Below, one piece after another: positions 1 to 64,000 of a stretch of 64,000 nucleotides of DNA (positions within the stretch are counted from its first letter, which is position 1; each line of letters starts with the position of its first letter). Position numbers and translations under genes: made by a program. The notes beneath the pieces are model-generated. The model worked only from the letters and a program-made list of their open reading frames with translations, made no database searches and was not told where the DNA came from. Source of the stretch: Bacillus sp. PK3_68 (GTDB taxonomy: Bacteria > Bacillota > Bacilli > Bacillales > Domibacillaceae); NCBI RefSeq assembly GCF_003600835.1, contig NZ_NQYC01000002.1, positions 62,001-126,000 of the forward strand, in the 5' to 3' direction.

Positions 1-2
1 AT

Positions 3-1388
3 TTATATCCTGAGGAAAGACAAGGATTGAAGTCCTTTCAAACAAGTGTAGCTGATCTTCAAAAATCGAGGCAGAAAGTGCTCGATTTAGCTGCTCAGGG
101 CAAAGATGCGGAAGCCTACGGACTTTATAAAAATCTGACTCAACGTCAGGAAATTAATCAAGCAATTAATGATCTGCAAAATTTCAATGAACAGTTAGCC
201 AATAACGTGAAAGAGAAAAATAATGAGAGGATGAAAACAGCCACAGTCGTTTCAGCTACAGTTGGATTACTAGGGGTTGCTGTTTTAATCTTAATCGGAT
301 GGATAATTACTCGAATCATTGTAAATCCAATCAAACAAATTCAAACTTTAATGTCCAAAGCGGAGGATGGCGATTTTACAATCGAGGGGAACTATCGTTC
401 TAAAGATGAAATAGGTCAGCTAGTACGATCTTTTAATAATATGATTAATGGATTAAAACAAATTATTAAAACCGTAAGTGTGACATCCGAATTGGTTGCA
501 GCTTCCTCTGAAGAGTTGAGTGCAAGTGCTGAGCAAAACAGCCAGGCAGGAGAAAGTGTATCTACAAATATTGAAGAACTGGCGAAAGGCTCAAACCGCC
601 AACTGCGAAGTGTGGAAGAGAGCACACGAATTATTAATGAGATGGCGGAACATGCGGAAAAAATCACTGTAAATGCTAAGCAAGTGTCACAAAAGGTTGC
701 CCAAACTTCTGAAATGTCTTCTGAAGGAAAGCAATCGATTGAAAAGGTTGTCCAACAGATGAATTCAATCAATGAAAATGTGATGGGATTAGACGTTTCT
801 ATAAAAGGGCTGAGTGAAAGCTCAAGTGAAATTGGGAGAATTAATGAAGTGATTACAGCTATTGCCGGTCAAACGAATCTTCTTGCCTTAAATGCTGCCA
901 TCGAGGCAGCCAGAGCAGGGGAAGCAGGGAAAGGATTTGCTGTAGTTGCAGATGAAGTGCGAAAGCTTGCCGAACAATCAGCAGCATCGGCCGAGCAAAT
1001 AACCAACTTAATACAAGTTATTCAAGACAATACAGGCCAAACATTGCAATCCATGAAATCTGCCGCAACAGAAGTAGAAGCAGGCTTGGGTGTAGTACAG
1101 GAAGCCGGGGAGTCGTTTGAAAAGATTGAGAACTCTATTCATGAAGTCGTTTCCCAAATTAAAGATGTTGCTGGCGCGATTAACGAATTGTCTGCGGGTA
1201 CAGTACAAGTTGCTAATTCAATGAATCTAGTCAAAGATGTAGCCGAAGAGTCAGCAGCAGGTAATGAAAGCGTGTCAACAGCAACAAAAGAACAGTTAAT
1301 TTCAATGGAGGAAATTTCTAAAGCGTCTACGACTTTAGCAGAAATATCAGAAGAACTCCAGCAATTGATTATGAAATTTAAAGTGTGA
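3..1388 (+). CDS. Methyl-accepting chemotaxis protein, 5' end outside window
   Basis: Membrane chemoreceptor that signals to CheA/CheW. The frame is open to the left edge (an internal TTG at 27 is not a convincing start), so the N-terminus and first membrane helix lie outside. Counting from codon 27, the visible part is a helical ligand-binding tail resembling a four-helix-bundle sensor (residues 1-70), a membrane helix (about 72-97), a HAMP domain (about 96-148) and a long coiled-coil signalling domain. The conserved hairpin tip ([18 protein letters not shown]) is near residue 280. No C-terminal CheR-docking pentapeptide is seen. The ligand cannot be inferred. Family assignment is very secure. 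Confidence 0.95.
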
Positions 1389-1610
1389 AGTAGCTGAATA
1401 AAAAATAACCTTTAAAAATTCTTAGATTTAATTCACTTTTAAAGGTATAACGTATAAATGGATTGAAGTATTTAACTGCTTCAATATCATCGTTAAATAT
1501 GGCTTTAAGATCACGGTTGATAAGAAATCTTGTTAACCAGGATTTTTTTACCTTAGCTATACTTTATTACACAAAACTCTCAATCGTTCTATTTTGCCCC
1601 TTCACTTTTA

Positions 1611-1660
1611 AAACCCAGCTGCCTTCACATGAGAAGGTTAGCTGGGTTTCTTATTATTTT
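1611..1660 (+). terminator. Rho-independent terminator
   Basis: A ten-base arm (AAACCCAGCT) pairs with AGCTGGGTTT, and an inner CCTTC/GAAGG stem extends the hairpin. It is followed by a T-rich tract (ttattatttt). It lies about 220 bases after the chemoreceptor stop. A weaker inverted repeat (acctttaaaa/ttttaaaggt) sits just after the stop near 1408-1445. Confidence 0.8.
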
Positions 1661-2234
1661 CTTAACTAGTTGTCAGAACGAATATTCATTTTTTATTCAT
1701 CTTTTTTCTATTTAATCTCATCTGTTAATTTGCCTTTTACACTTACCCGACCTGCAAAGTCAAATGTGTGGTTAAGGCTGATGACACAAGGGTTTCTGTG
1801 CACATCAATTTCGAAAAATCACACCGACTTTATATATAATTTTGCTCCTTGGAAGTCGATTTTTTTTAGCTATAATTTTTATTCAAAAAAGATTAAAGTT
1901 AATTAGTATGATCCCATCACCATCCCGACCCAATCGATCTAGTTTCATTAGCTGTTTTTGTTGAATGGAATAAAATCTTTTATCATGAAGCTTCTAGTAA
2001 ATTACTCGAATTAAAAATGAACAAGGTTTCATTTCACTATACACCCTATTTTATCCGATAAAATAGGGTAACAGCTCAATGATGAGCCGTTACCCCGATC
2101 TTCATATCTAACATTTCTCAGACTTTATCTTCTTTTTTTTCTATTTTGTTCTTTGATGAATTTCCTAGCGTTTTTCATGCCACCCATACCATGAAACATG
2201 TCATTTATCTTTTCTTTTTCAATCATTTTAGAAT
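1661..2234. other. Non-coding stretch with two overlapping hairpins
   Basis: No gene is supported here; the short open frames have no ribosome site and no recognisable product. At 2043-2069 a perfect 12-bp stem closes a 3-base loop. At 2066-2095 a second stem (GGGTAAC/GTTACCC plus GCTCA/TGAGC, 4-base loop) shares its first four bases with the end of the first stem, so the two cannot both form fully. They lie about 140 bases downstream of the minus-strand GTPase gene and may end its transcript. Confidence 0.55.
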
Positions 2235-3215
2235 TTAAACCTTCATACTTAGTTTCTTTTTTAGTTTCCAATAACTTTCTAGCCTTTCAATCGATAAGAC
2301 GCCATCTTTAATGGCTTTTTGCACTGCACAGTTTGGCTCGTTTTTATGTGTACAGTCATTAAATTTACAATCATAAGCAAGTTCATCAATATCAGAAAAG
2401 GATTTCATTAAATCCGCACTAATAATCCCAAGTTCTCTCATCCCTGGAGTGTCTATAACAACACCTGAATTTGGCAGCATAATCAGTTCGCGTCTTGTAG
2501 TTGTGTGTCTACCCTTATCATCAGTTCTTATCCCATTTGTATCTAATACAATTTGACCAAGCAGGCAATTGATTAAGGTCGATTTTCCAACTCCAGATGA
2601 TCCTATAAACGCAACGGTCTTACCATTGGCAAGGTATTTCTTTAAGGACTGATATCCTTCATAAAAAGCACTTGTTGTAACAAGCACATCTACACCTATG
2701 GCAATAGAAGATATTTCATTAAGTCTTGCCTCTATTTCTTTACATAAATCTGATTTTGTAAGTACAATAACCGGTATGGCACCACTGTCCCAAGCAATAG
2801 AGAGGTAACGTTCGAGTCTGCGAAGATTAAAATCATTATTCAACGACATACATATAAAAACTGTATCAATATTTGTGGCAACAATTTGAATATCTTCCCT
2901 AGAACCTGCCACTTTACGTGCAAAAACACTTTTCCGTGTAAGTGTATGATGAATAATTCCGTTTCCCTGTGAATTATCCGTTCTGTCAACCATTACAAAA
3001 TCTCCAACAGCAGGGTATTCAGAAAGTTCTTTTACACTATAATGAAATTTCCCAGATATTTCAGCTGCAATATCGCCATCTTCCGTAATTACCTTATACA
3101 GATTTTTAGATTGCGAAGAAACTCGACCTACAAAAAGATCTTTATATAGTTTAGACTCCTGTATATATTCTTCAGTAAGTCCTAAATTTTTCATATCAGT
3201 ATTATTCAATTTCAT
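2235..3215 (-). CDS. rsgA: RsgA-like ribosome small-subunit-dependent GTPase
   Basis: Circularly permuted GTPase of the RsgA/YjeQ/YloQ family, which acts in 30S subunit maturation. The 326 residues show the permuted order: an N-terminal OB-like part, G4 TKSD (153-156), G1 GSSGVGKS (205-212), TTT of G2 (238-240), G3 DTPG (255-258), and a zinc knuckle from Cys283, Cys288, His290 and Cys296. A good AGGAGG stands five bases before the ATG. It is monocistronic and is not in the usual prpC-prkC-rsgA context, so it is more likely a second, accessory RsgA paralog than the housekeeping copy. That last point is inference from context. Confidence 0.9.
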   Translation of the reverse strand: MKLNNTDMKNLGLTEEYIQESKLYKDLFVGRVSSQSKNLYKVITEDGDIAAEISGKFHYSVKELSEYPAVGDFVMVDRTDNSQGNGIIHHTLTRKSVFARKVAGSREDIQIVATNIDTVFICMSLNNDFNLRRLERYLSIAWDSGAIPVIVLTKSDLCKEIEARLNEISSIAIGVDVLVTTSAFYEGYQSLKKYLANGKTVAFIGSSGVGKSTLINCLLGQIVLDTNGIRTDDKGRHTTTRRELIMLPNSGVVIDTPGMRELGIISADLMKSFSDIDELAYDCKFNDCTHKNEPNCAVQKAIKDGVLSIERLESYWKLKKKLSMKV

Positions 3216-3559
3216 TTCCTCCTAAAGTTTAGATCATAACTTTTGGGAGGTTTTATGCATAATTTATTTTGCACATACCTCCCCATTTGCTACAATCTCA
3301 AAGCTCTGGTTGCTAAACATAAAAGCAACATCTCCTTTCCATTATTTATAAGCTTTACTATATCACAATGCTCAATCATTATTAATTAATTATATGAGCA
3401 TAGGCTTTCTTAATTTAGGGCTAAAATGGAAAAAGAGCAATTATCCTTGTTTCTGGAAAGGCACCCGTGGCTTACTTTTGAAAATTGCCACATCTCTTTA
3501 TAGATGAAATTTAGAAGAGATTGAAAAGAATGATCCTAAACTTTACGAAGCAGTCTTAT

Positions 3560-3612
3560 ATTAAAAAGCCCCTCAGAATTGCTGAAATTAGCTAACTCTG
3601 AAAGGCTCTTTA
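3560..3612 (-). terminator. Terminator downstream of the EamA remnant
   Basis: Read on the minus strand, AGCC-tt-TCAGA pairs with TCTGA-gg-GGCT and is followed by TTTTT. It would serve the decayed transporter gene that ends at 3617. Confidence 0.6.
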
Positions 3613-3616
3613 TTTT

Positions 3617-3850
3617 TTAGAGATTGCTTAGTCTTGGAAGGAGATTTTTATTCAAAGCCAGTAACAATATCATCCCAAGAATACAGGCAGTACCAGCCCA
3701 TTGAAAAAAACCAAAAGGTTCTTTTAGCCAAAAGACCGTTGTGAGAACAGCTGCTAGTGGTTCTAAACTACCTAAAAGGCTTGTTTCGGCAGGTGAAAGG
3801 CTTTGCAAACTTTCGATATAAAACCAGAATGCAATCATTGTATTTAACAA
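3617..3850 (-). pseudogene. EamA/DMT-family transporter, C-terminal remnant
   Basis: Only the last ~75 residues of a drug/metabolite transporter remain. They show the typical EamA end: a helix followed by [16 protein letters not shown], then two membrane helices and a short basic tail. Upstream of about 3850 the frame continues to 3973 but no longer resembles the family and has no start or ribosome site. A normal member has about 300 residues and ten helices, so this is a truncated, non-functional relic. Confidence 0.75.
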
Positions 3851-4176
3851 ACATTTTCTTATAGTCGAGAGGAGTGGAACTGGATTATTGTACAGATCGG
3901 GCTTAGTACGAGATTTCTTATTCCAAATGGACTTCCGTAGAAGCACCCAAAAAGAATGTTGATTATCATTCAAGTGGTACTTTAAGAGATAATTTGCTTA
4001 TACAATTTTAAAAACCCGGGTATCTCTACACGAGAAGATTAATTTGGTTTCTTTGTGATATACGTCCAATTACTGAGCTATTTCATGCAGCTTCTACTAC
4101 TTTGGTTGTAATCGATGTAAGTTGATTGATTACGGGGACATGTTCAATTTGAGCAAATAACTGGTGAATGCTATTT

Positions 4177-4204
4177 TTGACATAAAAAATAACAAGAGTA
4201 TAAT
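4177..4204 (+). promoter_or_regulatory. Sigma-A promoter of the tetR-adh operon
   Basis: TTGACA at 4177-4182 and TATAAT at 4199-4204 are perfect consensus boxes separated by 16 bp. The predicted start site falls inside the palindrome that follows. Confidence 0.8.
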
Positions 4205-4209
4205 AGATT

Positions 4210-4238
4210 TTGAACAATTGTTCAAAACAGTTGTTCAA
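4210..4238 (+). promoter_or_regulatory. Probable TetR operator
   Basis: TTGAACAATTGTTCAA (4210-4225) is a perfect 16-bp palindrome, and a further half-site TTGTTCAA follows at 4231-4238. It sits immediately after the -10 box, where a bound repressor would block transcription. The likely ligand protein is the TetR regulator encoded 40 bases downstream (autoregulation, inferred). Confidence 0.75.
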
Positions 4239-4276
4239 AAAATACTCAACACCTCTATTAAAAATTGTGAAAGGGG

Positions 4277-4882
4277 ATGAGTCAATTAAAACAGAGCAGA
4301 AGTAATGACAGAAATAAAGATGTAAGAGATCAAATCCTTCGAGCAGCAAAACTGCTATTTGCGAAAAAAGGCTATGAAGGGACAACTGTTAGACAGATTT
4401 GTAATGAGGCGAATGTTTCGTTGGCTCTTGTTTCTTATCATTTCGGAGGGAAGGAGAACGTTTTCTTTGAGATGTTTGAACCGATTAGACAACTGTTTGA
4501 GAATATGAAATATGATTTATCTGATTCATTAGGTGCACTTAAGAGTTTTTGTAGACAGTTTGTTATTTTTAGAAATGAAGAAAGTGAATTAGTTAGTATA
4601 TTGCAGCAAGAGTTAGTAATGAATAGTCCGAGATTAGAGATGCTCACAGATGTATTTCTTCCTTCCTGGGAGCAGCTTCGCTTAATTTTACAAGAGTGTC
4701 AGGATAAAAAAACGATCGATTTTCCATCGGTTGATGCAGCAGTTAATTTTATAATGGGAACATTAATGTATTCTCTCAACAACGCATTTTTGAACCGAAC
4801 TCAATCTGAATTGTCTCCTGAACAGGTAGCAGATCTGGCTGTAAGCTTTATCATGAATGGACTACAAGCAACTTTAGAATAA
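4277..4882 (+). CDS. TetR/AcrR-family transcriptional regulator
   Basis: A 201-residue one-component repressor. Residues about 17-63 form the TetR helix-turn-helix (ILRAAKLLFAKKGYEGTTVR, then VSLALVSYHFGGKE). The rest is a helical ligand-binding and dimerisation domain. The AAGGGG directly abuts the ATG, which is too close for good spacing, and an in-frame TGA just upstream excludes an earlier start; a non-ATG start a few codons later is possible. It is cotranscribed with the alcohol dehydrogenase 18 bases downstream and preceded by its own consensus promoter and operator. It probably senses the substrate or product of that enzyme. Confidence 0.9.
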   Translation: MSQLKQSRSNDRNKDVRDQILRAAKLLFAKKGYEGTTVRQICNEANVSLALVSYHFGGKENVFFEMFEPIRQLFENMKYDLSDSLGALKSFCRQFVIFRNEESELVSILQQELVMNSPRLEMLTDVFLPSWEQLRLILQECQDKKTIDFPSVDAAVNFIMGTLMYSLNNAFLNRTQSELSPEQVADLAVSFIMNGLQATLE

Positions 4883-4900
4883 GGAAAGAGGTAAGGAAAG

Positions 4901-5920
4901 ATGAAAGCGGCAAAAATATATGGAGCAAGAGATATTCGAGTAGAAGAAGCAGAATTACCCACCCTTGAAGAGGGAATGGTAAAGGTAAAAGTTGAATACG
5001 CTGGTATCTGTGGAAGTGATATGCATGAGTATTTAGCTGGTATTTATCCAATGCGTACCCAGCCTGTTCTAGGTCATGAGTTTTCGGGTGTAGTTGTAGA
5101 AGTAGGAGAAGGAGTAACAAAGACAAAAGTGGGAGATCGGGTAGCCGTTGAACCTCTTATTCCTTGTGGAAAATGTGATAATTGCCAAAGAGGATTTGTA
5201 AATTTGTGTACGGAACGTCAAGGCTATGGGTATACGGTTTCAGGTGGATTTGCCCAATTTGCAGTGGTGAAGCAAGAAAATACTTTCCATTTACCTGAAA
5301 ATATGAGTTTAGAGCTTGGTGCACTCGTTGAGCCAACAGCTGTTGCGGTTCACGCTGTCCGCCAAAGTCAATTAAAGCTCGGGGATTCTGCAGCCATATT
5401 TGGTGCTGGCCCAATAGGATTATTGTTGTTACAAGCTGTTAAAGCAGCAGGAGCAAGTGAAATTTTTATAGTGGAAGTATCGGATGAACGTCATCAAAAG
5501 GCGTTAGAACTTGGAGCTACATATGTGCTTAACCCAATTGATACAGATGCTGTAGCGTTTATTCGTGAAAAAACAAATGGGGGAGTAAACGTTGCCTATG
5601 ATGCTGCAGGCGTTCAAGCAACATTTACAAGTGGCGTAGGGTCTGTACGCCCAGGCGGTGAATTCAAAGTTGTAAGTGTGTGGGAAAAACCGGTCAATTT
5701 TGATCCTAATATGATCGTTAGAACGGAAGCGAAAATCAGTGGATCATATGCATATATTCGTTTATTCCCAGAAGTCATTCGTTTGCTTGCAAGTGGCATA
5801 ATTGACGGGAATGCCGTTATTACAAGTGAGATTGCATTAGATGACATTGTTGAAAAAGGCTTCGAAACATTAACGAAAGACCGCAGTCAGTGTAAAATTT
5901 TAGTGAATATGAGCCTTTAG
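4901..5920 (+). CDS. Zinc-dependent medium-chain alcohol/polyol dehydrogenase
   Basis: NAD(P)-dependent oxidoreductase of the sorbitol/threonine/butanediol dehydrogenase group, 339 residues. Catalytic zinc ligands are Cys37, His59 and Glu60, with Glu144 in the usual LVEP motif. The structural zinc site is Cys89, 92, 95 and 103. The Rossmann motif GAGPIG is at 168-173. The gene has a GGAAAG site before its ATG and is the second gene of the TetR operon. The substrate cannot be fixed from sequence; a short polyol or secondary alcohol is the likeliest. Confidence 0.9.
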   Translation: MKAAKIYGARDIRVEEAELPTLEEGMVKVKVEYAGICGSDMHEYLAGIYPMRTQPVLGHEFSGVVVEVGEGVTKTKVGDRVAVEPLIPCGKCDNCQRGFVNLCTERQGYGYTVSGGFAQFAVVKQENTFHLPENMSLELGALVEPTAVAVHAVRQSQLKLGDSAAIFGAGPIGLLLLQAVKAAGASEIFIVEVSDERHQKALELGATYVLNPIDTDAVAFIREKTNGGVNVAYDAAGVQATFTSGVGSVRPGGEFKVVSVWEKPVNFDPNMIVRTEAKISGSYAYIRLFPEVIRLLASGIIDGNAVITSEIALDDIVEKGFETLTKDRSQCKILVNMSL

Positions 5921-5984
5921 TTTACAAACGAGTGATTAAACTTATCTTTTGTTATGTTATCAGCTATTGCTTTACAAGAAATAG

Positions 5985-6028
5985 GCCTCCTGTACAGTAA
6001 ATTCATATTACTGTACAGGAGGCTTTTA
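5985..6028 (+). terminator. Strong terminator of the tetR-adh operon
   Basis: A perfect 16-bp stem (5985-6000 with 6008-6023; GCCTCCTGTACAG core) encloses a 7-base loop and is followed by TTTTA. Confidence 0.9.
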
Positions 6029-6049
6029 TGATTACCGGATATGGCCGTT

Positions 6050-6155
6050 CTTACTGTTGCTCAAGCACCATTTGGAGGAATAAAAGGGCCGTGAAGGTGG
6101 ACATCAAGGACTGGACGAATACTTAGAGGAAAAATATATTTCCATGGATATTAAA
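6050..6155 (+). pseudogene. Aldehyde dehydrogenase C-terminal remnant
   Basis: Two reading frames together give the family's C-terminal signature: TVAQAPFGGIKG, then after a shift EGGHQGLDEYLEEKYISMD. This matches the end of succinate-semialdehyde-type NAD(P)-dependent aldehyde dehydrogenases. Everything upstream is missing and the frame is broken at the GPG/E junction, so it is a relic. Confidence 0.75.
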
Positions 6156-6439
6156 ACAAATAATTCAAAGAGCAACTGTTCATTGTAAAAACATTGTGAT
6201 ATATAAACATAACTCTTAACATATTTTTTACGTTTTCTGCTGACGCTGCCCAATATAGACTGAATCATAAGCACTCTTATAGTGAATTGATCCCTGTCAA
6301 ATAGTCAATAAAAAAAGCATAATTATGCAGCCTGGGCTCTATATTGATATAGACTCAGGTTGTTTAATTTTAGTATTGGGGATTACCTTGCTTATTTATT
6401 TCACCGATGATGTTTGCGGATACACCAACAAGTTTTTTA

Positions 6440-7096
6440 ATTGCCCACACGATCATTTGTATCCCGTATGTTATTTCATAGTACTAACAGGGTTAAGCGG
6501 AGGCAACGGAATCCACCGCCCCCGAGATCAAGATGCCGAAAAAGAAAGAGAATACAAAGTATTACCTTCAATTGGGAAGAAGACTTATACGGTTGTATTT
6601 TTTGTTGGCTGTATTATGGATATGATGTTCTTAAAAATCAATGATGACAGTGTGAAACTGCTGCAACTAGCAGTCTGTGAAGCTCTTTTGCATCATAGCG
6701 GAAAAAAGAAAGACTATTCACTAGCTCAAAAGAATACTGGATTGTTTGAAAAATATGATTTTTATTTTATTATTTACGGCATGTTCAAAAAGTCATTAAT
6801 AAGCCTGAGCAATTAATAAAGCAGATATGAGGGATTGATTATCGCTTTTTTGAAAAATAGGACATGTGTGCTGCGGATCGGCAGGAATCTACAATGTTGT
6901 CCACTACAATGAAGCGATGGAAGTGTTGAATCAAAAGATGAATCATATTAAAAAAGTGGAGCTAGATATCATCGTCATAAGTAATCCGCGCTGCTATTTA
7001 CAGATGAAATTAGGGGCCAGGCGCGTAGGGAAGGCAGAAAAAATCAAAGTTGTTCATATTGTTAAACTGCTAGCCGAAGCCTATGGGATACACTAA
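6440..7096 (+). pseudogene. glcF: Glycolate oxidase iron-sulfur subunit remnant
   Basis: GlcF is the 4Fe-4S/CCG-domain subunit of glycolate dehydrogenase. The 3' part from 6869 is well preserved and starts with CCGSAGIYN, one of the two CCG-domain motifs, then QMKLGARR and VVHIVKLLAEA up to the stop at 7096. Further upstream (about 6570-6770) a degenerate first CCG domain can be read (VVFFVGCIMD, LLQLAVCEALLHHSGKK), but its own CCG cysteines are gone. The N-terminal ferredoxin-like part is unrecognisable. A frameshift near 6815-6865 separates the halves. Non-functional. Confidence 0.75.
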
Positions 7097-7186
7097 TTCT
7101 TAATCAACGAATAAATTAATGTGAAATTTTCTGTCAATTCTAAATTAAAAAATAAAATGAAGGCAGATTAATTTGAATTAATATAC

Positions 7187-7217
7187 ACCGTTTGCGTAAT
7201 GGCTACGCTATAACGGT
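7187..7217 (+). promoter_or_regulatory. Dyad upstream of the acyl-CoA operon
   Basis: Outer arms ACCGTT/AACGGT and inner arms GCGTA/TACGC form an interrupted dyad ending four bases before the ribosome site. It may be an operator or a leader hairpin; no regulator gene is adjacent, so the role is inferred. Confidence 0.45.
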
Positions 7218-7231
7218 AAAAGGAGTGAGGA

Positions 7232-8389
7232 GTGGTGAGACAATTACAACTTCCGGCATTTAAATTTACGGAAGAACAAAAAGAGTTTCGGAAAGAAGTC
7301 CGTTCTTTCTTACAAGCTGAGAAACAAAAAGGAACATTTGACACACATGCTGATTCTTGGCTGAGCGCATATAGTGAGGAATTTTCGAAAAAGATTGGGG
7401 CCCAAGGCTGGATTGGGATTACATTTCCAAAAAAATACGGAGGGCAAGCACGCTCCTCGATTGACCGTTACATCGTTACAGAAGAGCTTTTGGCTTTTGG
7501 AGCTCCTGTTGCATCACACTGGTTTGCGGATCGTCAATCTGGGCCGTTACTTTTAAAGTTTGGAACAGAAGAACAGAAGGAATTTTTCATTCCAAAAATC
7601 GTGAAAGGTGAATGTTATTTTTCCATTGGTCTTTCTGAACCAAACTCAGGATCTGATTTAGCATCACTAAAAACAACTGCTGAAAGAGTGGATGGCGGCT
7701 GGGTCGTTAATGGAATGAAGACATGGACCTCTGGTGCTCATCATTCGCACTACATGATCACCCTTTGCCGAACTTCTCCCCAGGATCCAAAAAATCGTCA
7801 TGGGGGTATGAGTCAGCTAATTATTGATCTTAAATCTGATGGTGTAACTATTCGGCCAATTCAGTTCTTAACGGGTGAACATCATTTTAATGAAATCTTT
7901 CTTGAAAACGTGTTTGTTCCAGATAACAGAGTAGTTGGAGAAGTTGGAAATGGCTGGGCACAAGGGTTAACTGAATTGGCATTCGAACGAAGTGGTCCGG
8001 AACGAATTTTAAGCACATTTCCACTGCTTGAAGAGGCGATTCGTTTATTGAAAGAAAAAAAGGATCATAAAGGTTTGATGGATGCTTCGAAACTAGTAAG
8101 CCGAATGTGGTCACTGCGTAATATGTCGATAGGGATTGCAGCTCTGCTTGAAGAGAAAAAAGATGTGAACTTAGCAGCTGCGCTAGTGAAAGATCTTGGC
8201 AACAGCTTTGAGCAACATGTAGCTGAAGTCATTCGGCTTCTTTTACCAGCGGTGCCAAGCAAGAATGCAGAAGATGAGTATGCCAGGCTGTTAGCAGAAT
8301 CCATTTTACATGGCCCAGGGTTTACTATTCGTGGGGGGACAACTGAAATCCTCAGAGGAATAGTAGGAAAAGGAGTGATATCTGCATGA
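7232..8389 (+). CDS. Acyl-CoA dehydrogenase, probable catalytic subunit
   Basis: FAD enzyme that introduces an alpha,beta double bond into an acyl-CoA; 385 residues, first gene of a four-gene operon. The FAD/substrate motif LSEPNSGSD is at 134-142, WTSG at 165-168, and the C-terminal GGTTEILR near 370. At the position of the MCAD C-terminal catalytic Glu there is Gly. Glu252 in FERSGPERI aligns by eye with the helix-G catalytic Glu of isovaleryl-CoA dehydrogenases, so it is the candidate base. Start GTG at 7232 or 7235, both served by the AGGAGTGAGG run. The next gene overlaps by 4 bases. The pair resembles two-subunit acyl-CoA dehydrogenases such as PimC/PimD (inference). Confidence 0.9.
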   Translation: MVRQLQLPAFKFTEEQKEFRKEVRSFLQAEKQKGTFDTHADSWLSAYSEEFSKKIGAQGWIGITFPKKYGGQARSSIDRYIVTEELLAFGAPVASHWFADRQSGPLLLKFGTEEQKEFFIPKIVKGECYFSIGLSEPNSGSDLASLKTTAERVDGGWVVNGMKTWTSGAHHSHYMITLCRTSPQDPKNRHGGMSQLIIDLKSDGVTIRPIQFLTGEHHFNEIFLENVFVPDNRVVGEVGNGWAQGLTELAFERSGPERILSTFPLLEEAIRLLKEKKDHKGLMDASKLVSRMWSLRNMSIGIAALLEEKKDVNLAAALVKDLGNSFEQHVAEVIRLLLPAVPSKNAEDEYARLLAESILHGPGFTIRGGTTEILRGIVGKGVISA

Positions 8390-9447
8390 GTGAGATGAAA
8401 TCATTAATTGAAGACACTGCTGGAAAAATTTTAAAAGACTTATCGACTAAAGAACAACGGGAACGTTTTGAAGAAGGTGAGTGGGCGAGTTCACTTTGGA
8501 AAACGATTCAAGAATCCGGGCTAACATTACTTGGAATTGAAGAAGAGAAAGGCGGAGTCGGCGGGGATCATGAGGACGTTTTTGCTATCTTGCGCGTCGT
8601 TGGAAAGTACGCTGCTCCAATTCCTTTAGCTGAGGTTATATACGCCAATCAATTTCTTGCCACACATGACGGTGAGGTGGAGGATAAATTAAGAGTCGTT
8701 CATTTCGCTGAAGAGAGTTCTATGATTCAATCTCCGTATAAGTTGATACATGTTCCATACGGAAGATATGTTGACGAAGTGGTTGTAATCCGGCAGGAGG
8801 GTCAACAAGCTTATTATTCAATTGTCAATGTATCAACAGGTGAAATTGAGAAGAATGCCAATTTAGCTGCAGAGCCTCGTGATAACTTAACCTTTTTAAA
8901 TCTAGGAGAAACAAAGAAATTAGATCTAAGTTTTAAAGAGGCTTTAGAAAATTACACAAAATTCTTAGCGCTTAGCCGTGTGGCAATGATGACAGGAGCG
9001 ATGGAAAGTGTACTTGCTTTATCTACTCTTTATGCAAAAGAGCGCCATCAGTTTGGTCGTCCTCTGCACAAGTTCCAAGCCGTCCAGCATCACCTGACTG
9101 CAATGGCTGGCGAGGTGGCTGCTGCCTATTCAACACTTTCTGTGGCGAGTTCATCTTATCCATCAGAATTAGGGAAAGAGCAAATTGCAATGGCTAAAAT
9201 CGAGTTATCCGCTAACGCGAATGTGGTCGCAAAAGCTGCACACCAGCTTCATGCTGGAATTGGAATGACATATGAACATGAACTTCATCATTTTACCCGT
9301 CGTTTGTGGTCGTGGCGTGAAGAAGCAGGAAATGAGACATATTGGGCTGATCAGTTAGCTAGTTTGTATCAGGCTCGAGAAGAAACGATTTGGGAATCGA
9401 TTACTCATGTAAAAGGAGAGGAAACACATGCCGGATCTACTGTTTGA
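8386..9447 (+). CDS. Acyl-CoA dehydrogenase, probable non-catalytic partner subunit
   Basis: A 353-residue acyl-CoA dehydrogenase homologue translated with an ATGA overlap from the preceding gene. The C-terminal domain keeps the FAD-contacting region (KERHQFGRPLHKFQAVQH) but the middle beta domain is short and poorly conserved. At the helix-G position its neighbour has FER, whereas this protein has LSR, and it also lacks a YEGT-like C-terminal Glu, so no catalytic base is visible. This suggests a structural subunit of a heteromeric dehydrogenase, as known for some steroid and dicarboxylate acyl-CoA dehydrogenases. That role is inference. Confidence 0.85.
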   Translation: MSEMKSLIEDTAGKILKDLSTKEQRERFEEGEWASSLWKTIQESGLTLLGIEEEKGGVGGDHEDVFAILRVVGKYAAPIPLAEVIYANQFLATHDGEVEDKLRVVHFAEESSMIQSPYKLIHVPYGRYVDEVVVIRQEGQQAYYSIVNVSTGEIEKNANLAAEPRDNLTFLNLGETKKLDLSFKEALENYTKFLALSRVAMMTGAMESVLALSTLYAKERHQFGRPLHKFQAVQHHLTAMAGEVAAAYSTLSVASSSYPSELGKEQIAMAKIELSANANVVAKAAHQLHAGIGMTYEHELHHFTRRLWSWREEAGNETYWADQLASLYQAREETIWESITHVKGEETHAGSTV

Positions 9448-10249
9448 AATAAATAATAAAATTGCAACAATCACATTAAATCGTCCTGAAGCACTGAATG
9501 CGTTTAGTGGCGAAATGCTTGATTTATGGATTGATTCGCTTGAAAAAGTGAGGGATTCAGATGAGATTTCTGTTTTAATTGTCCAAGGAGCAGGAAATGG
9601 TTTCTGCTCTGGTGGAGATATTAAGGAGTTGATCGCTGGTAATGGATTCTACAAGTCGGATCAAGATAATATTTCAAAAGGAATCAATCGTAAGAACTCG
9701 CTATGGAAAAAAGTACAGCGAATTCCTCTTTTGTTAGAAGAAATCGATAAACCAGTGATTGCGAAAGTACATGGAGCGGCCTTTGGAGCAGGACTTGACA
9801 TGGCTCTAATGTGTGATATTCGTTTTGCTTCGGAATCAGCCCGATTGTCTGAAAGCTATATCAAAGTAGGAATCGTACCTGGAGATGGTGGAGCGTATTT
9901 CTTGCCGCGACTTGTCGGCCGGGATATGGCATTGCATATGTTGTGGACGGGGGAAGTGTTGACAGCAGAAGCAGCAAAAGAACGCGGACTTGTTACATTT
10001 GTTGTACCAGATGAGAAACTTGACCAAGCAGTTGCAGACTACGCAAAAGGTTTAGCCTGCGGCCCTCAACTGGCAACGCAGCTCATCAAGCGTGCAGTCT
10101 ATCAAAATAGCGAAATGTCATTACGCTCTTCACTTGATTATATTTCATCGAAAATGGCGCTTGTCATGGAAGAGGAAGATCATAAAGAAGGTGTGCGGGC
10201 TGTCATGGAAAAAGAAAACCGAATTTCGGGAAAAATAAAACGTCAATAA
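9428..10249 (+). CDS. Enoyl-CoA hydratase/isomerase (crotonase) family protein
   Basis: Crotonase-fold protein, 273 residues, overlapping the previous gene by 20 bases with GGAGAGG before the ATG. Oxyanion-hole segments are clear: FCSGGDIKEL near residue 60 and GAAFGAGLDMALMCD near 120. Compared with rat enoyl-CoA hydratase, the two catalytic glutamates are replaced (Asp at the Glu144 position, Tyr at the Glu164 position, in ARLSESYIKVG). A plain hydratase reaction is therefore doubtful, and an isomerase or another crotonase reaction is possible. By context it follows the dehydrogenase step in CoA-ester breakdown. Confidence 0.88.
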   Translation: MPDLLFEINNKIATITLNRPEALNAFSGEMLDLWIDSLEKVRDSDEISVLIVQGAGNGFCSGGDIKELIAGNGFYKSDQDNISKGINRKNSLWKKVQRIPLLLEEIDKPVIAKVHGAAFGAGLDMALMCDIRFASESARLSESYIKVGIVPGDGGAYFLPRLVGRDMALHMLWTGEVLTAEAAKERGLVTFVVPDEKLDQAVADYAKGLACGPQLATQLIKRAVYQNSEMSLRSSLDYISSKMALVMEEEDHKEGVRAVMEKENRISGKIKRQ

Positions 10250-10269
10250 AGTAAAAGAGGTGAGTTAAA

Positions 10270-11454
10270 TTGTTACAACCCCTGCATGATATACGTGTGC
10301 TTGATTTATCTAGAGTTTATGCGGGCCCAGTTGGAGCGATGACACTTGGAGACATGGGGGCAGACGTCATACGTGTGGAGCCGCCAGGCGGATCGGACAG
10401 TTTGAGAGAGTGGGGACCTTTTAAAAATGGAGAGAGTACTTACTACTTAAGTGCCAATCGTAATAAAAGGTCTATTACTCTTAATTTAAAAACTGAAGAA
10501 GGAAAGAAACTATTCCTAAATTTATTAGAAAAGTCAGACGTCGTCATTGAAAATTTTAAGTCTGGAACGATGGAAAAACTCGGGCTGAATTATGAAGTTT
10601 TAAAGGAAAGAAATAAGGGTATCATTGTTTGTTCGGTTACAGGATTTGGGCAGAATGGCCCTCTAGGTTTATTGCCCGGATTTGATCCAGTCATACAAGC
10701 GATGAGTGGGTTGATGGATGTCACGGGCGACCCAAATGGTGAAGCGACAAAAGTAGGGATTCCGATCGCGGATATTATTACTTCGGTTTATGTGGCATTA
10801 GGCATAGTAGCTGCAATAAGGCAAAGAGATCTAACGGGAGAAGGCCAATATATCGACATGTCTTTGCTGGATGTTCAAGTATCGAGTATGGCCAATGTGG
10901 CGACTGCTTATTTAAATACTGGAATGATTTCTGTGCGGAAAGGCAATCAGCATAATAATGTAGCACCCTATCAATTATTCCAAACAGCTGACTTTCCCAT
11001 CATGATATGTGCAGGGAACGATCACTTATTTCGAAAGTTATCTCACGCCTTGGAGCATCCAGAGTGGGGCAGTGATGAACGCTTTTTAACAAATAATGAT
11101 CGAAAACAACATGAAGATGAATTAGTTCAGCTTATTGAGGAAGCATTAGCGACTAGGATATCAAGTGAATGGGTTGAAATTATTTCAAAAGCTAAAGTTC
11201 CTGTTGGACGTGTTAATAATATTCAACAGGCATTGGAGCAAGATCAAGTAATCGCTAGAGGAGGAATTGAAACAGTTCCTCATGCTACGGGAGAGGTAAA
11301 GCTGCTGGCCAGTCCGCTACGGCATAGCGGGTTAAATATTCAAACAAAACTTGGCCCGCCGACGCTAGGTCAACACAATCGGGAGGTATTTGAAGAACTT
11401 CTTCGAATAGGGAAAGAAGAACTTTCAGTTTTGTCAAAAAACAATGTAATATGA
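10270..11454 (+). CDS. CaiB/BaiF family III CoA-transferase
   Basis: Transfers CoA between carboxylic acids; 394 residues, matching the family length. The N-terminal VLDLSRVYAGP and GADVIRVEPP motifs are typical. Asp168 in GIPIADII aligns with the catalytic Asp169 of formyl-CoA transferase. Start is TTG with AGAGGTG eight bases upstream, 20 bases after the crotonase stop. As last gene of the operon it probably activates the incoming acid by moving CoA from the pathway product. Together the four genes describe a CoA-dependent catabolic route for an unidentified acid (carnitine-like, dicarboxylic or alicyclic are all possible). Confidence 0.9.
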   Translation: MLQPLHDIRVLDLSRVYAGPVGAMTLGDMGADVIRVEPPGGSDSLREWGPFKNGESTYYLSANRNKRSITLNLKTEEGKKLFLNLLEKSDVVIENFKSGTMEKLGLNYEVLKERNKGIIVCSVTGFGQNGPLGLLPGFDPVIQAMSGLMDVTGDPNGEATKVGIPIADIITSVYVALGIVAAIRQRDLTGEGQYIDMSLLDVQVSSMANVATAYLNTGMISVRKGNQHNNVAPYQLFQTADFPIMICAGNDHLFRKLSHALEHPEWGSDERFLTNNDRKQHEDELVQLIEEALATRISSEWVEIISKAKVPVGRVNNIQQALEQDQVIARGGIETVPHATGEVKLLASPLRHSGLNIQTKLGPPTLGQHNREVFEELLRIGKEELSVLSKNNVI

Positions 11455-11484
11455 AGAGAGTTAGTATGAAAAGAGGTGCTCTCA

Positions 11485-11571
11485 ATGGAAAATGAAAGTT
11501 TTAAAAGTAATTATTCGACGTCTTTGGTTCACTATTGTTTTTTGAGTGCAAACGCATTTAAACCGATATAA
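11485..11571 (+). CDS. Short ORF, possible truncated fifth operon gene
   Basis: A 28-codon frame (starts MENESFKSNY) with a good GAGGTG site seven bases before its ATG, 30 bases after the CoA-transferase stop. It stops just before the repeat element at 11577. Its spacing and ribosome site suggest the 5' stump of a gene cut off when the repeat-bearing segment arrived. No family is recognised. Confidence 0.35.
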   Translation: MENESFKSNYSTSLVHYCFLSANAFKPI

Positions 11572-11576
11572 AATAA

Positions 11577-11656
11577 ACCACTTTAAAGAGCCTTTCTATA
11601 ATAAAATGTAGCAAGGCTCTCATATTTTTATATCATAATTAAATAACCTTTATTAG
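11577..11656 (+). repeat. 80-bp terminator-like repeat, copy A
   Basis: Contains a hairpin (AGAGCCTT..CTA with TAG..AAGGCTCT) followed by a T-rich tract (atatttttatat). A second copy is at 17051-17129 in the same orientation. Identical stretches include CTTTAAAGAGCCTTTCTA and AATTAAATAAC. Probably acts as the acyl-CoA operon terminator; the pair brackets a segment carrying a recombinase. Confidence 0.7.
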
Positions 11657-11796
11657 CTCTTTATACAATGGTTAGCTAGAAGAATAAATATAAAAATCAA
11701 ACTGTGCAAAATTCAAATTAAATTTAAGTAAAACTAGCAAACAGGAGCAATAATTCTCATTAAAAATCAAAAAGATCACTCATTCATATAATGGTC

Positions 11797-11852
11797 AATT
11801 TTGCATCGAATAGCATCTCTCTCTATGAGAAATTAAATTTCGATGCAAAATT
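11797..11852. repeat. 14-bp inverted repeat
   Basis: AATTTTGCATCGAA (11797-11810) is exactly repeated in inverse at 11839-11852 with 28 bases between. No T-run follows on either side. It may be a hairpin or the trace of a mobile element. Confidence 0.5.
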
Positions 11853-11870
11853 AGCCTTCTCTCAGCATCC

Positions 11871-12060
11871 TAAAAGCAAAAAATAACTTTACTTTGTCTA
11901 AGTTTGATAAGGTCATCTTTAACACCTATCAGTGACATAGCTTCTCTAACATCAATATCACAAAGGTATGACGGACCAAATAGCGCTGTTTTTTTGAATC
12001 CTTTCCGGTTAAATCCACTGCTTCTTCCACGATCTTATAAAACGCGTATACCTTAATTGC
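11871..12060 (-). pseudogene. Decayed short gene next to the recombinase
   Basis: Two minus-strand frames join with one shift into about 60 plausible residues: first a part reading KIVEEAVDLTGKDSKKQRYL, then CDIDVREAMSLIGVKDDLI to a stop near 11871. There is no start codon or ribosome site because the frame is blocked upstream near 12060. It directly follows the recombinase gene on the same strand. I do not recognise the family; the reading as a relic is tentative. Confidence 0.35.
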
Positions 12061-12086
12061 TTTTTTTTATGACGAGTTTCTTCCTA

Positions 12087-13223
12087 TTATATATAGTCTC
12101 CTAAAATTCCATCTTTCCAGTCATGAACAGCATGCTGCTCACGTTCGAATATTTTCTCCAGATAGATCATGGTCGTTTCGATTTTTTCATGACCCAGGCT
12201 TCGCATAATTTTATAAATATCTGCACCGGCTCTTCTCGATATAATGGCAAAACTGTGCCGGAATGTATGAGCGGTGATCCTACAGCTCCGATTCTGCAGG
12301 AAGGGCAGATCCGTCCGTTCAATCGCCTTTCCTAAATATTGAGCGAGATAAGAGGGAGAGAAAGCCTTTCCGGTACTGGTGGGGAAGAGAGGCGAATTAT
12401 CGTTCTCTGAAAAATGAGTATCCAAGAGTCTAGCTTCTCTGTAACGACGAATGCTTTCCACCACTTTTGGTTTCAGGGGAATAGAACGGTGTTTGTTGCC
12501 TTTCCCCCACACGGATAGATAATAACCACCGAATAAGCTGTCATATTTTATATCAGAAACTTTTAGTTTACATAACTCCTCATTTCGTAAACCTGTTGCG
12601 ACCAGAATATGCATAAGGCCAAAAAGAACCGGGTGATTTTCACGTTTAAAATAATCCAGCAGCTGGACGACCTCGTTTGGCCCTAAGTCTCGATTAGGTC
12701 GGTCTTCTTTTCGGACTGTGGCGCTGAGCAATCCCTCATGGACGGCTTCTTTAATATATCCCGACCGGTGAAGGAAAGAGAAGAAGCTTTTCCAAATCAC
12801 GGTTTTCCGGGCAACGGTTGCTGGGGAATAAGGACCCTTTTCTACAACATGAGGGCTCCGCTCCACTACCCACGCTTGATACCTCCTTAAATGCCGCTTG
12901 CTTAAACTTTTGAACAAGGACCCTTCAATGATTCTTTCAATATCAAGATCCATTTCATCTGCATACCGAAGCATGTGTTCGACCATCATAGTAAGTTCCC
13001 GCTGATACTCCTTGATCGTTCTCTCAGACTTGTTTTTCTTTTGGTCGATGTTTGTTTGCTGATACAGGAAGTAAGCCAGCATATCCCTATCATCAAATTG
13101 GGAAAAAGGCGCTTCTCCCTGTTTTTCAGACTGTTCCTTTATCTGAAGCAATAAAGAGTAGTCCATATCTTCAGAGTTCTTGAAAAGAGTCAATTTATTT
13201 TCAGGCATAGATAATGGTTTCAT
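12087..13223 (-). CDS. Tyrosine recombinase/integrase
   Basis: Site-specific recombinase, 378 residues. An N-terminal SAM-like core-binding domain (about 45-155) precedes the catalytic domain with all expected residues: Arg213 (ATGLRNEEL), a lysine in the beta-hairpin (GKGNKHRSIPL, 241/244), His319 and Arg322 (HTFRH), His345 (LGH) and nucleophile Tyr354. It therefore looks active. It is divergent from a multi-domain DNA-binding gene across an AT-rich 405-bp gap and lies 430 bases inside repeat copy A. It may be the integrase of the 11.6-17.1 kb segment, or a chromosome or plasmid resolvase. Confidence 0.92.
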   Translation of the reverse strand: MKPLSMPENKLTLFKNSEDMDYSLLLQIKEQSEKQGEAPFSQFDDRDMLAYFLYQQTNIDQKKNKSERTIKEYQRELTMMVEHMLRYADEMDLDIERIIEGSLFKSLSKRHLRRYQAWVVERSPHVVEKGPYSPATVARKTVIWKSFFSFLHRSGYIKEAVHEGLLSATVRKEDRPNRDLGPNEVVQLLDYFKRENHPVLFGLMHILVATGLRNEELCKLKVSDIKYDSLFGGYYLSVWGKGNKHRSIPLKPKVVESIRRYREARLLDTHFSENDNSPLFPTSTGKAFSPSYLAQYLGKAIERTDLPFLQNRSCRITAHTFRHSFAIISRRAGADIYKIMRSLGHEKIETTMIYLEKIFEREQHAVHDWKDGILGDYI

Positions 13224-13628
13224 TATGTACTTTTTCCTCTTTTCGTTTTTATTTATTTTATTTTAAAATATAAGTTTTTTATCTATCTATAATTATAATC
13301 CTGTTTTATAAATGATTCAAAAGAAAGCCATATTCTGATACATATAAAAAATATTCTCTTTGTTTATATATCAGTTATCTATGTTCTTTTGATATTTTTA
13401 TAATTATCATTTTTATAAAAGACAAATTATTTTATTGTTTTTAATTATATAAATTGAAATGAACAAAATTAGAAATTATAATTAAAATAATGGAAGAAAA
13501 ATAACTAATTGAAAAGAATGGTTTTTAAAAAAGATTAGTAGTAACTTCAAATAGAGATACCTAACTATACATAGAAGAGTAAGTTTACGAGATAGGCACA
13601 GCAATCCATCAAAGAAAGAGGGAAGAAA
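13224..13628. other. AT-rich divergent intergenic region
   Basis: Very AT-rich gap between the divergent recombinase and DNA-binding protein genes. It must hold both promoters and could hold an attachment or resolution site. Many A/T-rich partial dyads are present but none stands out. The GAGGGAAGAAA before 13629 is the ribosome site of the rightward gene. Confidence 0.4.
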
Positions 13629-14621
13629 ATGACAGAAGAAAAAAAGTATTATACGACCGAGGAAGCAGCAAAGATGCTCAACAAGTCGAAAGCTACCATC
13701 TATAACTATATCCAGAAAGGCCTATTAGTCCCGCTTCCAGACCATAAATGGAGAATGCTGAACACACGAGTATTCCCAAAAGAGCAAGTAGAGGAACTGG
13801 CAAGAAAACAGGAGAAAAAATTAGGTCTCACCACAACAGAGGCTGCGAAATTCCTGGGCGTTTCACGCTCTACGCTGCATAAGCTCGTGAAGGAGGGAAC
13901 CATTCCAGCTGTACAAGGAACATACCGTGGCCGGCAGATTTTTTATATTAACCAGATAGATCTCGAGCAGTTCGCAGGCGAAAATGCTGCTTATCTTCAA
14001 TCCGAGCGTTTAAAAAGACGGCACTATTATGATAAGGAGAGAAACATCGCTTTCTTCCAGAAGTTCTCGACGAAAGCGGGAAGAGAAGCCCGGCTGGTAT
14101 TCGATACAGGCGGCAGATGGGCATTTTTATTTCCAGACACTCATGAGGTCAAATCTTACGAGGAAGGAATTTTTAAAGAAGAGCTGGCACCTTCCTATGA
14201 ACTGAATTACGGAAAACAGAACACGAGCCCGGGATTTTTAAAAATGATTTTGCCCGCTAAGCATCCGTTAACCATGGAGTTTTTTGATATGGTCTACCAA
14301 CAGTATGAAATTTCGAATCTGCTGCTTCATTTTGACCCAGCTGATTACGATACATTGAATGATGTGGAAATCCATTTAAAGAAGACCGTTCTGAAAGAAG
14401 TGCCCGAGCACCTTTTCCGTTTCCTAGACAGGTATGTCACAAAAGGTTCTCTTCTCTACGATAAGGAGGGTTACCTTTTTATTGAGACGGATATAGAGAC
14501 ACTCACGATTTCGCTCCCGAAAAATTTGAAAGAAAAGATCAAAAAGGAAGGAGAAAAAGAAGGAATCAGCATGCAGGAGGTTGTATTGCGAATCCTTGCA
14601 GAAAGGAATTGGGAAGAGTAA
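13629..14621 (+). CDS. Multi-domain DNA-binding protein (two MerR/excisionase-type HTHs plus RHH-like tail)
   Basis: A 330-residue protein with two tandem helix-turn-helix domains of the excisionase/MerR type. The first is at residues 6-60 (YTTEEAAKMLNKSKATIYNY) and the second at 66-115 (LTTTEAAKFLGVSRSTLHKL), each followed by the short beta wing. Residues about 120-290 are an unassigned middle part rich in aromatic residues. The last 38 residues (TISLPKNLKEKIKKEGEKEG onward) resemble a ribbon-helix-helix DNA-binding unit. It is divergent from the recombinase, suggesting an accessory or directionality factor, or a partition or copy-number regulator. Domain reading is by eye; the overall function is unknown. 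Confidence 0.75.
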   Translation: MTEEKKYYTTEEAAKMLNKSKATIYNYIQKGLLVPLPDHKWRMLNTRVFPKEQVEELARKQEKKLGLTTTEAAKFLGVSRSTLHKLVKEGTIPAVQGTYRGRQIFYINQIDLEQFAGENAAYLQSERLKRRHYYDKERNIAFFQKFSTKAGREARLVFDTGGRWAFLFPDTHEVKSYEEGIFKEELAPSYELNYGKQNTSPGFLKMILPAKHPLTMEFFDMVYQQYEISNLLLHFDPADYDTLNDVEIHLKKTVLKEVPEHLFRFLDRYVTKGSLLYDKEGYLFIETDIETLTISLPKNLKEKIKKEGEKEGISMQEVVLRILAERNWEE

Positions 14622-14681
14622 TGTTTGGTGGAGAAGAAAGTCTTAAGTGGTCTTGTCATGTTTCTCTGTTATCCAAGTAAT

Positions 14682-14714
14682 AAAGGGAGTGCTTAGTTGG
14701 CACTCCCTTTTAAA
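14682..14714 (+). terminator. Terminator of the DNA-binding protein gene
   Basis: Perfect 11-bp stem AAAGGGAGTGC/GCACTCCCTTT with a 7-base loop, followed by a short TTTTA tract. Confidence 0.8.
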
Positions 14715-14800
14715 ATAACAATAATAATTTTATGTATAGTAAAAATAATACCTACTTATCTTTACTAATATTTTATCATGTAAATAAGAGCAAGACTAAT

Positions 14801-14829
14801 AAAAAAACGCCCTTCCAAATGGAGGGGCG
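14801..14829 (-). terminator. Terminator downstream of the M20 peptidase remnant
   Basis: On the minus strand CGCCCCTCC pairs with GGAAGGGCG (4-base loop), followed by seven Ts. Confidence 0.85.
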
Positions 14830-14859
14830 CAGTGAAGAAGAGCATCGAGTCAACAAAGT

Positions 14860-15180
14860 TTAGTAGTTTCTTTGCTCTTCAGGCGGGATGGGTGATACAT
14901 ACTCTTCACCATTTCGCTGCTCAATTAATTCTATCTTCGCTTTTTCAAGAATGTCAGGGTTATGAAGGACTTCGATGGCTGTTGCTGCCATGACTTTACC
15001 AGCATGAAGCATACCTTTATGCGCAATGGAGGTTTTTCCAGTTGAAACCACCTGCCAGGTGTGAAGCGGGGTGCCTACTGGCTCACATGCTACCAAGCAT
15101 TGAACGGTTGGGACAATCCAGCTGACATCGCCAACATCGGATGTACCTGACAGTATCCCATTGGATGGAATAAGAGGAAT
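14860..15180 (-). pseudogene. M20-family amidohydrolase (AbgB-like), C-terminal remnant
   Basis: About 107 residues of the C-terminus of a zinc M20 peptidase of the aminobenzoyl-glutamate/indole-acetyl amino acid hydrolase type. The recognisable run is SGTSDVGDVSWIVPT followed by PLHTWQVVSTGKTSIAHKGM and AATAIEVL. The frame is open leftward but has no start codon and ends abruptly near 15180, where the ArsR promoter region begins, so the 5' three quarters are lost. It keeps its own terminator. Confidence 0.8.
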
Positions 15181-15208
15181 ATTAGATGATTATAAATTTG
15201 TAAAAAAC

Positions 15209-15237
15209 ACATTATATATGTTTACATGTATATATGT
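15209..15237 (+). promoter_or_regulatory. Candidate ArsR operator
   Basis: Imperfect dyad ACATTATATATG - ttta - CATGTATATATGT, 19 bases before the arsR start. Alternating AT-rich dyads of this kind are common ArsR-family operators; assignment by position is inference. Confidence 0.5.
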
Positions 15238-15256
15238 TAAGGTGTATATTAATAAT

Positions 15257-15598
15257 ATGAATACAACAACGATGCAATTAACATTACAGATAATATCAGA
15301 GCCGAATCGATTTAACATTGTAGAACTTTTGAAAAAAAGTCCGCACTCTGTAAGTGAAATAGTTCAGGCTCTAAATATTGGCCAACCTCAGGTATCTCGC
15401 CATTTACGTATCTTAGGGGAGGCTGGATTGGTACGTTCTCGAACGAAGGGACAGTTGCGAATATATAGCCTTGAAGCACAACCATTTCAGGATTTAGATG
15501 CTTGGTTCGATTCATTTAGTATCTTATGGGAACAGCGTCTAGATAACTTTGAGGACTATATGCTCGACATTAAAAGAAAGGAGGATAAATCGCCTTAA
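15257..15598 (+). CDS. ArsR-family winged-helix regulator
   Basis: A 113-residue repressor. The winged helix covers nearly all of it (EPNRFNIVELLKKSPHSVSE, then QPQVSRHLRILGEAGLVRSR). No CxC-type metal site is visible, so it is probably not a metal sensor. The ATG at 15257 was chosen because the longer frame from 15161 runs through the operator dyad and has no ribosome site; AAGGTG lies 12 bases upstream. It is followed by an SRPBCC protein and a hydrolase, a pairing seen often in Firmicutes. Confidence 0.88.
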   Translation: MNTTTMQLTLQIISEPNRFNIVELLKKSPHSVSEIVQALNIGQPQVSRHLRILGEAGLVRSRTKGQLRIYSLEAQPFQDLDAWFDSFSILWEQRLDNFEDYMLDIKRKEDKSP

Positions 15599-15669
15599 TA
15601 GCTGTTGCATATGAAAGCTAATTTATGAGCTTGAAATGAAAGAATTTGAATAACAAGGATGAATTTAAG

Positions 15670-16179
15670 ATGAGAAGGAAAACAAAAATCTACAAAGATA
15701 AGGTCAACAGAGAACTTACAGTTGAACGTACCGTAGCTATCCCTCTCGAGCTTGCGTGGGAAGGGTGGACTAAACCGGAACATATCTCTCGTTGGTGGGG
15801 ACCTAAAAACTGGACCTCAACCGTATACGAGATGGATGTTAGACCTAATGGTGTCTGGCGCTATAGTCTAAGGCCTAATAATGGGAATGGAGAAGAGGTA
15901 TATTGTAGAGCTGTATATCAAGAGGTGCTGGAACCAACTAGATTAGTCTACATCGACTCATTTACTGACGAAAATTGGAGTATGGTAGAAAAAAGTGATA
16001 TGTATACGACTGTAACTTTTGATGAGATAAAGGAAGGCTGTAAACTTAAAATTATTACTCGTTTCAGAAGTATAGAAGACCTTTATAACGCTGAAGAAAT
16101 GGGAATGATTAAAGGCTTTTCTGATGCCTTTGAACGTCTTGAAGAACATTTGAAATCCAAATACGGAGGGAAATTATGA
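15670..16179 (+). CDS. SRPBCC-domain protein (AHSA1/START-like)
   Basis: A small hydrophobic-ligand-binding fold protein of the Aha1/SRPBCC family, about 169 residues. It has the typical ERTVAIPLELAWEGWTKPEH start and the RWWGPKNW motif that defines the family. ATG 15670 is preferred because of an AAGGA site ten bases upstream; a TTG at 15646 is possible but lacks a site. It overlaps the hydrolase start by four bases, so it is translationally coupled. The ligand is unknown. Confidence 0.85.
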   Translation: MRRKTKIYKDKVNRELTVERTVAIPLELAWEGWTKPEHISRWWGPKNWTSTVYEMDVRPNGVWRYSLRPNNGNGEEVYCRAVYQEVLEPTRLVYIDSFTDENWSMVEKSDMYTTVTFDEIKEGCKLKIITRFRSIEDLYNAEEMGMIKGFSDAFERLEEHLKSKYGGKL

Positions 16180-16996
16180 ACACAATAATTTCAAAAGATG
16201 GAACAAAAATCGCTTATGAAAAACTAGGAAATGGTCAGGCGATAATTCTGGTATCATCTGCCGCAGCTGATCACAAAGATGCTGACCAACTAGCAGAACA
16301 GCTTTCCAAACATTTTACTGTTTATAACTATGATCGTCGTGGTAGGGGGAAAGTACCGATGCCTTTGAGTATGCGGTGGAACGAGAGATAGAAGACATTG
16401 AGGCTTTAATAGTTGAAGCGGGAGGTAAAAGCTTATTGTTTGGTAGTTCTTCTGGTGGAGTATTAGCACTTGAAGCTGCAACAAAACTAGGAGATAAAAT
16501 CACAAATCTATTTTTGTATGAGCCACCTTTTATTATTGATAACAGTCGTCCACGTGTACCTGCAGAGTATGTTCAAAATCTGAATGAATTGATTGAGGAA
16601 GGCAGACGCAGTGATGCGATAGAATATTTCATGAGTAAAGCTCTCGGAATACCTGCGGAATATCTAGACCATATGAAAGCTGATCCCTCTTGGAAGGAAA
16701 TGGATAATCTGGCTCATACCCTAGCCTATGACGGTATGATTATGGAAGAAACTCAATCAGGAAAACCTCTACCAACCAACCGATGGGATGTAAATGTTCC
16801 AACAACAATCATAGTTGGAGAAAATAGTGAACCGTACTTCCATGAAGCTGCCAAGTCACTTGCAGAACTGTTACCTCTAGCTAAATATAAAGTGCTTTCA
16901 GGGCAAGACCACTCGGCAGTTATGATGGCTCCAGATGTACTGGCGAATGCAGTAGTGGAATATAACGATCAAAATACAAATGAAGTATCGACATAA
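16176..16996 (+). pseudogene. Alpha/beta hydrolase with one frameshift (possibly intact in vivo)
   Basis: Two adjacent frames give a complete ~273-residue alpha/beta hydrolase. The first (16176-16391) carries the N-terminal strands to YDRRGRG. The second (from about 16351) continues TDAFEYAVEREIEDIEALIV, with the nucleophile elbow FGSSSGG, DVNVPTTIIVGE and the final GQDHS with the catalytic His. The break is at the G-run 16345-16349: one extra G restores RGRGESTDAFEY. Operon partner of ArsR and SRPBCC. Either a true lesion or a homopolymer read error. Confidence 0.88.
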
Positions 16997-17050
16997 ATAT
17001 GGTTTGTGTTCATTTTAACTAAAGGATGCTTTAGCTAAATAAGACTTAAA

Positions 17051-17129
17051 CAACTTTAAAGAGCCTTTCTACAATAAAATGTAGAAAGGCTCTTATATTT
17101 TTATATCAAAATTAAATAACTTTATTATC
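17051..17129 (+). repeat. 80-bp terminator-like repeat, copy B
   Basis: Perfect 13-bp stem AGAGCCTTTCTAC/GTAGAAAGGCTCT followed by a T-rich tract. Same orientation as copy A at 11577-11656. Serves as terminator of the arsR operon. Confidence 0.75.
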
Positions 17130-17296
17130 ATCTAACAATATAATTGCTGGATTAATACCGGAATATTCTGCATTAAGAAGGAACTATTGCAAATTAGCTA
17201 AATAAGACCTATACTCGTAAAGGTTTGCATAGATAAATAGTCACATAAGAAGAAAAGGGTAAAAATTAAAATCTGTTTTATTGAGGAGGAGGAATC

Positions 17297-17878
17297 TTGA
17301 GTAGAGGGTGGACTGCCGAAGACGTTACAGAGTTAAAAGAACATATCGGCACTTATACATTAGCCACAATTGCTAAAAATATGGACCGTTCTGTTACAGC
17401 TCTTGAAGTAAAAATGAAAAGACTTGGTATATCTTCAACCAAATTACAGACAGGATTTATCACAACGGGAGAGTTGGCCAGAATCTTACATGTAAACCGG
17501 CGCACCGTGAAATGTTGGATAAAGAACCATCAGCTGTCGCATATCAAAAAAGTAACAAGATCAATTAGAACTTTTTATTTTATCGACCCTGTAGCGTTTT
17601 GGGAGTGGGCCGAACAAAATAAAGACAAAGTGCAGTTCAGTAATATAGCTCCTCATGCTTTACCTTCTGAACCAGAGTGGGTGGGGAAAGAGCGAATGAA
17701 AGAACATACATATAAACTTACTAAAAAACGCTCGTATCAAATATGGACGACTACAGAAGATGAACAGCTCTTGGAAATGCGCAAAAAAGGAATGACCTAT
17801 AAAGATATTGGCCAGATATTGAACCGAAGTTCAGTCAGTGTTGCACGCAGGTATGAGAGAATCCGCACAGATGACTGA
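17297..17878 (+). CDS. DNA-binding protein: Myb/SANT-like, excisionase-type HTH, Myb/SANT-like
   Basis: A 193-residue protein with three short DNA-binding modules. Residues 3-45 (RGWTAEDVTELKEHIGTYTL) and 148-190 (YQIWTTTEDEQLLEMRKKGM) look like Myb/SANT or SigA4-like helices with the W-T/E-D pattern. Residues 53-95 (GFITTGELARILHVNRRTVK) form a MerR/excisionase-like HTH. A strong GAGGAGGAGG site precedes the start (TTG at 17297). Similar small HTH proteins occur in Bacillus phages and islands as regulators. Target and role are unknown. Confidence 0.7.
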   Translation: MSRGWTAEDVTELKEHIGTYTLATIAKNMDRSVTALEVKMKRLGISSTKLQTGFITTGELARILHVNRRTVKCWIKNHQLSHIKKVTRSIRTFYFIDPVAFWEWAEQNKDKVQFSNIAPHALPSEPEWVGKERMKEHTYKLTKKRSYQIWTTTEDEQLLEMRKKGMTYKDIGQILNRSSVSVARRYERIRTDD

Positions 17879-17925
17879 GTAGATAAGATTTCGTCCAAAG
17901 AACACTAATGAACAGGATGATTACG

Positions 17926-19902
17926 ATGAAACGAATTTTTTTATACTTTAACAACATGCAAAAAAAGTTAATGCTCTCATTTGCTTTGATATTAATTATT
18001 CCAGCCTTAATCATTGGAGCTCTCTCTTACTCCACAGCCAAAGAAGCCATTAAAGATGAAATGATGAACGGTTTCTCTCAAAGTGTGGAACTTTTAAACT
18101 CGTCTATTACCGAAGCCATTCAATCAAAAGTACACGACATACAGACATTTTCCGAGCTTGCAAATGCCTCTTTATACAAAGGGGAAAGTAGCCCTGAGCT
18201 TCGCCGGCTGTTAACGCAGTATACTAAACTGCACCCTGAAACCTTAAGTATTTATGTTGGAACAGACACAGGCTTATATATTCAAGAACCGGTTATTAAT
18301 GATACCTCTACCTATGATCCAAGACAACGAGAGTGGTATAAAGAAGCAAAAGAGCAACAGGGAAAGGCAGTCATATCTAAACCTTATCCAGATGCTGGAA
18401 CAGGTGATATGATCGTTACCGTCTCCCAAACAACAAAAGATGGATCAGGTGTTGTAGCAGTCGATATTAATATAAAGTTCCTTCAGAATTTAGTTCAAAA
18501 AGTAAAATTAGGCAATAACGGATATGCTTACCTTATGGATAAAGATCAGCTAGTTCTGTCTCACCCCGTACTCAATCCTGGGGAAGAGGCTACTGAGGAT
18601 TTTTTAAAAACCGTTTATAGCAAAGAAAGCGGTCAGTTTAAGTACGAGTTTCAAGGCAAGGAAAAATTAATGAACTTTACGACAAATGAATTAACCGGAT
18701 GGAAGTTAGGGGGAAGTGTGGAGCAGTCTGTCATTGATGAGTCAGCCATGCCAGTCTTTTATAAAACACTGATTGTGATTGTTCTTGCCATGCTTATAGG
18801 AGCAGTGGTAGTGTTCTTGATTATACGCTCCCTGACAAAACCGTTGTCTAAATTAAAAGAGCAAGCCCTCACTGTCAGCCAGGGAGACTTAACTACTCGC
18901 GTCGATATTCAATCCAATGATGAGATTGGCCAATTAGCTCAAGCATTCAATGCCATGCAAGAGAAGCTAAGAGAGCTGGTTCAAAAAATAGAGTATAATG
19001 CGGAGCAAGTTGCTGCTTCCTCTGAGCAGTTGACAGCCAGTTCTGAACAGACAAGTGCGGCTTCACAGCAGGTGGCTGCATCTGTTCAAGAAGTAGCAGG
19101 CAGCGCAGAGAAGCAAACGGCTCAAATTGATCAGAGTGTGGAAGCCATCGATAAGATTTCATTAGGAGTGGGAGAAATTGCCGATCGATCCGAAAAAGTA
19201 TTAGGACTCGCCACTCATACTACCCAGCAAGCGGAAGATGGCGAAAGAGCCGTCACTGATACGGTCAAGCAGATGTATTCCATTCAGCAGTCTGTCGCAG
19301 AATCCAATAGAACTATCCAGTCTTTGCATGAACGTTCTAAAGAAGTTAGCTCCATTTTAGATGTAATTACAGGTATTGCTGATCAAACAAATCTTCTAGC
19401 TTTAAATGCAGCCATTGAAGCTGCCCGAGCTGGCGAGCAAGGCAAAGGATTCGCTGTTGTAGCAGATGAGGTGCGGAAGCTGGCAGAGCAATCGCAACAG
19501 TCAGCGAGTGAAATTTTAGATATTCTTAAAGGTGTTCAAAAAGATACTGAGAAATCCGTTAAGGTAATGGAAGAGGTCGCAAATAATGTACAGACCGGTG
19601 TGGAGATATCAGACGAAGCCATTACGAAGTTTAAGCAGATTCTACAAAGCACAAGAGAGATTACACCAGAAATGAGAGAAATGTTTTCCGTTTCACAACA
19701 AATCAAAGCCGCTGTTCAGGATATAACAACTGTGGCTCAAGATCTGGCAACGATCGCCAGCGAGAACGCGGCCACATCCGAAGAGGTAGCCGCCTCAACA
19801 GAGGAAGAGTTAGCATCGATGGAAGAGATCTCTTCATCCGCTAAAGCACTCTCTTCCATGGCAGAAGAATTACAGAAAGTGATATCCCAATTTAAAGTTT
19901 AA
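17926..19902 (+). CDS. Methyl-accepting chemotaxis protein (dCache type)
   Basis: Full-length chemoreceptor, about 658 residues. A first membrane helix ([19 protein letters not shown]) is followed by a ~260-residue extracellular double-Cache sensor with the usual [12 protein letters not shown] motif and a second helix near 285-312 ([18 protein letters not shown]). A HAMP domain and the signalling coiled coil with [20 protein letters not shown] come next. The ATG at 17926 was preferred over 17908 because AGGA lies eight bases upstream of it. Cache receptors of this layout usually bind amino acids or carboxylates, but the ligand is not readable here. Confidence 0.95.
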
Positions 19903-19965
19903 ACTATTAATCGGAAAAGACAGCTTTAAGATTCATGGGACTTACTCCATAGAGTGAGACAAATA

Positions 19966-20026
19966 AAAACACCTTTGAGTTGAAAATGGGTATGGAATAC
20001 CTGAAAAGAACTTGAAGGTGTTTTTT
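19966..20026 (+). terminator. Terminator of the chemoreceptor gene
   Basis: AAACACCTT.GAGTT pairs with AACTT.AAGGTGTTT and is followed by a run of six Ts. The loop is long (about 28 bases). Confidence 0.75.
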
Positions 20027-20060
20027 CTACGAGTACGAGAGTCAGTTATGCAGTGGAAGT

Positions 20061-20090
20061 AAACTAAGAAAATGAAACAACTGACAACAT
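20061..20090. repeat. 30-bp direct repeat, left copy
   Basis: A 30-base sequence beginning AAACTAAGAAAATGAAA and ending CTGACAACAT recurs at 23319-23348 with one mismatch. The right copy belongs to the lysP terminator; the left copy is an isolated half. Confidence 0.8.
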
Positions 20091-20275
20091 TCTATAAAAT
20101 ATTAGATAGTTAGGTATTCTTGATCAAACATTATTTTCAAGCAGCACGTAACTTGATTTAGGTTTGATTGGATATGGCGGCCGCTTTTGCGGAATAGAGA
20201 CCCAATTAGAACGCTTATTAAGGCTAATCACTGCAACAAGATTACCATTACAGGCCTAAATATGTTTTTTATTAA

Positions 20276-20302
20276 GACAGTCCGCTGGGGCTGTTTTTTT
20301 CA
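20276..20302 (+). terminator. Terminator-like hairpin upstream of the DUF3796 operon
   Basis: ACAGTCC/GGGGCTGT with a short loop followed by seven Ts. No gene is recognised between 20091 and here, so it may end an untranslated or lost transcript. Confidence 0.6.
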
Positions 20303-20320
20303 TTTACAACTATTAATCGA

Positions 20321-20359
20321 AGTGATATATTTATCTCATAAAGAGATAAATATATCACT
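20321..20359. promoter_or_regulatory. Perfect 17-bp palindrome before the DUF3796/XRE/ABC operon
   Basis: AGTGATATATTTATCTC (20321-20337) is followed after five bases by its exact inverse (20343-20359). The AAGAGGTG ribosome site of the first gene starts three bases later. The size, symmetry and position suit an operator for the XRE regulator encoded second in the operon, or a leader hairpin beside the ribosome site. Confidence 0.7.
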
Positions 20360-20376
20360 AAAAAGAGGTGTAACTA

Positions 20377-20742
20377 ATGAAGCGAACATTAACTAACAAG
20401 AGTTGGCTCATCGGGCTGTTAGGGTTTTTGGGATTTCTCGGGACCAGCGGACCCCCAGCCATGTATCTATTCTTTGCATTTTTTGGAGGATTACAATATT
20501 ACTGGTGGTATAAATTAGGCACCGAGGAAGATGAACGTTTAATCGAAAATCGCAATATTGCGGGAACGAAGGCTTTTCGCATTGCTTTCTGTTTTGGATT
20601 TCTAAGCAGCTTGGTATTAAGTTTTCTCTCTCTTGATTATGCGCTTTTATATCGAGCTGAATTGATCATCTTAGCTTTGACTTTTGCTTTGGGAACGAAT
20701 TTGTGGGCATATTTGACTTACAAATATGATGCAGGTGAGTAA
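20377..20742 (+). CDS. DUF3796-type small membrane protein
   Basis: A 121-residue protein with about four membrane segments: [12 protein letters not shown] at the N-terminus, a second near residue 28 ([17 protein letters not shown]), and two after residue 70. The LLGFLGFLG opening followed by an aromatic FF-YWW segment is typical of DUF3796. First gene of a five-gene operon with an XRE regulator and an ABC transporter. The function is not known; families of this kind often travel with antimicrobial-peptide resistance ABC systems, which is inference. Confidence 0.75.
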
Positions 20743-20744
20743 TT

Positions 20745-20954
20745 ATGACAGCTTTTACAACACAGATAAAAAAATATCGTCTTTTAAAAGATTTAACCCA
20801 AGAAGAACTTGCGCAGCGTGTGGGTGTCCGTAGAGAAACAATTATGCGTTTGGAGAATGCAAAATATAATCCCTCCTTGGAGTTAGCCGTTCGAATCGCA
20901 AGAGAATTGGACGCTTCAATTGACGACTTGTTCCATTTTGACTTTGAAAAATAA
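20745..20954 (+). CDS. XRE-family regulator (YozG-like)
   Basis: A 69-residue Cro/C1-type helix-turn-helix protein: residues 7-62, with [20 protein letters not shown] as the HTH core and the DLF ending typical of the short YozG-like subfamily. It begins two bases after the DUF3796 stop and its stop overlaps the next start, so it is cotranslated. It probably represses the operon via the palindrome at 20321. Confidence 0.92.
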
Positions 20955-21121
20955 TGGAGATGAAAAGAGGGAACAGGACAACACTCAGATTATTGATTGG
21001 TTTGATTTGGATCATCGGTGCAATCGTATGTTTAGTTAAAGTTAATTTTTTGATGGCTGCTTTGTACTTGTTGGTTGGTGTAGTATTTGTCATCGCAGCT
21101 AAAAAAGTAAATAAGAAATAA
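20954..21121 (+). CDS. Small two-TM membrane protein
   Basis: A frame of 53 to 55 codons beginning at ATG 20954 or, more likely, 20960. It encodes a basic N-terminus (MKRGNRTTLR) and two hydrophobic helices (LLIGLIWIIGAIVCL and MAALYLLVGVVFVIAA) with a KKVNKK tail. It overlaps the XRE stop and ends ten bases before the ABC ATPase start. Its position in every junction of the operon and the clear two-helix composition support a real gene; function unknown. Confidence 0.65.
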   Translation: MEMKRGNRTTLRLLIGLIWIIGAIVCLVKVNFLMAALYLLVGVVFVIAAKKVNKK

Positions 21122-21131
21122 GGGGAAGACT

Positions 21132-21839
21132 ATGACAGATGAACTGCTCTCCATCAAAGATTTAGAGGTTTGGTATGAAACCGGTAAACCCATCATCAGA
21201 AATTTGAATTTGACAATAAATAAAAATCAAGTCGTTGGTTTGATTGGGCGAAATGGTGCTGGGAAAACAACTTTGATCAAAATGATTGCCTCCATTCTCG
21301 GCACTTATCATTTGAAAAGTTTTCTGTGGCTCAGGGAAAAAGCAGATGTTCAATCAAAGAAATTCAAATTGAATCGTTCAATTGTTTTTGATGAGGACCA
21401 CTCTTTTGAGTATTTTACCTTTCGAGAATATTTTGATTATGTATTTGACTCCTATCAAAAGCCTGTACCTGATGTAACAGAATTAGTAAGAGGATTCGGC
21501 TTCACTAACCACCAAGATACTTTGATAAAAGATCTTTCTACCGGGAATCGTAAAAAAGCTTTTCTGATTACAGGATTCGCTTTGAGACTCCCATTACTAG
21601 TTTTAGATGAACCAGTGAATGGTCTGGACTTTGATAGTACAGAATTTTTGTATCAACTCATTAAGGATTATCAAAAATACGGTTCAATTTTATTTTCTTC
21701 GCACGTCATGGAGAGTATCACAATGACCGCCAATCAAGTTTTGGTCTTAGAAAACGGGAAAATCAGTCAAACGTTTGAAGGCGCTGAGGTGAATAGCGAT
21801 TTGATACGAGAGGCGTTGCAGATTGATGAAAACTATTAA
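21132..21839 (+). CDS. ABC transporter ATP-binding protein
   Basis: A 235-residue ATPase of an exporter-type ABC system. Walker A GRNGAGKTT is at 39-47, Walker B LLVLDEP near 155, and the switch histidine is in SSHVME. The signature is the unusual LSTGNRKKA (LSxG retained). GGGGAAG lies before the ATG. The permease gene overlaps its 3' end by 17 bases. This type is close to the YxlF/BcrA-like drug and peptide exporters; the substrate is unknown. Confidence 0.93.
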   Translation: MTDELLSIKDLEVWYETGKPIIRNLNLTINKNQVVGLIGRNGAGKTTLIKMIASILGTYHLKSFLWLREKADVQSKKFKLNRSIVFDEDHSFEYFTFREYFDYVFDSYQKPVPDVTELVRGFGFTNHQDTLIKDLSTGNRKKAFLITGFALRLPLLVLDEPVNGLDFDSTEFLYQLIKDYQKYGSILFSSHVMESITMTANQVLVLENGKISQTFEGAEVNSDLIREALQIDENY

Positions 21840-23025
21840 ACTTTTCAATCGACAATTGATGGGGAAATCTTATCATTCTATAATTAAAAGCCTTTTAGCC
21901 AGCCTTTTCGTTTTTTTACTAATGTCAGTTTTAGATGTTCATATCGTTGTTAAACCCTTTTTCTTCTATGCTTGCATTGGTTTGTTTACTATAGGTATCG
22001 CAAGACAAACAATGAAATCAATCATAAATGACGAGAAGTTAAACGGCTTACTCCAGCTTCCCTTTATAAAGAATCATTTTCTTTGTTCTTTGATATGTTC
22101 TACTTATCTTTATGTTTTAGGCACTAAAACATTGCTTTTGTTCTCTCTTTTTTCCAGTGTGATGGAACCAAAGCCCCGTGTACTCTTTTGTAGCTTTCTC
22201 ATCAGTATCTTTTGTTGTATCTATGGGATATTTTTTGCACTTCCGTATAAATTACCGCAAATACTCGCGGTGCTCAGCCTAATAGCTTGTGGTGCATTTG
22301 CTTGGTTGAGCAGGAATGATTTGGTCTTACTTACCTCATTCATTTCATTGTCTATAGCTGGAATCTTTTATTTTAGAAGTAATCCCTATGATTTCTTACA
22401 ATCACCAGTTTCTCGTAAACATCAGGCTTTCTTCGCACGAGGAAATTTCATCAACTACCTTTTTAGATATTTCATTTTTCATAAGAATTATCTGATTAAT
22501 AGTGTATTTATAATCGCCTTGGCTGTTTTCTTGCCGTTTATGTTTTTGAATATGGAAATGGGCACTTTCTATCTTCTAGGTTTAGGAATTTTGAGTATCA
22601 ATACACCGCTGTCGATTTTATTTTCAAGCAACCGAACGTTACTTGATAAAGTAAGATCGTTTCCAAATCAAAAAAGGAAAATTATTGTGCCATACTTCCT
22701 TCTTTTACTGGTATGGAATGGCACTCCGAGTATGATTTACTTATTAATCTCAAAAATGTTGAATCAACCATTCGGAACAGAAGATTGTCTCTTAGCTTTG
22801 AGTCTGATTGTGATAAACAGCATTGGTGTTGTACTTTTAGAATGGTATTTTCCTTTAAAAGATTGGCACGTGGAAAGCGATCTCTGGCATCATCCTCGAA
22901 AATATATTATGCCAAGTATATTAATAGTGCTTACCATGTTGGCGCTGATAAATCAGGGGCTTTTAGTGGGGGTTGGCCTATTAGCACTGTGTAGCATAGG
23001 ACTGTTACTGATTATAGTAAACTAA
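21823..23025 (+). CDS. ABC transporter permease
   Basis: A 400-residue polytopic membrane protein with about ten to twelve hydrophobic segments and no other domain. It overlaps the ATPase gene by 17 bases and is the last gene of the operon. No close family name is recognised; the arrangement (ATPase plus one large permease, small regulators upstream) fits an ABC-2-like exporter. The composition is AT-rich like its neighbours in the module. Confidence 0.85.
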   Translation: MMKTIKLFNRQLMGKSYHSIIKSLLASLFVFLLMSVLDVHIVVKPFFFYACIGLFTIGIARQTMKSIINDEKLNGLLQLPFIKNHFLCSLICSTYLYVLGTKTLLLFSLFSSVMEPKPRVLFCSFLISIFCCIYGIFFALPYKLPQILAVLSLIACGAFAWLSRNDLVLLTSFISLSIAGIFYFRSNPYDFLQSPVSRKHQAFFARGNFINYLFRYFIFHKNYLINSVFIIALAVFLPFMFLNMEMGTFYLLGLGILSINTPLSILFSSNRTLLDKVRSFPNQKRKIIVPYFLLLLVWNGTPSMIYLLISKMLNQPFGTEDCLLALSLIVINSIGVVLLEWYFPLKDWHVESDLWHHPRKYIMPSILIVLTMLALINQGLLVGVGLLALCSIGLLLIIVN

Positions 23026-23039
23026 TTGTTCTAAACGTC

Positions 23040-23300
23040 TTGGCTAAAAACAAATCAAAAAATTCGATAGGAGAACAACGCTATGTTCCAAATCCGTCAA
23101 ACATTGAAAAGGGATATTTTTTGCCGGATTGGGAGTACGTCCACAAAGAATGGAGGAGAAAAAACGTGACGTTGACATTACTGCATAAGAAATATGACTA
23201 TCAAGCGGGAATAAACAATCAAATCCCATATTTCTATCGTACTTTTTGTGAAAAGTACCAAGGCTATGCCAGTAAGTATAGTAAATTGAAAGGATCGTAA
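23040..23300 (+). mobile_element. IS21-family transposase IstA, N-proximal remnant
   Basis: Eighty-six residues matching the region before the IstA catalytic core: QRYVPNPSNIEKGYFLPDWE, then NVTLTLLHKKYDYQAG and IPYFYRTFCEKYQGYASKY. The DDE domain and IstB are missing and the frame stops abruptly at 23300, next to the right 30-bp repeat. Its TTG start has no ribosome site. It marks the edge of an insertion or deletion event. Confidence 0.8.
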
Positions 23301-23318
23301 AAAAAGGGGATATCTCTC

Positions 23319-23361
23319 AAACTAAGAAAATGAAAAAACTGACAACATAGGATGTTGTCAG
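23319..23361 (-). terminator. lysP terminator containing the right 30-bp repeat copy
   Basis: CTGACAACAT (23339-23348) pairs perfectly with ATGTTGTCAG (23352-23361) around a 3-base loop. On the minus strand it is followed by TTTTTTCATTTT, a good terminator for lysP. Positions 23319-23348 are repeated at 20061-20090. Confidence 0.85.
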
Positions 23362-23387
23362 TTCGATTGATAGTTCAGAAAAATAGT

Positions 23388-24881
23388 CTAATCATGTTTT
23401 TTCTCATAATTAGATTCAATCTTAACCTCTTCAAGTTTAACGAATTTTGTTTTCTTAATGAATTTATAGCCAAACCATAAGCAGAGGAAAAATGGGATAC
23501 CTAAGTAAGCAGCCACGACACTGCCCCAATCTATTTTATCCGCCATAAAAGCTTGGAAGTTTTGTGCGATAATCACAATTAACCCGCATGCAATCGCAAA
23601 AATCGGTCCAATCGGATACCATTTTGCTCGATACGGCAAATCATCCAATGAATAACCTTGGGCAATATAAGCTTTACGAAAACGATAGTGGCTGATCGAA
23701 ATACCAAGCCAGAAGATAAATCCTGTAATCCCAATTGCATTCATTAACCAAATATAGACGATCCCGTCCCCGAAGAAAGAAGCTAAAAAGGCAAGCATTC
23801 CGACCGCACATGTTAAAATCATCCCTGCAACAGGCACACCGCGGTTGTTCAGCTTGGCAAAAATTTGTGGAGCTTGCCCTTCTTTAGCCATAGAGTATAA
23901 CATACGTGTTGATGCATACAGACTTGAATTTCCTGCAGATAACACTGCTGCTAAAATAACGGCATTCATCAATGAAGCGGCAAAGGCAAGTCCAGCTTTT
24001 TCAAATACCATAGTAAACGGGCTGACCATAACGCTTTCATTTTGTAAATTTGGATTTGTATATGGAATAATAAGTCCGATAACAAAAATCGCAAATATGT
24101 AGAAAAGAAGGATTCTCCAGAATACACTTTTGATTGCTTTTGGTACATTTTTTGCTGGGTCTTCACTTTCACCAGCAGCTACACCAACAATTTCCGTACC
24201 TTGGAATGAAAACCCTGCTGCAATAAAGACAATAAAAACCCCTAAAAGACCACCTGAGAAAGGTGCATCCTCGACAGTAAAGTTTTTGAACCCTATTGTT
24301 TCTCCTCCCATAATCCCGAAAATCATCAGTACACCGACAACAATAAAAATAACAATCGCACTTACTTTAATCAAGGAAAGCCAGTATTCTCCTTCTCCAT
24401 ACCCTTTAACAGATAAATAGTTTAATAGAAAAATAAGAGCTAAAAATGATCCGCTCCATAGCAATGATGGGCTGTCCGGAAACCAAAATTTCATAATCAT
24501 CGTAGAAGCAGATAACTCAGCAGCAATCGTCATCGCCCAGTTAAACCAGTATGTCCAACCGATTGCAAATCCGAAAGCTGGGTCAACAAACCTTGTGCCA
24601 TAGGTACTAAACGCACCACTTGTTGGCATAAAGGCCGCTAGTTCTCCTAAACTTGTCATCACAAAGTAGATCATAGCACCAACTAAAATATAAGCAAGCA
24701 ACGCACCACCTGGACCAGCTGTACTAATCGCTGCCCCACTGCTAAGGAACAATCCTGTTCCAATTGCTCCTCCAATCGAAATCATTGTTAAGTGCCTAGC
24801 TTTCAAGCCTTTTTTTAAATTTTGTTCTCCTTGTTGTTCAGGAGGATAATGATTGGAGATATTGTTTTCTTGTGCTCCCAT
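23388..24881 (-). CDS. lysP: Lysine-type amino acid permease
   Basis: A 497-residue APC-superfamily permease with twelve predicted helices. It follows E. coli LysP almost throughout: LKARHLTMISIGGAIGTGLF at the first helix, MTSLGELAAFMPTSG in loop 2-3, FSFQGTEIVGVAAGESEDPA in the middle and WFGYKFIKKTKFV at the end. AGAAAGGATC lies before the ATG. It probably imports lysine with protons. No L-box lysine riboswitch was recognised in the 200 bases upstream. Monocistronic. Confidence 0.88.
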   Translation of the reverse strand: MGAQENNISNHYPPEQQGEQNLKKGLKARHLTMISIGGAIGTGLFLSSGAAISTAGPGGALLAYILVGAMIYFVMTSLGELAAFMPTSGAFSTYGTRFVDPAFGFAIGWTYWFNWAMTIAAELSASTMIMKFWFPDSPSLLWSGSFLALIFLLNYLSVKGYGEGEYWLSLIKVSAIVIFIVVGVLMIFGIMGGETIGFKNFTVEDAPFSGGLLGVFIVFIAAGFSFQGTEIVGVAAGESEDPAKNVPKAIKSVFWRILLFYIFAIFVIGLIIPYTNPNLQNESVMVSPFTMVFEKAGLAFAASLMNAVILAAVLSAGNSSLYASTRMLYSMAKEGQAPQIFAKLNNRGVPVAGMILTCAVGMLAFLASFFGDGIVYIWLMNAIGITGFIFWLGISISHYRFRKAYIAQGYSLDDLPYRAKWYPIGPIFAIACGLIVIIAQNFQAFMADKIDWGSVVAAYLGIPFFLCLWFGYKFIKKTKFVKLEEVKIESNYEKKHD

Positions 24882-25998
24882 ACCATATCGATCCTTTCTT
24901 TGGATAATATTGATTTTAGTTAAAACAATTTCAAACTATTTCACGTTCAAAAAAGGGATAGGATGAATTAAATGAATAGAGAAGCCGCCAACAGCACATA
25001 ATCAATCATTTTTTATATGGGCTAACTTAAGAATTTAGACTATAATTGATTTCAGCATTCCTATTGGTTCTATTACTTCGTCCAACGTGTGGCCATAATT
25101 GTGAATGTACGTTGCAGGTCAGATGGCCAATTCTGCCGCGATCACCATGTCATTTCCGGCTTCAATTGAATACCGCTATAATACGGGAGTCAGAAGAGGA
25201 AGAAGGGAATCCTTTTTCTAAAGAAATAAAGGATGAAGGTGATAGCCAATACAGGAATCCTAGTGTGAAAAATATGCTTAATTATAATTAAATTAGCCCA
25301 CGCAATACAGATTGCCAAACTAGTTCTATCTGAAAACGATGACATTTCATCTAAGAAATCGGATTCAAAAATAAGGGCATCTACTACCATGGAGGCAGGA
25401 ATATTCAAACTGATCTCTCATACCGACAACTCCGATGGCCCTACCGTTGGCCAAGAACTCCCTATAACAACGCACAAATTTTATAAGCAGAAGCGAGAAA
25501 CAGGAATAGCGTTATGATACTCTGCTACTTTCAACTCATTCATTTCACTTATTAAAATTTTCCAACAAGTTTCAACACAAAAACTATAATAATATGTAGC
25601 GTTGCATTTGAAAATGCAAAGTTTCTATGCATAGCAAATGTTTTTTGCTTCTTGCATATATTCTCACTTTAGTGTATGGATATTTGTTTTCATGCTTTTT
25701 CAGTAAAAAATAGAGAAACAGACTGGGAATTTGTAAAAAAGGAAACAAGAGAAATTATTGATTTTATCAGGGAACGATACACTTAAATAGCTATAAATAT
25801 AAAAAAGTGTATCCTCGAACATTCACTCAAACCTCAAGAAGTTATTCTCAAAATATGAATGCTTATTTGGAAAAGGGCATTTAATATTAATGTCATTTGA
25901 GCATAAAAAGGAACACGGCAAAAGAATTATTAGTTGGATAGGGGATCAAAAGAAGCGGAATCAGTTGTTCATGTTTTATCAGATAAAGCAGCAAAAGC
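24882..25998. other. Degenerate stretch without a supported gene
   Basis: No complete gene is seen. Short coding-like scraps occur. On the minus strand around 25050-25190 a broken frame reads AGNDMVIAAELAI and TYIHNYGHTLDEVIEPIG, faintly like the end of a flavin disulfide oxidoreductase. On the plus strand near 25690-25785, KNRETDWEFVKKETREIIDF ends at a stop, like the tail of a lost gene. Neither can be named safely. Confidence 0.4.
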
Positions 25999-26181
25999 TT
26001 GATTACTCCGTTGCAAGAGGAAAAGGTTAGAGGCCCTGTTATTTTTGCCAATCACTATGATGGAATTGATTTGTCGGGCGACGCTTGTCGGATACTTCTT
26101 ACGAATAGTTTACTTGCGATTGGCTCATTCAATCGGTGCATTCAAATAAAAAATGGTTCCATCAAAAAAACTCTCTTATGA
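25999..26181 (+). pseudogene. Helicase-family remnant
   Basis: The run RGPVIFANHYDGIDLSGDAC matches the C-terminal motif V/VI region of a family of DEAD/DEAH superfamily-2 helicases (type III restriction-like), where ANRYDGIDLPGDACR is highly conserved. Upstream frames (about 25920-25998) hold further scraps but no ATPase motif survives. A small fragment only. Confidence 0.6.
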
Positions 26182-26357
26182 TTAAAGAAATTGATCTAGA
26201 TGTCAATCTATCGAGATGATACATTTCAATGTTGTGTAAAATACAATATTTACGAATCGTTACGATAAAATGTTTCTTAATCTTATACACCAAACACTAG
26301 GAGGAAATTGAACCTCTAACGTTCCTCTGCTATATTAACGATAAGGAGTGGTAAATC

Positions 26358-26504
26358 ATGAAAGAAGAGAAGGATCAAATTAAACACGGAAATAGTGCAA
26401 ATAAGGAAGAGGAAGTTCAGTTTGTCAAGGAAATTGATCCGGAAGCACTTAATGTCATCAAACGGTTGTATGACAAGACGTTCAGGGACTTGGTAGACCG
26501 GTGA
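26358..26504 (+). CDS. Probable antitoxin of a decayed Doc system
   Basis: A 48-residue protein (starts MKEEKDQIKHGNSANKEEEV) with an excellent AAGGAGTGG site seven bases before ATG. Its stop overlaps the GTG start of the Doc remnant, the usual antitoxin-toxin coupling. The C-terminal half (FVKEIDPEALNVIKRLYDKT) is a helical segment of the kind that binds toxins. It appears intact while the toxin is destroyed. The family name is uncertain. Confidence 0.6.
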   Translation: MKEEKDQIKHGNSANKEEEVQFVKEIDPEALNVIKRLYDKTFRDLVDR

Positions 26505-26744
26505 ACTATTTAACTTACGACATTGCTGCTAGCATTAATCGGGATATGATCGAGACATATAGTCCCGGCGAAATGATAGGGGGTCAAAGAGCCTGCGCTA
26601 TTGGACAGTGCTATCCAACAACCATTTCAAACGATGTTTGGAGAGACGCTGTATAAAGACATTTTCGAAAAAGCAGCCGCTATAACCGTCGATTTTGCAA
26701 CTGGCAAAATTACGTTTGATGAATTGGTAAGTATCATCCGTTAG
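26501..26744 (+). pseudogene. doc: Doc/Fic-family death-on-curing toxin, broken
   Basis: The N-terminal part (YLTYDIAASINRDMIETYSP, then after a shift GVKEPALLDSAIQQPFQTMF and DIFEKAAA) matches Doc toxins. It then jumps to the C-terminal end (VDFATGKITFDELVSIIR). The central segment that should carry the Fic motif HxFxxANKR is deleted, and one extra G near 26578-26582 shifts the frame. So the toxin cannot be active. Confidence 0.75.
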
Positions 26745-26752
26745 CACTCCTA

Positions 26753-26850
26753 TTGAAAAAGCTTCCAAAGTTGAATTATGAGTCAATAAACTATATACAA
26801 TACACATTTAAATGACTGTTAAATAGCTCAGGCATGGATTTACCTAATCT
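26753..26850 (+). repeat. ~95-bp intergenic repeat, left copy
   Basis: Resembles 38039-38135 over about 95 bases (shared runs include ACAATACACATTTAAATGAC and CAGGCATGGATTTAC). In this copy the terminator-like hairpin has lost its right arm; the rightward copy keeps it. Confidence 0.7.
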
Positions 26851-26870
26851 ATGTCTTTATTTTATTTACC

Positions 26871-27184
26871 AATAAGTTAGAGTTTGTCTATTTTAATCTT
26901 TGCTAATAATGAGAACCATTTACCTAATTTGCATTATAACAGGGCCCGATAATTTATAAAAGATTGATGATTTGCAATAAAATCCTGTATTCATTTGAAC
27001 AGAATTTTATTTTTGGTGGTCTTTTCGATACTATCAAACTTCAATATATACTCCATTAAAGGGACAGACTAGTGAATGAATAAGTGGATTGAGGAAGGGG
27101 GATGCTCCATCTTTTGGTGATTTTAATAAGAGAGTAATCATAAATTCACATTCTCGTTTTACAATTAATTGAGTTCTCCTTTCG
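26871..27184. other. No gene recognised
   Basis: AT-rich sequence between the repeat and the nucleotidase remnant. Short frames lack ribosome sites and family resemblance. Confidence 0.5.
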
Positions 27185-27496
27185 CATGCTGGAAACCCAG
27201 AAGACCACAAGTTGGCTCAGATTTCCGGAGTTTCGGCGGCAATCGGTGCAGACACACACAAGGTAATCGAAACGCCAGAATACGAATTCAACGGAGAATT
27301 GATGGTGCCCATTACTCAGAATGATGGAGAACAAGAACATTATTTGGGCCGCCTGGATTCGACTTTTGAAGTCGTTGACGGAAAAATGACGTTGGTTGAC
27401 TCCCATGGATTTCTCTACGATGCCACAAATGTTCCGGCAGATCCGGAGATACAAGCAATCATAGACGATTATCGTGCAGGCATGAACAAACAATAA
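27185..27496 (+). pseudogene. 5'-nucleotidase/metallophosphatase fragment
   Basis: About 100 residues from the middle of a calcineurin-type 5'-nucleotidase (UshA/YfkN family). HAGNPEDHKLAQISGVSAAI continues to GADTHKVIETPEYEFNG, where family members have GGHTH, and to EHYLGRLDSTFEVVDGKM. The metal-binding N-terminus and the C-terminal domain are absent, and there is no start. The normal His of the GxHTH motif is Asp here. Confidence 0.7.
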
Positions 27497-27697
27497 TCCT
27501 AATGAAGCTTCATAATGTTTTAGATACTCACAAGGTGAAAATCTTTTTTAACCCTAACTGAAAGATGAAGAGGATTTTCTCCTTCGTTTAACTTTGCATC
27601 AAGTTCTTATTTAACGAATTTTTAACTATGAGATGTTATAAACTATGGTGGGCCATTCAAGAAATTCACTTATAAAAAAGTTAATCGAATCCTATAC

Positions 27698-27800
27698 TAT
27701 AATGAAACCTGTTCAATTATGGAACGTATAAAAGCTAAGTTCTATAATCATGAATTTAAAAATCATCAATTATTATTTCATTTTATAGGAGGTTTGGTTC
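27698..27800 (+). promoter_or_regulatory. Promoter box and conserved leader of small-protein paralog 1
   Basis: TATAAT (27698-27703) is followed by a leader strongly similar to those at 36430 and 40356. Shared runs include ATGAAACC, GGAACGTATAAAA, CTAAGTTCT, and the identical AGGAGGTTTGGTTC directly before the start codon. Confidence 0.6.
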
Positions 27801-28034
27801 GTGAAGTTTTACAGCAAGTTCTTAATTAAATTAACGTTACTGGGTTTTTATCTTGTAAGCGGTTCTACTTTTTTTATTCTTATATTAAATAAAGGAATTA
27901 TAACGTTAACAAGCCCTTTCTATTTATTAGGTATCCTTTTGTTTGTATACGGATGGATTGGGTTGGCTCGCACTTACTTGAGTAAACAAAAAAGTTCGCA
28001 CAAACAATTTCCTCAACATGAGATTATTCACTAA
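27801..28034 (+). CDS. Two-TM small membrane protein, paralog 1 of 3
   Basis: A 77-residue protein: basic N-terminus, helix 1 (about 10-29, LTLLGFYLVSGSTFFILIL), helix 2 (about 36-54, LTSPFYLLGILLFVYGWIGL), then the conserved ARTYLSKQK and a polar tail. Paralogs are at 36543 and 40462. The start is GTG eight bases after a consensus AGGAGG, in a 14-base block identical in all three copies. I do not recognise a named family. The conserved junction (YGW.GLARTYLSK) and the conserved leader argue for a real, regulated gene. Confidence 0.8.
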   Translation: MKFYSKFLIKLTLLGFYLVSGSTFFILILNKGIITLTSPFYLLGILLFVYGWIGLARTYLSKQKSSHKQFPQHEIIH

Positions 28035-28187
28035 GTCGTTTTATATACACTCAACAATAGAAAAGTTTCCTGTAATCATTAATTACGGCGTTGAATATAT
28101 TTAAAAACTCTGAGCGGCTTTTAATTTCAAGTGCTCTAAAAGTGAAGGCGGTGTCGTTTTTGCAATTAGTTGCATGGGGGGAAGTAC

Positions 28188-28295
28188 GTGAAGCATAAAG
28201 CAGGTACATTAGTCCGGATTTCCGCCATCATAACCCTTTTTTCCGTAGGGATGATGACACTCTTATGCTTGAAATGGAAGATAATACCGAAATGA
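28188..28295 (+). CDS. Possible 35-residue membrane peptide
   Basis: GTG start behind GGGGGAAG; encodes a basic head (VKHKAGTLVR), one hydrophobic helix (ISAIITLFSVGMMTLLCL) and a KWKIIPK tail. A hairpin terminator follows directly at 28300. Composition and signals are plausible but there is no homology support. Confidence 0.35.
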   Translation: MKHKAGTLVRISAIITLFSVGMMTLLCLKWKIIPK

Positions 28296-28299
28296 AAAA

Positions 28300-28337
28300 G
28301 AAGAAAACAGGGATTACAGACTGTTTTTCTTCCTTTC
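28300..28337. terminator. Hairpin between convergent genes
   Basis: GAAGAAAACAG pairs with CTGTTTTTCTTC (one bulge) around ten bases. T-rich sequence follows on the plus strand, A/T-rich sequence on the other, so it may serve both sides. Confidence 0.55.
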
Positions 28338-28347
28338 AATGGATATA

Positions 28348-28917
28348 TTAAGACTGTTCAGCAATAAATGTGAACCAATCATCTAACTCATTTACTTCTT
28401 TCTGTGTTTGACAGTGTTCGAAAAGATATTGTTTGTCTAAAGAATCGAAGTTGCTTGCTAACAACTTAAAGCCCCACTCACGATCTTCGAGAGACTTCCA
28501 ATGAACGGCTGCCCGAAGTCTATCCAAAATAATGTCTTCAATGGAAATAAGGTAAACATAATTTTCATCATCAATGAAAATCTTTTTAACCTTAGAGTAA
28601 TCACCCTCTAAATAACTGCCCGGTATTTCTATAGCAATCTCTATATTATCATTATAAAAATGCCTACCGTCTTTTTTGAAATCCAGCTGTCCAAGAATAT
28701 TTGCTATCGTTTCGTACCCTTCTGATACCATATCAATATCCCTAGTGGTGTAATCATTTTGAGTATAGATCGTAACTGAAAGACCTCCAACAATAATGGG
28801 TTTTACATTTCTTTCAGCAAGAAGCTTAGTTAATATAGCTGCAGTTTTAAGCATGGCCTCATACTTTCCGGCACTTTTCAGCTTATTGATCTCTATTTGA
28901 GCTTGTCTGATATTCAA
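28348..28917 (-). CDS. Nucleotidyltransferase-fold protein (DUF6036/AbiEii-like)
   Basis: A 189-residue protein of the minimal nucleotidyltransferase superfamily. IIVGGLSVTIYTQNDYTTRD carries the GG(x)S helix and TTRDIDM carries the two acidic metal ligands. The C-terminal part (ISIEDIILDRLRAAVHWKSL) matches the conserved helix of DUF6036/AbiEii-type proteins. Start is TTG with GGAGGG eight bases upstream. It follows a 59-residue gene by 28 bases. Relatives serve as toxins in type IV-like or uncharacterised toxin-antitoxin and abortive-infection pairs. Confidence 0.85.
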   Translation of the reverse strand: MNIRQAQIEINKLKSAGKYEAMLKTAAILTKLLAERNVKPIIVGGLSVTIYTQNDYTTRDIDMVSEGYETIANILGQLDFKKDGRHFYNDNIEIAIEIPGSYLEGDYSKVKKIFIDDENYVYLISIEDIILDRLRAAVHWKSLEDREWGFKLLASNFDSLDKQYLFEHCQTQKEVNELDDWFTFIAEQS

Positions 28918-28945
28918 CTACTAACCCTCCGTCAAAAGTACAGGT

Positions 28946-29125
28946 TTACTTTTGTTTAAATCTACTCAATATTCTCGCCTCTGTAGGATGTTTTGGACGA
29001 AGCCGGCCCTTATTCCAGCCACTATTATCAATGCGCTTTTCAAAAGCCTCGATTTGTTTCTGAAACTTTAAAGAATTGCTAATGACTTGTTGTTCGATAT
29101 CCTTTAAATTTGCAGTAATCATATT
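28946..29125 (-). CDS. Small basic protein paired with the nucleotidyltransferase
   Basis: A 59-residue protein starting at the ATG in CAATATGATTACTG, with AAGGGTGA five bases upstream; a longer frame to 29194 has no ribosome site. It is a single long polar helix (DIEQQVISNSLKFQKQIEAF) followed by a basic tail (GRLRPKHPTEARILSRFKQK). First gene of a two-gene operon. Its size and partner suggest an antitoxin or regulator; I do not recognise the family. Confidence 0.7.
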   Translation of the reverse strand, partial: NMITANLKDIEQQVISNSLKFQKQIEAFEKRIDNSGWNKGRLRPKHPTEARILSRFKQK

Positions 29126-29194
29126 GGCATCACCCTTGTTTTTTTTCCATTTTTTCAATGCATATACGCCCTTTTTTATAGACAGTATATGCAT

Positions 29195-29990
29195 TCTCTT
29201 TATTTATCATACCATACGATCCTAGTAATGAGTAATTTGAAAATATCCTCCTTTTATACAATAACACTGTCATTCATTACGATCCTGATCCTGTTTAACG
29301 AGGGGATTCTAAGCAACTATCTAAACAGGTAATCTTCAATTTATCTTATATAAGTCTTTTACCCTTTCTTTCTTTTTGTAAATATGGATGGAGGGGATTC
29401 AGCTTTTTTAGTATTACCTTGATTTTAGTTTTAGAGTAAGAAAAAAATAACCGTAACTCTTTACAGGCTTTACCTGTTCGTTTTGCTTGACTCTCGCATT
29501 AGGAACTATTGCCTTGATTCTCAGGGACAGATGAATTTCCAATTCCGATCAAGCACTTCAATAGTTCAACTCAGGGGAGGAGAGGATTCAAAACAAAATA
29601 GTTGTCTCGAAAATCATATAGCTGCACGAGACGAATGAAACTATATTAATGGGGAAAGATGGGAGCTTCTGATAGATATAATTATGGTTGCGATGCTACC
29701 ATAGTGAACAGCTGTGTGTAAAGGAATCTCTCATCGGAAAAGGGAAAGGACTTTTATAAACTTGCTCATCGGCTCCAAGGGGAACTTAATACAACTTTTT
29801 CATTAGGGACTAAAATTTACAGGAGTAAATAGTTTAGAAGTCAATGGAATTTACTTAGTTATTAATATATTAAAAGAGAAAATTATGTTGGTGTTAGCAT
29901 TACCTAAAGCATATTCAGAGATGAAATTTAATGATTGCTTAGTTTTATCACTAAATTGTTCATAATTAACTTTTCGATTTTTAAATTTAT
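29195..29990. other. No gene recognised
   Basis: About 800 bases without a convincing gene between the small-protein operon and the IS1182 remnant. Frames are short and broken. Confidence 0.5.
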
Positions 29991-30139
29991 TCCAGTGTGT
30001 TTTCTCACATGCAAAAGAAAAGCATGGCATGCGTTGGACAATGTTAAGGGGACTTAAAAAATTGTCGATGCAGGCGATGCATAATTTTGCTGCCATGAAT
30101 CTCAAGAAAATGGCCAATTGGACCTGGCAAGGTCCCTAA
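29991..30139 (+). mobile_element. IS1182-family transposase C-terminal remnant
   Basis: About 50 residues match the C-terminus of IS1182-type transposases: VFSHAKEKHGMRWTMLRGLK, then KLSMQAMHNFAAMNLKKMAN and a WTWQGP ending at a stop. Nothing of the catalytic core upstream is left. Confidence 0.8.
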
Positions 30140-30207
30140 ATGGTCTAAATAATAGAATCAGAGAGGTCTATCCTTCTCTCAAACGGCTGTAAAACCAATA
30201 AAAAATC

Positions 30208-30245
30208 AAAAAGGGTTCGGAATGAGACCACTCCGAACCCCTTTT
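30208..30245 (-). terminator. Terminator of the minus-strand chemoreceptor
   Basis: GGGTTCGGA (30213-30221) pairs with TCCGAACCC (30232-30240). On the minus strand it is followed by TTTTTGATTTTTT. Confidence 0.85.
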
Positions 30246-30310
30246 GTCGACAAACCGAAATATGTAGAGATATTATTCTCTGCGCACTTTTGCTTTAGCG
30301 AATCATTTAT

Positions 30311-32371
30311 TTATTTGTTTGTTTTGAACGTTGTTAAGGCGGTTTTTAATTCTTCAGCCATTTCACTTAATGTTTTGGCTGAAGAGGAAATTTCGTCCAT
30401 AAACGTTAATTGTTTTTCTGCAGCCGATGCGATTCCTTTTGTGTGTTCAAAGGAACCTTTGGTTACTTCTGATATATCACTCATCGCTGCTGTTACTTCC
30501 TCTGTACCCGCAGAAATCTCTTCGGTTGCAGCGGATACCTCTGATACCTGGTCAGCGATGGAGTGGAAGGAATTAGTCATTTGTTTAAATGCACTTCCTG
30601 CCGTGTCAAGAATAGCAGAACCTTTATCAACGTCCAACACTCCCTGGTTCATCAATTTGGATGCACTCATGGTAACAGTTTGAACTTCCCGGATAATCCC
30701 GGCAATACGTGATGAAAATTCCTGTGACTCTTCTGAAAGCTGTTTAACTTCCGTTGCCACAACCGCAAATCCTTTGCCATGTTCACCAGCTCTTGCTGCC
30801 TCAATAGACGCATTCAATGATAGTAGTTGTGTTTGTTCAGCTATGTTTGTTATGCCGGATACCATTTCATTGATTGCTTTTGAGTGTTCCTCTAGTTTTT
30901 TGATTTCCCTGGAAACAACACCGACCGAGCTTTTAATCCGCTCCATTTGATCGATAGCGCGCTGAATGTTATTGTATCCTTCTACTGCCTCTTTAGCTGA
31001 AGTGGACGTTTGTTCAGAAACATTGGTCGCCGATTCAGCCACCTTTTGTACGCCGCTCGCCATTTCTTCCATCGAAGAAGATGTCTGCTCGGCTCCTTCC
31101 ATCTGCTGCTCGGTGCCGCGAACAATCTCTTGAGTCGACGTGGCTACTTCATTAGAGAACTTTGCTGATTCATCAGAAATAGCGGTTAACTGTTGCGACG
31201 AGGCGGCCAATTGTTCTACAGAATCGTTCACCTGGTTAATCGTCTCTGTGAATGAATCAATCATAGTATTTATATCTGTTGCCACTTGTCCAAGTTCATC
31301 CTGTGATCTCGGCCGCAGCCTTGGTGTCAAATTACCAGTAGCCAGCTGTTTGATCACCTTCGTCATATGCGGGATTGATTTTAACATGTACTTGGAAAGC
31401 AAGTACACAATCACAATAAGAAGCAGGCCGCCTATACCAAAAAATAAAATGATGTTTTTTATATAATTATTAAGACCAGCCAAAGCTTCTTTTTGCGGAA
31501 GTGATGTTCCTACTGACCAACCTGTTGCTGGAACCGGAGAATAGCCAATATATTCCGTTTGGTCATTCACTTTTGCCAGTTCAAGCCCTTTTTCACCGAC
31601 AGTCATTTTTTTGCCGATGTTGCCGATATCTCCTGACAGATCTGGAAGCTTTTGGTCAAGGATTAATTTATCATCTGGATGATATAAAATAGTTCCGTCA
31701 CTAGAAATTAAAAATGAATAACCGTTCTTACCAAGTTTGTATGATTGCATAAGCTGTGGCAAATCGTCTAAAAACAGATCCATTGCGACAAATCCAAGCG
31801 TTTGATCACCATCTTTAATTTGGGTCATCACACTTAAAATTACTTTACCAAACACTTGATCCATATATGGTTCGGTAAAATAGACATCGTCTTCTGCTAA
31901 AGCGGGTTCATACCATGGACGGCTTTTTATATCAAAGCTCTCATCCTGCAATAAATTATCGTTGCCAATCAAAAAGTTTCCTTGATTGCTGGCAACCCAA
32001 ACCATAGCAATAGAATCATCCGTTTTAACTATTTTGTTAAGTGATTGCATGACACTTTCATAATGAGGATCTGTTCTGGCCTCATTCCGTGAATGAGCCG
32101 TTTTTAAGTAATCAGTTATCTCTTGATTGGCTGCAATTTGTCTGGCCATCGCCTGTTTTTCTGCAAACATGCTGTCCACTTGATCCGCAAGAGCATTGCT
32201 TTTTGTGGATAGGTTTTCTTCTATGTTGCCTACAAGCAGCGATTTCGTATAAGAATAATTCATCGCCCCTGTTATCGAAAAAACGATGACAATGGCAACA
32301 AGCAGCACAAGCGACAGCTTGGTTGAGATGCTTGTACTCCTTCGGTGAAGTCTCTTTTGATCTCTCTTCAT
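30311..32371 (-). CDS. Methyl-accepting chemotaxis protein (McpB/TlpA-like dCache)
   Basis: A 686-residue receptor: first helix about 17-40 (LSLVLLVAIVIVFSITGAMN), an extracellular double-Cache domain with SRPWYEPALAEDDVYFTEPY, second helix about 305-328, HAMP, and a signalling domain with [20 protein letters not shown]. The usual N of TNLLALNA is replaced by QLLSLNAS, still common in the McpA/B/TlpA group of Bacillus. That group senses amino acids and organic acids. Monocistronic, with its own terminator. Confidence 0.95.
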   Translation of the reverse strand: MKRDQKRLHRRSTSISTKLSLVLLVAIVIVFSITGAMNYSYTKSLLVGNIEENLSTKSNALADQVDSMFAEKQAMARQIAANQEITDYLKTAHSRNEARTDPHYESVMQSLNKIVKTDDSIAMVWVASNQGNFLIGNDNLLQDESFDIKSRPWYEPALAEDDVYFTEPYMDQVFGKVILSVMTQIKDGDQTLGFVAMDLFLDDLPQLMQSYKLGKNGYSFLISSDGTILYHPDDKLILDQKLPDLSGDIGNIGKKMTVGEKGLELAKVNDQTEYIGYSPVPATGWSVGTSLPQKEALAGLNNYIKNIILFFGIGGLLLIVIVYLLSKYMLKSIPHMTKVIKQLATGNLTPRLRPRSQDELGQVATDINTMIDSFTETINQVNDSVEQLAASSQQLTAISDESAKFSNEVATSTQEIVRGTEQQMEGAEQTSSSMEEMASGVQKVAESATNVSEQTSTSAKEAVEGYNNIQRAIDQMERIKSSVGVVSREIKKLEEHSKAINEMVSGITNIAEQTQLLSLNASIEAARAGEHGKGFAVVATEVKQLSEESQEFSSRIAGIIREVQTVTMSASKLMNQGVLDVDKGSAILDTAGSAFKQMTNSFHSIADQVSEVSAATEEISAGTEEVTAAMSDISEVTKGSFEHTKGIASAAEKQLTFMDEISSSAKTLSEMAEELKTALTTFKTNK

Positions 32372-32651
32372 TTCTCTTTACCACCTTACTTTCCTCCTAC
32401 TATCTAGGAAGCTTTTTAATGATTAATCAGACTTTATTACTATTTGTATATCGGGTAATCAAATGAATTGTTAAGCTCTATCTATCCGCGGTTTGAAAGA
32501 CGAAAAATTCAAAATAAATTTAACAGTCACCGAGAATTGTCTCGTATACTCGAATCAAAACGCACTACATCATATTCATAAAAAAATTTAAGCCAAATCA
32601 TCTTCTCGTTTGTCTAATTAATGTAAAGACAAAACGAAAGGAGGAATCGCG

Positions 32652-32999
32652 ATGAAGTTTGAACGTTTAGTAAAGAAAGCGCAAAAGGGAATGACAAAGC
32701 CTACTTAATGCTTTTCAGCAGTACGAAGATGATATTTACCGGATGGCTTATGTCTATGTAAAAAATAAAAAGGATGCACTAGATATTGCTCAAGAGGCAG
32801 CCTATCAGTTATTTAAGAAAATCGGTACATTGAAAAACCAAAGTATTTCGAGACGTGGCTTATGAAAATTACGATCAATTGTGCGCTGAACTTAATCCAT
32901 AAAAACAAAAAAGTAATTCAGCTAAACCCAGACTTCGAATTTAATGTTGAATTGATTAAGGGAAAGCGATATATAAATAATGAGACTAGCAAATATTAA
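32652..32999 (+). pseudogene. ECF sigma factor, frameshifted
   Basis: After a perfect AAAGGAGG and ATG, three shifted frames give an extracytoplasmic-function sigma factor start. MKFERLVKKAQKGNDKAYLM is followed by QQYEDDIYRMAYVYVKNKKD (sigma-2 helices) and KYFETWLMKITINCALNLIH. After KVIQLNPDFE the family match fades, and the whole sigma-4 region is missing. SigV/SigI-like. No anti-sigma gene follows. Three separate lesions and a truncated end make it a true pseudogene. Confidence 0.75.
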
Positions 33000-33560
33000 G
33001 GAACAGGCAGGCAGTGGAGGAGTTATCTGGGATTACATAATCTATAGAACCCTTAGTTGTCTCAGATCATAAGCGAGAACGTCTGCTGCTATGAAACAGG
33101 CAGGTTCATCATTTTAAGCTGTACATCCACCATCAAGAGGTAGATTTACACCAATAAGGAAGAGGGCAGCGTTAGCTATAATCGGCCAAGAGGGACACGG
33201 CTAAGTACACAGGGCTGGAATAAGAGCCAACTAATCTTAAAATAGAAGAAGTCAAAATAATAAATCCTTCGTTCTTCTCCATAAAAGAAAGAATATACTT
33301 TCTCATGAAAAACCCACCTTTACTATTAAAATTAAGGGCGAGATCAAATTCATTCTCTTCAATACTTCCGATGCTTTCCTCCAAAAGAGCAAATAAAAAA
33401 ACGGATTTTAAGTAGCTAAAATCGAACTTTGGGATCACTTTTATACTCAGAACCTATTAAATGATCCTACAAATGAAACTATCAGAAAATACAAAAAACT
33501 GTTAAAATGTGGTTAACACCTAGAATTAGCTTCAATTTAATCTCTTAAGGAGGGAAAAAA
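33000..33560. other. Mostly unassigned; one possible small minus-strand ORF
   Basis: On the minus strand 33306-33172 a 44-residue frame (MRKYILSFMEKNEGF) has AAAGGTGGG six bases before its ATG and a hydrophobic C-terminal half. It may be a small membrane protein but has no family support. The plus strand holds only short frames. TTAAGGAGG at 33545 belongs to ispA. Confidence 0.35.
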
Positions 33561-34538
33561 ATGAAGCATTATGTTCGGGTAATTCCATACCAGGTGGTTG
33601 AACAGGCAGAAGAGGTAAAAGAAGTCCCAAAAGGCGTGGAATTAATACAAGCTCCTCAAATTTGGAGCGAAACAAAGGGCAAAGGCATGACGGTGGCTGT
33701 CTTGGATACAGGCTGCGATACTTCACATCCCGATTTACAGGAACGGATTATAGGCGGGCGAAACTTTACGGATGACGACGGAAGCAACCCTGATATATTC
33801 GAGGATTATAATGGGCATGGAACTCATGTTGCCGGAACGATTGCCGCCCAGAAAAATGAGAGTGGCGTGGTTGGAGTCGCTCCTGAAGCAAGTTTACTCA
33901 TTGTAAAAGTATTGAATAAAAACGGCTCTGGACAATATGATTGGATTATCAAGGGCATCAATTATGCTATAGAACAAAAAGCGGATATTATCTCCATGTC
34001 ACTAGGAGGCCCAAGTGATACTCCTGAACTTTATGAAGCGATCAAAAGGGCTGTTGCCAATGATGTCCTCGTGGTTTGCGCAGCAGGGAATGAGGGTGAC
34101 GGCGATGACTCAACTGATGAATTCGCTTTTCCAGGCTGTTATAATGAAGTGATTAGTGTAGGGGCGGTTAATCTTGAGCGGCGCTCTTCCCATTTTACCA
34201 ATTCCCATAATGAAATCGATTTAGTTGCCCCAGGTGAAGAAATTCTTTCTACGTATTTAAATGGAAGATATGCCACTTTAAGCGGGACTTCCATGGCTGC
34301 ACCCCATGTTTCTGGAGCTCTTGCTCTCATAAAAACTCTGGCGAACAACAGCTTTGAACGGAAGCTCTCAGAACCTGAGCTCTATGCTCAATTAATTAAA
34401 AGAACCGTTCCACTGGGTAACTCTCCAAGGCTTGAAGGAAATGGGCTGATCTATTTAACAGTCCTTGACCATTTGGCAAAAGTATTTGATCAAGAAGTTA
34501 AAACCATGTTCTTAAATAATCAAGGCATTACCAGCTAA
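33561..34538 (+). CDS. ispA: Intracellular subtilisin-like serine protease
   Basis: An S8 peptidase of 325 residues without signal peptide, matching IspA/Isp1 of Bacillus along its whole length. The triad is Asp49 (VLDTGCDTSHPDL), His86 (NGHGTHVAGT) and Ser244 (SGTSMAAPHVSGA), with oxyanion Asn176. The short N-terminal extension with IPYQV is the inhibitory propeptide typical of intracellular subtilisins (LIPY motif), removed on activation. AAGGAGGG precedes the ATG. It degrades cytoplasmic protein in stationary phase in known relatives. Confidence 0.95.
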   Translation: MKHYVRVIPYQVVEQAEEVKEVPKGVELIQAPQIWSETKGKGMTVAVLDTGCDTSHPDLQERIIGGRNFTDDDGSNPDIFEDYNGHGTHVAGTIAAQKNESGVVGVAPEASLLIVKVLNKNGSGQYDWIIKGINYAIEQKADIISMSLGGPSDTPELYEAIKRAVANDVLVVCAAGNEGDGDDSTDEFAFPGCYNEVISVGAVNLERRSSHFTNSHNEIDLVAPGEEILSTYLNGRYATLSGTSMAAPHVSGALALIKTLANNSFERKLSEPELYAQLIKRTVPLGNSPRLEGNGLIYLTVLDHLAKVFDQEVKTMFLNNQGITS

Positions 34539-34675
34539 AACAACTCCATTTAATGGGGAGTACGTTGGCAGAGGGTTTCTTTTGAATAAACCCTTAAGTT
34601 AAAGAGAACAAATAACAGACCGGGATTAAGACCGAGCATTTTTTGTGGAATATAAACCCAGATTTTCTTAGCACA

Positions 34676-34684
34676 TGATATAAT
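34676..34684 (+). promoter_or_regulatory. Extended -10 promoter of the toxin mRNA
   Basis: TGATATAAT is an extended -10 (TGnTATAAT). Transcription would start about 34690 and give a ~65-base leader before the toxin start. No clear -35 box. Confidence 0.6.
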
Positions 34685-34755
34685 ATAAAACACAATAGAA
34701 TAGGGATTCTCAAGGGTGGTTAGCACGTCCTCAGAAGAAAGGAGGGGGAGTGCTC

Positions 34756-34839
34756 GTGACGGTCTTTGAAGCGTTAATGTTTGCATGTACTTTTGCAGGC
34801 TTAATCATAGGAATGCTGTCATTTGACCATAAAAAATAA
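34756..34839 (+). CDS. Holin-like type I toxin
   Basis: A 27-residue peptide (MTVFEALMFACTFAGLIIGM core, tail LSFDHKK) read from GTG with AAAGGAGGGGG nearby. It matches the putative holin-like toxin family of Bacillus and relatives: MTVxEALM head, one membrane helix, HKK tail. The 3' end overlaps a convergent antisense RNA, the TxpA/RatA type arrangement. When not held down by the antisense RNA such peptides damage the membrane. Confidence 0.85.
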   Translation: MTVFEALMFACTFAGLIIGMLSFDHKK

Positions 34840-34841
34840 CC

Positions 34842-34976
34842 CACCCTTGAGCCTGCCAGCATAAAGGGTGAGTTAAGTTTGTTGTGAATAGTTTATAGCG
34901 ATCACCCTAGCAGGGAACCGTCTATTGTATGGACCGCTTGGTGTTCCAGCACCGGCGGTTTTTTATTATATGCTAC
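34842..34976 (-). ncRNA. Antisense RNA antitoxin of the holin-like toxin
   Basis: On the minus strand an extended -10 (TGATATAAT, complement of about 34983-34991) would start a ~130-base RNA that runs back across the toxin mRNA 3' end. It stops at the hairpin CACCCTT/AAGGGTG followed by ATTTTTT (about 34842-34872). The sequence layout matches known RatA-type loci. Ends are predicted, not measured. Confidence 0.7.
34933..34964 (+). terminator. Terminator of the toxin mRNA
   Basis: ACCGC.TGGTG pairs with CACC.GCGGT, followed by six Ts. It lies inside the antisense RNA, so the two transcripts overlap by over 100 bases. Confidence 0.8.
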
Positions 34977-35167
34977 TTTATGATTATATCATACCTGAAA
35001 TCCAGCAAGGAGACCAATAAAAAATGTCGAATCCGGATAAAGTTCTTTTGTTTGTAACAAAATTGCATCATAAGTAACAAATCTGTAAATTATCTAATTT
35101 TCCTCTACTTCTTTAAATGCGTTGTTATGTTGGTGATTATAAAACGAAATAAGAAAGGGGAAGCACA

Positions 35168-36087
35168 TTGGATAGCATGAAAAAAGTATCTTCAAACAAA
35201 AAAATAGGTTTAACAGCTGCATTACTAGAATTGGAGCATAATAAAAAGAGATTTGAAAGTAAAAAAGAGTATTATGACTGGGAAAAGGATCAGCATATAA
35301 TCTCAAACTATTACGATCAAATTCATTTTAATGAAGCGAACAGAGAAGAATTATTTAAACAATTGAATCATTTAGTTGCCACCACACATACTAATCGGCT
35401 TCCTTATAACTCCAAAACCCGAAATTATCTTTATTCATTGGTCGATCTTCAGGCTGACGGGAACTTGAAGAGCATATATTCAGGAAGAGAAAAGGACCCT
35501 GAACAAGTCATGAAAGAAGATTACGAATCAGATCGGAAAAGAGAACAAGCTTATGATGAACTGCTGAAAAGTGACTCGGTTAATCATGATCATATACAAG
35601 AAATAATGACATCCCTTCAAAGTGAAAACATGTACAATTGCGAACATGTTGTTCCGCAATCATGGTTTGATAAGCGTAACCCAATGAAAGGAGATTTACA
35701 CCATCTTTTTACTTGTGAAAAAGAATGCAATTCCTTAAGATCTAATCATCCTTATTATGATTTCGTCGATTATTCTCCTAAAATGGAGACCGAAGTAATT
35801 AAAACACAATGCGGAAAATACGAAAAGGCTAAATTTGAACCTGAAAGTGGCAAAGGTGAAGTTGCCAGAGCAACGTTGTATTTTTTATTAAGATATCCTG
35901 GAGAAATCAGCCAATACAGCAATAAAGACGTTGAACTGTTACTGAAGTGGCACAGTGATTATAAAGTATCTATTTATGAAAACACCGTAACAAGGCGATT
36001 TTTGATATTCAAAAAAACCGGAATCCCCTAATAGATTTCCCGCAATATGCTGACAAAATAGATTTTATGCTAGGTTTATCAAATTAA
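35168..36087 (+). pseudogene. Endonuclease I-type nuclease with a late frameshift (possibly intact in vivo)
   Basis: A non-specific nuclease of the EndA/NucM/BsnI type. The core MYNCEHVVPQSWF with catalytic His, DLHHLFTC, and NSLRSNHPYYDF near residues 165-210 is intact. The uninterrupted frame stops at 36031, but after one added A in the run at 35978-35981 the protein continues with the normal family C-terminus (HRNKAIFDIQKNRNPLIDFP, then YADKIDFMLGLSN) to a stop at 36087. Start is TTG 35168 behind AAGGGG. No signal peptide is evident, which is unusual since many relatives are secreted. Confidence 0.85.
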
Positions 36088-36429
36088 TTGGTTGAAATTG
36101 GAATACCAGCAACTGTGTGGTCAAATATATGAAATGAAAAACTTGTAGGCAGGTGTATGAACAAGTTTAAGGATGCGCGTAAACGAAGAGGTACCTTCTT
36201 TCTAGATTTTCATCAGGGAACAGCCAGTTTAACTAAAATCCAGAAAGGAGCTCTCGAATTTCTTTCCTAATAATAAACCCATAGCAGACGGTCCTTTTCC
36301 AGCGTTTAATGATACATTTTAAGAGGATTTGACAAACCAACCGACAGCCGGTTCCTGATTACAGAGGAGCCGGCTTAGTACCCCCTAATGCTCATGTGAA
36401 GAGGGGTGTATATTCAGCAGAAGTAGCGA
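36088..36429. other. Unassigned stretch with one hairpin
   Basis: A GCCGGTTCC/GGAGCCGGC hairpin (36346-36375) lacks a T-run. A scrap reading KPIADGPFPAFNDTF near 36280-36318 may be a gene relic. Nothing else is recognised. Confidence 0.4.
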
Positions 36430-36542
36430 TCCATTCTTATTGATGAAACCTATTTGATTATAGAACGTATAAAAACTAAGTTCTTTCATCATGAATATAT
36501 TAACCAATGCATCATTATTCTAGAGTACAGGAGGTTTGGTTC
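36430..36542 (+). promoter_or_regulatory. Conserved leader of small-protein paralog 2
   Basis: Closely matches the leader of paralog 1 (GATGAAACC, AGAACGTATAAAA, CTAAGTTCTTTCATCATGAAT) and ends with the identical AGGAGGTTTGGTTC block before GTG. Confidence 0.6.
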
Positions 36543-36776
36543 GTGAAATTTCCCGGCAAGTTCCTGATCAAGTTAATGCTGTTGAGCTCTTATCTCGTAG
36601 GTGGTTCTGCTTTTTTTATTCTTTTACTAAGCAAAGAAATTATAACATTAACGAGTCCTTTCTATTTATTAGGCATCTTTTTGTTTGTATACGGATGGGT
36701 TTGGTTGGCCCGTACCTACTTGAGTAAACAAAAGGAGAGAAACAAACAACTCACTCAACATAAGATTGTCCACTAG
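36543..36776 (+). CDS. Two-TM small membrane protein, paralog 2 of 3
   Basis: A 77-residue paralog of the 27801 gene: VKFPGKFLIKLMLLSSYLVG, second helix ending FLFVYGWVWLARTYLSKQK, polar tail ending HKIVH. Although a longer frame begins at 36507, homology and the AGGAGG eight bases upstream fix the start at GTG 36543. It stands alone between a nuclease gene and terC and is followed by a perfect hairpin terminator at 36947. Confidence 0.8.
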   Translation: MKFPGKFLIKLMLLSSYLVGGSAFFILLLSKEIITLTSPFYLLGIFLFVYGWVWLARTYLSKQKERNKQLTQHKIVH

Positions 36777-36946
36777 GTTATCTTCTCACGGTTATTGATA
36801 ACGACTAATAGGCTAATATTCAAACTCAGGTATCCTTTAGTCATCCAGCAACTCACCCTATTAACGTTTGGGCTCTTGAAAAATTTGCTATATCGTAAGT
36901 CTGAGGAGTTTATTAAAAAGTAAACATCACATTAAAGAGCAAAAAT

Positions 36947-36990
36947 ACCAAACAAAAGCATGGATTAGCAGATCCATGCTTTTGTTTGGT
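36947..36990 (+). terminator. Perfect 19-bp hairpin
   Basis: ACCAAACAAAAGCATGGAT pairs without mismatch with 36972-36990 around a 6-base loop. The stem itself supplies a T-rich descending arm. It ends the paralog 2 transcript before terC. Confidence 0.75.
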
Positions 36991-37114
36991 CCACCACCGA
37001 GCCGCTGTCTCCAAAATTAAGGCCCTGTTTTTTAGGATTACTTGCGGCTAATTAGGTAATTCTATTGTTAACGACCTTTATAGAAAATTTCCATTTTAGA
37101 AAGGAGGGAGGTGA

Positions 37115-37870
37115 ATGGAGTCCCTCTGGCTAGAATATGCTTGGGCGTTGTTAATTTTAATTGGGTTAGAAGGATTGTTATCGGCTGACAATGCCCTTGT
37201 ACTCGCCGTTATAGCCAAGCATTTACCCGAGAATCAGAAGAGAAAGGCGATAAATTACGGAATCATTATGGCTTTCGCTTTCCGATTTGCTGCTCTTTTT
37301 GCGATTTCTTTTATCGCAAACATCTGGCAGATACAGGCAATAGGAGCAGCCTATCTTCTTTATCTAGGCTTAAAGCATATCATTCAAGCCCGGTTCGGAA
37401 AACAAAATGAGAACATCCATAAGAACGATAAAAAGGAAGCCTCTGGGAAAGGCTTCTGGCCCACAGTAGGAAAACTTGCTTTGGCCGACCTCGCTTTTGC
37501 CATTGATTCAATTCTAGCTGCAGTTGCTCTTGCCCTTGGCCTTCCAGATTCACCGCTTGGTGATTTCGGTGGCATGGATGGAGGACAGTTTATTGTTGTT
37601 CTTCTTGGAGGTATTGCTGGTCTTATCTTAATTAAGTATGCAGCAACCTGGTTTGTAAAACTTCTTGCCAAACGTCCAGCCTTGGAAACAACAGCCTATG
37701 CAATTGTTGCCTGGGTCGGTGTGAAACTTGCTGTTATTACACTTGCCCACGAGGATATTGGTATCTTAGATCCCCATTTTCCTCACAGTACCATTTGGAC
37801 TCTAATATTTTATGGAGTATTAATCGGTATCGCTCTGATCGGTTGGTTCGCACCAAGTAATAAAAGATAA
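37115..37870 (+). CDS. TerC-family membrane protein (YkoY/YceF-like)
   Basis: A 251-residue protein with about seven helices. EGLLSADNALVLAVIAKHLP and ADLAFAIDSILAAVALA hold the conserved acidic residues of TerC proteins, which move manganese out of the cytoplasm and supply exported metalloenzymes in Bacillus. GAAAGGAGGGAGG precedes the ATG. No yybP-ykoY manganese riboswitch was recognised in the ~120 bases before it. Monocistronic. Confidence 0.9.
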   Translation: MESLWLEYAWALLILIGLEGLLSADNALVLAVIAKHLPENQKRKAINYGIIMAFAFRFAALFAISFIANIWQIQAIGAAYLLYLGLKHIIQARFGKQNENIHKNDKKEASGKGFWPTVGKLALADLAFAIDSILAAVALALGLPDSPLGDFGGMDGGQFIVVLLGGIAGLILIKYAATWFVKLLAKRPALETTAYAIVAWVGVKLAVITLAHEDIGILDPHFPHSTIWTLIFYGVLIGIALIGWFAPSNKR

Positions 37871-38038
37871 ATCTCAAAGTTATTTAGACAAGATATTTAT
37901 TAGGCATGATCTTCCGATAGTAATCTGGGTGGGATGTAGAGGGGAGCTGTTCATCGGAAGCCAGCGACTTATTTTTCGTAAAAGCTCTTGTATATTTCTT
38001 CACATAATCGAGCAAAAACACATCATCAATATGAAGGT
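37871..38038. other. Short unassigned gap
   Basis: No gene or strong signal seen between terC and the repeat at 38039. Confidence 0.5.
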
Positions 38039-38154
38039 ATCAAAAAATCTTCCAGAGTTGAATCATAAGTTAATAAACCGGTGTACAATACACATTTAAA
38101 TGACTGTTAAATAACTCAGGCATGGATTTACTTGAATCCATGCCTGAGTTATTT
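38039..38154 (+). repeat. ~95-bp repeat, right copy, with perfect 20-bp hairpin
   Basis: Repeats 26753-26850. It also holds a hairpin whose 20-base arms (38109-38128 and 38135-38154, core CTCAGGCATGG) pair perfectly around six bases. Only A/T-rich sequence follows on either strand, so it may be a bidirectional terminator between terC and the lysE-type gene. Confidence 0.75.
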
Positions 38155-38198
38155 ACTTTCTGAATAGAGAGAATCAAGTTATGTGTTAGTCAATTGAT

Positions 38199-38828
38199 TT
38201 AAATTCCTGTTTTTATGCCAAAACCTACTAAAATTAAGCCGGTTGATTTTTGGAATGCTTTCTGGAATTTGGAGTTGTTTAACCATTTTTTTGCGTAATC
38301 AATTAGATAAACAAGAAACAAAAACCATAATACAGCGAGTAGGGTTAGGATTAAGGCTAATACAATCAGTTGTTGGTTTACATTTTCGTTCAAATTAATA
38401 AATTGCGGCATAATTGTTATATACACTAAAACAGTCTTTGGATTAAGAATATTACTAAGTAACGCTTGCATAAAGGACTCTTTATTATGCCGATTTGAAA
38501 ACTCCATAGGTGCATTGGCTTGAGCTTGAATTTCTTCTAAAGAGAATGCACTCTTAGCAAAAAAACTTTTAATACCTAAATAAATTAAGTAAGCAGCTCC
38601 TAAATATTTGATGGTATTAAAGAGAATCACAGATTTTGCAATGACGACAGATAATCCAAGAATAGCAATTAGCGTCCAAAAAGAAAGTCCTGTTGCCATC
38701 CCGAGAACCGTATAACGCCCAGCTTTTGGTCCATAGCGAAGCGTGTTTTTCACGAGGAGCATAGTATCTGCTCCTGGTATGATAACCATCATTGCAGCAA
38801 TTGATATGTACGTTAGTAAGCTATCCAT
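38199..38828 (-). CDS. LysE/RhtB-family amino acid exporter
   Basis: A 209-residue, six-helix exporter. The N-terminal signature IIPGADTMLLVKNTLRYGPK (family GPD/GAD..L(V).(N)....G...G) and YLGAAYLIYLGIKSF are typical RhtB features. ATG 38828 is used because GGGAGGGAG lies six bases upstream. It is divergent from a TrmB regulator, which probably controls it. Substrate probably an amino acid or homoserine-lactone-like compound. Confidence 0.9.
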   Translation of the reverse strand: MDSLLTYISIAAMMVIIPGADTMLLVKNTLRYGPKAGRYTVLGMATGLSFWTLIAILGLSVVIAKSVILFNTIKYLGAAYLIYLGIKSFFAKSAFSLEEIQAQANAPMEFSNRHNKESFMQALLSNILNPKTVLVYITIMPQFINLNENVNQQLIVLALILTLLAVLWFLFLVYLIDYAKKWLNNSKFQKAFQKSTGLILVGFGIKTGI

Positions 38829-38969
38829 ACTATTTCTCCCTCCCACTCTTAATAGTGACTACTTAAGTAACTACTTCTGAAAGTATATCAACTACTCATG
38901 GAAAAAATCAACAGATTTTGCTAAAATACCAGTTACAAAGGTAGCGACTAAGGTTGTGTTGGAGGGCGT

Positions 38970-39797
38970 ATGAAAGAAAATATTTTAGAAATATTAAAAA
39001 ATTTAAATTTTACCGAGTATGAAGGGAAAGCATATCTTACTTTGTTGGAAGAATCACCATTAACTGGCTATGCAGTAGCAAAAAATTCTGGCGTACCACG
39101 CTCAAGAATTTATGAAGTTCTGGACAGTCTTACCATGCGCGGAGACATTCTGGTTAGTCCTGGAAACACACCACAATATACACCTGTTCCTGCAAAGGAG
39201 CTAATTAAAAGTCGTCGAATGAAGGCAGAAGAGAATTTTGAAATGGCAGAAAAGTCACTAGCGGAGTTTGAACGTTCTGCAAATGACCGTGAAAACATCT
39301 GGAATATCACGGGACGCAATGAAATACTCGATAAGGTCAAAGCCTGTATAGTATCTGCCAAAAAAAGAATTCTCTTAGAAATTTGGAAAGAAGAATTTGA
39401 AGAATTGGAGTCTGAACTAAGACAGGCAGCAAAAAGAGGAGTTAATGTAACGGTTATTGCTTATGGGGAAATCGTCTCTGATTTTGCTAATGTTTACCAC
39501 CATTATATGGGTCATGAAATTACAGAAGAGTACGGTGGACGATGGCTAGTTATTAGTGGAGATGATTCAGAAGTAGTAGCAGGTATTGTCTCACTGGAGA
39601 AAGATAGCCGGGCAGCCTGGACGATGCATGTAGGCTTAGTCATGCCCATTACAGAATTCATGATTCACGATTTGTATCTCATGGAAATTATGGAGAAACA
39701 TAAAGATCTTTTAGAAGAAAGTTTTGGGAAAAACCTCGTCAATTTACGCCGCAAATTTTCTATCCATCCGGATTTTAAAAAACATTATGTAGACTAG
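38970..39797 (+). CDS. TrmB-family transcriptional regulator
   Basis: A 275-residue regulator. Residues 6-75 are the TrmB winged helix (NLNFTEYEGKAYLTLLEESP, then PRSRIYEVLDSLTMRGDILV). Residues about 105-260 form the C-terminal phospholipase-D-like effector domain (DKVKACIVSAKKRILLEIWK). Divergent from the exporter gene with a 141-bp shared promoter region, suggesting it responds to the exported compound. Confidence 0.9.
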   Translation: MKENILEILKNLNFTEYEGKAYLTLLEESPLTGYAVAKNSGVPRSRIYEVLDSLTMRGDILVSPGNTPQYTPVPAKELIKSRRMKAEENFEMAEKSLAEFERSANDRENIWNITGRNEILDKVKACIVSAKKRILLEIWKEEFEELESELRQAAKRGVNVTVIAYGEIVSDFANVYHHYMGHEITEEYGGRWLVISGDDSEVVAGIVSLEKDSRAAWTMHVGLVMPITEFMIHDLYLMEIMEKHKDLLEESFGKNLVNLRRKFSIHPDFKKHYVD

Positions 39798-40247
39798 ATT
39801 TACGCTATTATCATTTGCTTTATACAACATAAGGCTTCATAGCAATTAATGCTTTTTCTCAAACTGACAGGTATTAGATAGAGTTCATAGGAGCGAGCAG
39901 TTCCAACAACCGTTAATCTTCAACAATCGATTACACTTGTTATACAAGACAGGTAGAAAATGAGCAAAATTTTAATAAAAATGGAAATAAGCCCGCTGGA
40001 TAATAATCCACTTTTATCCATATCTTTCAAAATAAATTCTTTTTATTTATTGCAAGGTGCCGGCTTGTGAGGTATTTTGAATCACACTTTATTTCAAAGT
40101 AACAGTAAGTGATTAGCATTTCATTGGACTTATTGAACTTATGATTGAGGAAAATAAAATGATCTTTGTATTAGACTTTTGTGTCAACCGTTATAATTGT
40201 TTTTTATATACAAATAAGAGAAAAGGGGGTGGCACTCTTTTATAAAC
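39798..40247. other. No gene recognised
   Basis: Intergenic, AT-rich. Short frames without ribosome sites. It ends at the first dif-like site. Confidence 0.5.
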
Positions 40248-40275
40248 TGTTCGCCAAATTCTTATTTGACGAACA
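40248..40275. repeat. dif-like recombination site 1 (11-6-11)
   Basis: Arm TGTTCGCCAAA, 6-base centre TTCTTA, arm TTTGACGAACA. The arms are inverse of each other with one mismatch. A second 28-bp site at 41729-41756 has the identical left arm and five identical bases before it. The architecture is that of Xer sites; function is inferred. Confidence 0.6.
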
Positions 40276-40355
40276 ATTAAATAGAAAATGGGACGAGGGT
40301 GTGGTAAACTATCCCTGATGAAATCAAAATGCAAAATACGAACCAAACCTCCCAT

Positions 40356-40461
40356 TATAATGAAACTTATTCCATGGTGAAACGTAGATAAACTAAACTT
40401 GATCACCAATCACAACGTGAATGATTAGCTGCTATCATTTCAATTTTAGGAGGTTTGGTTC
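40356..40461 (+). promoter_or_regulatory. Promoter box and leader of small-protein paralog 3
   Basis: TATAAT (40356-40361) and a leader ending with the conserved AGGAGGTTTGGTTC. GAACCAAACCTCC at 40340-40352, just upstream of the -10 box, is the exact inverse complement of the last 13 bases before the start codon. Confidence 0.6.
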
Positions 40462-40698
40462 ATGAGAATGTCCAGCAAGTTCTTAATGAAATTAATGTTG
40501 GTAAGTGTTTATCTCGTTGGCGGTGCTGCTTTTTTTATTTTTCTATTAAACGACAGAGTATTAACAGCATCAAATCCTTTATATTGGTTGAGCGTCTCTG
40601 TATTTATGTATGGATGGGTTTGGTTGGCGCGTACATATTTGAGTAAACGAAAGAAAAAGGAATCGATAGCTGCCACGTCACATAAAGTTGTCTTTTAA
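40462..40698 (+). CDS. Two-TM small membrane protein, paralog 3 of 3
   Basis: A 78-residue, more diverged paralog: MRMSSKFLMKLMLVSVYLVG, second helix ending FMYGWVWLARTYLSKRK and a longer basic tail. Starts with ATG in the same position as the GTG of the other two. It lies inside the segment bounded by the two dif-like sites, 200 bases before mntA. Confidence 0.8.
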   Translation: MRMSSKFLMKLMLVSVYLVGGAAFFIFLLNDRVLTASNPLYWLSVSVFMYGWVWLARTYLSKRKKKESIAATSHKVVF

Positions 40699-40897
40699 AC
40701 ATGGATGTTGATGAAAATTCCTAAGATGATGGTAACCCTTAACTCGTTTTGTTGAGCATCATGAACAGTGATAGAATCTCTACGGACTCCATAACTAAGA
40801 GCAAACCGACCAGATTCCATTCCAGAGCTTACTTTGGTAATCATATAAAATAGCAGCAAGTATTTGTTAGGACAAAATTGACGGAGGTCTTTTAATA

Positions 40898-41305
40898 TTG
40901 GATAAAAATATGGAGAGCATGATCGTAGAAACGCTAAATGAAGACGTATCTCCAGTTTTAATCTATTTATTCGGTTCAACGGCCAAAGGCATTACACATC
41001 AGGACAGCGACATTGATGTCGCCTTTCTCAGCAGTGAAGAGAAAATCGACCAATATGAACTCTTTTTGCTTGCTCAAAAGCTGGCAGCAAAGCTTAATCG
41101 GGATGTAGATTTGATTGATTTAGGCCAAGCGAGCACAGTTTTTAAAGCACAAATAGTTTCCACGGGCAAGGCGATTTATTGCGCAGACGAACAGAAGAAA
41201 GCTTATTGGGAGCTACACACCTTGAAAATGTATGCCAAGTTAAACGAAGAACGTTCTCCCATCCTGAAAAATATAGGCGAAAGTGGGTCTGTTTATGAAA
41301 AGTGA
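40898..41305 (+). CDS. mntA: MntA-type nucleotidyltransferase antitoxin
   Basis: A 135-residue minimal nucleotidyltransferase with the diagnostic GSX10DXD motif: Gly26-Ser27, Asp38, Asp40 (FGSTAKGITHQDSDIDVAF). In characterised HEPN/MNT pairs MntA adds AMP to a tyrosine of HepT and neutralises it (type VII toxin-antitoxin). Start is TTG 40898 with GGAGG ten bases upstream; ATG 40910 is an alternative. The stop lies inside the start of hepT, so translation is coupled. Confidence 0.92.
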   Translation: MDKNMESMIVETLNEDVSPVLIYLFGSTAKGITHQDSDIDVAFLSSEEKIDQYELFLLAQKLAAKLNRDVDLIDLGQASTVFKAQIVSTGKAIYCADEQKKAYWELHTLKMYAKLNEERSPILKNIGESGSVYEK

Positions 41306-41699
41306 TGTGGTTTTGAACAAAGCCAGTATGATTGAACGCTATATTAAGCGGATACATGAAGAGTACAACAATACGCCTAAAAATCTAGAGAACTGCACCA
41401 AGCAGGACTCGATTATTTTAAACCTCCAGCGGGCGTGCGAGGCCAGTATCGATCTCGCCATGCACATAGTGGCCGATAAAAAGCTCGGCTTGCCGCAAAA
41501 TAGTCGGGATGCTTTCACGCTCTTGGAAGATCACGGGATTATTCCCTCCTCTCTCTCCTCCAAAATGAAAGCGATGGTGGGATTTAGGAATATAGCGATT
41601 CATGGTTATCGGGATATCAATCTGGACACCTTGCAAAAAATTCTTGAAAACCATTTAGTTGATTTCATGCAATTTACGAAAACCATTCTCTTATATTAA
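41295..41699 (+). CDS. hepT: HepT-type HEPN RNase toxin
   Basis: A 134-residue HEPN-domain protein (DUF86) with the catalytic and target motif RX4HXY: Arg98, His103, Tyr105 in FRNIAIHGYRD. The helical bundle is complete (LQRACEASIDLAMHIVADKK in the first helix pair). The ATG at 41295 overlaps the mntA stop by 11 bases. It should act as an RNA-cleaving toxin unless adenylylated by MntA. The pair lies between the two dif-like sites. Confidence 0.92.
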   Translation: MKSDVVLNKASMIERYIKRIHEEYNNTPKNLENCTKQDSIILNLQRACEASIDLAMHIVADKKLGLPQNSRDAFTLLEDHGIIPSSLSSKMKAMVGFRNIAIHGYRDINLDTLQKILENHLVDFMQFTKTILLY

Positions 41700-41728
41700 T
41701 CAGTTTCGAATAATAAAATTATGTAAAC

Positions 41729-41756
41729 TGTTCGCCAAAATTGTGTTTGGCGTACA
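41729..41756. repeat. dif-like recombination site 2 (11-6-11)
   Basis: Arm TGTTCGCCAAA, centre ATTGTG, arm TTTGGCGTACA, inverse with one mismatch. It is 25 bases before the ATG at 41782 of the XerS-like recombinase and 30 bases after the hepT stop. It could be a recombination site, an operator for the recombinase, or both. Confidence 0.6.
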
Positions 41757-41781
41757 CTTGATTGTTTTTGAATAATAAACT

Positions 41782-42912
41782 ATGGCGGTGATCATCATGC
41801 CTTCTTCATCAAGAGAATATCAGCAAGCCGAAATCCGGATAGAAGAACAATTAAAACAAATGCCTGATTATGTAAAAGAATATGTCCGGGCCAAAAAACG
41901 TGCTGGGCTCTCCTCTACCACTTTGCTGGAGTATCTTTACGATTATAAAAAGTTTTTTGAATGGCTCCGATTAGAAGGCATTGCTAGTGAGCCTGATAAT
42001 GCCTCTATTCCCTACACGGTTTTGGAAAAACTTCGAAAAAAAGAGGTAGAATTTTTCATTGATTATTTAAGTGAAGAAAAAATAGAGGAACGACAAGGCG
42101 TATGGAAGACCCGTTCTGCTGCTCGCGTGACGCGGTATATACAAGCCCTTAAATCTTTGTTTAACTATTTGACAAAAGAAACGGAAGACGATGATGGAGA
42201 ATGCTATTTTTACCGGAATGTGATGGCAAAAATTACGACGGCAAAAGATAAAGAAACAGCCAATCACAGAGCACGGCGTATCAACAGCGTAATCCTAAAT
42301 ACCGAAGAAATACAGAACTTCCTCTTTTTTATGAAAAATGAATATGAACATACCCTTTCCAAACGGCAAAAGTCCCTTTTTATCAGAGACAAGGAACGGG
42401 AGGTGGCGATGATCTCCTTAATGCTGGGCAGCGGTGCCCGAGTCAGCGAGATCGCGAGTCTCACCCTTTCGGATATCGATATACCAAAAAACCAGATAGA
42501 TGTGATCCGAAAAGGAGGAAAAGCCGACTCAGTGAACGTCCTCCCTTCTTCTATGTCAGACCTGCAAGCGTATCTAAGCATACGAAAACAGCGGTATGGA
42601 GCGACGGACAGTGATATATATGTTTTTCTCTCTAAGTATAAGGGAAAAGCGCAGCCTATTACGGTGAGGGCAATACAGAAGAATCTTAAAAAATATACAG
42701 AGGCTTTCACCTATGGAAAAGCATTAAGCCCCCACAAGCTGCGCCATTCTTTCGCAAGCGAATGGCTTCGCAATGGAGGGAATCTCGTCCTGCTTCGAGA
42801 TCAGCTTGGGCATAACTCTATTGAGACCACTTCCCTTTATACAAACCTTTCGGATAGAGACAGCCAGCAGTTTATGAACGAAATAGAAAAAAATCGAGGA
42901 AATGAGCAATGA
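41782..42912 (+). CDS. XerS-like tyrosine recombinase
   Basis: A 376-residue tyrosine recombinase resembling XerS of streptococci and bacilli in length and in family blocks: LPDY-like MPDYVKEYVRAKKRAGLSST at the start, DDDGECYFYRNVMAK linking the domains. Catalytic residues are complete: Arg220 (GSGARVSE), Lys244 or 247, His318 and Arg321 (HKLRH), His344 (LGH), Tyr353. ATG 41797 (residue 6) has the better site (GGCGGTGA); 41782 is the longest frame. Directly preceded by dif-like site 2. A degraded copy of its last 260 bases is at 51350. Confidence 0.92.
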   Translation: MAVIIMPSSSREYQQAEIRIEEQLKQMPDYVKEYVRAKKRAGLSSTTLLEYLYDYKKFFEWLRLEGIASEPDNASIPYTVLEKLRKKEVEFFIDYLSEEKIEERQGVWKTRSAARVTRYIQALKSLFNYLTKETEDDDGECYFYRNVMAKITTAKDKETANHRARRINSVILNTEEIQNFLFFMKNEYEHTLSKRQKSLFIRDKEREVAMISLMLGSGARVSEIASLTLSDIDIPKNQIDVIRKGGKADSVNVLPSSMSDLQAYLSIRKQRYGATDSDIYVFLSKYKGKAQPITVRAIQKNLKKYTEAFTYGKALSPHKLRHSFASEWLRNGGNLVLLRDQLGHNSIETTSLYTNLSDRDSQQFMNEIEKNRGNEQ

Positions 42913-43044
42913 GTTTTCTGCCTACAACCTAAACAGATTTTAATAAAAATGTTTTCTAGTGTGCGAGATGTTTTTGTTAATTGAAAGAAAAGTACTATCG
43001 TTAATTTTTTTGTAAAGTGCCTTATCTAGTTCCGTACACTTAAA

Positions 43045-43085
43045 AACAACCATGTGTAAAATTTATATTTTACACATGGTTGTTG
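43045..43085 (+). terminator. Long perfect hairpin after the XerS-like gene
   Basis: AACAACCATGTGTAAAAT pairs with ATTTTACACATGGTTGTT around a 3-4 base loop. No T-run follows, so termination would rely on the stem itself. Confidence 0.6.
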
Positions 43086-43189
43086 GTGGTTTATAAAAAG
43101 ATTGATCAAAACAGATTCTTAATATGTTTAACATAATCAATATTTATAAAAAAGTTTGATTAGAAATAAAATGCTCATTAGATTGGAGT

Positions 43190-43625
43190 ATACTTGTTTT
43201 CAAATTCAGTTTTTGCCATTTTAGTGTATTTGTTAACAAGCTCTGTTTTGCTTCCGTATATCCATCTCCGTCATGTTCATTGTATAGCCTTTCATAAACA
43301 TCATATGAGGTGCTGGCTTTTGTGGTTGCTTTTTAACAATATACTCCATTTTTCTCTAACACACTTACTAAAAACTTCAAATCGCAGTCTTCTGTTATTT
43401 CAAGCAATATATCTATCGTTGGCTTTGCTAATAACCAGTTAACAGAAGTACTTCCTATGTGATTTATTCGTTCAATATTTTGATTACCGATTATGTTGTT
43501 AAGCAATTTTTCTTTTTGTAAATACCAATCTTTTTATATTGGATTATGTTCTTTTAGTATAATCGGAAATAGTTCTCACAATTCTTCAATTGATGTTTTT
43601 GATAAACTTTTACCCACAATACAAT
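43190..43625 (-). pseudogene. GrpB-family nucleotidyltransferase, decayed
   Basis: Minus-strand frames give the family pattern: SIEEL*ELFPIILKEHN, then ERINHIGSTSVNWLLAKPTI with the HIGST motif, DILLEITEDCDLKFL, and near the end DGDGYTEAKQ. Two stops and at least two shifts interrupt it, and the central third is deleted. GrpB proteins are small nucleotidyltransferases of unclear function. Confidence 0.65.
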
Positions 43626-43677
43626 CCCCGATTACTTAGTGAATCGTTTCACGCCTTACTAAATAAAGTCACAAACA

Positions 43678-43821
43678 TTCTACCATGACGATCTTAGCCA
43701 CACTATGACGGCCATCGTAGAGCACATCGTCAAAGAGTATATTCATTATTATCAGGATATCCGCATTCAACCCAAACTAAACAACCAATCCCCGACACAA
43801 TATCACCAACTAGCTGCTTAA
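43678..43821 (+). mobile_element. IS3-family transposase C-terminal remnant
   Basis: Forty-seven residues match the end of IS3/IS150-type OrfB: VEHIVKEYIHYYQDIRIQPK followed by LNNQSPTQYHQLAA and a stop. The sequence GTCTCAAAAATGGGGGTCAG just after (about 43836-43856) looks like the terminal inverted repeat end. Confidence 0.8.
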
Positions 43822-43882
43822 AGGTGTTTTGATCCCTGTCTCAAAAATGGGGGTCAGTCCCTATTCCGATACATTGTCTTTA

Positions 43883-45172
43883 TTATTCTGGTGTTTTCCA
43901 TAGTTGTTCAAGAAGGATAACAATTATAGTGCCAACAAGAAGGCCATTGCTAACGATATATTGCAGAACCGAGGGAAGATCTTCAAATATACCAGCAGGA
44001 AGAAACATTAAACCAATGCTTATTAATAAAGTGATTCCTAATATCGTTAACCGCCGCTGGTCTAGTTCTTCTTTCAGAATCGACTGAAAGGCAATTCCTA
44101 TCATTTGGACAAACGATGCTAACAGCGCTGCACTGGCAACAGGACTCGGAAGCAGAGCTAAAAAATTGACGACCGCCGGTATGAGAGCTATGCCTGATAA
44201 AGATAAACTTGCTATAAGGAAGGGCTTTATTCTTTGTTGTCCTGTCAATTGAATAAAACCTGCAGATACAGGTAATGGAACTACTCCAATTGTAGAGACA
44301 AGAGCAGACATAAAATGTGAAAGTCCCCCTGCCCAACTCCCACGGTTAATCAGTTGTTTTTCAGCCTCTTTTGATTCAGGAAGAACTTGTTTGGCAGCCG
44401 CAATAGCCGCAACCGTATTAGACACTAGAATAAAGGTAAACAAAACAGACGTTGTCACCATTCCAGCATCTAGTTTTGGACTCCCCCACGCAAAAATTTC
44501 TGGCACTTTAATGAAGGAAGCTGACTTGGAAAAAGTAGTAGTTGTCTCACCAAGCAAGACAGCTAAAAGCCACCCCAGTAATATCCCGATTAACATAGCA
44601 TAGCTCTTAATCCACCCTTTTCCTTTAATGGACAACAAAATGACAAGCGCGAATACTCCGAATGAGACTACTGCTATTCCATAGTTCGGGTGGGGAGCCA
44701 CGCCTTGCAAAGCCATCATTCCTTTTAAAAAAACACCACTTAGCTGAAGAGCTAATATCAAAAGAAAAGAACCTGTAACTAAAGGAGTAAACAAAAATAG
44801 CAGCCGATTCACTAAACCGGTTACACCGAGAATGAAGAGAAGAAGGCCTGCAACAATTAGCCCTCCTTCTAAAAGTTGTAAGGTTTCTCTCATGTTTTGT
44901 CCTTGCTCGGTAGCAACACTTGCTAAAATGACAAATACACTAACCCATGAGCCTGCGGGTCCGTCAGCAATTGGATACCGATGGCCGAGCCATCCTTGTA
45001 TAAAAGAACTAATGCCTACAACGAAAAAGGTTCGTTGCATTAGGGAGGAAATTTCCTCAATAGATAAATGAAATACGCCACCAATGACAATCGGTAACGC
45101 GACAGAATTAGCTAATAGAAAAATGAACCATTGAAATGTACTTAAGCTGCCATAAAAACGTTGTTTCTTCAT
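43883..45172 (-). CDS. NCS2-family purine/pyrimidine permease
   Basis: A 429-residue, twelve-helix nucleobase:cation symporter-2 protein, similar to Bacillus YwdJ/PucK. Typical blocks are FLLANSVALPIVIGGVFHLS at helix 1, IADGPAGSWVSVFVILAS in helix 3, and LSHFMSALVSTIGVVPLPVS in the QxxxxTxG-like region. It probably imports a purine or uracil. Monocistronic. Proximity to amidohydrolases suggests, but does not prove, a shared nucleobase-related pathway. Confidence 0.88.
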   Translation of the reverse strand: MKKQRFYGSLSTFQWFIFLLANSVALPIVIGGVFHLSIEEISSLMQRTFFVVGISSFIQGWLGHRYPIADGPAGSWVSVFVILASVATEQGQNMRETLQLLEGGLIVAGLLLFILGVTGLVNRLLFLFTPLVTGSFLLILALQLSGVFLKGMMALQGVAPHPNYGIAVVSFGVFALVILLSIKGKGWIKSYAMLIGILLGWLLAVLLGETTTTFSKSASFIKVPEIFAWGSPKLDAGMVTTSVLFTFILVSNTVAAIAAAKQVLPESKEAEKQLINRGSWAGGLSHFMSALVSTIGVVPLPVSAGFIQLTGQQRIKPFLIASLSLSGIALIPAVVNFLALLPSPVASAALLASFVQMIGIAFQSILKEELDQRRLTILGITLLISIGLMFLPAGIFEDLPSVLQYIVSNGLLVGTIIVILLEQLWKTPE

Positions 45173-45709
45173 ATTATTTTCCCCTTCACTTTGAGCGATT
45201 CATTATAGACAAAAAACCTTTTTATAAATAATTATAAATTCGATATTTTGCTGCCTTGTATGGTATGTATTCTTTACTTTCTACAAACTATTCATTGTGC
45301 TTAAAGGTTCCCTGTAATACCATTCTTATAACCTTCTTTTAAACATTGATATGTATATTATTTTTTTCTCTGCTTCTCTATGCCATAACTAATATATCCG
45401 CGAAAGAGGATATATCCAAGTATAAAAGATAATAATGACAGGCAAAAGAAGTTGCCGTAACGGTTTTCTGCTTTCTAGTTTCGTGATTACAGAAATTAAT
45501 AATTATGGTTGATACTATAGGTTTAAAGCTACTAAAGTTACTAAAAGAGAATTCAAGAATGTAACGGAAGGATATTGGCCAATAAATTACATATGGCTAG
45601 GCAGGCTGTGGGGAATCGTATTTGAAGGTTAAAGAGTATGGGCATAATATTGAACGATAGGCAACCACAACAAATAAAGCGAAGCTTAGACAGCCTATAA
45701 CTGGAAAGA
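45173..45709. other. Intergenic; small hairpin only
   Basis: ATATATCC/GGATATAT hairpin at about 45393-45415. No gene supported and no purine riboswitch recognised on either strand. Confidence 0.45.
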
Positions 45710-45745
45710 TGGAGTCCTGAAACAATCACTTGTTTTAGGACTCCA
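45710..45745 (-). terminator. Terminator of the amidohydrolase operon
   Basis: TGGAGTCCTGAAACAA pairs with TTGTTTTAGGACTCCA (one G-T pair) around four bases. On the minus strand a short T/C tract follows. Confidence 0.7.
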
Positions 45746-45809
45746 TCACGAGTCTTTATTGGAAACTTCATGCTTGCATAATCCAGTTTTCTCATTTGCT
45801 ACTTAAGAA

Positions 45810-47039
45810 TTAAATTGAACCCGATACAATCTTCCCTTTATATATCACAGCGTGACGTTTAGCCCTTCTTGCGACCGTTTCCGCTGAACAACTCGCTTCG
45901 ACAAGTACCAGATTGGCATCTTCCCCCTCTAAAGGCCATACTCGTTGTTCCTGTTTATTTAACACTGCCTTCCCGCCCGTAATAACATGCAGCGTCTGTG
46001 CAAGGGATTTCTCATCAATCCAACCGAAACGCTCCGCCATTCTGCTAGCTCGTTCTAAAATGTCTCCATTGCCAAATGGGGCCCACGCATCATAAATATT
46101 ATCTGATCCTGCAGCTACATTCACTCCTTTTGTCAGCAATAGATCAACTGGGGGCATCTTGCTGTCTATTGGCACACTTGTAATAATTGTTATTCCAGCC
46201 TCCGCCAGCATATCTGCTATTTCATTGGTTTCCTCTTTTGATATTTCTCCGAGGCAATAGGCATGACTAATAGCTACTCTCCCTTGCCATCCAGCTTCTT
46301 GCGTAAGTGAGATTAGGCGTTTTATTGTAAATGCTCCTAGGTGATCTGAATCATGTAAATGTAAATCAATATCGCTATTCGACTCAACTGCAAGCTCTAC
46401 CATTGAATATAATGAGGCTTCAATATCTCTATCAATTCCTCCGGGATCTACACCACCAACCAGATTGGCCCCAAATTTCAATGCCTCTCTCATGATAGCC
46501 GTAGAATTAGAACGCAACAGCCCTTGCTGAGGAAATGCAACAATTTCATACGACAGTTTGTCAGAATAACTATTAAGTGCATTTAAAACGGATTCCAAGT
46601 TCTTTAAACCCACTTCTGGATCTACGTCTACATGTGTGCGTATGTGGGTGGCTCCTCCATCCAGTAAGCGCTGTAACATATTTTCAGCACGCTCTTCTGT
46701 CGTGAGAGACATGTTAGCCAGCATCTTTTTTTCAATGGCCAATCGCTCAACTATATTTTCCGACGGAGTGCATGCCCTCCATGTTTCTCCCAAAAATGTT
46801 TTATCCAAATGGCAGTGCTTCTCTACAAAGGAAGGGAGTGCTAGTAAGTGATTGGCATTATATATGGGCAAACTAGATTCTAACAGAATATCAGCAGAAA
46901 TTATCTTCGCAATCTTCCCCTCTTCAATAAATAAATGATAAGAAGCACTCTTAGTTCCAATCGCCCTGTCGCCTTCATACTCATATCCTTCTTGTAAACA
47001 AACATTCTGTATCCAATACGCTTTATTCATTATTCCCAT
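45810..47039 (-). CDS. Cytosine-deaminase-like amidohydrolase, copy 2
   Basis: A 409-residue amidohydrolase of the CodA-like group, last gene of the operon. Metal and catalytic motifs are EKHCHLDKTF near residue 70, DLHLHDSDHLG near 210, ISHAYCLG near 240 and AGSDNIYDAWAPFG near 315. Where CodA has the proton-shuttle Glu in HCDE, this has HLHD, so the substrate differs from cytosine. It is a tandem paralog of the next gene with equal length. Probably hydrolyses or deaminates a cyclic nitrogen compound imported by the APC permease. Confidence 0.88.
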   Translation of the reverse strand: MGIMNKAYWIQNVCLQEGYEYEGDRAIGTKSASYHLFIEEGKIAKIISADILLESSLPIYNANHLLALPSFVEKHCHLDKTFLGETWRACTPSENIVERLAIEKKMLANMSLTTEERAENMLQRLLDGGATHIRTHVDVDPEVGLKNLESVLNALNSYSDKLSYEIVAFPQQGLLRSNSTAIMREALKFGANLVGGVDPGGIDRDIEASLYSMVELAVESNSDIDLHLHDSDHLGAFTIKRLISLTQEAGWQGRVAISHAYCLGEISKEETNEIADMLAEAGITIITSVPIDSKMPPVDLLLTKGVNVAAGSDNIYDAWAPFGNGDILERASRMAERFGWIDEKSLAQTLHVITGGKAVLNKQEQRVWPLEGEDANLVLVEASCSAETVARRAKRHAVIYKGKIVSGSI

Positions 47040-47072
47040 CCCTCACATTTTCTTATATCTATTTAGTGTGAA

Positions 47073-48302
47073 CTAAGATAAGCTTCCTGCAACAATTTTT
47101 CCTTTAAACATGGTTGCTTGGCGCTTCACTCTTCTTGCGACCGCTTCAGCTGAACAACTTGCCTCGACAAAAACAGCATCGGCCTGATCACCTACTAGCG
47201 GCCATATACGCTTTCCATTTGAATCAAGCGGTGTTTTTCCACCAGTAATAAACGAAAGCGCCTTAGCCAACGATTGCTCGTCAATCCAGGAAAAGCGTTC
47301 TGCCATTAAACTTGCCTTGTAAAGCATATCTCCTGTACCAAATGGGTCCCAGTGATCAGTAATACTATCCGTTGCCAGCGAGACGGTTACCCCTTTTTGG
47401 TGAAGAAAAGGAATAGGAGGTGTAGAGAAATCGTACTCAATGGGAACAGTAGAAGCGATAGATATTCCCGCTTTGGCTAATAATTCAGCCGTTTCCCCAG
47501 CCTCTTCTAAAGAGACATCTCCAAGACCGAAAGCATGGCCGATTGATACTCTTCCTTGCCAGCCTGTTTTCTCTGTAAGCGCAGCTAGCCGTTTCATTGT
47601 AAAAGTTCCCAAGTGTCCTTTGTCATGTAGATGAAGGTCAATGCCGGCATCAGCTTCAATTGCAAGCTCAAACATTGCTCTCAAGGATGTCTCAATATCT
47701 TCATCCACAGTTGCAGGGTCTACTCCTCCAACATGCGTTGCTCCTCTTTGCAATGCTTCTCTTACTAAGTTGATTGATTTACTGCGCAACAAGCCGTGCT
47801 GAGGAAACGCAACAAGTTCATATGTAAGCTTGTCACGATAAGATTCTAATGCTTGCGAGATAGCCTCAAAATTCTCCAGCCCAATAGTGGGGTCTACATT
47901 GCATTGAGCACGTATATGTGTTGTCCCGTTTTGTAAAAGAAGGTCCATTATTTTTTCCGCTCTCTCCTTAGTAACAGGAAGCAAATGAGGAAGCATTTCC
48001 TTCTCCTCTTCTATTCGCCCAAAGATATTAACAAATGGAGTAGGAGCTTTCCAGGGACCACCATAATATGTTTTATCTAAATGAATATGCATGTCTTGAA
48101 ATGAAGGAAGCATAAGCAAACCCTTTGCATCCTGCTTTGGTAAATCTCCAGTTAATGGTTTAGTAGCTATAATAATTTCCTTTATTGTCCCCTGGTCAAT
48201 GCGGATATGACATGACTCTGTATTAGTTTCTGCTACAACATTGTTTTTGTAGAGAAGGCTGCTTTCAAGCAGAACATTTGTTAACCAATAAGTTGTGCTC
48301 AT
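47073..48302 (-). CDS. Cytosine-deaminase-like amidohydrolase, copy 1
   Basis: Also 409 residues. The motifs parallel its paralog: QDMHIHLDKTY, DLHLHDKGHLG, IGHAFGLG and LATDSITDHWDPFG. The loop KGH replaces SDH and TDS replaces SDN, so the two may have split substrate ranges or form a heteromer. Its ATG overlaps the permease stop (ATGA), so it is translationally coupled to transport. Confidence 0.88.
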   Translation of the reverse strand: MSTTYWLTNVLLESSLLYKNNVVAETNTESCHIRIDQGTIKEIIIATKPLTGDLPKQDAKGLLMLPSFQDMHIHLDKTYYGGPWKAPTPFVNIFGRIEEEKEMLPHLLPVTKERAEKIMDLLLQNGTTHIRAQCNVDPTIGLENFEAISQALESYRDKLTYELVAFPQHGLLRSKSINLVREALQRGATHVGGVDPATVDEDIETSLRAMFELAIEADAGIDLHLHDKGHLGTFTMKRLAALTEKTGWQGRVSIGHAFGLGDVSLEEAGETAELLAKAGISIASTVPIEYDFSTPPIPFLHQKGVTVSLATDSITDHWDPFGTGDMLYKASLMAERFSWIDEQSLAKALSFITGGKTPLDSNGKRIWPLVGDQADAVFVEASCSAEAVARRVKRQATMFKGKIVAGSLS

Positions 48303-49720
48303 ATTTCTTTTCCTCTCTTTTCAATAGGTTGATTTGAGTAATAGTCTAATCCCGAGGGAAGCTTCTTAAAAAAGTTAGTGCTTAATATAAGATAAGTTAA
48401 ACCAATGCCTAACCAAATTAGGCCCGCAGTCTTTGCATGGATATCTAATTTGTACAAAAAGAAAAATATCGTTAATGCCCCAATAAAGGGAAATATGAGA
48501 TGTCGAATAAAGTTTACACCCCTACGTTCTTTCTGTTTAAAATAGTAGTAAAAGATAACTGAGAGATTTACAAACAAACATCCGAAAAGTGCTCCAAAAT
48601 TTACTAGAGAAATAGCTGTTGTTAAATTGAGAAACAATGCACTTAAACTGATAATTCCAATAAATAGAATGTTATTAGTCGGAGTTAATGTTTTTGGATT
48701 AATATAGCCAAAAAACTTCTTTGGCAGCACGCCGTCTCTCCCCATTTTATATAGCATCCGCGAACAAGCTGTCTGCCCTGCTAATGGTCCAGCTATAGCC
48801 CCTATTACTGTAAAGAAAGGATAAATCACGGCCAGTACCCCTAACCCTATTTTCTTAAAGAGTTCAAGCGACCCTGTTTCAACATCTTTGAATTCACTCC
48901 AACCCGTTGGCCAGGCTAACATCATTAAGTAGGAAACAGAAACGAACATGATTCCTACCCCGGCACAAATAATTAAAGCTGCTCTTGCAACATTAACTTT
49001 TGGATTAATTGCTTCTTCAGCAACAGTAGTTACGGCATCAAAACCAAAATAGGACAATACAAGAATAGATGCCCCTGTAAAAATTACATTCCAACCTGCT
49101 TCAGGTTTAGAGATTTCGTTAAGGTTTAAAAACGCATCTAAATTTAAAAACGTTCCCGCTCCTCCACCGCTTGCAATATATTTACATATAAAAAGTACAA
49201 CAATCACCACGATGGAAAGCTGAATAATAACAATCGTATTGTTTACCCATGCAGTTACATTAATCCCAATATAACTAACTGATGTTACCAAAACGGTAAG
49301 ACCAACAATCCATACCCATTTTGGTATGTTAGGAAAAAGTGCCTCCAGGTAGTTTGCTGCAAACGAATAAGATAACATTGGAACAAGAAGATAATCCATC
49401 ATCACAGTCCATCCTGTTAAAAATCCCATATACGGATTCATTGCTCGTTGAACATAAGTATAAGCAGAACCAGAAGTAGGAAAAGCAGAAGACATGCGGC
49501 CATAACTATATGCTGTAAATATCATAGCTAATGCAGTTAAAGCATGAGTTAAAGAAAACATCCCATGAGTCATATTAGAAACAATTCCATACATATCAAA
49601 AATAGTAGTAGGAATTAAGAAAGCTAATCCGTAAAAGATAAGCGAAGGAAGTCCAAGAACTCGTTTAAATTCCTCTTTGGATTGTAGCTTTCCATGATTA
49701 ACTGTATGTTCACCGTTCAT
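48299..49720 (-). CDS. APC-superfamily permease
   Basis: A 473-residue amino acid-polyamine-organocation permease with twelve helices. The family start is recognisable (GLPSLIFYGLAFLIPTTIFD) together with TSGSAYTYVQRAMNPYMGFL in loop 2-3. It lies between the GntR regulator and the two amidohydrolases and should import their substrate. Confidence 0.88.
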   Translation of the reverse strand: MNGEHTVNHGKLQSKEEFKRVLGLPSLIFYGLAFLIPTTIFDMYGIVSNMTHGMFSLTHALTALAMIFTAYSYGRMSSAFPTSGSAYTYVQRAMNPYMGFLTGWTVMMDYLLVPMLSYSFAANYLEALFPNIPKWVWIVGLTVLVTSVSYIGINVTAWVNNTIVIIQLSIVVIVVLFICKYIASGGGAGTFLNLDAFLNLNEISKPEAGWNVIFTGASILVLSYFGFDAVTTVAEEAINPKVNVARAALIICAGVGIMFVSVSYLMMLAWPTGWSEFKDVETGSLELFKKIGLGVLAVIYPFFTVIGAIAGPLAGQTACSRMLYKMGRDGVLPKKFFGYINPKTLTPTNNILFIGIISLSALFLNLTTAISLVNFGALFGCLFVNLSVIFYYYFKQKERRGVNFIRHLIFPFIGALTIFFFLYKLDIHAKTAGLIWLGIGLTYLILSTNFFKKLPSGLDYYSNQPIEKRGKEI

Positions 49721-49766
49721 ATCCCATCTATCCCCCTTAATAATTTACCTAACTCAATAATAGAAT

Positions 49767-50456
49767 CTATCTATGATCAAGCTCTTTTAACATTTCTTGA
49801 TAGCTTCTTTGAACATCTTCAATATGTTCCCTCATCAGTTTAGAGCACTTTTCCGCCTCTCCTTTTTTAATGGCTCTTAGAATTTGCTGGTGATAATAAA
49901 GAGCATTTTCTACATCATCATAGACAGCCATTTCAATCCGGATTTTTTTGAAAAATTCAGAGATTGAGTTATAGACTTGGATAATTACATCATTGTTTAT
50001 TGAGCGAGCTAACGTCCCGTGAAATACAAGGTCAGGCACAATAATAGACGATTGCATTTTAATACATACTTCTAAGTCAACAAGTGATTTTTCAAGAATG
50101 TGTATCTCATGCGTCTGAATTCTTTTTGCAGCCAAATAGGCGATTTCAACCTCTATTACTTTACGGAATTCCAGTAAATCAAGTGAGTTGCTAATATCCA
50201 TTGGCATCATGAAGGATTTTGGAATCTCTATATCTTCTATGAATGGATTCTTCTTTACAAAAGCCCCCTTCCCTATTCTTTTTTCAATAATTCCTTTCTC
50301 AGATAACGCCTGCAAGGCTTCTCTGACAGAAGCCCTACTTACTTCTAACAATTTGGCAAGCTCTCGTTCGGAATGAAGTTGTTCTCCAGGCTGAAGGTTT
50401 TTCTTATGGATAAAATCACATATAAATTTTTGTACAGTCTCACTTACAATTGCCAC
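49767..50456 (-). CDS. GntR-family (FadR subfamily) regulator
   Basis: A 229-residue regulator: winged helix at 8-72 (LQPGEQLHSERELAKLLEVS, ASVREALQALSEKGII) and an all-helical FCD effector domain after about residue 85 with metal/ligand histidines in FHGTLARS and HHQ/HIED positions. Start is GTG with AAGGAGG six bases upstream. It heads the operon and is preceded by three 9-bp repeats, so it probably controls itself and the operon. Confidence 0.9.
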   Translation of the reverse strand: MAIVSETVQKFICDFIHKKNLQPGEQLHSERELAKLLEVSRASVREALQALSEKGIIEKRIGKGAFVKKNPFIEDIEIPKSFMMPMDISNSLDLLEFRKVIEVEIAYLAAKRIQTHEIHILEKSLVDLEVCIKMQSSIIVPDLVFHGTLARSINNDVIIQVYNSISEFFKKIRIEMAVYDDVENALYYHQQILRAIKKGEAEKCSKLMREHIEDVQRSYQEMLKELDHR

Positions 50457-50483
50457 AAAAATCCTCCTTAATTCATCATAGAG

Positions 50484-50513
50484 TCCAGACCGGTCAGACC
50501 AGTCAGACCAGTT
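50484..50513 (-). promoter_or_regulatory. Three 9-bp direct repeats, probable GntR operator
   Basis: AGACCGGTC, AGACCAGTC and AGACCAGTT follow each other without gap. On the gene strand they read TGGTCTGAC.., close to the FadR-subfamily operator core TGGTnnnACCA. They end about 30 bases before the GTG start. Confidence 0.65.
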
Positions 50514-51349
50514 TCCTCAAAAATTATACTAACTATATAAAAACTCTAACTTTTCACCCCCCTCTTTCTTCTAAATCGGTAATATTTTTTGATTTTTCGG
50601 TTTCTTATTTGCAAATGTCATGCCAATTTTTATTGATTAGTTTCCGTCAACTAGGAAAAAGCGTTATAAAAAGAAACCAAACGGCGAACATGTACCCATA
50701 TTGAGTATGCTAGGAACATAATGAGCACGCCCTTTCATTGAAGAATTGACAGACATCGACAGAAAATCTTTTTCCTACTTATGAGTTAGCCCAGGGAGCG
50801 TTATCAAGAAAGCTGATATTGGTTAAAAATTGCTAAAGATCTAGTCAACACACCAAAGGCCATTCCACAGGCGTTGTTATTAAATCTGCTATGAACGCTG
50901 AGTGCTATTTAAAACTAAACAGTAAAAATTAATTGTTCCTGTGCCCCTATATGCACAGTTTCTTGAAACAGTCTATATTTCTTGCAATAAAATAATTTCC
51001 AAAAATTTTTCTCAAGTTTTTTCTTTATTCAACTCAACAGGCTCTAGTTATTAATAAAATGGTTAGGATTGATATGCATTTAAGAATAAAAAATTCAAAG
51101 AAGCATAATTTATATCTAATTTTTAAAGAGAAGTGTTACAAATCAGCAAGTGTTAATTTGTTTTGCTTTCTTATAAAATTGACCGCTGTACAAACGACAA
51201 TTTTATCAAACCAACTTTTTATTGAACTCATTTCTTGAACGGCTTCCAGAGACGTCAGCGCCTTTTTTATCGATTCTTGAACTATCTTCTTGTTTTTTTA
51301 CATAACTAAACGCTAAGCGGCAAATATCCTCTTTATGATCAGTAATAGT
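50514..51349. other. No gene recognised
   Basis: AT-rich sequence with only short, broken frames. It ends at the recombinase fragment. Confidence 0.5.
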
Positions 51350-51616
51350 GAAAAGCGCAGCCTATTACCGTGAGGGCAATACAGAAGAATCTTAAGAAAT
51401 ATACAGAGGCTTTCACCTATGGAAAAGTATTACCCCCCACAAGCTGCGCCATTCTTTCGCAAGTGAATGACCTCGCAATGGAGGGAATCTCGTCCTGCTT
51501 CGTGATCAACTTGGCCATAGCTCTATTAAGGTCATTTCCCTCTATACGAACCTTTCGGATAGAGAGCCAGTAGTTTATGAACGAGATGAAAAAAAATGGA
51601 GGTAGGGATTAATAAG
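51350..51616 (+). pseudogene. 3' fragment of a XerS-like recombinase
   Basis: Nearly the same nucleotide sequence as 42646-42912, the last third of the XerS-like gene, with scattered substitutions and several single-base losses (for example in the C-run before CACAAGCTGCGCC). It still spells HKLRH, LGH and the Tyr region in broken frames. The upstream two thirds are missing. Confidence 0.85.
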
Positions 51617-51692
51617 TTTTCTCCCGATCATTTAAAAAGGGGTTAGTAAAATGAATTGATGATGAATCACTGTTTCAGGTAATTTAAAAGAG

Positions 51693-51722
51693 AAATACGT
51701 TTTTTCAAAAAACGTATTTTTC
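51693..51722 (+). terminator. Hairpin after the recombinase fragment
   Basis: AAATACGTTTTTT is followed almost directly by its inverse AAAAAACGTATTT and then TT. It may be a terminator left with the fragment. Confidence 0.55.
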
Positions 51723-52157
51723 AGTTTAATAGTAGAGCTAATTATTCATAAACAATAATTAGTTCTAACTGCTTGGTTTTTATGTTGTTTCTATTTGAAT
51801 TATACATAATTTGTATTATTAAAATGTTGATTTTTTTATTTAAATTTCTTCCCTTTGTTTTTCAGGCTGTTTCAATTTTAATAAGATGCATCACTTCTAT
51901 TCCTAAAATAATAGCTTCAACTGTACAAAAAGATCTCAACCCTAACATCGAATAGGGATGGATAATTATTTCAATAACAGAAAAAACTTCTACACCCCTT
52001 CATTTTTAGCCCCTCTTCCATATAACCTCTATACCCTCACGCTTAGTAATCTTTAGAAAAAGTTTGATGATTTTTGTGATCGTTAGGCCATTAAAGCGCC
52101 CAGTTTGTTAATAGTCTTCACTTATCAACAGCAATTAGCTAAGTTAGAATAAGGAAA
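51723..52157. other. No gene recognised
   Basis: A hydrophobic open frame near 51773 has no ribosome site and low-complexity T-rich codons; not accepted as a gene. Confidence 0.5.
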
Positions 52158-52189
52158 AGGGGTGTTGCCCTATGATGGTCAACACCCCT
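52158..52189 (-). terminator. Terminator of the PanE-like gene
   Basis: AGGGGTGTTG pairs with CAACACCCCT around 12 bases. On the minus strand it is followed by TTTTCCTTATTC. Confidence 0.75.
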
Positions 52190-52207
52190 CTTAATAAAAA
52201 ACATTTT

Positions 52208-53233
52208 CTATTTATTTAGTTCTTCAAAAAACTTAATGTTTGTTTCAAAATTCGAAACTGATTGGGTTTCTTCCGCTTGTTTTACTAATTTTACAACCAT
52301 ATCATTATAAGGTGTTAAAATTCCTTTGTCTGCTGCCAGCCGCGGAACGACCCCATTTATATAATCAATTTCAGTCTTACGTTTCTTTTCCAGATCCTGC
52401 AGCATGCTTGCTTTTAACAGTCTGGAAGATTCCATGAATTTTCGAAGTGTTTGGACACGCTCAGGAATATCTTTTTCGCTTTTTATTTCTAATGATGCAA
52501 TATCAAAGGTATTCATTTTAGCAAATTTCACACCGTTTACATGTCCTACTTTGATCGTTTCATCAGCAATATGCGCAGCACTTACAATACTGACTTCATG
52601 ATCAAGTACCCCTCCAAACTCCTTGTTTAGTGCAGCTGATAAACCGCTAAATGCATTGTTAATCAATAATTTTGACCATTTTGTCCCAACCAGGTTATTA
52701 GAAATATGGGTACCCCCCACAAGATCCAAAATGGATTTAATCTGCTGAATTCTTTCCGTTGTTTCACCGTTTAGTTCTCCAATTTGGAAAGCATACTCTT
52801 TAAAATGAGTAAATTCTGTTGTAAGTTTTGATACCCCCGGCTCCATAAACGTCGCACCGAATTCAACAGACCCAGCAATTACTCGTTCTCGGCCAACAAT
52901 GGAAGCCACCTTTTCTTCAGGTATGCCGTTTTGTAAGGAGAGGACTACACTTTGTTCACCTAAAAATGGCAGCAAGTTTTTTAGTACAGAATCGTTAAAT
53001 AATTGCTTTGTTAAAAGCAAGACTAAATCATAGGTTCCTGACATGTCATCAGGGGTAATAGCTTTCACCTTTGCTTGAAAATCTGTTGTGCCGATTATTT
53101 TTGCCCCTGTCTGATTTAAGGCGTCAACATGTGCTTGATAGACATCAATCAACTCTACATCTTGTCCGCCGGCAGCAATATATGCACCAGCGATGGTTCC
53201 TAAAGAACCTGCTCCTAATACGGCAATTCTCAT
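52208..53233 (-). CDS. Ketopantoate reductase-family oxidoreductase
   Basis: A 341-residue NADPH-dependent 2-keto acid reductase of the PanE/ApbA family. The Rossmann start is MRIAVLGAGSLGTIAGAYIA. The family lysine and asparagine region is in GTKWSKLLINNAFSGLSAAL near residue 190, and the C-terminal motif EIDYINGVVPRLAADKGI near 300. By its place after 3-hydroxyacyl-CoA dehydrogenase and an acetoacetate decarboxylase-like gene, it may act on a different 2-keto acid rather than in pantothenate synthesis. Confidence 0.88.
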   Translation of the reverse strand: MRIAVLGAGSLGTIAGAYIAAGGQDVELIDVYQAHVDALNQTGAKIIGTTDFQAKVKAITPDDMSGTYDLVLLLTKQLFNDSVLKNLLPFLGEQSVVLSLQNGIPEEKVASIVGRERVIAGSVEFGATFMEPGVSKLTTEFTHFKEYAFQIGELNGETTERIQQIKSILDLVGGTHISNNLVGTKWSKLLINNAFSGLSAALNKEFGGVLDHEVSIVSAAHIADETIKVGHVNGVKFAKMNTFDIASLEIKSEKDIPERVQTLRKFMESSRLLKASMLQDLEKKRKTEIDYINGVVPRLAADKGILTPYNDMVVKLVKQAEETQSVSNFETNIKFFEELNK

Positions 53234-53350
53234 TCGAATTTCCCCCTACCTTTTCATACTCATTATAAACATCGATTCATCATCAGCTTTTTTGATTTGC
53301 TTTTGTTACTGTTTGATCAGTCTCATGAAATATTCCTATCTTTATCGGGA

Positions 53351-54311
53351 TTAATGTTGATTGTTCATTACATGGAGAACCGATATTTGCTTTTGATCAC
53401 GTTTGTTTTCCAATTCCTCAATCTGTACTTTTCCGTAAGAATTCATTGCCTCATTTGATAATTTTTGAACGGTGGATTCGTCTAGGGTTGGATTTCCAAG
53501 GTTTTTCCATCCTGATTGTAAATTAGGACCAAGATGTTTAAGAAATGCCGGGAGTCCCCCTTTCCCCCTCCAAGATGGAATGTGAGGAACGGACCGCCAA
53601 CTGCCCATCGTAAACCGATGGAATTTGTTACGATTCGATCCAAATCTTTCATTGAAACGACTTCTTCAAGAACTAGATGGATCGCTTCTCGAAAGAGGGC
53701 GGATTGCAATCGATTAGCAACAAAACCGGGGATTTCTTTTTTTAATACCATGGGCTCTTTTCCTAATGATTTATAGAAAGCAATGGCATCATTAACGGCT
53801 TGAACTTCTGTATGTTCTCCTGGTACCACTTCAACGAGCGGAACGAGATGCGGGGGTTAAATGGATGTCCGATTAAAAGCCGACCCGGATTCTTCATTCC
53901 TTTTGCTATTTCGCTTGAAGGGATTCCGGAAGTGGAGGACAGCAAAAGCGTTTCTTTAGTTACTGCTTTTTCAATTTTAGAAAACAATTCCTGTTTGAAT
54001 TCAACTCGTTCTGGTCCATTTTCTTGGACAACAGCCGAGCCTTGAAGCGAACGTTCCAGATCCTGCTCTATTTCTAAATGATCCGTTAGATTTTCAGTTG
54101 GCAGTCCAAGAGCTTTTAACGTAGGCTTGATTTGTTCAATCCCATTAAGAACTACTTCTTTTAAGTCAGGACGAGGATCATTCACACGCACTGTCAATCC
54201 ATAGGCTAAAAACAAGGCGGTCCAGGAAATCCCTATTGTGCCAGCTCCAATAACGGTTACTGGATTAAATCGTTGCAATTCTTCAGAGAGCGTTATCTTT
54301 GAATTGGACAT
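53351..54311 (-). pseudogene. 3-hydroxyacyl-CoA dehydrogenase family protein with two frameshifts (possibly intact in vivo)
   Basis: Three frames join into a complete ~320-residue enzyme similar to L-carnitine/3-hydroxybutyrate-type dehydrogenases. Order: Rossmann GAGTIGISWTALFLAYG, catalytic-region SSTSGIPSSEIA and GHPFNPP, then KEIPGFVANRLQSALFREAI, then a C-terminal helical part. The breaks are at two G/C runs (53852-53856 and 53557-53561); one extra base in each restores the frame. It is preceded by the acetoacetate decarboxylase-like gene and followed by the PanE-like gene. Confidence 0.85.
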
Positions 54312-54330
54312 GTATGGTTTACCTTCCTTT

Positions 54331-55071
54331 CTACTTTTCAGCTAAATAATCATATATAACAGTTGGAGAGGGCAATGAAAGCTCTGTTAGAATATGAGAA
54401 GCCGATACGACCTCAAGTACAGGCAAATCCGCCATTGGTGCCAACGCATGTGCGAACAGCTCCAGCCTTGCAGGTCCTGACCAAGCACCAAGTATTTTAA
54501 TATCCGTAATTTGGCTCCGGACCAATTCGCAAATTCTTGGATAGCCATCATATCCTGGCATTTTTTTTAACATATAATTCGGTCTAACGATTTCTTTAAG
54601 CGCCTCCGAATGATCAAGCGGAAAATGCTTATACCCCATTGTAGCTGTGGCCACCCGCAAAGTACTATAATCCAAGGTTCCGACTAAGGTGTCGGAATCA
54701 ACATATAAACTAGGCTTGCCTAACTTTTTAGGATACGCTGCTATTTCTCTGCCGGAAGCGATGGCAGGAAAGCTATCTACATACATGGCATGAAGATAAT
54801 CGCCTTCTTCCCCTTCAAAGCTTACAGGGATGACCTGCCCACACTCTGTATAGGATCCTAGCCCTGTAACATCCGGCATTTTCATAATTTCAAATCTGAC
54901 AAGTGGATCTTTAACCTCCAATGGCTCCGGAACTATTTTTTTCAATCTTTCAAGATCGGTCCTATACAAAATATTTAAGTATTCACGATTATAAAAGCGG
55001 TATGGACCTAAAGGAAACGCCCCCGCATCCAAAGGAGTTGTAAACTGCTTAACTACTTCATCCTTTCTCAC
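54331..55071 (-). CDS. Acetoacetate decarboxylase-family protein
   Basis: A 246-residue protein with the Schiff-base region GREIAAYPKKLGKP near residue 110, where the first Lys of PKK corresponds to the catalytic Lys115 of clostridial Adc. The family ends (SFPAIASGRE, HALAPMADLPVLEVVSASHI) are present. It may decarboxylate a 3-keto acid made by the dehydrogenase downstream. First gene of the leftward operon, divergent from a LysR gene. Confidence 0.9.
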   Translation of the reverse strand: MRKDEVVKQFTTPLDAGAFPLGPYRFYNREYLNILYRTDLERLKKIVPEPLEVKDPLVRFEIMKMPDVTGLGSYTECGQVIPVSFEGEEGDYLHAMYVDSFPAIASGREIAAYPKKLGKPSLYVDSDTLVGTLDYSTLRVATATMGYKHFPLDHSEALKEIVRPNYMLKKMPGYDGYPRICELVRSQITDIKILGAWSGPARLELFAHALAPMADLPVLEVVSASHILTELSLPSPTVIYDYLAEK

Positions 55072-55244
55072 TTAAATGACACCTTCCTTTTTTAATCAGG
55101 TTCTTAAAAAAATTTTCATGTTTATCTTGCCCTCTTGTACTTTTTCTACATCCATAATTTTATATCGGATTTCATATTTAATCTAATACATGTTAATGTA
55201 TAAATATATTTATTGTAATAAATTATAGGGGTGTAAAAAAATAG

Positions 55245-56132
55245 ATGGAGCTGCTTCAATTGAAATACTTTCAGACGGTTGCTTATACAGAGCATATTTC
55301 TAAGGCTGCCCAACAACTAAATATTGCTCAGCCTTCATTAAGCCTCACAATTAAGAGACTTGAGGATGAATTGGGAACAAAGTTATTTGATAGGAAAGGA
55401 AGAAATATTGAATTGAGTTCTTCTGGAAAAATTCTTTTGAAACATGTGAACAAGATTTTTACCGAAATTGAAAATGCAAGAACGGAGATTCAAGCGAAAG
55501 ATCAGGAAAATGCACGCACCATTAAAATATCGATTTCCAATCCCAGATTCCTCACAGGGCTGATCAGTGAATACATTACCCAATATCCGGAAATAAAAAT
55601 ACAACAGGGAATTGGAGTGAGAAGTGGAATACTGGAAAGCTTAAAGAAGGGGGAGATTGATTTAGGTATAGCAGGTCCACCTATAGTGGATGAAGAGATA
55701 AAAAGCTGTGTATTGTTAGATGAGGACATTGTCCTGGTATTGCCCTCCACCCACAGGTTGGCAGGCCATTCAGAAATCTCTTTAAAAGATGTTGCCAATG
55801 AACCTTTTATTTCTCTGGCTGGTAATGAGGAATACAGTAAATTTACAAACGAACTTTGTGAAAAAGAGGGATTCACTCCCAAAAATAATTTTGAGGTAGA
55901 TTCTAATCTATTAGCAGAAATCATTAAGTTAGATCAAGGTGTAGCATTCCTTCCTATTTCAGTGTGCAGAAAACACCATTTACATTACGTAAAAATTGCA
56001 GATATTGCCCCGACCTATACAGTCGGACTGTCTTGGGTAAAAGATGGGTTGTTATCTCCTTCAGTAAAAGATTTCCGGGACTTTATTATTTCCTATTTTA
56101 AAGATAACTACCAAATGTTCAAAGTTCCCTAA
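55245..56132 (+). CDS. LysR-family transcriptional regulator
   Basis: A 295-residue LysR regulator: HTH at 1-60 (MELLQLKYFQTVAYTEHISK, AAQQLNIAQPSLSLTIKRLE) and a periplasmic-binding-protein-like effector domain. GGGGTG lies eleven bases before the ATG. It is divergent from the acetoacetate decarboxylase operon, whose activator it probably is. The 173-bp gap should hold its LysR box; an A/T-rich TnA-rich dyad is likely but not distinct. Confidence 0.92.
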   Translation: MELLQLKYFQTVAYTEHISKAAQQLNIAQPSLSLTIKRLEDELGTKLFDRKGRNIELSSSGKILLKHVNKIFTEIENARTEIQAKDQENARTIKISISNPRFLTGLISEYITQYPEIKIQQGIGVRSGILESLKKGEIDLGIAGPPIVDEEIKSCVLLDEDIVLVLPSTHRLAGHSEISLKDVANEPFISLAGNEEYSKFTNELCEKEGFTPKNNFEVDSNLLAEIIKLDQGVAFLPISVCRKHHLHYVKIADIAPTYTVGLSWVKDGLLSPSVKDFRDFIISYFKDNYQMFKVP

Positions 56133-56289
56133 ACGCTTTCAATATTACTAAGGCAACAACCTGGTCCGTTTGTTCAATAAAATGATTATATTTTTTAACA
56201 AATTTATTATCTCTATGCACAGGAAACCTTTGAAAGTTGGGTTTCCTTTAAATTTATCCAGTTATCAATATTAGATTTTAACAGAGCCA

Positions 56290-56318
56290 AAAAAGCCCAA
56301 AGGCCGCGGCCTTTGGGC
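56290..56318 (-). terminator. Terminator of the TRAP operon
   Basis: GCCCAAAGGCC-gc-GGCCTTTGGGC (56295-56318) is a perfect palindrome; on the minus strand it is followed by six Ts. Confidence 0.9.
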
Positions 56319-56326
56319 ATCATTCG

Positions 56327-58310
56327 TTACATGGATGGCGAAGATGGCACCTGTGTATTGTCTTTTTTCAATAGCCAGTATTGGCTGCCGAGCATAAGAA
56401 CAAACGCAACAAGACCAATCGCACTATAGATTCCTTCAGGGTAGATCAAAAGGAATCCAATGATCACCGCAACTGCTCTTTCTAAAAAGTTAAGCCTTCT
56501 CATCCAGTAGCCGATCATTCCTGCACCGATTGCAATCATGCCGACGAAGGCAGTGGAAATGACCCAAAGTGCTTCTATCCACGTCGTATCAATCAGCATC
56601 AACTGTGGAGAGATGACAAAGATATAAGGAATGATAAAAGCCGCTATAGCAAGCTTTGATGAGATGATTCCTGTCCGTACCGGTTCACCGCCAGACACCC
56701 CAGCTGCTGCAAAGGCCGCGAGTGCTACAGGAGGCGTGATATCGGCAATGATTCCGAAATAAAAAACAAACATGTGAGCCGAGAGAGCCGGTACACCAAA
56801 CAACAGAATAGCCGGAGCTGCGATTGTGGACGTAATGACATAGTTCGCTGTGGTAGGCGATCCCATGCCTAATATAAGTGATGCGATCATGGTTAAGATC
56901 AGGGTAGGTATCAAATATCCACCCGAAAGCTCAAGCAAACCATTTGCCATCTTAAGTCCAACACCTGTTACCGTAACAACGCCAACAATCATTCCGGCAG
57001 CCGCTGTAGCCGCTGCTACACCAAGAGCTGTTCGAGCACCATCTGCCAGCGCTTCAATAAAGAGCTTCGGACCCATTCTTGTCTGCTTATTGAACATTCC
57101 GACTGCAATCGCACTGACGATCGACCATAACGCCGCCTTCGTTACACTCATTCCGCTCATTAAGAGGATAATAACGGCCAAGATTGGAATAAGCAGGTAG
57201 AGTTGTTTAATAACCCTTTTCGTTTCTGGCATCTCTTCCCGGGACAGTCCTCTGAGCCCGATTCGTTTCGCTTCAAAATGGGTCATAATCCAAATCCCTG
57301 CAAAATAGAGGATAGCCGGAATGGCAGCAGCCTTTGCAATATCCCAATAGGTGATCCCGCCTCCAATAAATTCAACCATCAAGAACGCAGCAGCCCCATA
57401 ACAGGCGGCATAATCTGTCCTCCGGTAGAAGAGGCAGCCTCAACCGCTCCAGCAAAGTTCTTGTTATAACCTAACCGCTTCATCATCGGAATGGTAAAAG
57501 CACCCGAAGTTACTACATTTGCAACCGAGCTTCCACTGATCGTTCCCTGCAGGGCACTTGAAAAAATGGCTACTTTGGCAGGTCCCCCCACTCTTCGGCC
57601 CGCAATAACAATTGATAGATCATTAAAATATTCTCCTACTCCTGTTTTTACAAGAAATGCCCCAAACAAAAGAAATAAGAAGATGTACGTTGAGGAAACC
57701 GCGAGCGGCGTTCCCAGTATTCCTTCTGTCGTAAAAAACATCGTTCTAACGATACGTTCAATCGTCAAACCTCTATGCTCTAAAAACCCTGGCATATATG
57801 GCCCAAAATAAGCGTAAAGCAGGAATAAACCCGCAATAACCGTAATAGGAAGCCCGACGACACGTCTTGTTGCTTCTAAAACAAGTACAATCGCGATGGC
57901 TCCTATCAGAAAATCCTGTGTTGTAAGCTTTCCCACCCTCATAACAAGATCATCCATAAATAAGTACCAGTACGAACCGACAGCTAGAGATAATAAGGCC
58001 AGGAGCATGTCATACCAAGCTACTTGAAACCGTTGCTTTTTTTCTCTTTTCTTTTTGATGCAGGAAATAATAAAAAGATCAGTGTAAGTGCAAAACCTAA
58101 ATGGATCGTTCGCTGCAGCTGTGCTGGCAAAACGCCAAATATAGCTGTATAAAGCTGAAATAAAGAAAAGGCAACAAGCCCGATAAGCGTAACCCAGTAC
58201 AGGACTCCTTTTAATTTTCGAAAGCCTGCTTCTGGATCGTATTTCTCCATTAACTCTTGTACGGTATCATCTGAAATTTGATCGCCCTGCAGATGTTTAT
58301 TGTTTTCCAA
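56327..58310 (-). pseudogene. TRAP transporter fused permease (TAXI type) with two frameshifts (possibly intact in vivo)
   Basis: Three frames give a complete fused 4TM/12TM TRAP permease of about 660 residues, the usual TAXI size. The large-domain signature GTISGSSVANVVTSGAFTIP and VEAASSTGGQIMPPVMG is intact. It then continues in another frame as AAAFLMVEFIGGGITYWDIA. The breaks are at a C-run 57394-57397 (one more base restores MGAAAF) and a T-run 58037-58043 (restores KKQRFQVAWYDML). Start is TTG 58310 after GGAGGGAAAGG; a TTG at 58325 is less good. It works with the binding protein at 58862. Confidence 0.85.
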
Positions 58311-58814
58311 GCCTTTTCCCTCCAATCATCCATTGCCACATACTCCATTTTTTTGTTTCTATCCTTACCCATGATCCTTTATCACTGAAGCTGGAAAAAG
58401 GATATTCTTCTCCATCAATGATCAATCTATGATCTGCAACTACTTGTCCCACCCGAATATCAAGAGAAGAAAAGGTCCTATTCATGTTCGCTAAAATATA
58501 AGTTCCATTCTTTTGGGTGAATGTCTCATTTTCGCTTGGTCCTGAAGGCATCCCTACTCCAAATTCCTCAAACCTTATTTCCGTCTGTACAATCTCCCCA
58601 TTTTTATTGGTCAGATAGGTCTCGAGAACAGGCGTCCTATGGATAGAGTGTATATACTTTATACTGAATTTTTCACCTGGCTTATTCAGAAAAAAACTAA
58701 TGGTCTGCCGGACTCACCCTCTTCTGCAACGACGGCAGAAAAGAACGGATACGAGACGGCAATAACAATAACAAGAACAGTTACAATGATTAATATTGCT
58801 ATTATTCTCTTCAT
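58297..58814 (-). pseudogene. DUF1850 protein with one frameshift (possibly intact in vivo)
   Basis: DUF1850 proteins are regularly encoded between TAXI binding proteins and their permeases, as here. The first frame begins at 58814 with MKRIIAILIIVTVLVIVIAV, a membrane anchor. After the A-run 58690-58696 (one base short) it continues as NKPGEKFSIKYIHSIHRTPV, then EFGVGMPSG and IDGEEYPFSSFSDKG, to the stop at 58297, overlapping the permease start. The function is unknown; co-occurrence suggests an accessory of the transporter. Confidence 0.8.
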
Positions 58815-58861
58815 AAGAACACATGGACTAAAGAAAAATCTTCAGTCCATGCTTTCACCTC

Positions 58862-59848
58862 TTATTTTAGAATTTCTTTTTCTTCAAAATACTTTTTAGC
58901 TCCTGGGTGGAGGTCAATTCCCATACCTTCTACAGCCTTCTCAGCAGAAATCAGTTCTCCTTTTGCGTGGCTGATCTTATCTACATTTTCAAAGATAGCT
59001 TTCGTAATCTGATAGACAGCCTCCTCATCCATGTCTTTACGGACAGTCAGCATGGATAATACAGCTACTGTTTTGACATCAGCTTCTAATTTGTAAGTTC
59101 CGCTTTTCACTGTATCCTCAATGTAATAAGGATGAGTATCAATCAACTCTTTAATCTTATCATCTGCAATCGGAACGACCGTTACAGGATTTGTTGCAGA
59201 TAATGCATCCACAGCGCCGGTCGGTGTTCCTGCCGTAATGAATGCCGCTTGAATGTTTCCGTCTTGAATTCCTTCAGTCGATTCATCGAATGAAAGGTGC
59301 TGCGCATTAATGTCTTCCATCGTGATGCCGTGGACTTTTAGGATCTGCTCTGCGTTTGCGAAGGTTCCGCTTCCAGGAGCTCCTACTGAAACTTTCTTTC
59401 CTTTTAAATCTTCAACGCTTTTAATGCCGCTGTCTTTTAGCGTGACAATCTGAACTGTTTCAGGATACAACGTACCAATACCCGTAACCTGATCAACTTT
59501 CTCTTTAAACATTTCTTTGCCTTCTACCGCATAGCTCGCAATATCTGTTTGTGTAAAGGCAATATCTGCATCACCGTCTTGAAGAAGCTGCATGTTTTCT
59601 ACAGATGCTCCTGATGACTGTGAGTTCGCTTCAACGTCCAGCTCTTTACCGATAATTTTCGCCATCTCACCGCCAAGTGGATAATATGTACCTCCTGTAC
59701 CACCAGTTACAATGCTGATTCGGTCAAGATTCAAAGCAGGACTTTCCCCTGATTCCTTTTTCTCAGACGGTGTGTCAATTTTTTGTCCGCATGCAGCAAG
59801 TGAAAATGCCAACAGTAAAACAAATAATAAAGTGAGCCCCTTTTTCAT
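58862..59848 (-). CDS. TAXI-family TRAP transporter substrate-binding lipoprotein
   Basis: A 328-residue lipoprotein: signal peptide with lipobox LAAC (Cys20), then the TAXI signature (IVTGGTGGTYYPLGGEMAKI, SGASVENMQLLQDGDADIAF, GAPGSGTFANAEQIL). It captures an organic acid outside the membrane and delivers it to the fused permease. First gene of the leftward TAXI-DUF1850-permease operon. In known cases such systems carry glutamate or other carboxylates; the substrate here is unknown. Confidence 0.92.
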   Translation of the reverse strand: MKKGLTLLFVLLLAFSLAACGQKIDTPSEKKESGESPALNLDRISIVTGGTGGTYYPLGGEMAKIIGKELDVEANSQSSGASVENMQLLQDGDADIAFTQTDIASYAVEGKEMFKEKVDQVTGIGTLYPETVQIVTLKDSGIKSVEDLKGKKVSVGAPGSGTFANAEQILKVHGITMEDINAQHLSFDESTEGIQDGNIQAAFITAGTPTGAVDALSATNPVTVVPIADDKIKELIDTHPYYIEDTVKSGTYKLEADVKTVAVLSMLTVRKDMDEEAVYQITKAIFENVDKISHAKGELISAEKAVEGMGIDLHPGAKKYFEEKEILK

Positions 59849-59986
59849 GCTTTCCCTCCTAGTGAAATTAATTATTTTCTATTTCAATAGTTTAGCATAA
59901 AACTCTTAAAAGTTTCCTAATAATTTAAATATTCAGATTACATATTTGTGCTAAATGTAGATGCGGAATAAGTATTAATTAAAAAC

Positions 59987-60468
59987 GGTTCTGGTGCAAA
60001 TACTTGAAGAATATATAAAAAAGCGCCTGACTGCTTGTTTTCCTCTTAATTCGCTTAGACGAAAATGAATGGTATTTCCTTCTGAATCAACAGCACGATA
60101 CAGATACATCCATTGCCCTCTAACTTCCACATCGGTTTCATCTACTCTTCAGGAGTCGTGAGTTGACTTTAGATGACGCCGTACTCTTTCATCTAATCCA
60201 TATCCATATTGATAAAATCAGCGTATGATAGTTGCATGAGCCATGGATAAGCTTCGTTCCTCCATCCATTCCACCAAATCACAAAAACTGAATCCGTACT
60301 GAAAATACCATCTAACCGTTAATAAAATAATATCAGGCTGCTATTATTTCCACTTGAATTCTACTGGTTCTATCACACCGATACACACGTCCTTCTTAAT
60401 TTAGTAGGATCCATATGTTCTAGATTTAGAGATTATTTCAAGTTAGCTGAAGTCTTTGCACCAGAACC
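59987..60468 (-). mobile_element. IS6-family element, internally deleted
   Basis: Perfect 14-bp terminal inverted repeats GGTTCTGGTGCAAA (59987-60000) and TTTGCACCAGAACC (60455-60468), extending to 18 of 19 matches, bound a 482-bp element. On the minus strand it keeps part of an IS6/IS26-type transposase (QWMYLYRAVDSEGNTIHFRL). Full elements are near 800 bp, so it is deleted and inactive. No 8-bp target duplication is seen at its ends. Confidence 0.8.
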
Positions 60469-60628
60469 AACTTATGGGCACTATTGTCACTAACCATACT
60501 TGCCCAGTTATCTGCGACTGCGAAATATCCGTTGATACTTCTCCCCTTCTTTTTTGAAAATCGAACAGATTTATTACCAATCATTCAAGCTCTTCTATTT
60601 AAAATTATTCAAATTTTCTAAAAATATG

Positions 60629-60693
60629 TTGACGGAATTTATCAGAGAAAGATAAAATTTGTTTATATACAAAAATATGTTTCATATACAAAA
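60629..60693 (+). promoter_or_regulatory. Promoter and repeated box of the ABC importer operon
   Basis: TTGACG (60629-60634), 18 bp, TAAAAT (60653-60658). ATATACAAAA occurs twice just downstream (60665-60674, 60684-60693) at two-turn spacing, a candidate regulator site. AGGAGGGG follows before the first gene. Confidence 0.6.
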
Positions 60694-60728
60694 CAAATCA
60701 TTAAAACTATTTTAGGAGGGGAAATAAT

Positions 60729-61786
60729 ATGTCTAGGAAAAAGTTTTTGGTAATAGTTCTTTTATGTTTAGTGTTAATAGTATCTGCCTGTAGTCAAGGA
60801 ACAACGACGGAAAGTGAAGACAGTTCAGGAAAAAAAGCAGTTAAGCTTACTTTTGCAGAACCAGCAAGGATTTTGTCAGTTGCTCCATTTTATGTAGCTA
60901 TTGAGCAAGGATTTTTTAAAGATGAAGGCATTGAAGTTGAAATTGCATCTGGCGGTGGTGGCTCACAAGTAATCGCTTCTGTCTTATCAGGTGAAGCTCA
61001 ATTTGCGGTCTCAGGTCCCCGCAGTATGTTTGCTCCCCTTGATAAAGGAGAGGATTTACTAGCAATCCAATCTTTAAACTCGGCTCTAACTTATCAAATT
61101 ACACTCTCTAAAAAGTACCAAAAGAAAAAGAACATTTCTAAAGATTCACCACTTAAGGATAGAGTTGCCTCGTTAACTGGCGCCACCATTGGCACAAACC
61201 TTGTTGGGGATTCCGGAGATGTTTACACCCGGTATTTAATGAAACTGCATGGTGTTGATCCAAACACTCTCGAAACTGTCAAATTAGCAGGCGATGGATC
61301 GAAAATTGGCGGTATGCAAGAGGGAATTGTTGATGGTGGCATTGCCTCACCCCGATGGGTTTACAAGCAGAAAATAAAGACGTCGGCGAAATCGTAATTG
61401 ACACAATGGAAGAGCCCATGTACAAAAATATGGTTTGGGAAGTTGTTTTTGCCGATAAAGATTATTTAGAAAAAAATCATGATACATCTTTAAAAGTGGT
61501 TCGAGCAATTGGAAAAGGAATGGAATTCACGCGTGATAACCCGAGAAAAGCAGCGGAATCTATCACCTCCTACTTTGAAGGAATCGATGTAGAGATCCTT
61601 GAAAAATCATTAATCGGATTAAAAGATACGTTTAAAGGCTACGGAGAAATGAATCAGGAAGCTTGGGATAATGCGCAAGATCCATTAGTTGAATTTGGAG
61701 AGATGTCAGGTGTTTCTACCAAACAAGATACCACTGAAGATGTTATTTGGACAAACAATTATATCAAAGAAGCTTTTAAAAAATAA
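60729..61786 (+). pseudogene. ABC importer substrate-binding lipoprotein (SsuA/TauA/NMT1-like) with one frameshift
   Basis: Two frames form a complete ~351-residue binding protein. Signal peptide with lipobox SAC (Cys21), then the NMT1-type domain (LSVAPFYVAIEQGFFKDEGI, EAQFAVSGPRSMFAPLDKGE), GIASPPMGLQ across the break, and a helical C-terminus ending VIWTNNYIKEAFKK. The break is at the C-run 61350-61353; one extra C restores the frame, so the gene is probably intact in the organism. First gene of an importer operon for sulfonates, nitrate or a related organic nutrient. Confidence 0.87.
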
Positions 61787-61815
61787 TTAATCTAGAAAGG
61801 AGAGAATCCAATTAA

Positions 61816-62634
61816 ATGGGGACTACAAAACCACTGCAAAAATTAAAACTGTCGACTCGTTTTTTAAATGTTACCTACGTAAACAATAAAACCGGCGTAG
61901 AAGTGATTGCCTTAAAAAATATAAATCTGGATATTAAAGACGGCGAATTTATCTGTATCGTAGGACCAAGCGGCTGCGGGAAAACAACTTTTTTAAATAC
62001 GGTAGCTGGCTTACTAAAGCCTAGCAAAGGAGAAATACTGCTGGACCAAAAGAAAATTGATGGCCCAGGCAAAGATAGGGCGATGGTTTTTCAAAATCCT
62101 AGCCTCCTGCCTTGGAGAACAGTTTTAGATAACGTACTCTATGGAGCTGAGCTACAAAAACAAGTATCCACAGATAAAAAGCGGGAAGCTAAAGAATTTA
62201 TTGAGATGGTTGGTTTAAAAGGCTATGAAAACCACTACCCTCATGAATTATCAGGGGGAATGCAACAGAGAGTAAATTTGGCTCGCGCATTGACAGTCAA
62301 TCCATCATTGCTATTACTGGACGAGCCGTTTTCAGCATTGGACGCGCAAACTAGAGAATTTATGCAAAGGGAGTTACTCAGAATATGGAGCGAAACAAAG
62401 AAGACCAGTATTTTTATTACACATCAAATTGATGAAGCCGTATTTTTAGCAGATAGGGTATTTGTCTTTGGAGCAAGACCTGGGCGCTTGGTGGAGATTA
62501 TAGATGTAAATACACCGAGACCAAGAGATCTCCATGTGAAGCGCAGTCCAGAATTTTTAACGTTTGTAGATCATATATGGTCTATTATTGAAAAGGAATC
62601 TTCAAAACAGGGTTTTGACGATAAAGAAAAGTAA
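61816..62634 (+). CDS. ABC importer ATP-binding protein (SsuB/TauB-like)
   Basis: A 272-residue ATPase. Walker A GPSGCGKTT is at 50-58, Q-loop FQNPSLLPWRTV, signature LSGGMQQRVNLARAL, Walker B LLLLDEPFSALDAQT and switch THQIDEA. The SLLPW motif and the DRVFVFGARPGRL ending are typical of the nitrate/sulfonate/taurine group. Second gene of the operon. Confidence 0.95.
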   Translation: MGTTKPLQKLKLSTRFLNVTYVNNKTGVEVIALKNINLDIKDGEFICIVGPSGCGKTTFLNTVAGLLKPSKGEILLDQKKIDGPGKDRAMVFQNPSLLPWRTVLDNVLYGAELQKQVSTDKKREAKEFIEMVGLKGYENHYPHELSGGMQQRVNLARALTVNPSLLLLDEPFSALDAQTREFMQRELLRIWSETKKTSIFITHQIDEAVFLADRVFVFGARPGRLVEIIDVNTPRPRDLHVKRSPEFLTFVDHIWSIIEKESSKQGFDDKEK

Positions 62635-62654
62635 TGAAGGGAAAGGAGACTATT

Positions 62655-63479
62655 ATGACTAAAGGTGCTATCCAAGTTGCACAATCGGAGCCTAAAATAA
62701 AAAAACCAAAGAAATTAAAAAAGGAGAAAAAACCTTTTATTATTAGCTCTGTTTCTGTTTTACTTTTTCTACTCCTCTGGGAAATTGCTTCCCAAAATGA
62801 ATGGATAAACCCATTATTTATCAGCTCACCAATTGAAATTTCACAAGCAGCATTTTTAATGGTACAGGAAGTCTCCTTTTGGGAAAATATGAAAGTAAGC
62901 GGTTACGAATTCTTAGCAGGTTTTGTTTTAGCTATACTTATTGGAATTCCAATTGGCGTGTTCTCGGGCTGGAACACTAACTTTAATGCAGTGGTCAATC
63001 CTTTTATTTCAGGACTATATGTCACTCCTAAAGTTGCTCTTTTACCCGTGATTGTCATTGCATTCGGAATTGGACCTGCATCCAAAATTGTTATAGTATT
63101 TTTGATGGCCTTCTTTCCAATAGTGATGAGCGCACAAAAGGCGATGTTAACTTTAGACCAAAATTTGATCAAAGCAGCAAGAACATTTAACGCAAGTGAG
63201 TTTCAAATTTTTAAAACAATAGCGTTGCCTTCAACCGTACCGTTTCTGTTGAATGGCATCCGCCTGGGGATCGGTCAAGGGCTAATCGCTGTAGTTGTAG
63301 GTGAGCTGTTTGCTTCAACAGCTGGCATTGGATATCAGTTAACAAGCAATGGCCAAAACTTACAAACAGATCGGATGTTTGTCGGAGTATTAGTAATTAC
63401 TATAACAGGTTTAATCCTTACTTCTTTATTGGGTATGATTGAAAAACGATTTTCCTCTTGGAAACCAGACCATAGTTAA
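62655..63479 (+). CDS. ABC importer permease (SsuC/TauC-like)
   Basis: A 274-residue permease with about six helices. The EAA loop is AQKAMLTLDQNLIKAARTFN followed by ALPSTVPFLLNGIRLGIGQG. A longer frame begins at 62634, but AAAGGAG seven bases before ATG 62655 identifies the start. A charged lysine-rich N-terminus precedes the first helix. Third gene of the importer. Confidence 0.93.
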   Translation: MTKGAIQVAQSEPKIKKPKKLKKEKKPFIISSVSVLLFLLLWEIASQNEWINPLFISSPIEISQAAFLMVQEVSFWENMKVSGYEFLAGFVLAILIGIPIGVFSGWNTNFNAVVNPFISGLYVTPKVALLPVIVIAFGIGPASKIVIVFLMAFFPIVMSAQKAMLTLDQNLIKAARTFNASEFQIFKTIALPSTVPFLLNGIRLGIGQGLIAVVVGELFASTAGIGYQLTSNGQNLQTDRMFVGVLVITITGLILTSLLGMIEKRFSSWKPDHS

Positions 63480-63485
63480 TAAATT

Positions 63486-63670
63486 TGGTTCTGATGCACA
63501 GATAGATAAAAATAGTAAACTCATATATTGCTAACGAACTCATACCTCTCAAGCCCAAACAATTGAAGTTTCTTCTGATCTTGGACAGATTGATTTACGA
63601 CATCAATCTGTTCTTTTTTGAGCATATACATCGCTTTGCTCAAATGTGACTTTGAAATAAAATGAAAGCT
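63486..63670 (-). mobile_element. IS6-family transposase C-terminal remnant with terminal repeat
   Basis: GGTTCTGATGCACA (63486-63499) matches the IS6 terminal repeat at 59987 in 12 of 14 positions. The minus strand beyond it reads AMYMLKKEQIDVVNQSVQDQ, the usual IS6-type transposase end, to a stop near 63515. It begins seven bases after the permease stop, in the same orientation as the element at 59987. Confidence 0.7.
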
Positions 63671-63679
63671 TTCAGAAAC

Positions 63680-64000
63680 TCAAGAACTGAGAATTCTTTT
63701 TACAGCAGCCAAGAAGGCTGGTAAATTATCATCATTCAAAAAGTGACCAGCGTTATCTACCGTCACCAATTGACAACTCGGAATCAGCTCAGAAACTTCC
63801 TGCAATTTGTTTTGAGGAATATGACCGGACCCACCTCCTATAATAAGAGACGGTATGCTTATGTGGTTAATACGCAGCCACCACTTGGGATTAGGCTCAT
63901 TAAGTTGATGTAAAATCGAAGGACAACTAGCCAATCAAACGGTAGAGGATCAAAAGGTTTCGAAGGGACTTCGATCGGCTTATCTCAAAAAGGAGGCGGA
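63680..64000 (-). CDS. Alpha/beta hydrolase, 5' end outside window, one apparent frameshift
   Basis: C-terminal part of an alpha/beta hydrolase. The second frame reads ILHQLNEPNPKWWL, ISIPSLIIGGGSGHIPQNKL and the catalytic-His region TVDNAGHFLNDDNLPAF. From 63925 toward the right edge another frame reads PIEVPSKPFDPLPFDW, which is where the family normally has FDW followed by the LHQLNEP block, so one small indel lies near 63930. Catalytic Ser and most of the protein are beyond the edge. Confidence 0.7.

Follow-up and report, generated by a model that had tools for sequence, protein, structure and literature searches.

The closest described systems in which a Xer recombinase is linked to its own site are those of streptococci and lactococci, where one XerS recombinase has its site right beside the gene, at the terminus (PMC5357621, PMC2731167). 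The site in question, difSL, is described as 31 bp long, with unequal arms and an 11-bp centre (PMC5357621). In Acinetobacter, dif modules (pdif, xrs cassettes) consist of short passengers, some of them toxin-antitoxin (TA) pairs, located between inverse sites of 11-6-11 layout with unlike spacers, and their exchange has been attributed to like-spacer recombination between plasmids (PMC13141974, PMC11705084). Plasmid prophages of B. cereus have been described as carrying both a ParM-like partition gene and a gene for a XerS-like recombinase (PMC8026635), and the MntA-HepT type VII TA system has also been described (PMC7641770).

The locus studied here is located in a stretch of 64,000 nucleotides, referred to as the window, on the 352-kb replicon C2 within a 4.83-Mb genome. 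An earlier note on this DNA had reported two 28-bp sites with 11-bp inverse arms, a 6-bp centre, a common left arm and unlike centres, and the sequence agreed in all these respects. The inverted-repeat arms of sites A and B match at 10 of 11 positions in each, and the plus strand of site B reads TGTTCGCCAAA-TTCTTA-TTTGACGAACA. The strand given for site B was set by its centre type, the arms alone being a tie in orientation; judged by this centre, it is a member of a separate, mirrored site class. Family matches and open reading frames were in line with the statement that only a small-protein paralog and the mntA-hepT pair lie between the sites. MntA and HepT both scored above the NCBIfam equivalog cutoffs, and the mntA product is, by family match, the nucleotidyltransferase antitoxin of the type VII TA pair. 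The small protein did not match any Pfam or NCBIfam family at 0.001. The XerS-like recombinase with a full catalytic set, reported just after the second site, was confirmed by the NF003462 match, by the start of the open reading frame 26 bases past site A and by the candidate catalytic residues. These residues (R220, the K within RKGGK 243-247, H318, R321, H344 and Y353) make up a complete tyrosine-recombinase set, and the protein was also aligned to XerA. Two further Xer-like genes, whose frames are open over 302 and 300 aa, are present on C1 of the host genome. A scan of a collection of genome contigs with the XerS protein yielded two distant loci. The TTATGTAAACT stretch is identical to the right-hand arm of the dif site of B. 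subtilis, and it comes after a -10-like box in several loci; it is a possible second XerCD site beside A.

Table 1. Coordinates of the features identified in the window.
Feature	Position	Strand	Description
Orphan decayed A-type site	26231..26258	-	Other arm class, without xerS; resembles the A region of same-genus locus L059
Decayed B-like site	27593..27620	+	Centre TTCTTA (+), as in site 1 of the earlier note
Site B (site 1 of the earlier note)	40248..40275	-	TGTTCGTCAAA-TAAGAA-TTTGGCGAACA; outer cassette edge
78-aa small membrane-like protein	40462..40698	+	One of three window paralogs
mntA, TTG start	40898..41305	+	NF047752, 122 bits (cutoff 60); Polbeta PF18765
hepT, HEPN RNase toxin	41283..41699	+	NF047751, 165 bits (cutoff 60); PF01934
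TTATGTAAACT	41719..41729	+	Abuts site A; core TTATGTAAAC recurs there in several related loci
Site A (site 2 of the earlier note)	41729..41756	+	TGTTCGCCAAA-ATTGTG-TTTGGCGTACA; dif-like, conserved ahead of xerS homologs
xerS, 376-aa tyrosine recombinase	41782..42912	+	NCBIfam NF003462, 417.6 bits (cutoff 267); tree
Relic of second xerS	51310..51606	+	3' part of the gene, frame-broken

The distribution of the sites was evaluated in the window and in the whole genome. The half-arm, with at most one mismatch, gave seven matches in the window against 1.34 expected, a number reached in 0 of 100 shuffles, and four of the seven were the arms of sites A and B. The full palindrome with a free centre and at most three mismatches occurred at exactly two places in the 4,832,247-base genome, namely sites A and B (control pattern: 0). 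The sites are therefore not a general operator repeated at many promoters, the observation that the earlier note had named as refuting its proposal. The genome-wide search for A-type sites with at most two mismatches yielded 25 matches versus 27 in the control and was uninformative outside the window. The decayed B-like site lies approximately 180 bases ahead of another small-protein paralog (27801-28034). Most of the stretches examined held single slots, and second sites, genes or relics were present on the window replicon, pSHB26 and a P. lenghuensis plasmid.

The recurrence of this arrangement was determined in 60 related loci kept for the count, after leaving out the chromosomal-type loci (L027-L032), duplicates (L069, L080, L104, L081, L075), fragments and special cases (L111-L119) and two loci in which A was not recognised (L102, L103). 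Site A precedes xerS in 52 of the 60 (it is lacking in L045, L067, L084, L085, L099, L100, L101 and L107), at a distance of 44-162 bases in 50 of these and of 378 and 673 bases in L043 and L065, respectively. With L053 and L064 dropped for their short upstream sequence, 50 loci having at least 1 kb upstream remained, which are not independent because near-duplicates (L055/L056/L058, L047/L048 and the Peribacillus group) were retained. Of these, 40 had a second site with the arms of A (at most 5 of 22 mismatches) no more than 3 kb upstream and 10 did not, as opposed to 1/50 with reversed arms and 1/50 downstream. Thus, the search in relatives that the earlier note had recommended recovered the B-cassette-A-xerS architecture in 40 of 50 loci versus 1 of 50 in the control. 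As A sites were chosen by a pattern including the centre, and these B sites by resemblance to the arms of A, the constancy of the A centre and the likeness of B and A arms in the arm-defined set are partly built in. A check that did not use the arms of A, and hence avoids the circularity in the arm likeness, showed that 24 of 50 loci have an upstream CGNNAAA-N6-TTTNNCG core without any mismatch (reversed control: 2/50), and 37 of 50 one with at most one mismatch (control: 9). In the 24 perfect-core loci, the variable arm positions differed on average by 2.17 from the locus's own A and by 4.28 from the A sites of other loci, and 0 of 2000 permutations gave an own-A value as low. The arms of B resemble the xerS-linked site of the same locus and not a canonical dif; three Peribacillus plasmid records carry a canonical-like dif as a site of its own.

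Relative to A, the perfect-core B sites were mirrored in 14 loci, direct in none and tied in 10, while the 40 arm-defined sites included 24 mirrored, 2 direct and 14 ties, the window being among the ties. The centre of B was identical to that of its own A in none of the 24 loci checked by script and in none of the 40 listed, and 24 kinds of B centre were counted in the 40. Simple excision between identical sites was ruled out by the difference between the centres; since B is also mirrored wherever the arms can tell, simple excision of the segment is not expected. The content of the cassette, which includes toxin-antitoxin and defence-like genes, varied between loci: MntA/HepT was present in 16 of 40, and DUF3800, Fic, HipA-like and other proteins were also encoded between the sites. 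There was no convincing gene in six cassettes of 0.34-0.52 kb (L055, L056, L058, L060, L077 and L079). The nearest XerS in the tree (L044, 76% identity) is accompanied by a cassette different from that of the window. Across the 40 scanned cassettes, the HepT most similar to the one in the window (L083, 73%) belongs to a locus whose XerS is only 42% identical to that of the window; the tree was built for XerS, and HepT and MntA were compared by pairwise identities.

Homology edges were evaluated in 31 related pairs picked by tree closeness, in which L076 with L067 and with L075 represent one comparison made twice. An edge within 10 bases of the left border of A was found in 10 of the 31 pairs, including four that are 89-96% identical (L047/L049, L048/L049, L096/L097 and L097/L098), and A itself was unshared in 6 of 31; where the two loci are diverged, conservation of a functional site may be all that an edge at A reflects. 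Among nine loci of the Peribacillus group, 30 of the 36 pairwise comparisons showed homology ending no more than 10 bases from B, and in the other six 27-224 bases beyond B were common as well; L070 and L108 also have in common an additional block to the left of B. Homology likewise stops at B in two Cytobacillus plasmids, which are 98.8% identical across the 6 kb rightward of it. One joined empty site, of the kind that the earlier note had proposed to look for in relatives, was identified in L111, in which the left flank, the left arm and a B-type centre are followed by A's right arm and by xerS; this xerS has lost 19 codons (57 bases) in frame. On the Cytobacillus plasmid pBO1, MntA-HepT is located between B and A approximately 60 kb from xerS, and because no recognisable A stands beside that xerS gene, the gene rather than the cassette may have moved. 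The earlier note had regarded its proposal as refuted if relatives never showed gain or loss of the segment. Different cassettes, edges at A and B and one empty site were indeed found in relatives, whereas none of them showed the cassette of the window itself to have been gained or lost, and none had both outer window flanks and only the cassette different.

On C2, the distance between XerS-A and the GC-skew maximum is 1.5 kb. Skew was also computed for nine of twelve other records, leaving out Niallia, one P. frigoritolerans and pBO1, and xerS-A was found within 2% of the length from the skew maximum in 5/9 and within 3% in 6/9 (Fisher p of 7e-7 over the nine records, two of them small plasmids with no clear skew). 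The clear exception was pBpOF4-01, in which xerS is 27% of the plasmid length away. The position of A and XerS at the replicon terminus implies that dimer resolution is probably their main job, and site A is probably the dif of the 352-kb replicon. The description of C2 as a plain megaplasmid was dropped, as it carries two complete 16S rRNA genes. It is likely a separate replicon, because its own skew minimum and maximum are half a circle apart and an Alp7A/actin-like partition gene lies near the minimum. A RepA_N search gave no match, and neither did its control.

The reading that we regard as probable is that XerS-A serves the replicon as a dimer-resolution system of its own, and that B and the cassette form an exchange slot resembling a dif module with a linked recombinase. 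That the TA pair and xerS are ordinary neighbours with chance palindromes is highly improbable: XerS-like genes are indeed common on plasmids (740 of 72,556 records with at least 80% of the protein covered), but the frequency of second sites, the arm-independent core and the presence of just two copies in the whole genome all speak against it. Chance palindromes are thus already refuted as an account of the sites, and only the claim of mobility could still fall. An insertion resembling IMEX appears unlikely. In such a case, a circular element bearing a XerS site would have entered the replicon at its dif, B and A would be the left and right attachment sites, and the cassette would be excisable as a circle. 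Mobile elements using dif/Xer are known (PMC5357621), and the empty allele of L111 resembles the product of direct A-B recombination; however, that allele is a single case with a shortened xerS, and direct orientation, which such an insertion predicts, was the better fit in only 2 of 40 loci (none in the core check), against the 24 and 14 mirrored ones. IMEX have direct-repeat sites with matching or near-matching centres. The loci studied here lack this combination, and the centres of their A and B sites differ.

It is also rather unlikely, though marginally less so, that only A recombines and B serves XerS as a further binding site, regulating the cassette promoter or structuring the resolution complex, the cassettes being replaced by homologous or illegitimate recombination with selection retaining both sites. 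A promoter-like TGGACA-17-TATAAT box, noticed by eye two bases after B in several Peribacillus-group loci, and -10-like boxes ahead of A in several loci make autoregulation plausible, and the variety of B centres is also in line with this view. Nevertheless, homology ends at the sites even in pairs of 89-99% identity, which argues against selective trimming, as there was little time for it, and the whole B-cassette-A unit was found away from xerS.

Under the favoured reading of an exchange slot, XerS and site A would constitute a single-recombinase Xer/dif system carried by the replicon near its terminus, and A x A recombination would resolve replicon dimers, its probable main task. On the side of A where the cassette lies, the slot would be closed by site B, which has arms matching those of A and another centre. 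Since the centres differ, A and B would seldom recombine with each other and the cassette would be held in place. Where two replicons reside in the same cell, recombination of A with A and of B with B could swap their cassettes, through a cointegrate followed by resolution or through a double exchange, and the present cargo, the small protein with the MntA-HepT pair, would stabilise the replicon. From the sequences, we infer that XerS binds and cuts both sites, makes the swaps and resolves the dimers. We are evenly divided on the broader proposition that many large plasmids and chromids of Bacilli hold a natural cassette-exchange device composed of their own dif, XerS and a mirrored heterospecific partner site. 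If so, TA and defence genes would be swapped between replicons much as in engineered recombinase-mediated cassette exchange, and the machinery that keeps a replicon monomeric would also supply its addiction genes. Such a device would show that dif-module mobility is possible without the host XerCD, self-contained in Gram-positives and on the replicon's own dif. It would join dimer resolution, plasmid addiction and TA/defence gene exchange, which are mostly separate fields of study, give plasmid-borne genes annotated 'XerS' a testable job and allow the movement of single dif modules to be tested using just one enzyme and a pair of short sites.

Compared with the described systems, the locus shares with XerS/difSL a XerS-family recombinase, the adjoining site A and the terminus position. 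In contrast to XerS/difSL, it is located on a second replicon or plasmid of a host with two more Xer-like genes, its site is 28 bp long with a 6-bp centre, and it possesses the partner site B and a cassette. The replicon also resembles the B. cereus plasmid prophages in combining a replicon-borne XerS with an Alp7A/actin-like gene, but the passages of that description available to us mention no site, partner site or cassette (PMC8026635). Both TA proteins match the known type VII MntA-HepT families, and the pair differs from the known system in occupying a slot bounded by sites, for which there are several alternative cargos. The passenger between 11-6-11 sites with unlike centres, inverse in the window by centre type only, and the gain, loss or replacement ending at the sites in relatives are features shared with the Acinetobacter modules. 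Those modules depend on the host XerC and XerD and often occur in sets of several, whereas here a single recombinase is linked, there is usually one slot and one of the sites doubles as the probable replicon dif. Of the suggestion that this is a Firmicute pdif counterpart with its own recombinase, the part concerning recurrence, varied cassettes and edges at the sites held, while simple excision is not expected and dimer resolution is probably the main role of A-XerS; with this amendment, the suggestion is supported, and the slot resembles a Gram-positive version of the Acinetobacter dif modules that is self-contained.

The earlier note had described a toxin-antitoxin cassette between two 28-bp dif-like sites beside a XerS-like recombinase gene, and the description held at the locus. 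Both sites lay exactly where reported, each with 11-bp arms that pair at 10 of 11 positions around a 6-bp centre, and the segment between them holds mntA and hepT as well as a gene for a small protein of 78 aa. The palindrome, allowing up to three mismatches, occurred nowhere else in the 4.83-Mb genome. The recombinase, a 376-aa XerS, starts 26 b past the second site, which is the conserved site preceding xerS in relatives (site A); the first site (site B) carries a B-type centre.

XerS relatives (E <= 1e-60) were present in 23 of 101 related genomes and, across the order, in 62 of 397 (own genome counted in both), and 740 of 72,556 plasmid records contained a place covering at least 80% of the XerS protein. 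A dif-like site A preceded most related plasmid-type xerS genes; it was found in 52 of the 60 loci kept for the count, 44-162 b from the start of the xerS match in 50 of them. Its usual centre was ATTGNA, a constancy that is partly by construction, because the pattern used to pick A includes the centre.

Site B was sought in the 3 kb upstream with the arms of each locus's own A, a free centre and at most 5 of 22 mismatches. A second site was recovered in 40 of the 50 loci with enough sequence (reversed-arm control, 1/50; downstream control, 1/50), the loci in these counts not being independent of each other. Its centre took 24 forms, and its arms matched A better in mirrored orientation in 24 loci and in direct orientation in two (L062 and L098), with 14 ties, among them the window's own pair. 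Because these sites had been picked by their likeness to A, the test was repeated with a core independent of the A arms. A perfect CGNNAAA-N6-TTTNNCG core lay upstream in 24 of 50 loci (control, 2), and one with at most one mismatch in 37 (control, 9). At the variable arm positions, the 24 core-defined B sites differed on average by 2.17 from their own A and by 4.28 from other A sites, and none of 2000 permutations gave a value equally low. Fourteen of them were mirrored, none was direct and ten were tied; in none was the centre identical to that of its own A.

The cargo of the 40 cassettes was scored by tblastn with representative proteins. MntA and/or HepT occurred in 16 cassettes (a partial HepT in L109), proteins resembling those that plasmid records label DUF3800 in seven (one a remnant), Fic in four and HipA-like proteins in two; single cassettes carried RelA/SpoT or HNH domains, and six cassettes lacked a convincing gene. 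Mixed cargo occurred, e.g., DUF3800, Fic and MntA together. The Pfam match of the HipA-like protein fell short of the family cutoff, and in L048 the DUF3800-like protein matched no Pfam family. PADLOC, run on ten cassette proteins, was clear for one Fic and one HipA-like protein and weak or negative for the other eight.

Several lines of evidence pointed to exchange at A and B, the first being the position of homology edges between related loci. In 10 of 31 pairs homology began within 10 b of the left edge of A; four of these pairs were 89-96% identical, and their cassettes had no blastn match except at B. Homology continued upstream of A in 11 pairs, as a rule into a common cassette, and overhung A by 15-34 b in two; two further pairs had only A, B and xerS in common (L041/L065 also a Fic gene), and in six A was not common to both loci. 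At the other edge, among nine Peribacillus-group loci, the main block ended within 10 b of B in 30 of 36 pairs and overran it by 27-224 b in the remaining six; L070/L108 shared an additional block left of B. Four of the nine are Peribacillus plasmids, and the genus of the other five was inferred because the xerS of P. simplex pSHB26 is also present in their congener G203. Two Cytobacillus plasmids were 98.8% identical over a 6-kb block whose edge lies 6 b outside B. Immediately to the left of B their sequences differed and weaker matches (76-84%) followed farther left; on that side one of the plasmids lacks a segment of about 0.9 kb. On one of them, pBO1, about 60 kb separate xerS from an MntA-HepT cassette bounded by A and B; the xerS gene may have moved instead of the cassette, since no recognisable A of its own was found at that gene. 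One gene in the L098 cassette was matched (89%) at another place on L097, a related plasmid.

The empty, joined site that the earlier note had proposed to seek among relatives was found in L111, where the left flank, left arm and B-type centre are fused to the right arm of A. The left flank resembles that at B in L068/L070, the right side is the xerS leader, and xerS itself has lost 57 b in frame. The window XerS was sister to that of L044 in the tree (76%), whose cassette is different; the closest HepT among the 40 scanned cassettes came from L083 (73%), a locus with just 42% identity in XerS. No swap with both flanks matched was found for the window's lineage.

The contig carrying the window (351,837 b) is no ordinary plasmid, because it holds two complete 16S genes and tRNA clusters. 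Its cumulative GC skew, taken over all but 2 kb of the contig, reached a single minimum at 275.9 kb, near an Alp7A/actin-like gene, and a single maximum half a circle away at 105.2 kb; block shuffles gave far smaller ranges. No overlap of the contig ends was found; a putatively circular chromid or megaplasmid is the likeliest identity. Site A lies 1.5 kb from the maximum of a curve with a broad top, within 3% of the maximum over 83-109 kb. In nine circular plasmid records A lay 0.04, 0.4, 0.4, 0.8, 1.6, 2.6, 6.5, 12.5 and 27.3% of the length from the skew maximum (Fisher p 7e-7, two records being related Peribacillus plasmids and the Sporosarcina A weak). Skew did not exceed shuffles in the 6.5% and 12.5% records, and pBpOF4-01 (27.3%) is a real exception to terminus position. 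Some relatives' loci lie in chromosome-size contigs, e.g., one of about 5.5 Mb in G351.

Further sites and relics are listed in the table. The exact 11-mer left of A recurred in L054, L060, L091 and L092, and its core TTATGTAAAC in several other loci; it may represent one half of a dif of XerCD type, or else a -10-like box. Many loci have direct repeats resembling TCGACA to the right of A. In L039 and L070, xerS is followed by fragments that resemble a xerS 3' part, and in L097 by small annotated recombinase fragments.

Coordinates of sites, genes and relics in the window and in two plasmid records
Record	Position	Strand	Feature	Remark
Window	26231-26258	-	Orphan A-type site	Other arm class; no xerS after it
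Window	26271-26538		Stretch beside orphan site	91.8% identity to DNA upstream of xerS in L059, a locus of the same genus
Window	27593-27620		B-like site	Same centre as site B
Window	27801-28034		Small-protein paralog	Nearly same spacing from B-like site as at site B
Window	36507-36776		Third small-protein paralog	
Window	36947-36990		Perfect intergenic hairpin	19-base arms
Window	38108-38155		Perfect intergenic hairpin	21-base arms
Window	~39919-40100		Intergenic; possible insertion-element remnant	70-76% similarity to Stenotrophomonas, Klebsiella, Bacillus and Staphylococcus plasmids
Window	40248-40275	-	Site B	Centre TAAGAA
Window	41719-41729		Motif TTATGTAAAC(T)	Abuts A on left
Window	41729-41756	+	Site A	
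Window	51310-51606		Broken 3' fragment of second xerS	
pSHB26 (W08)	58176		Second A site with truncated xerS	Plasmid already has xerS
P. lenghuensis plasmid (W03)	64073-65176		Second full-length xerS	Plasmid already has xerS

In the XerS/difSL system, a single XerS can resolve dimers at a gene-adjacent site at the terminus (PMC5357621, PMC2731167), and XerS acting at A would do the same job. In Lactobacillus helveticus, a xerS is reported near the skew shift point, with no site found (PMC3025954). Among the titles listed by our literature search, with most subscription journals outside its scope, none described a XerS-linked cassette slot. For the Acinetobacter xrs cassettes, excision was not seen between inverse sites with unlike centres, and like-centre sites on two plasmids gave cointegrates (PMC11705084); adjacent dif-module pairs are described as undergoing inversion and loss via like spacers (PMC13141974). 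The arrangement of B, cassette and A fits this like-centre rule, and XerS would take the part of XerCD.
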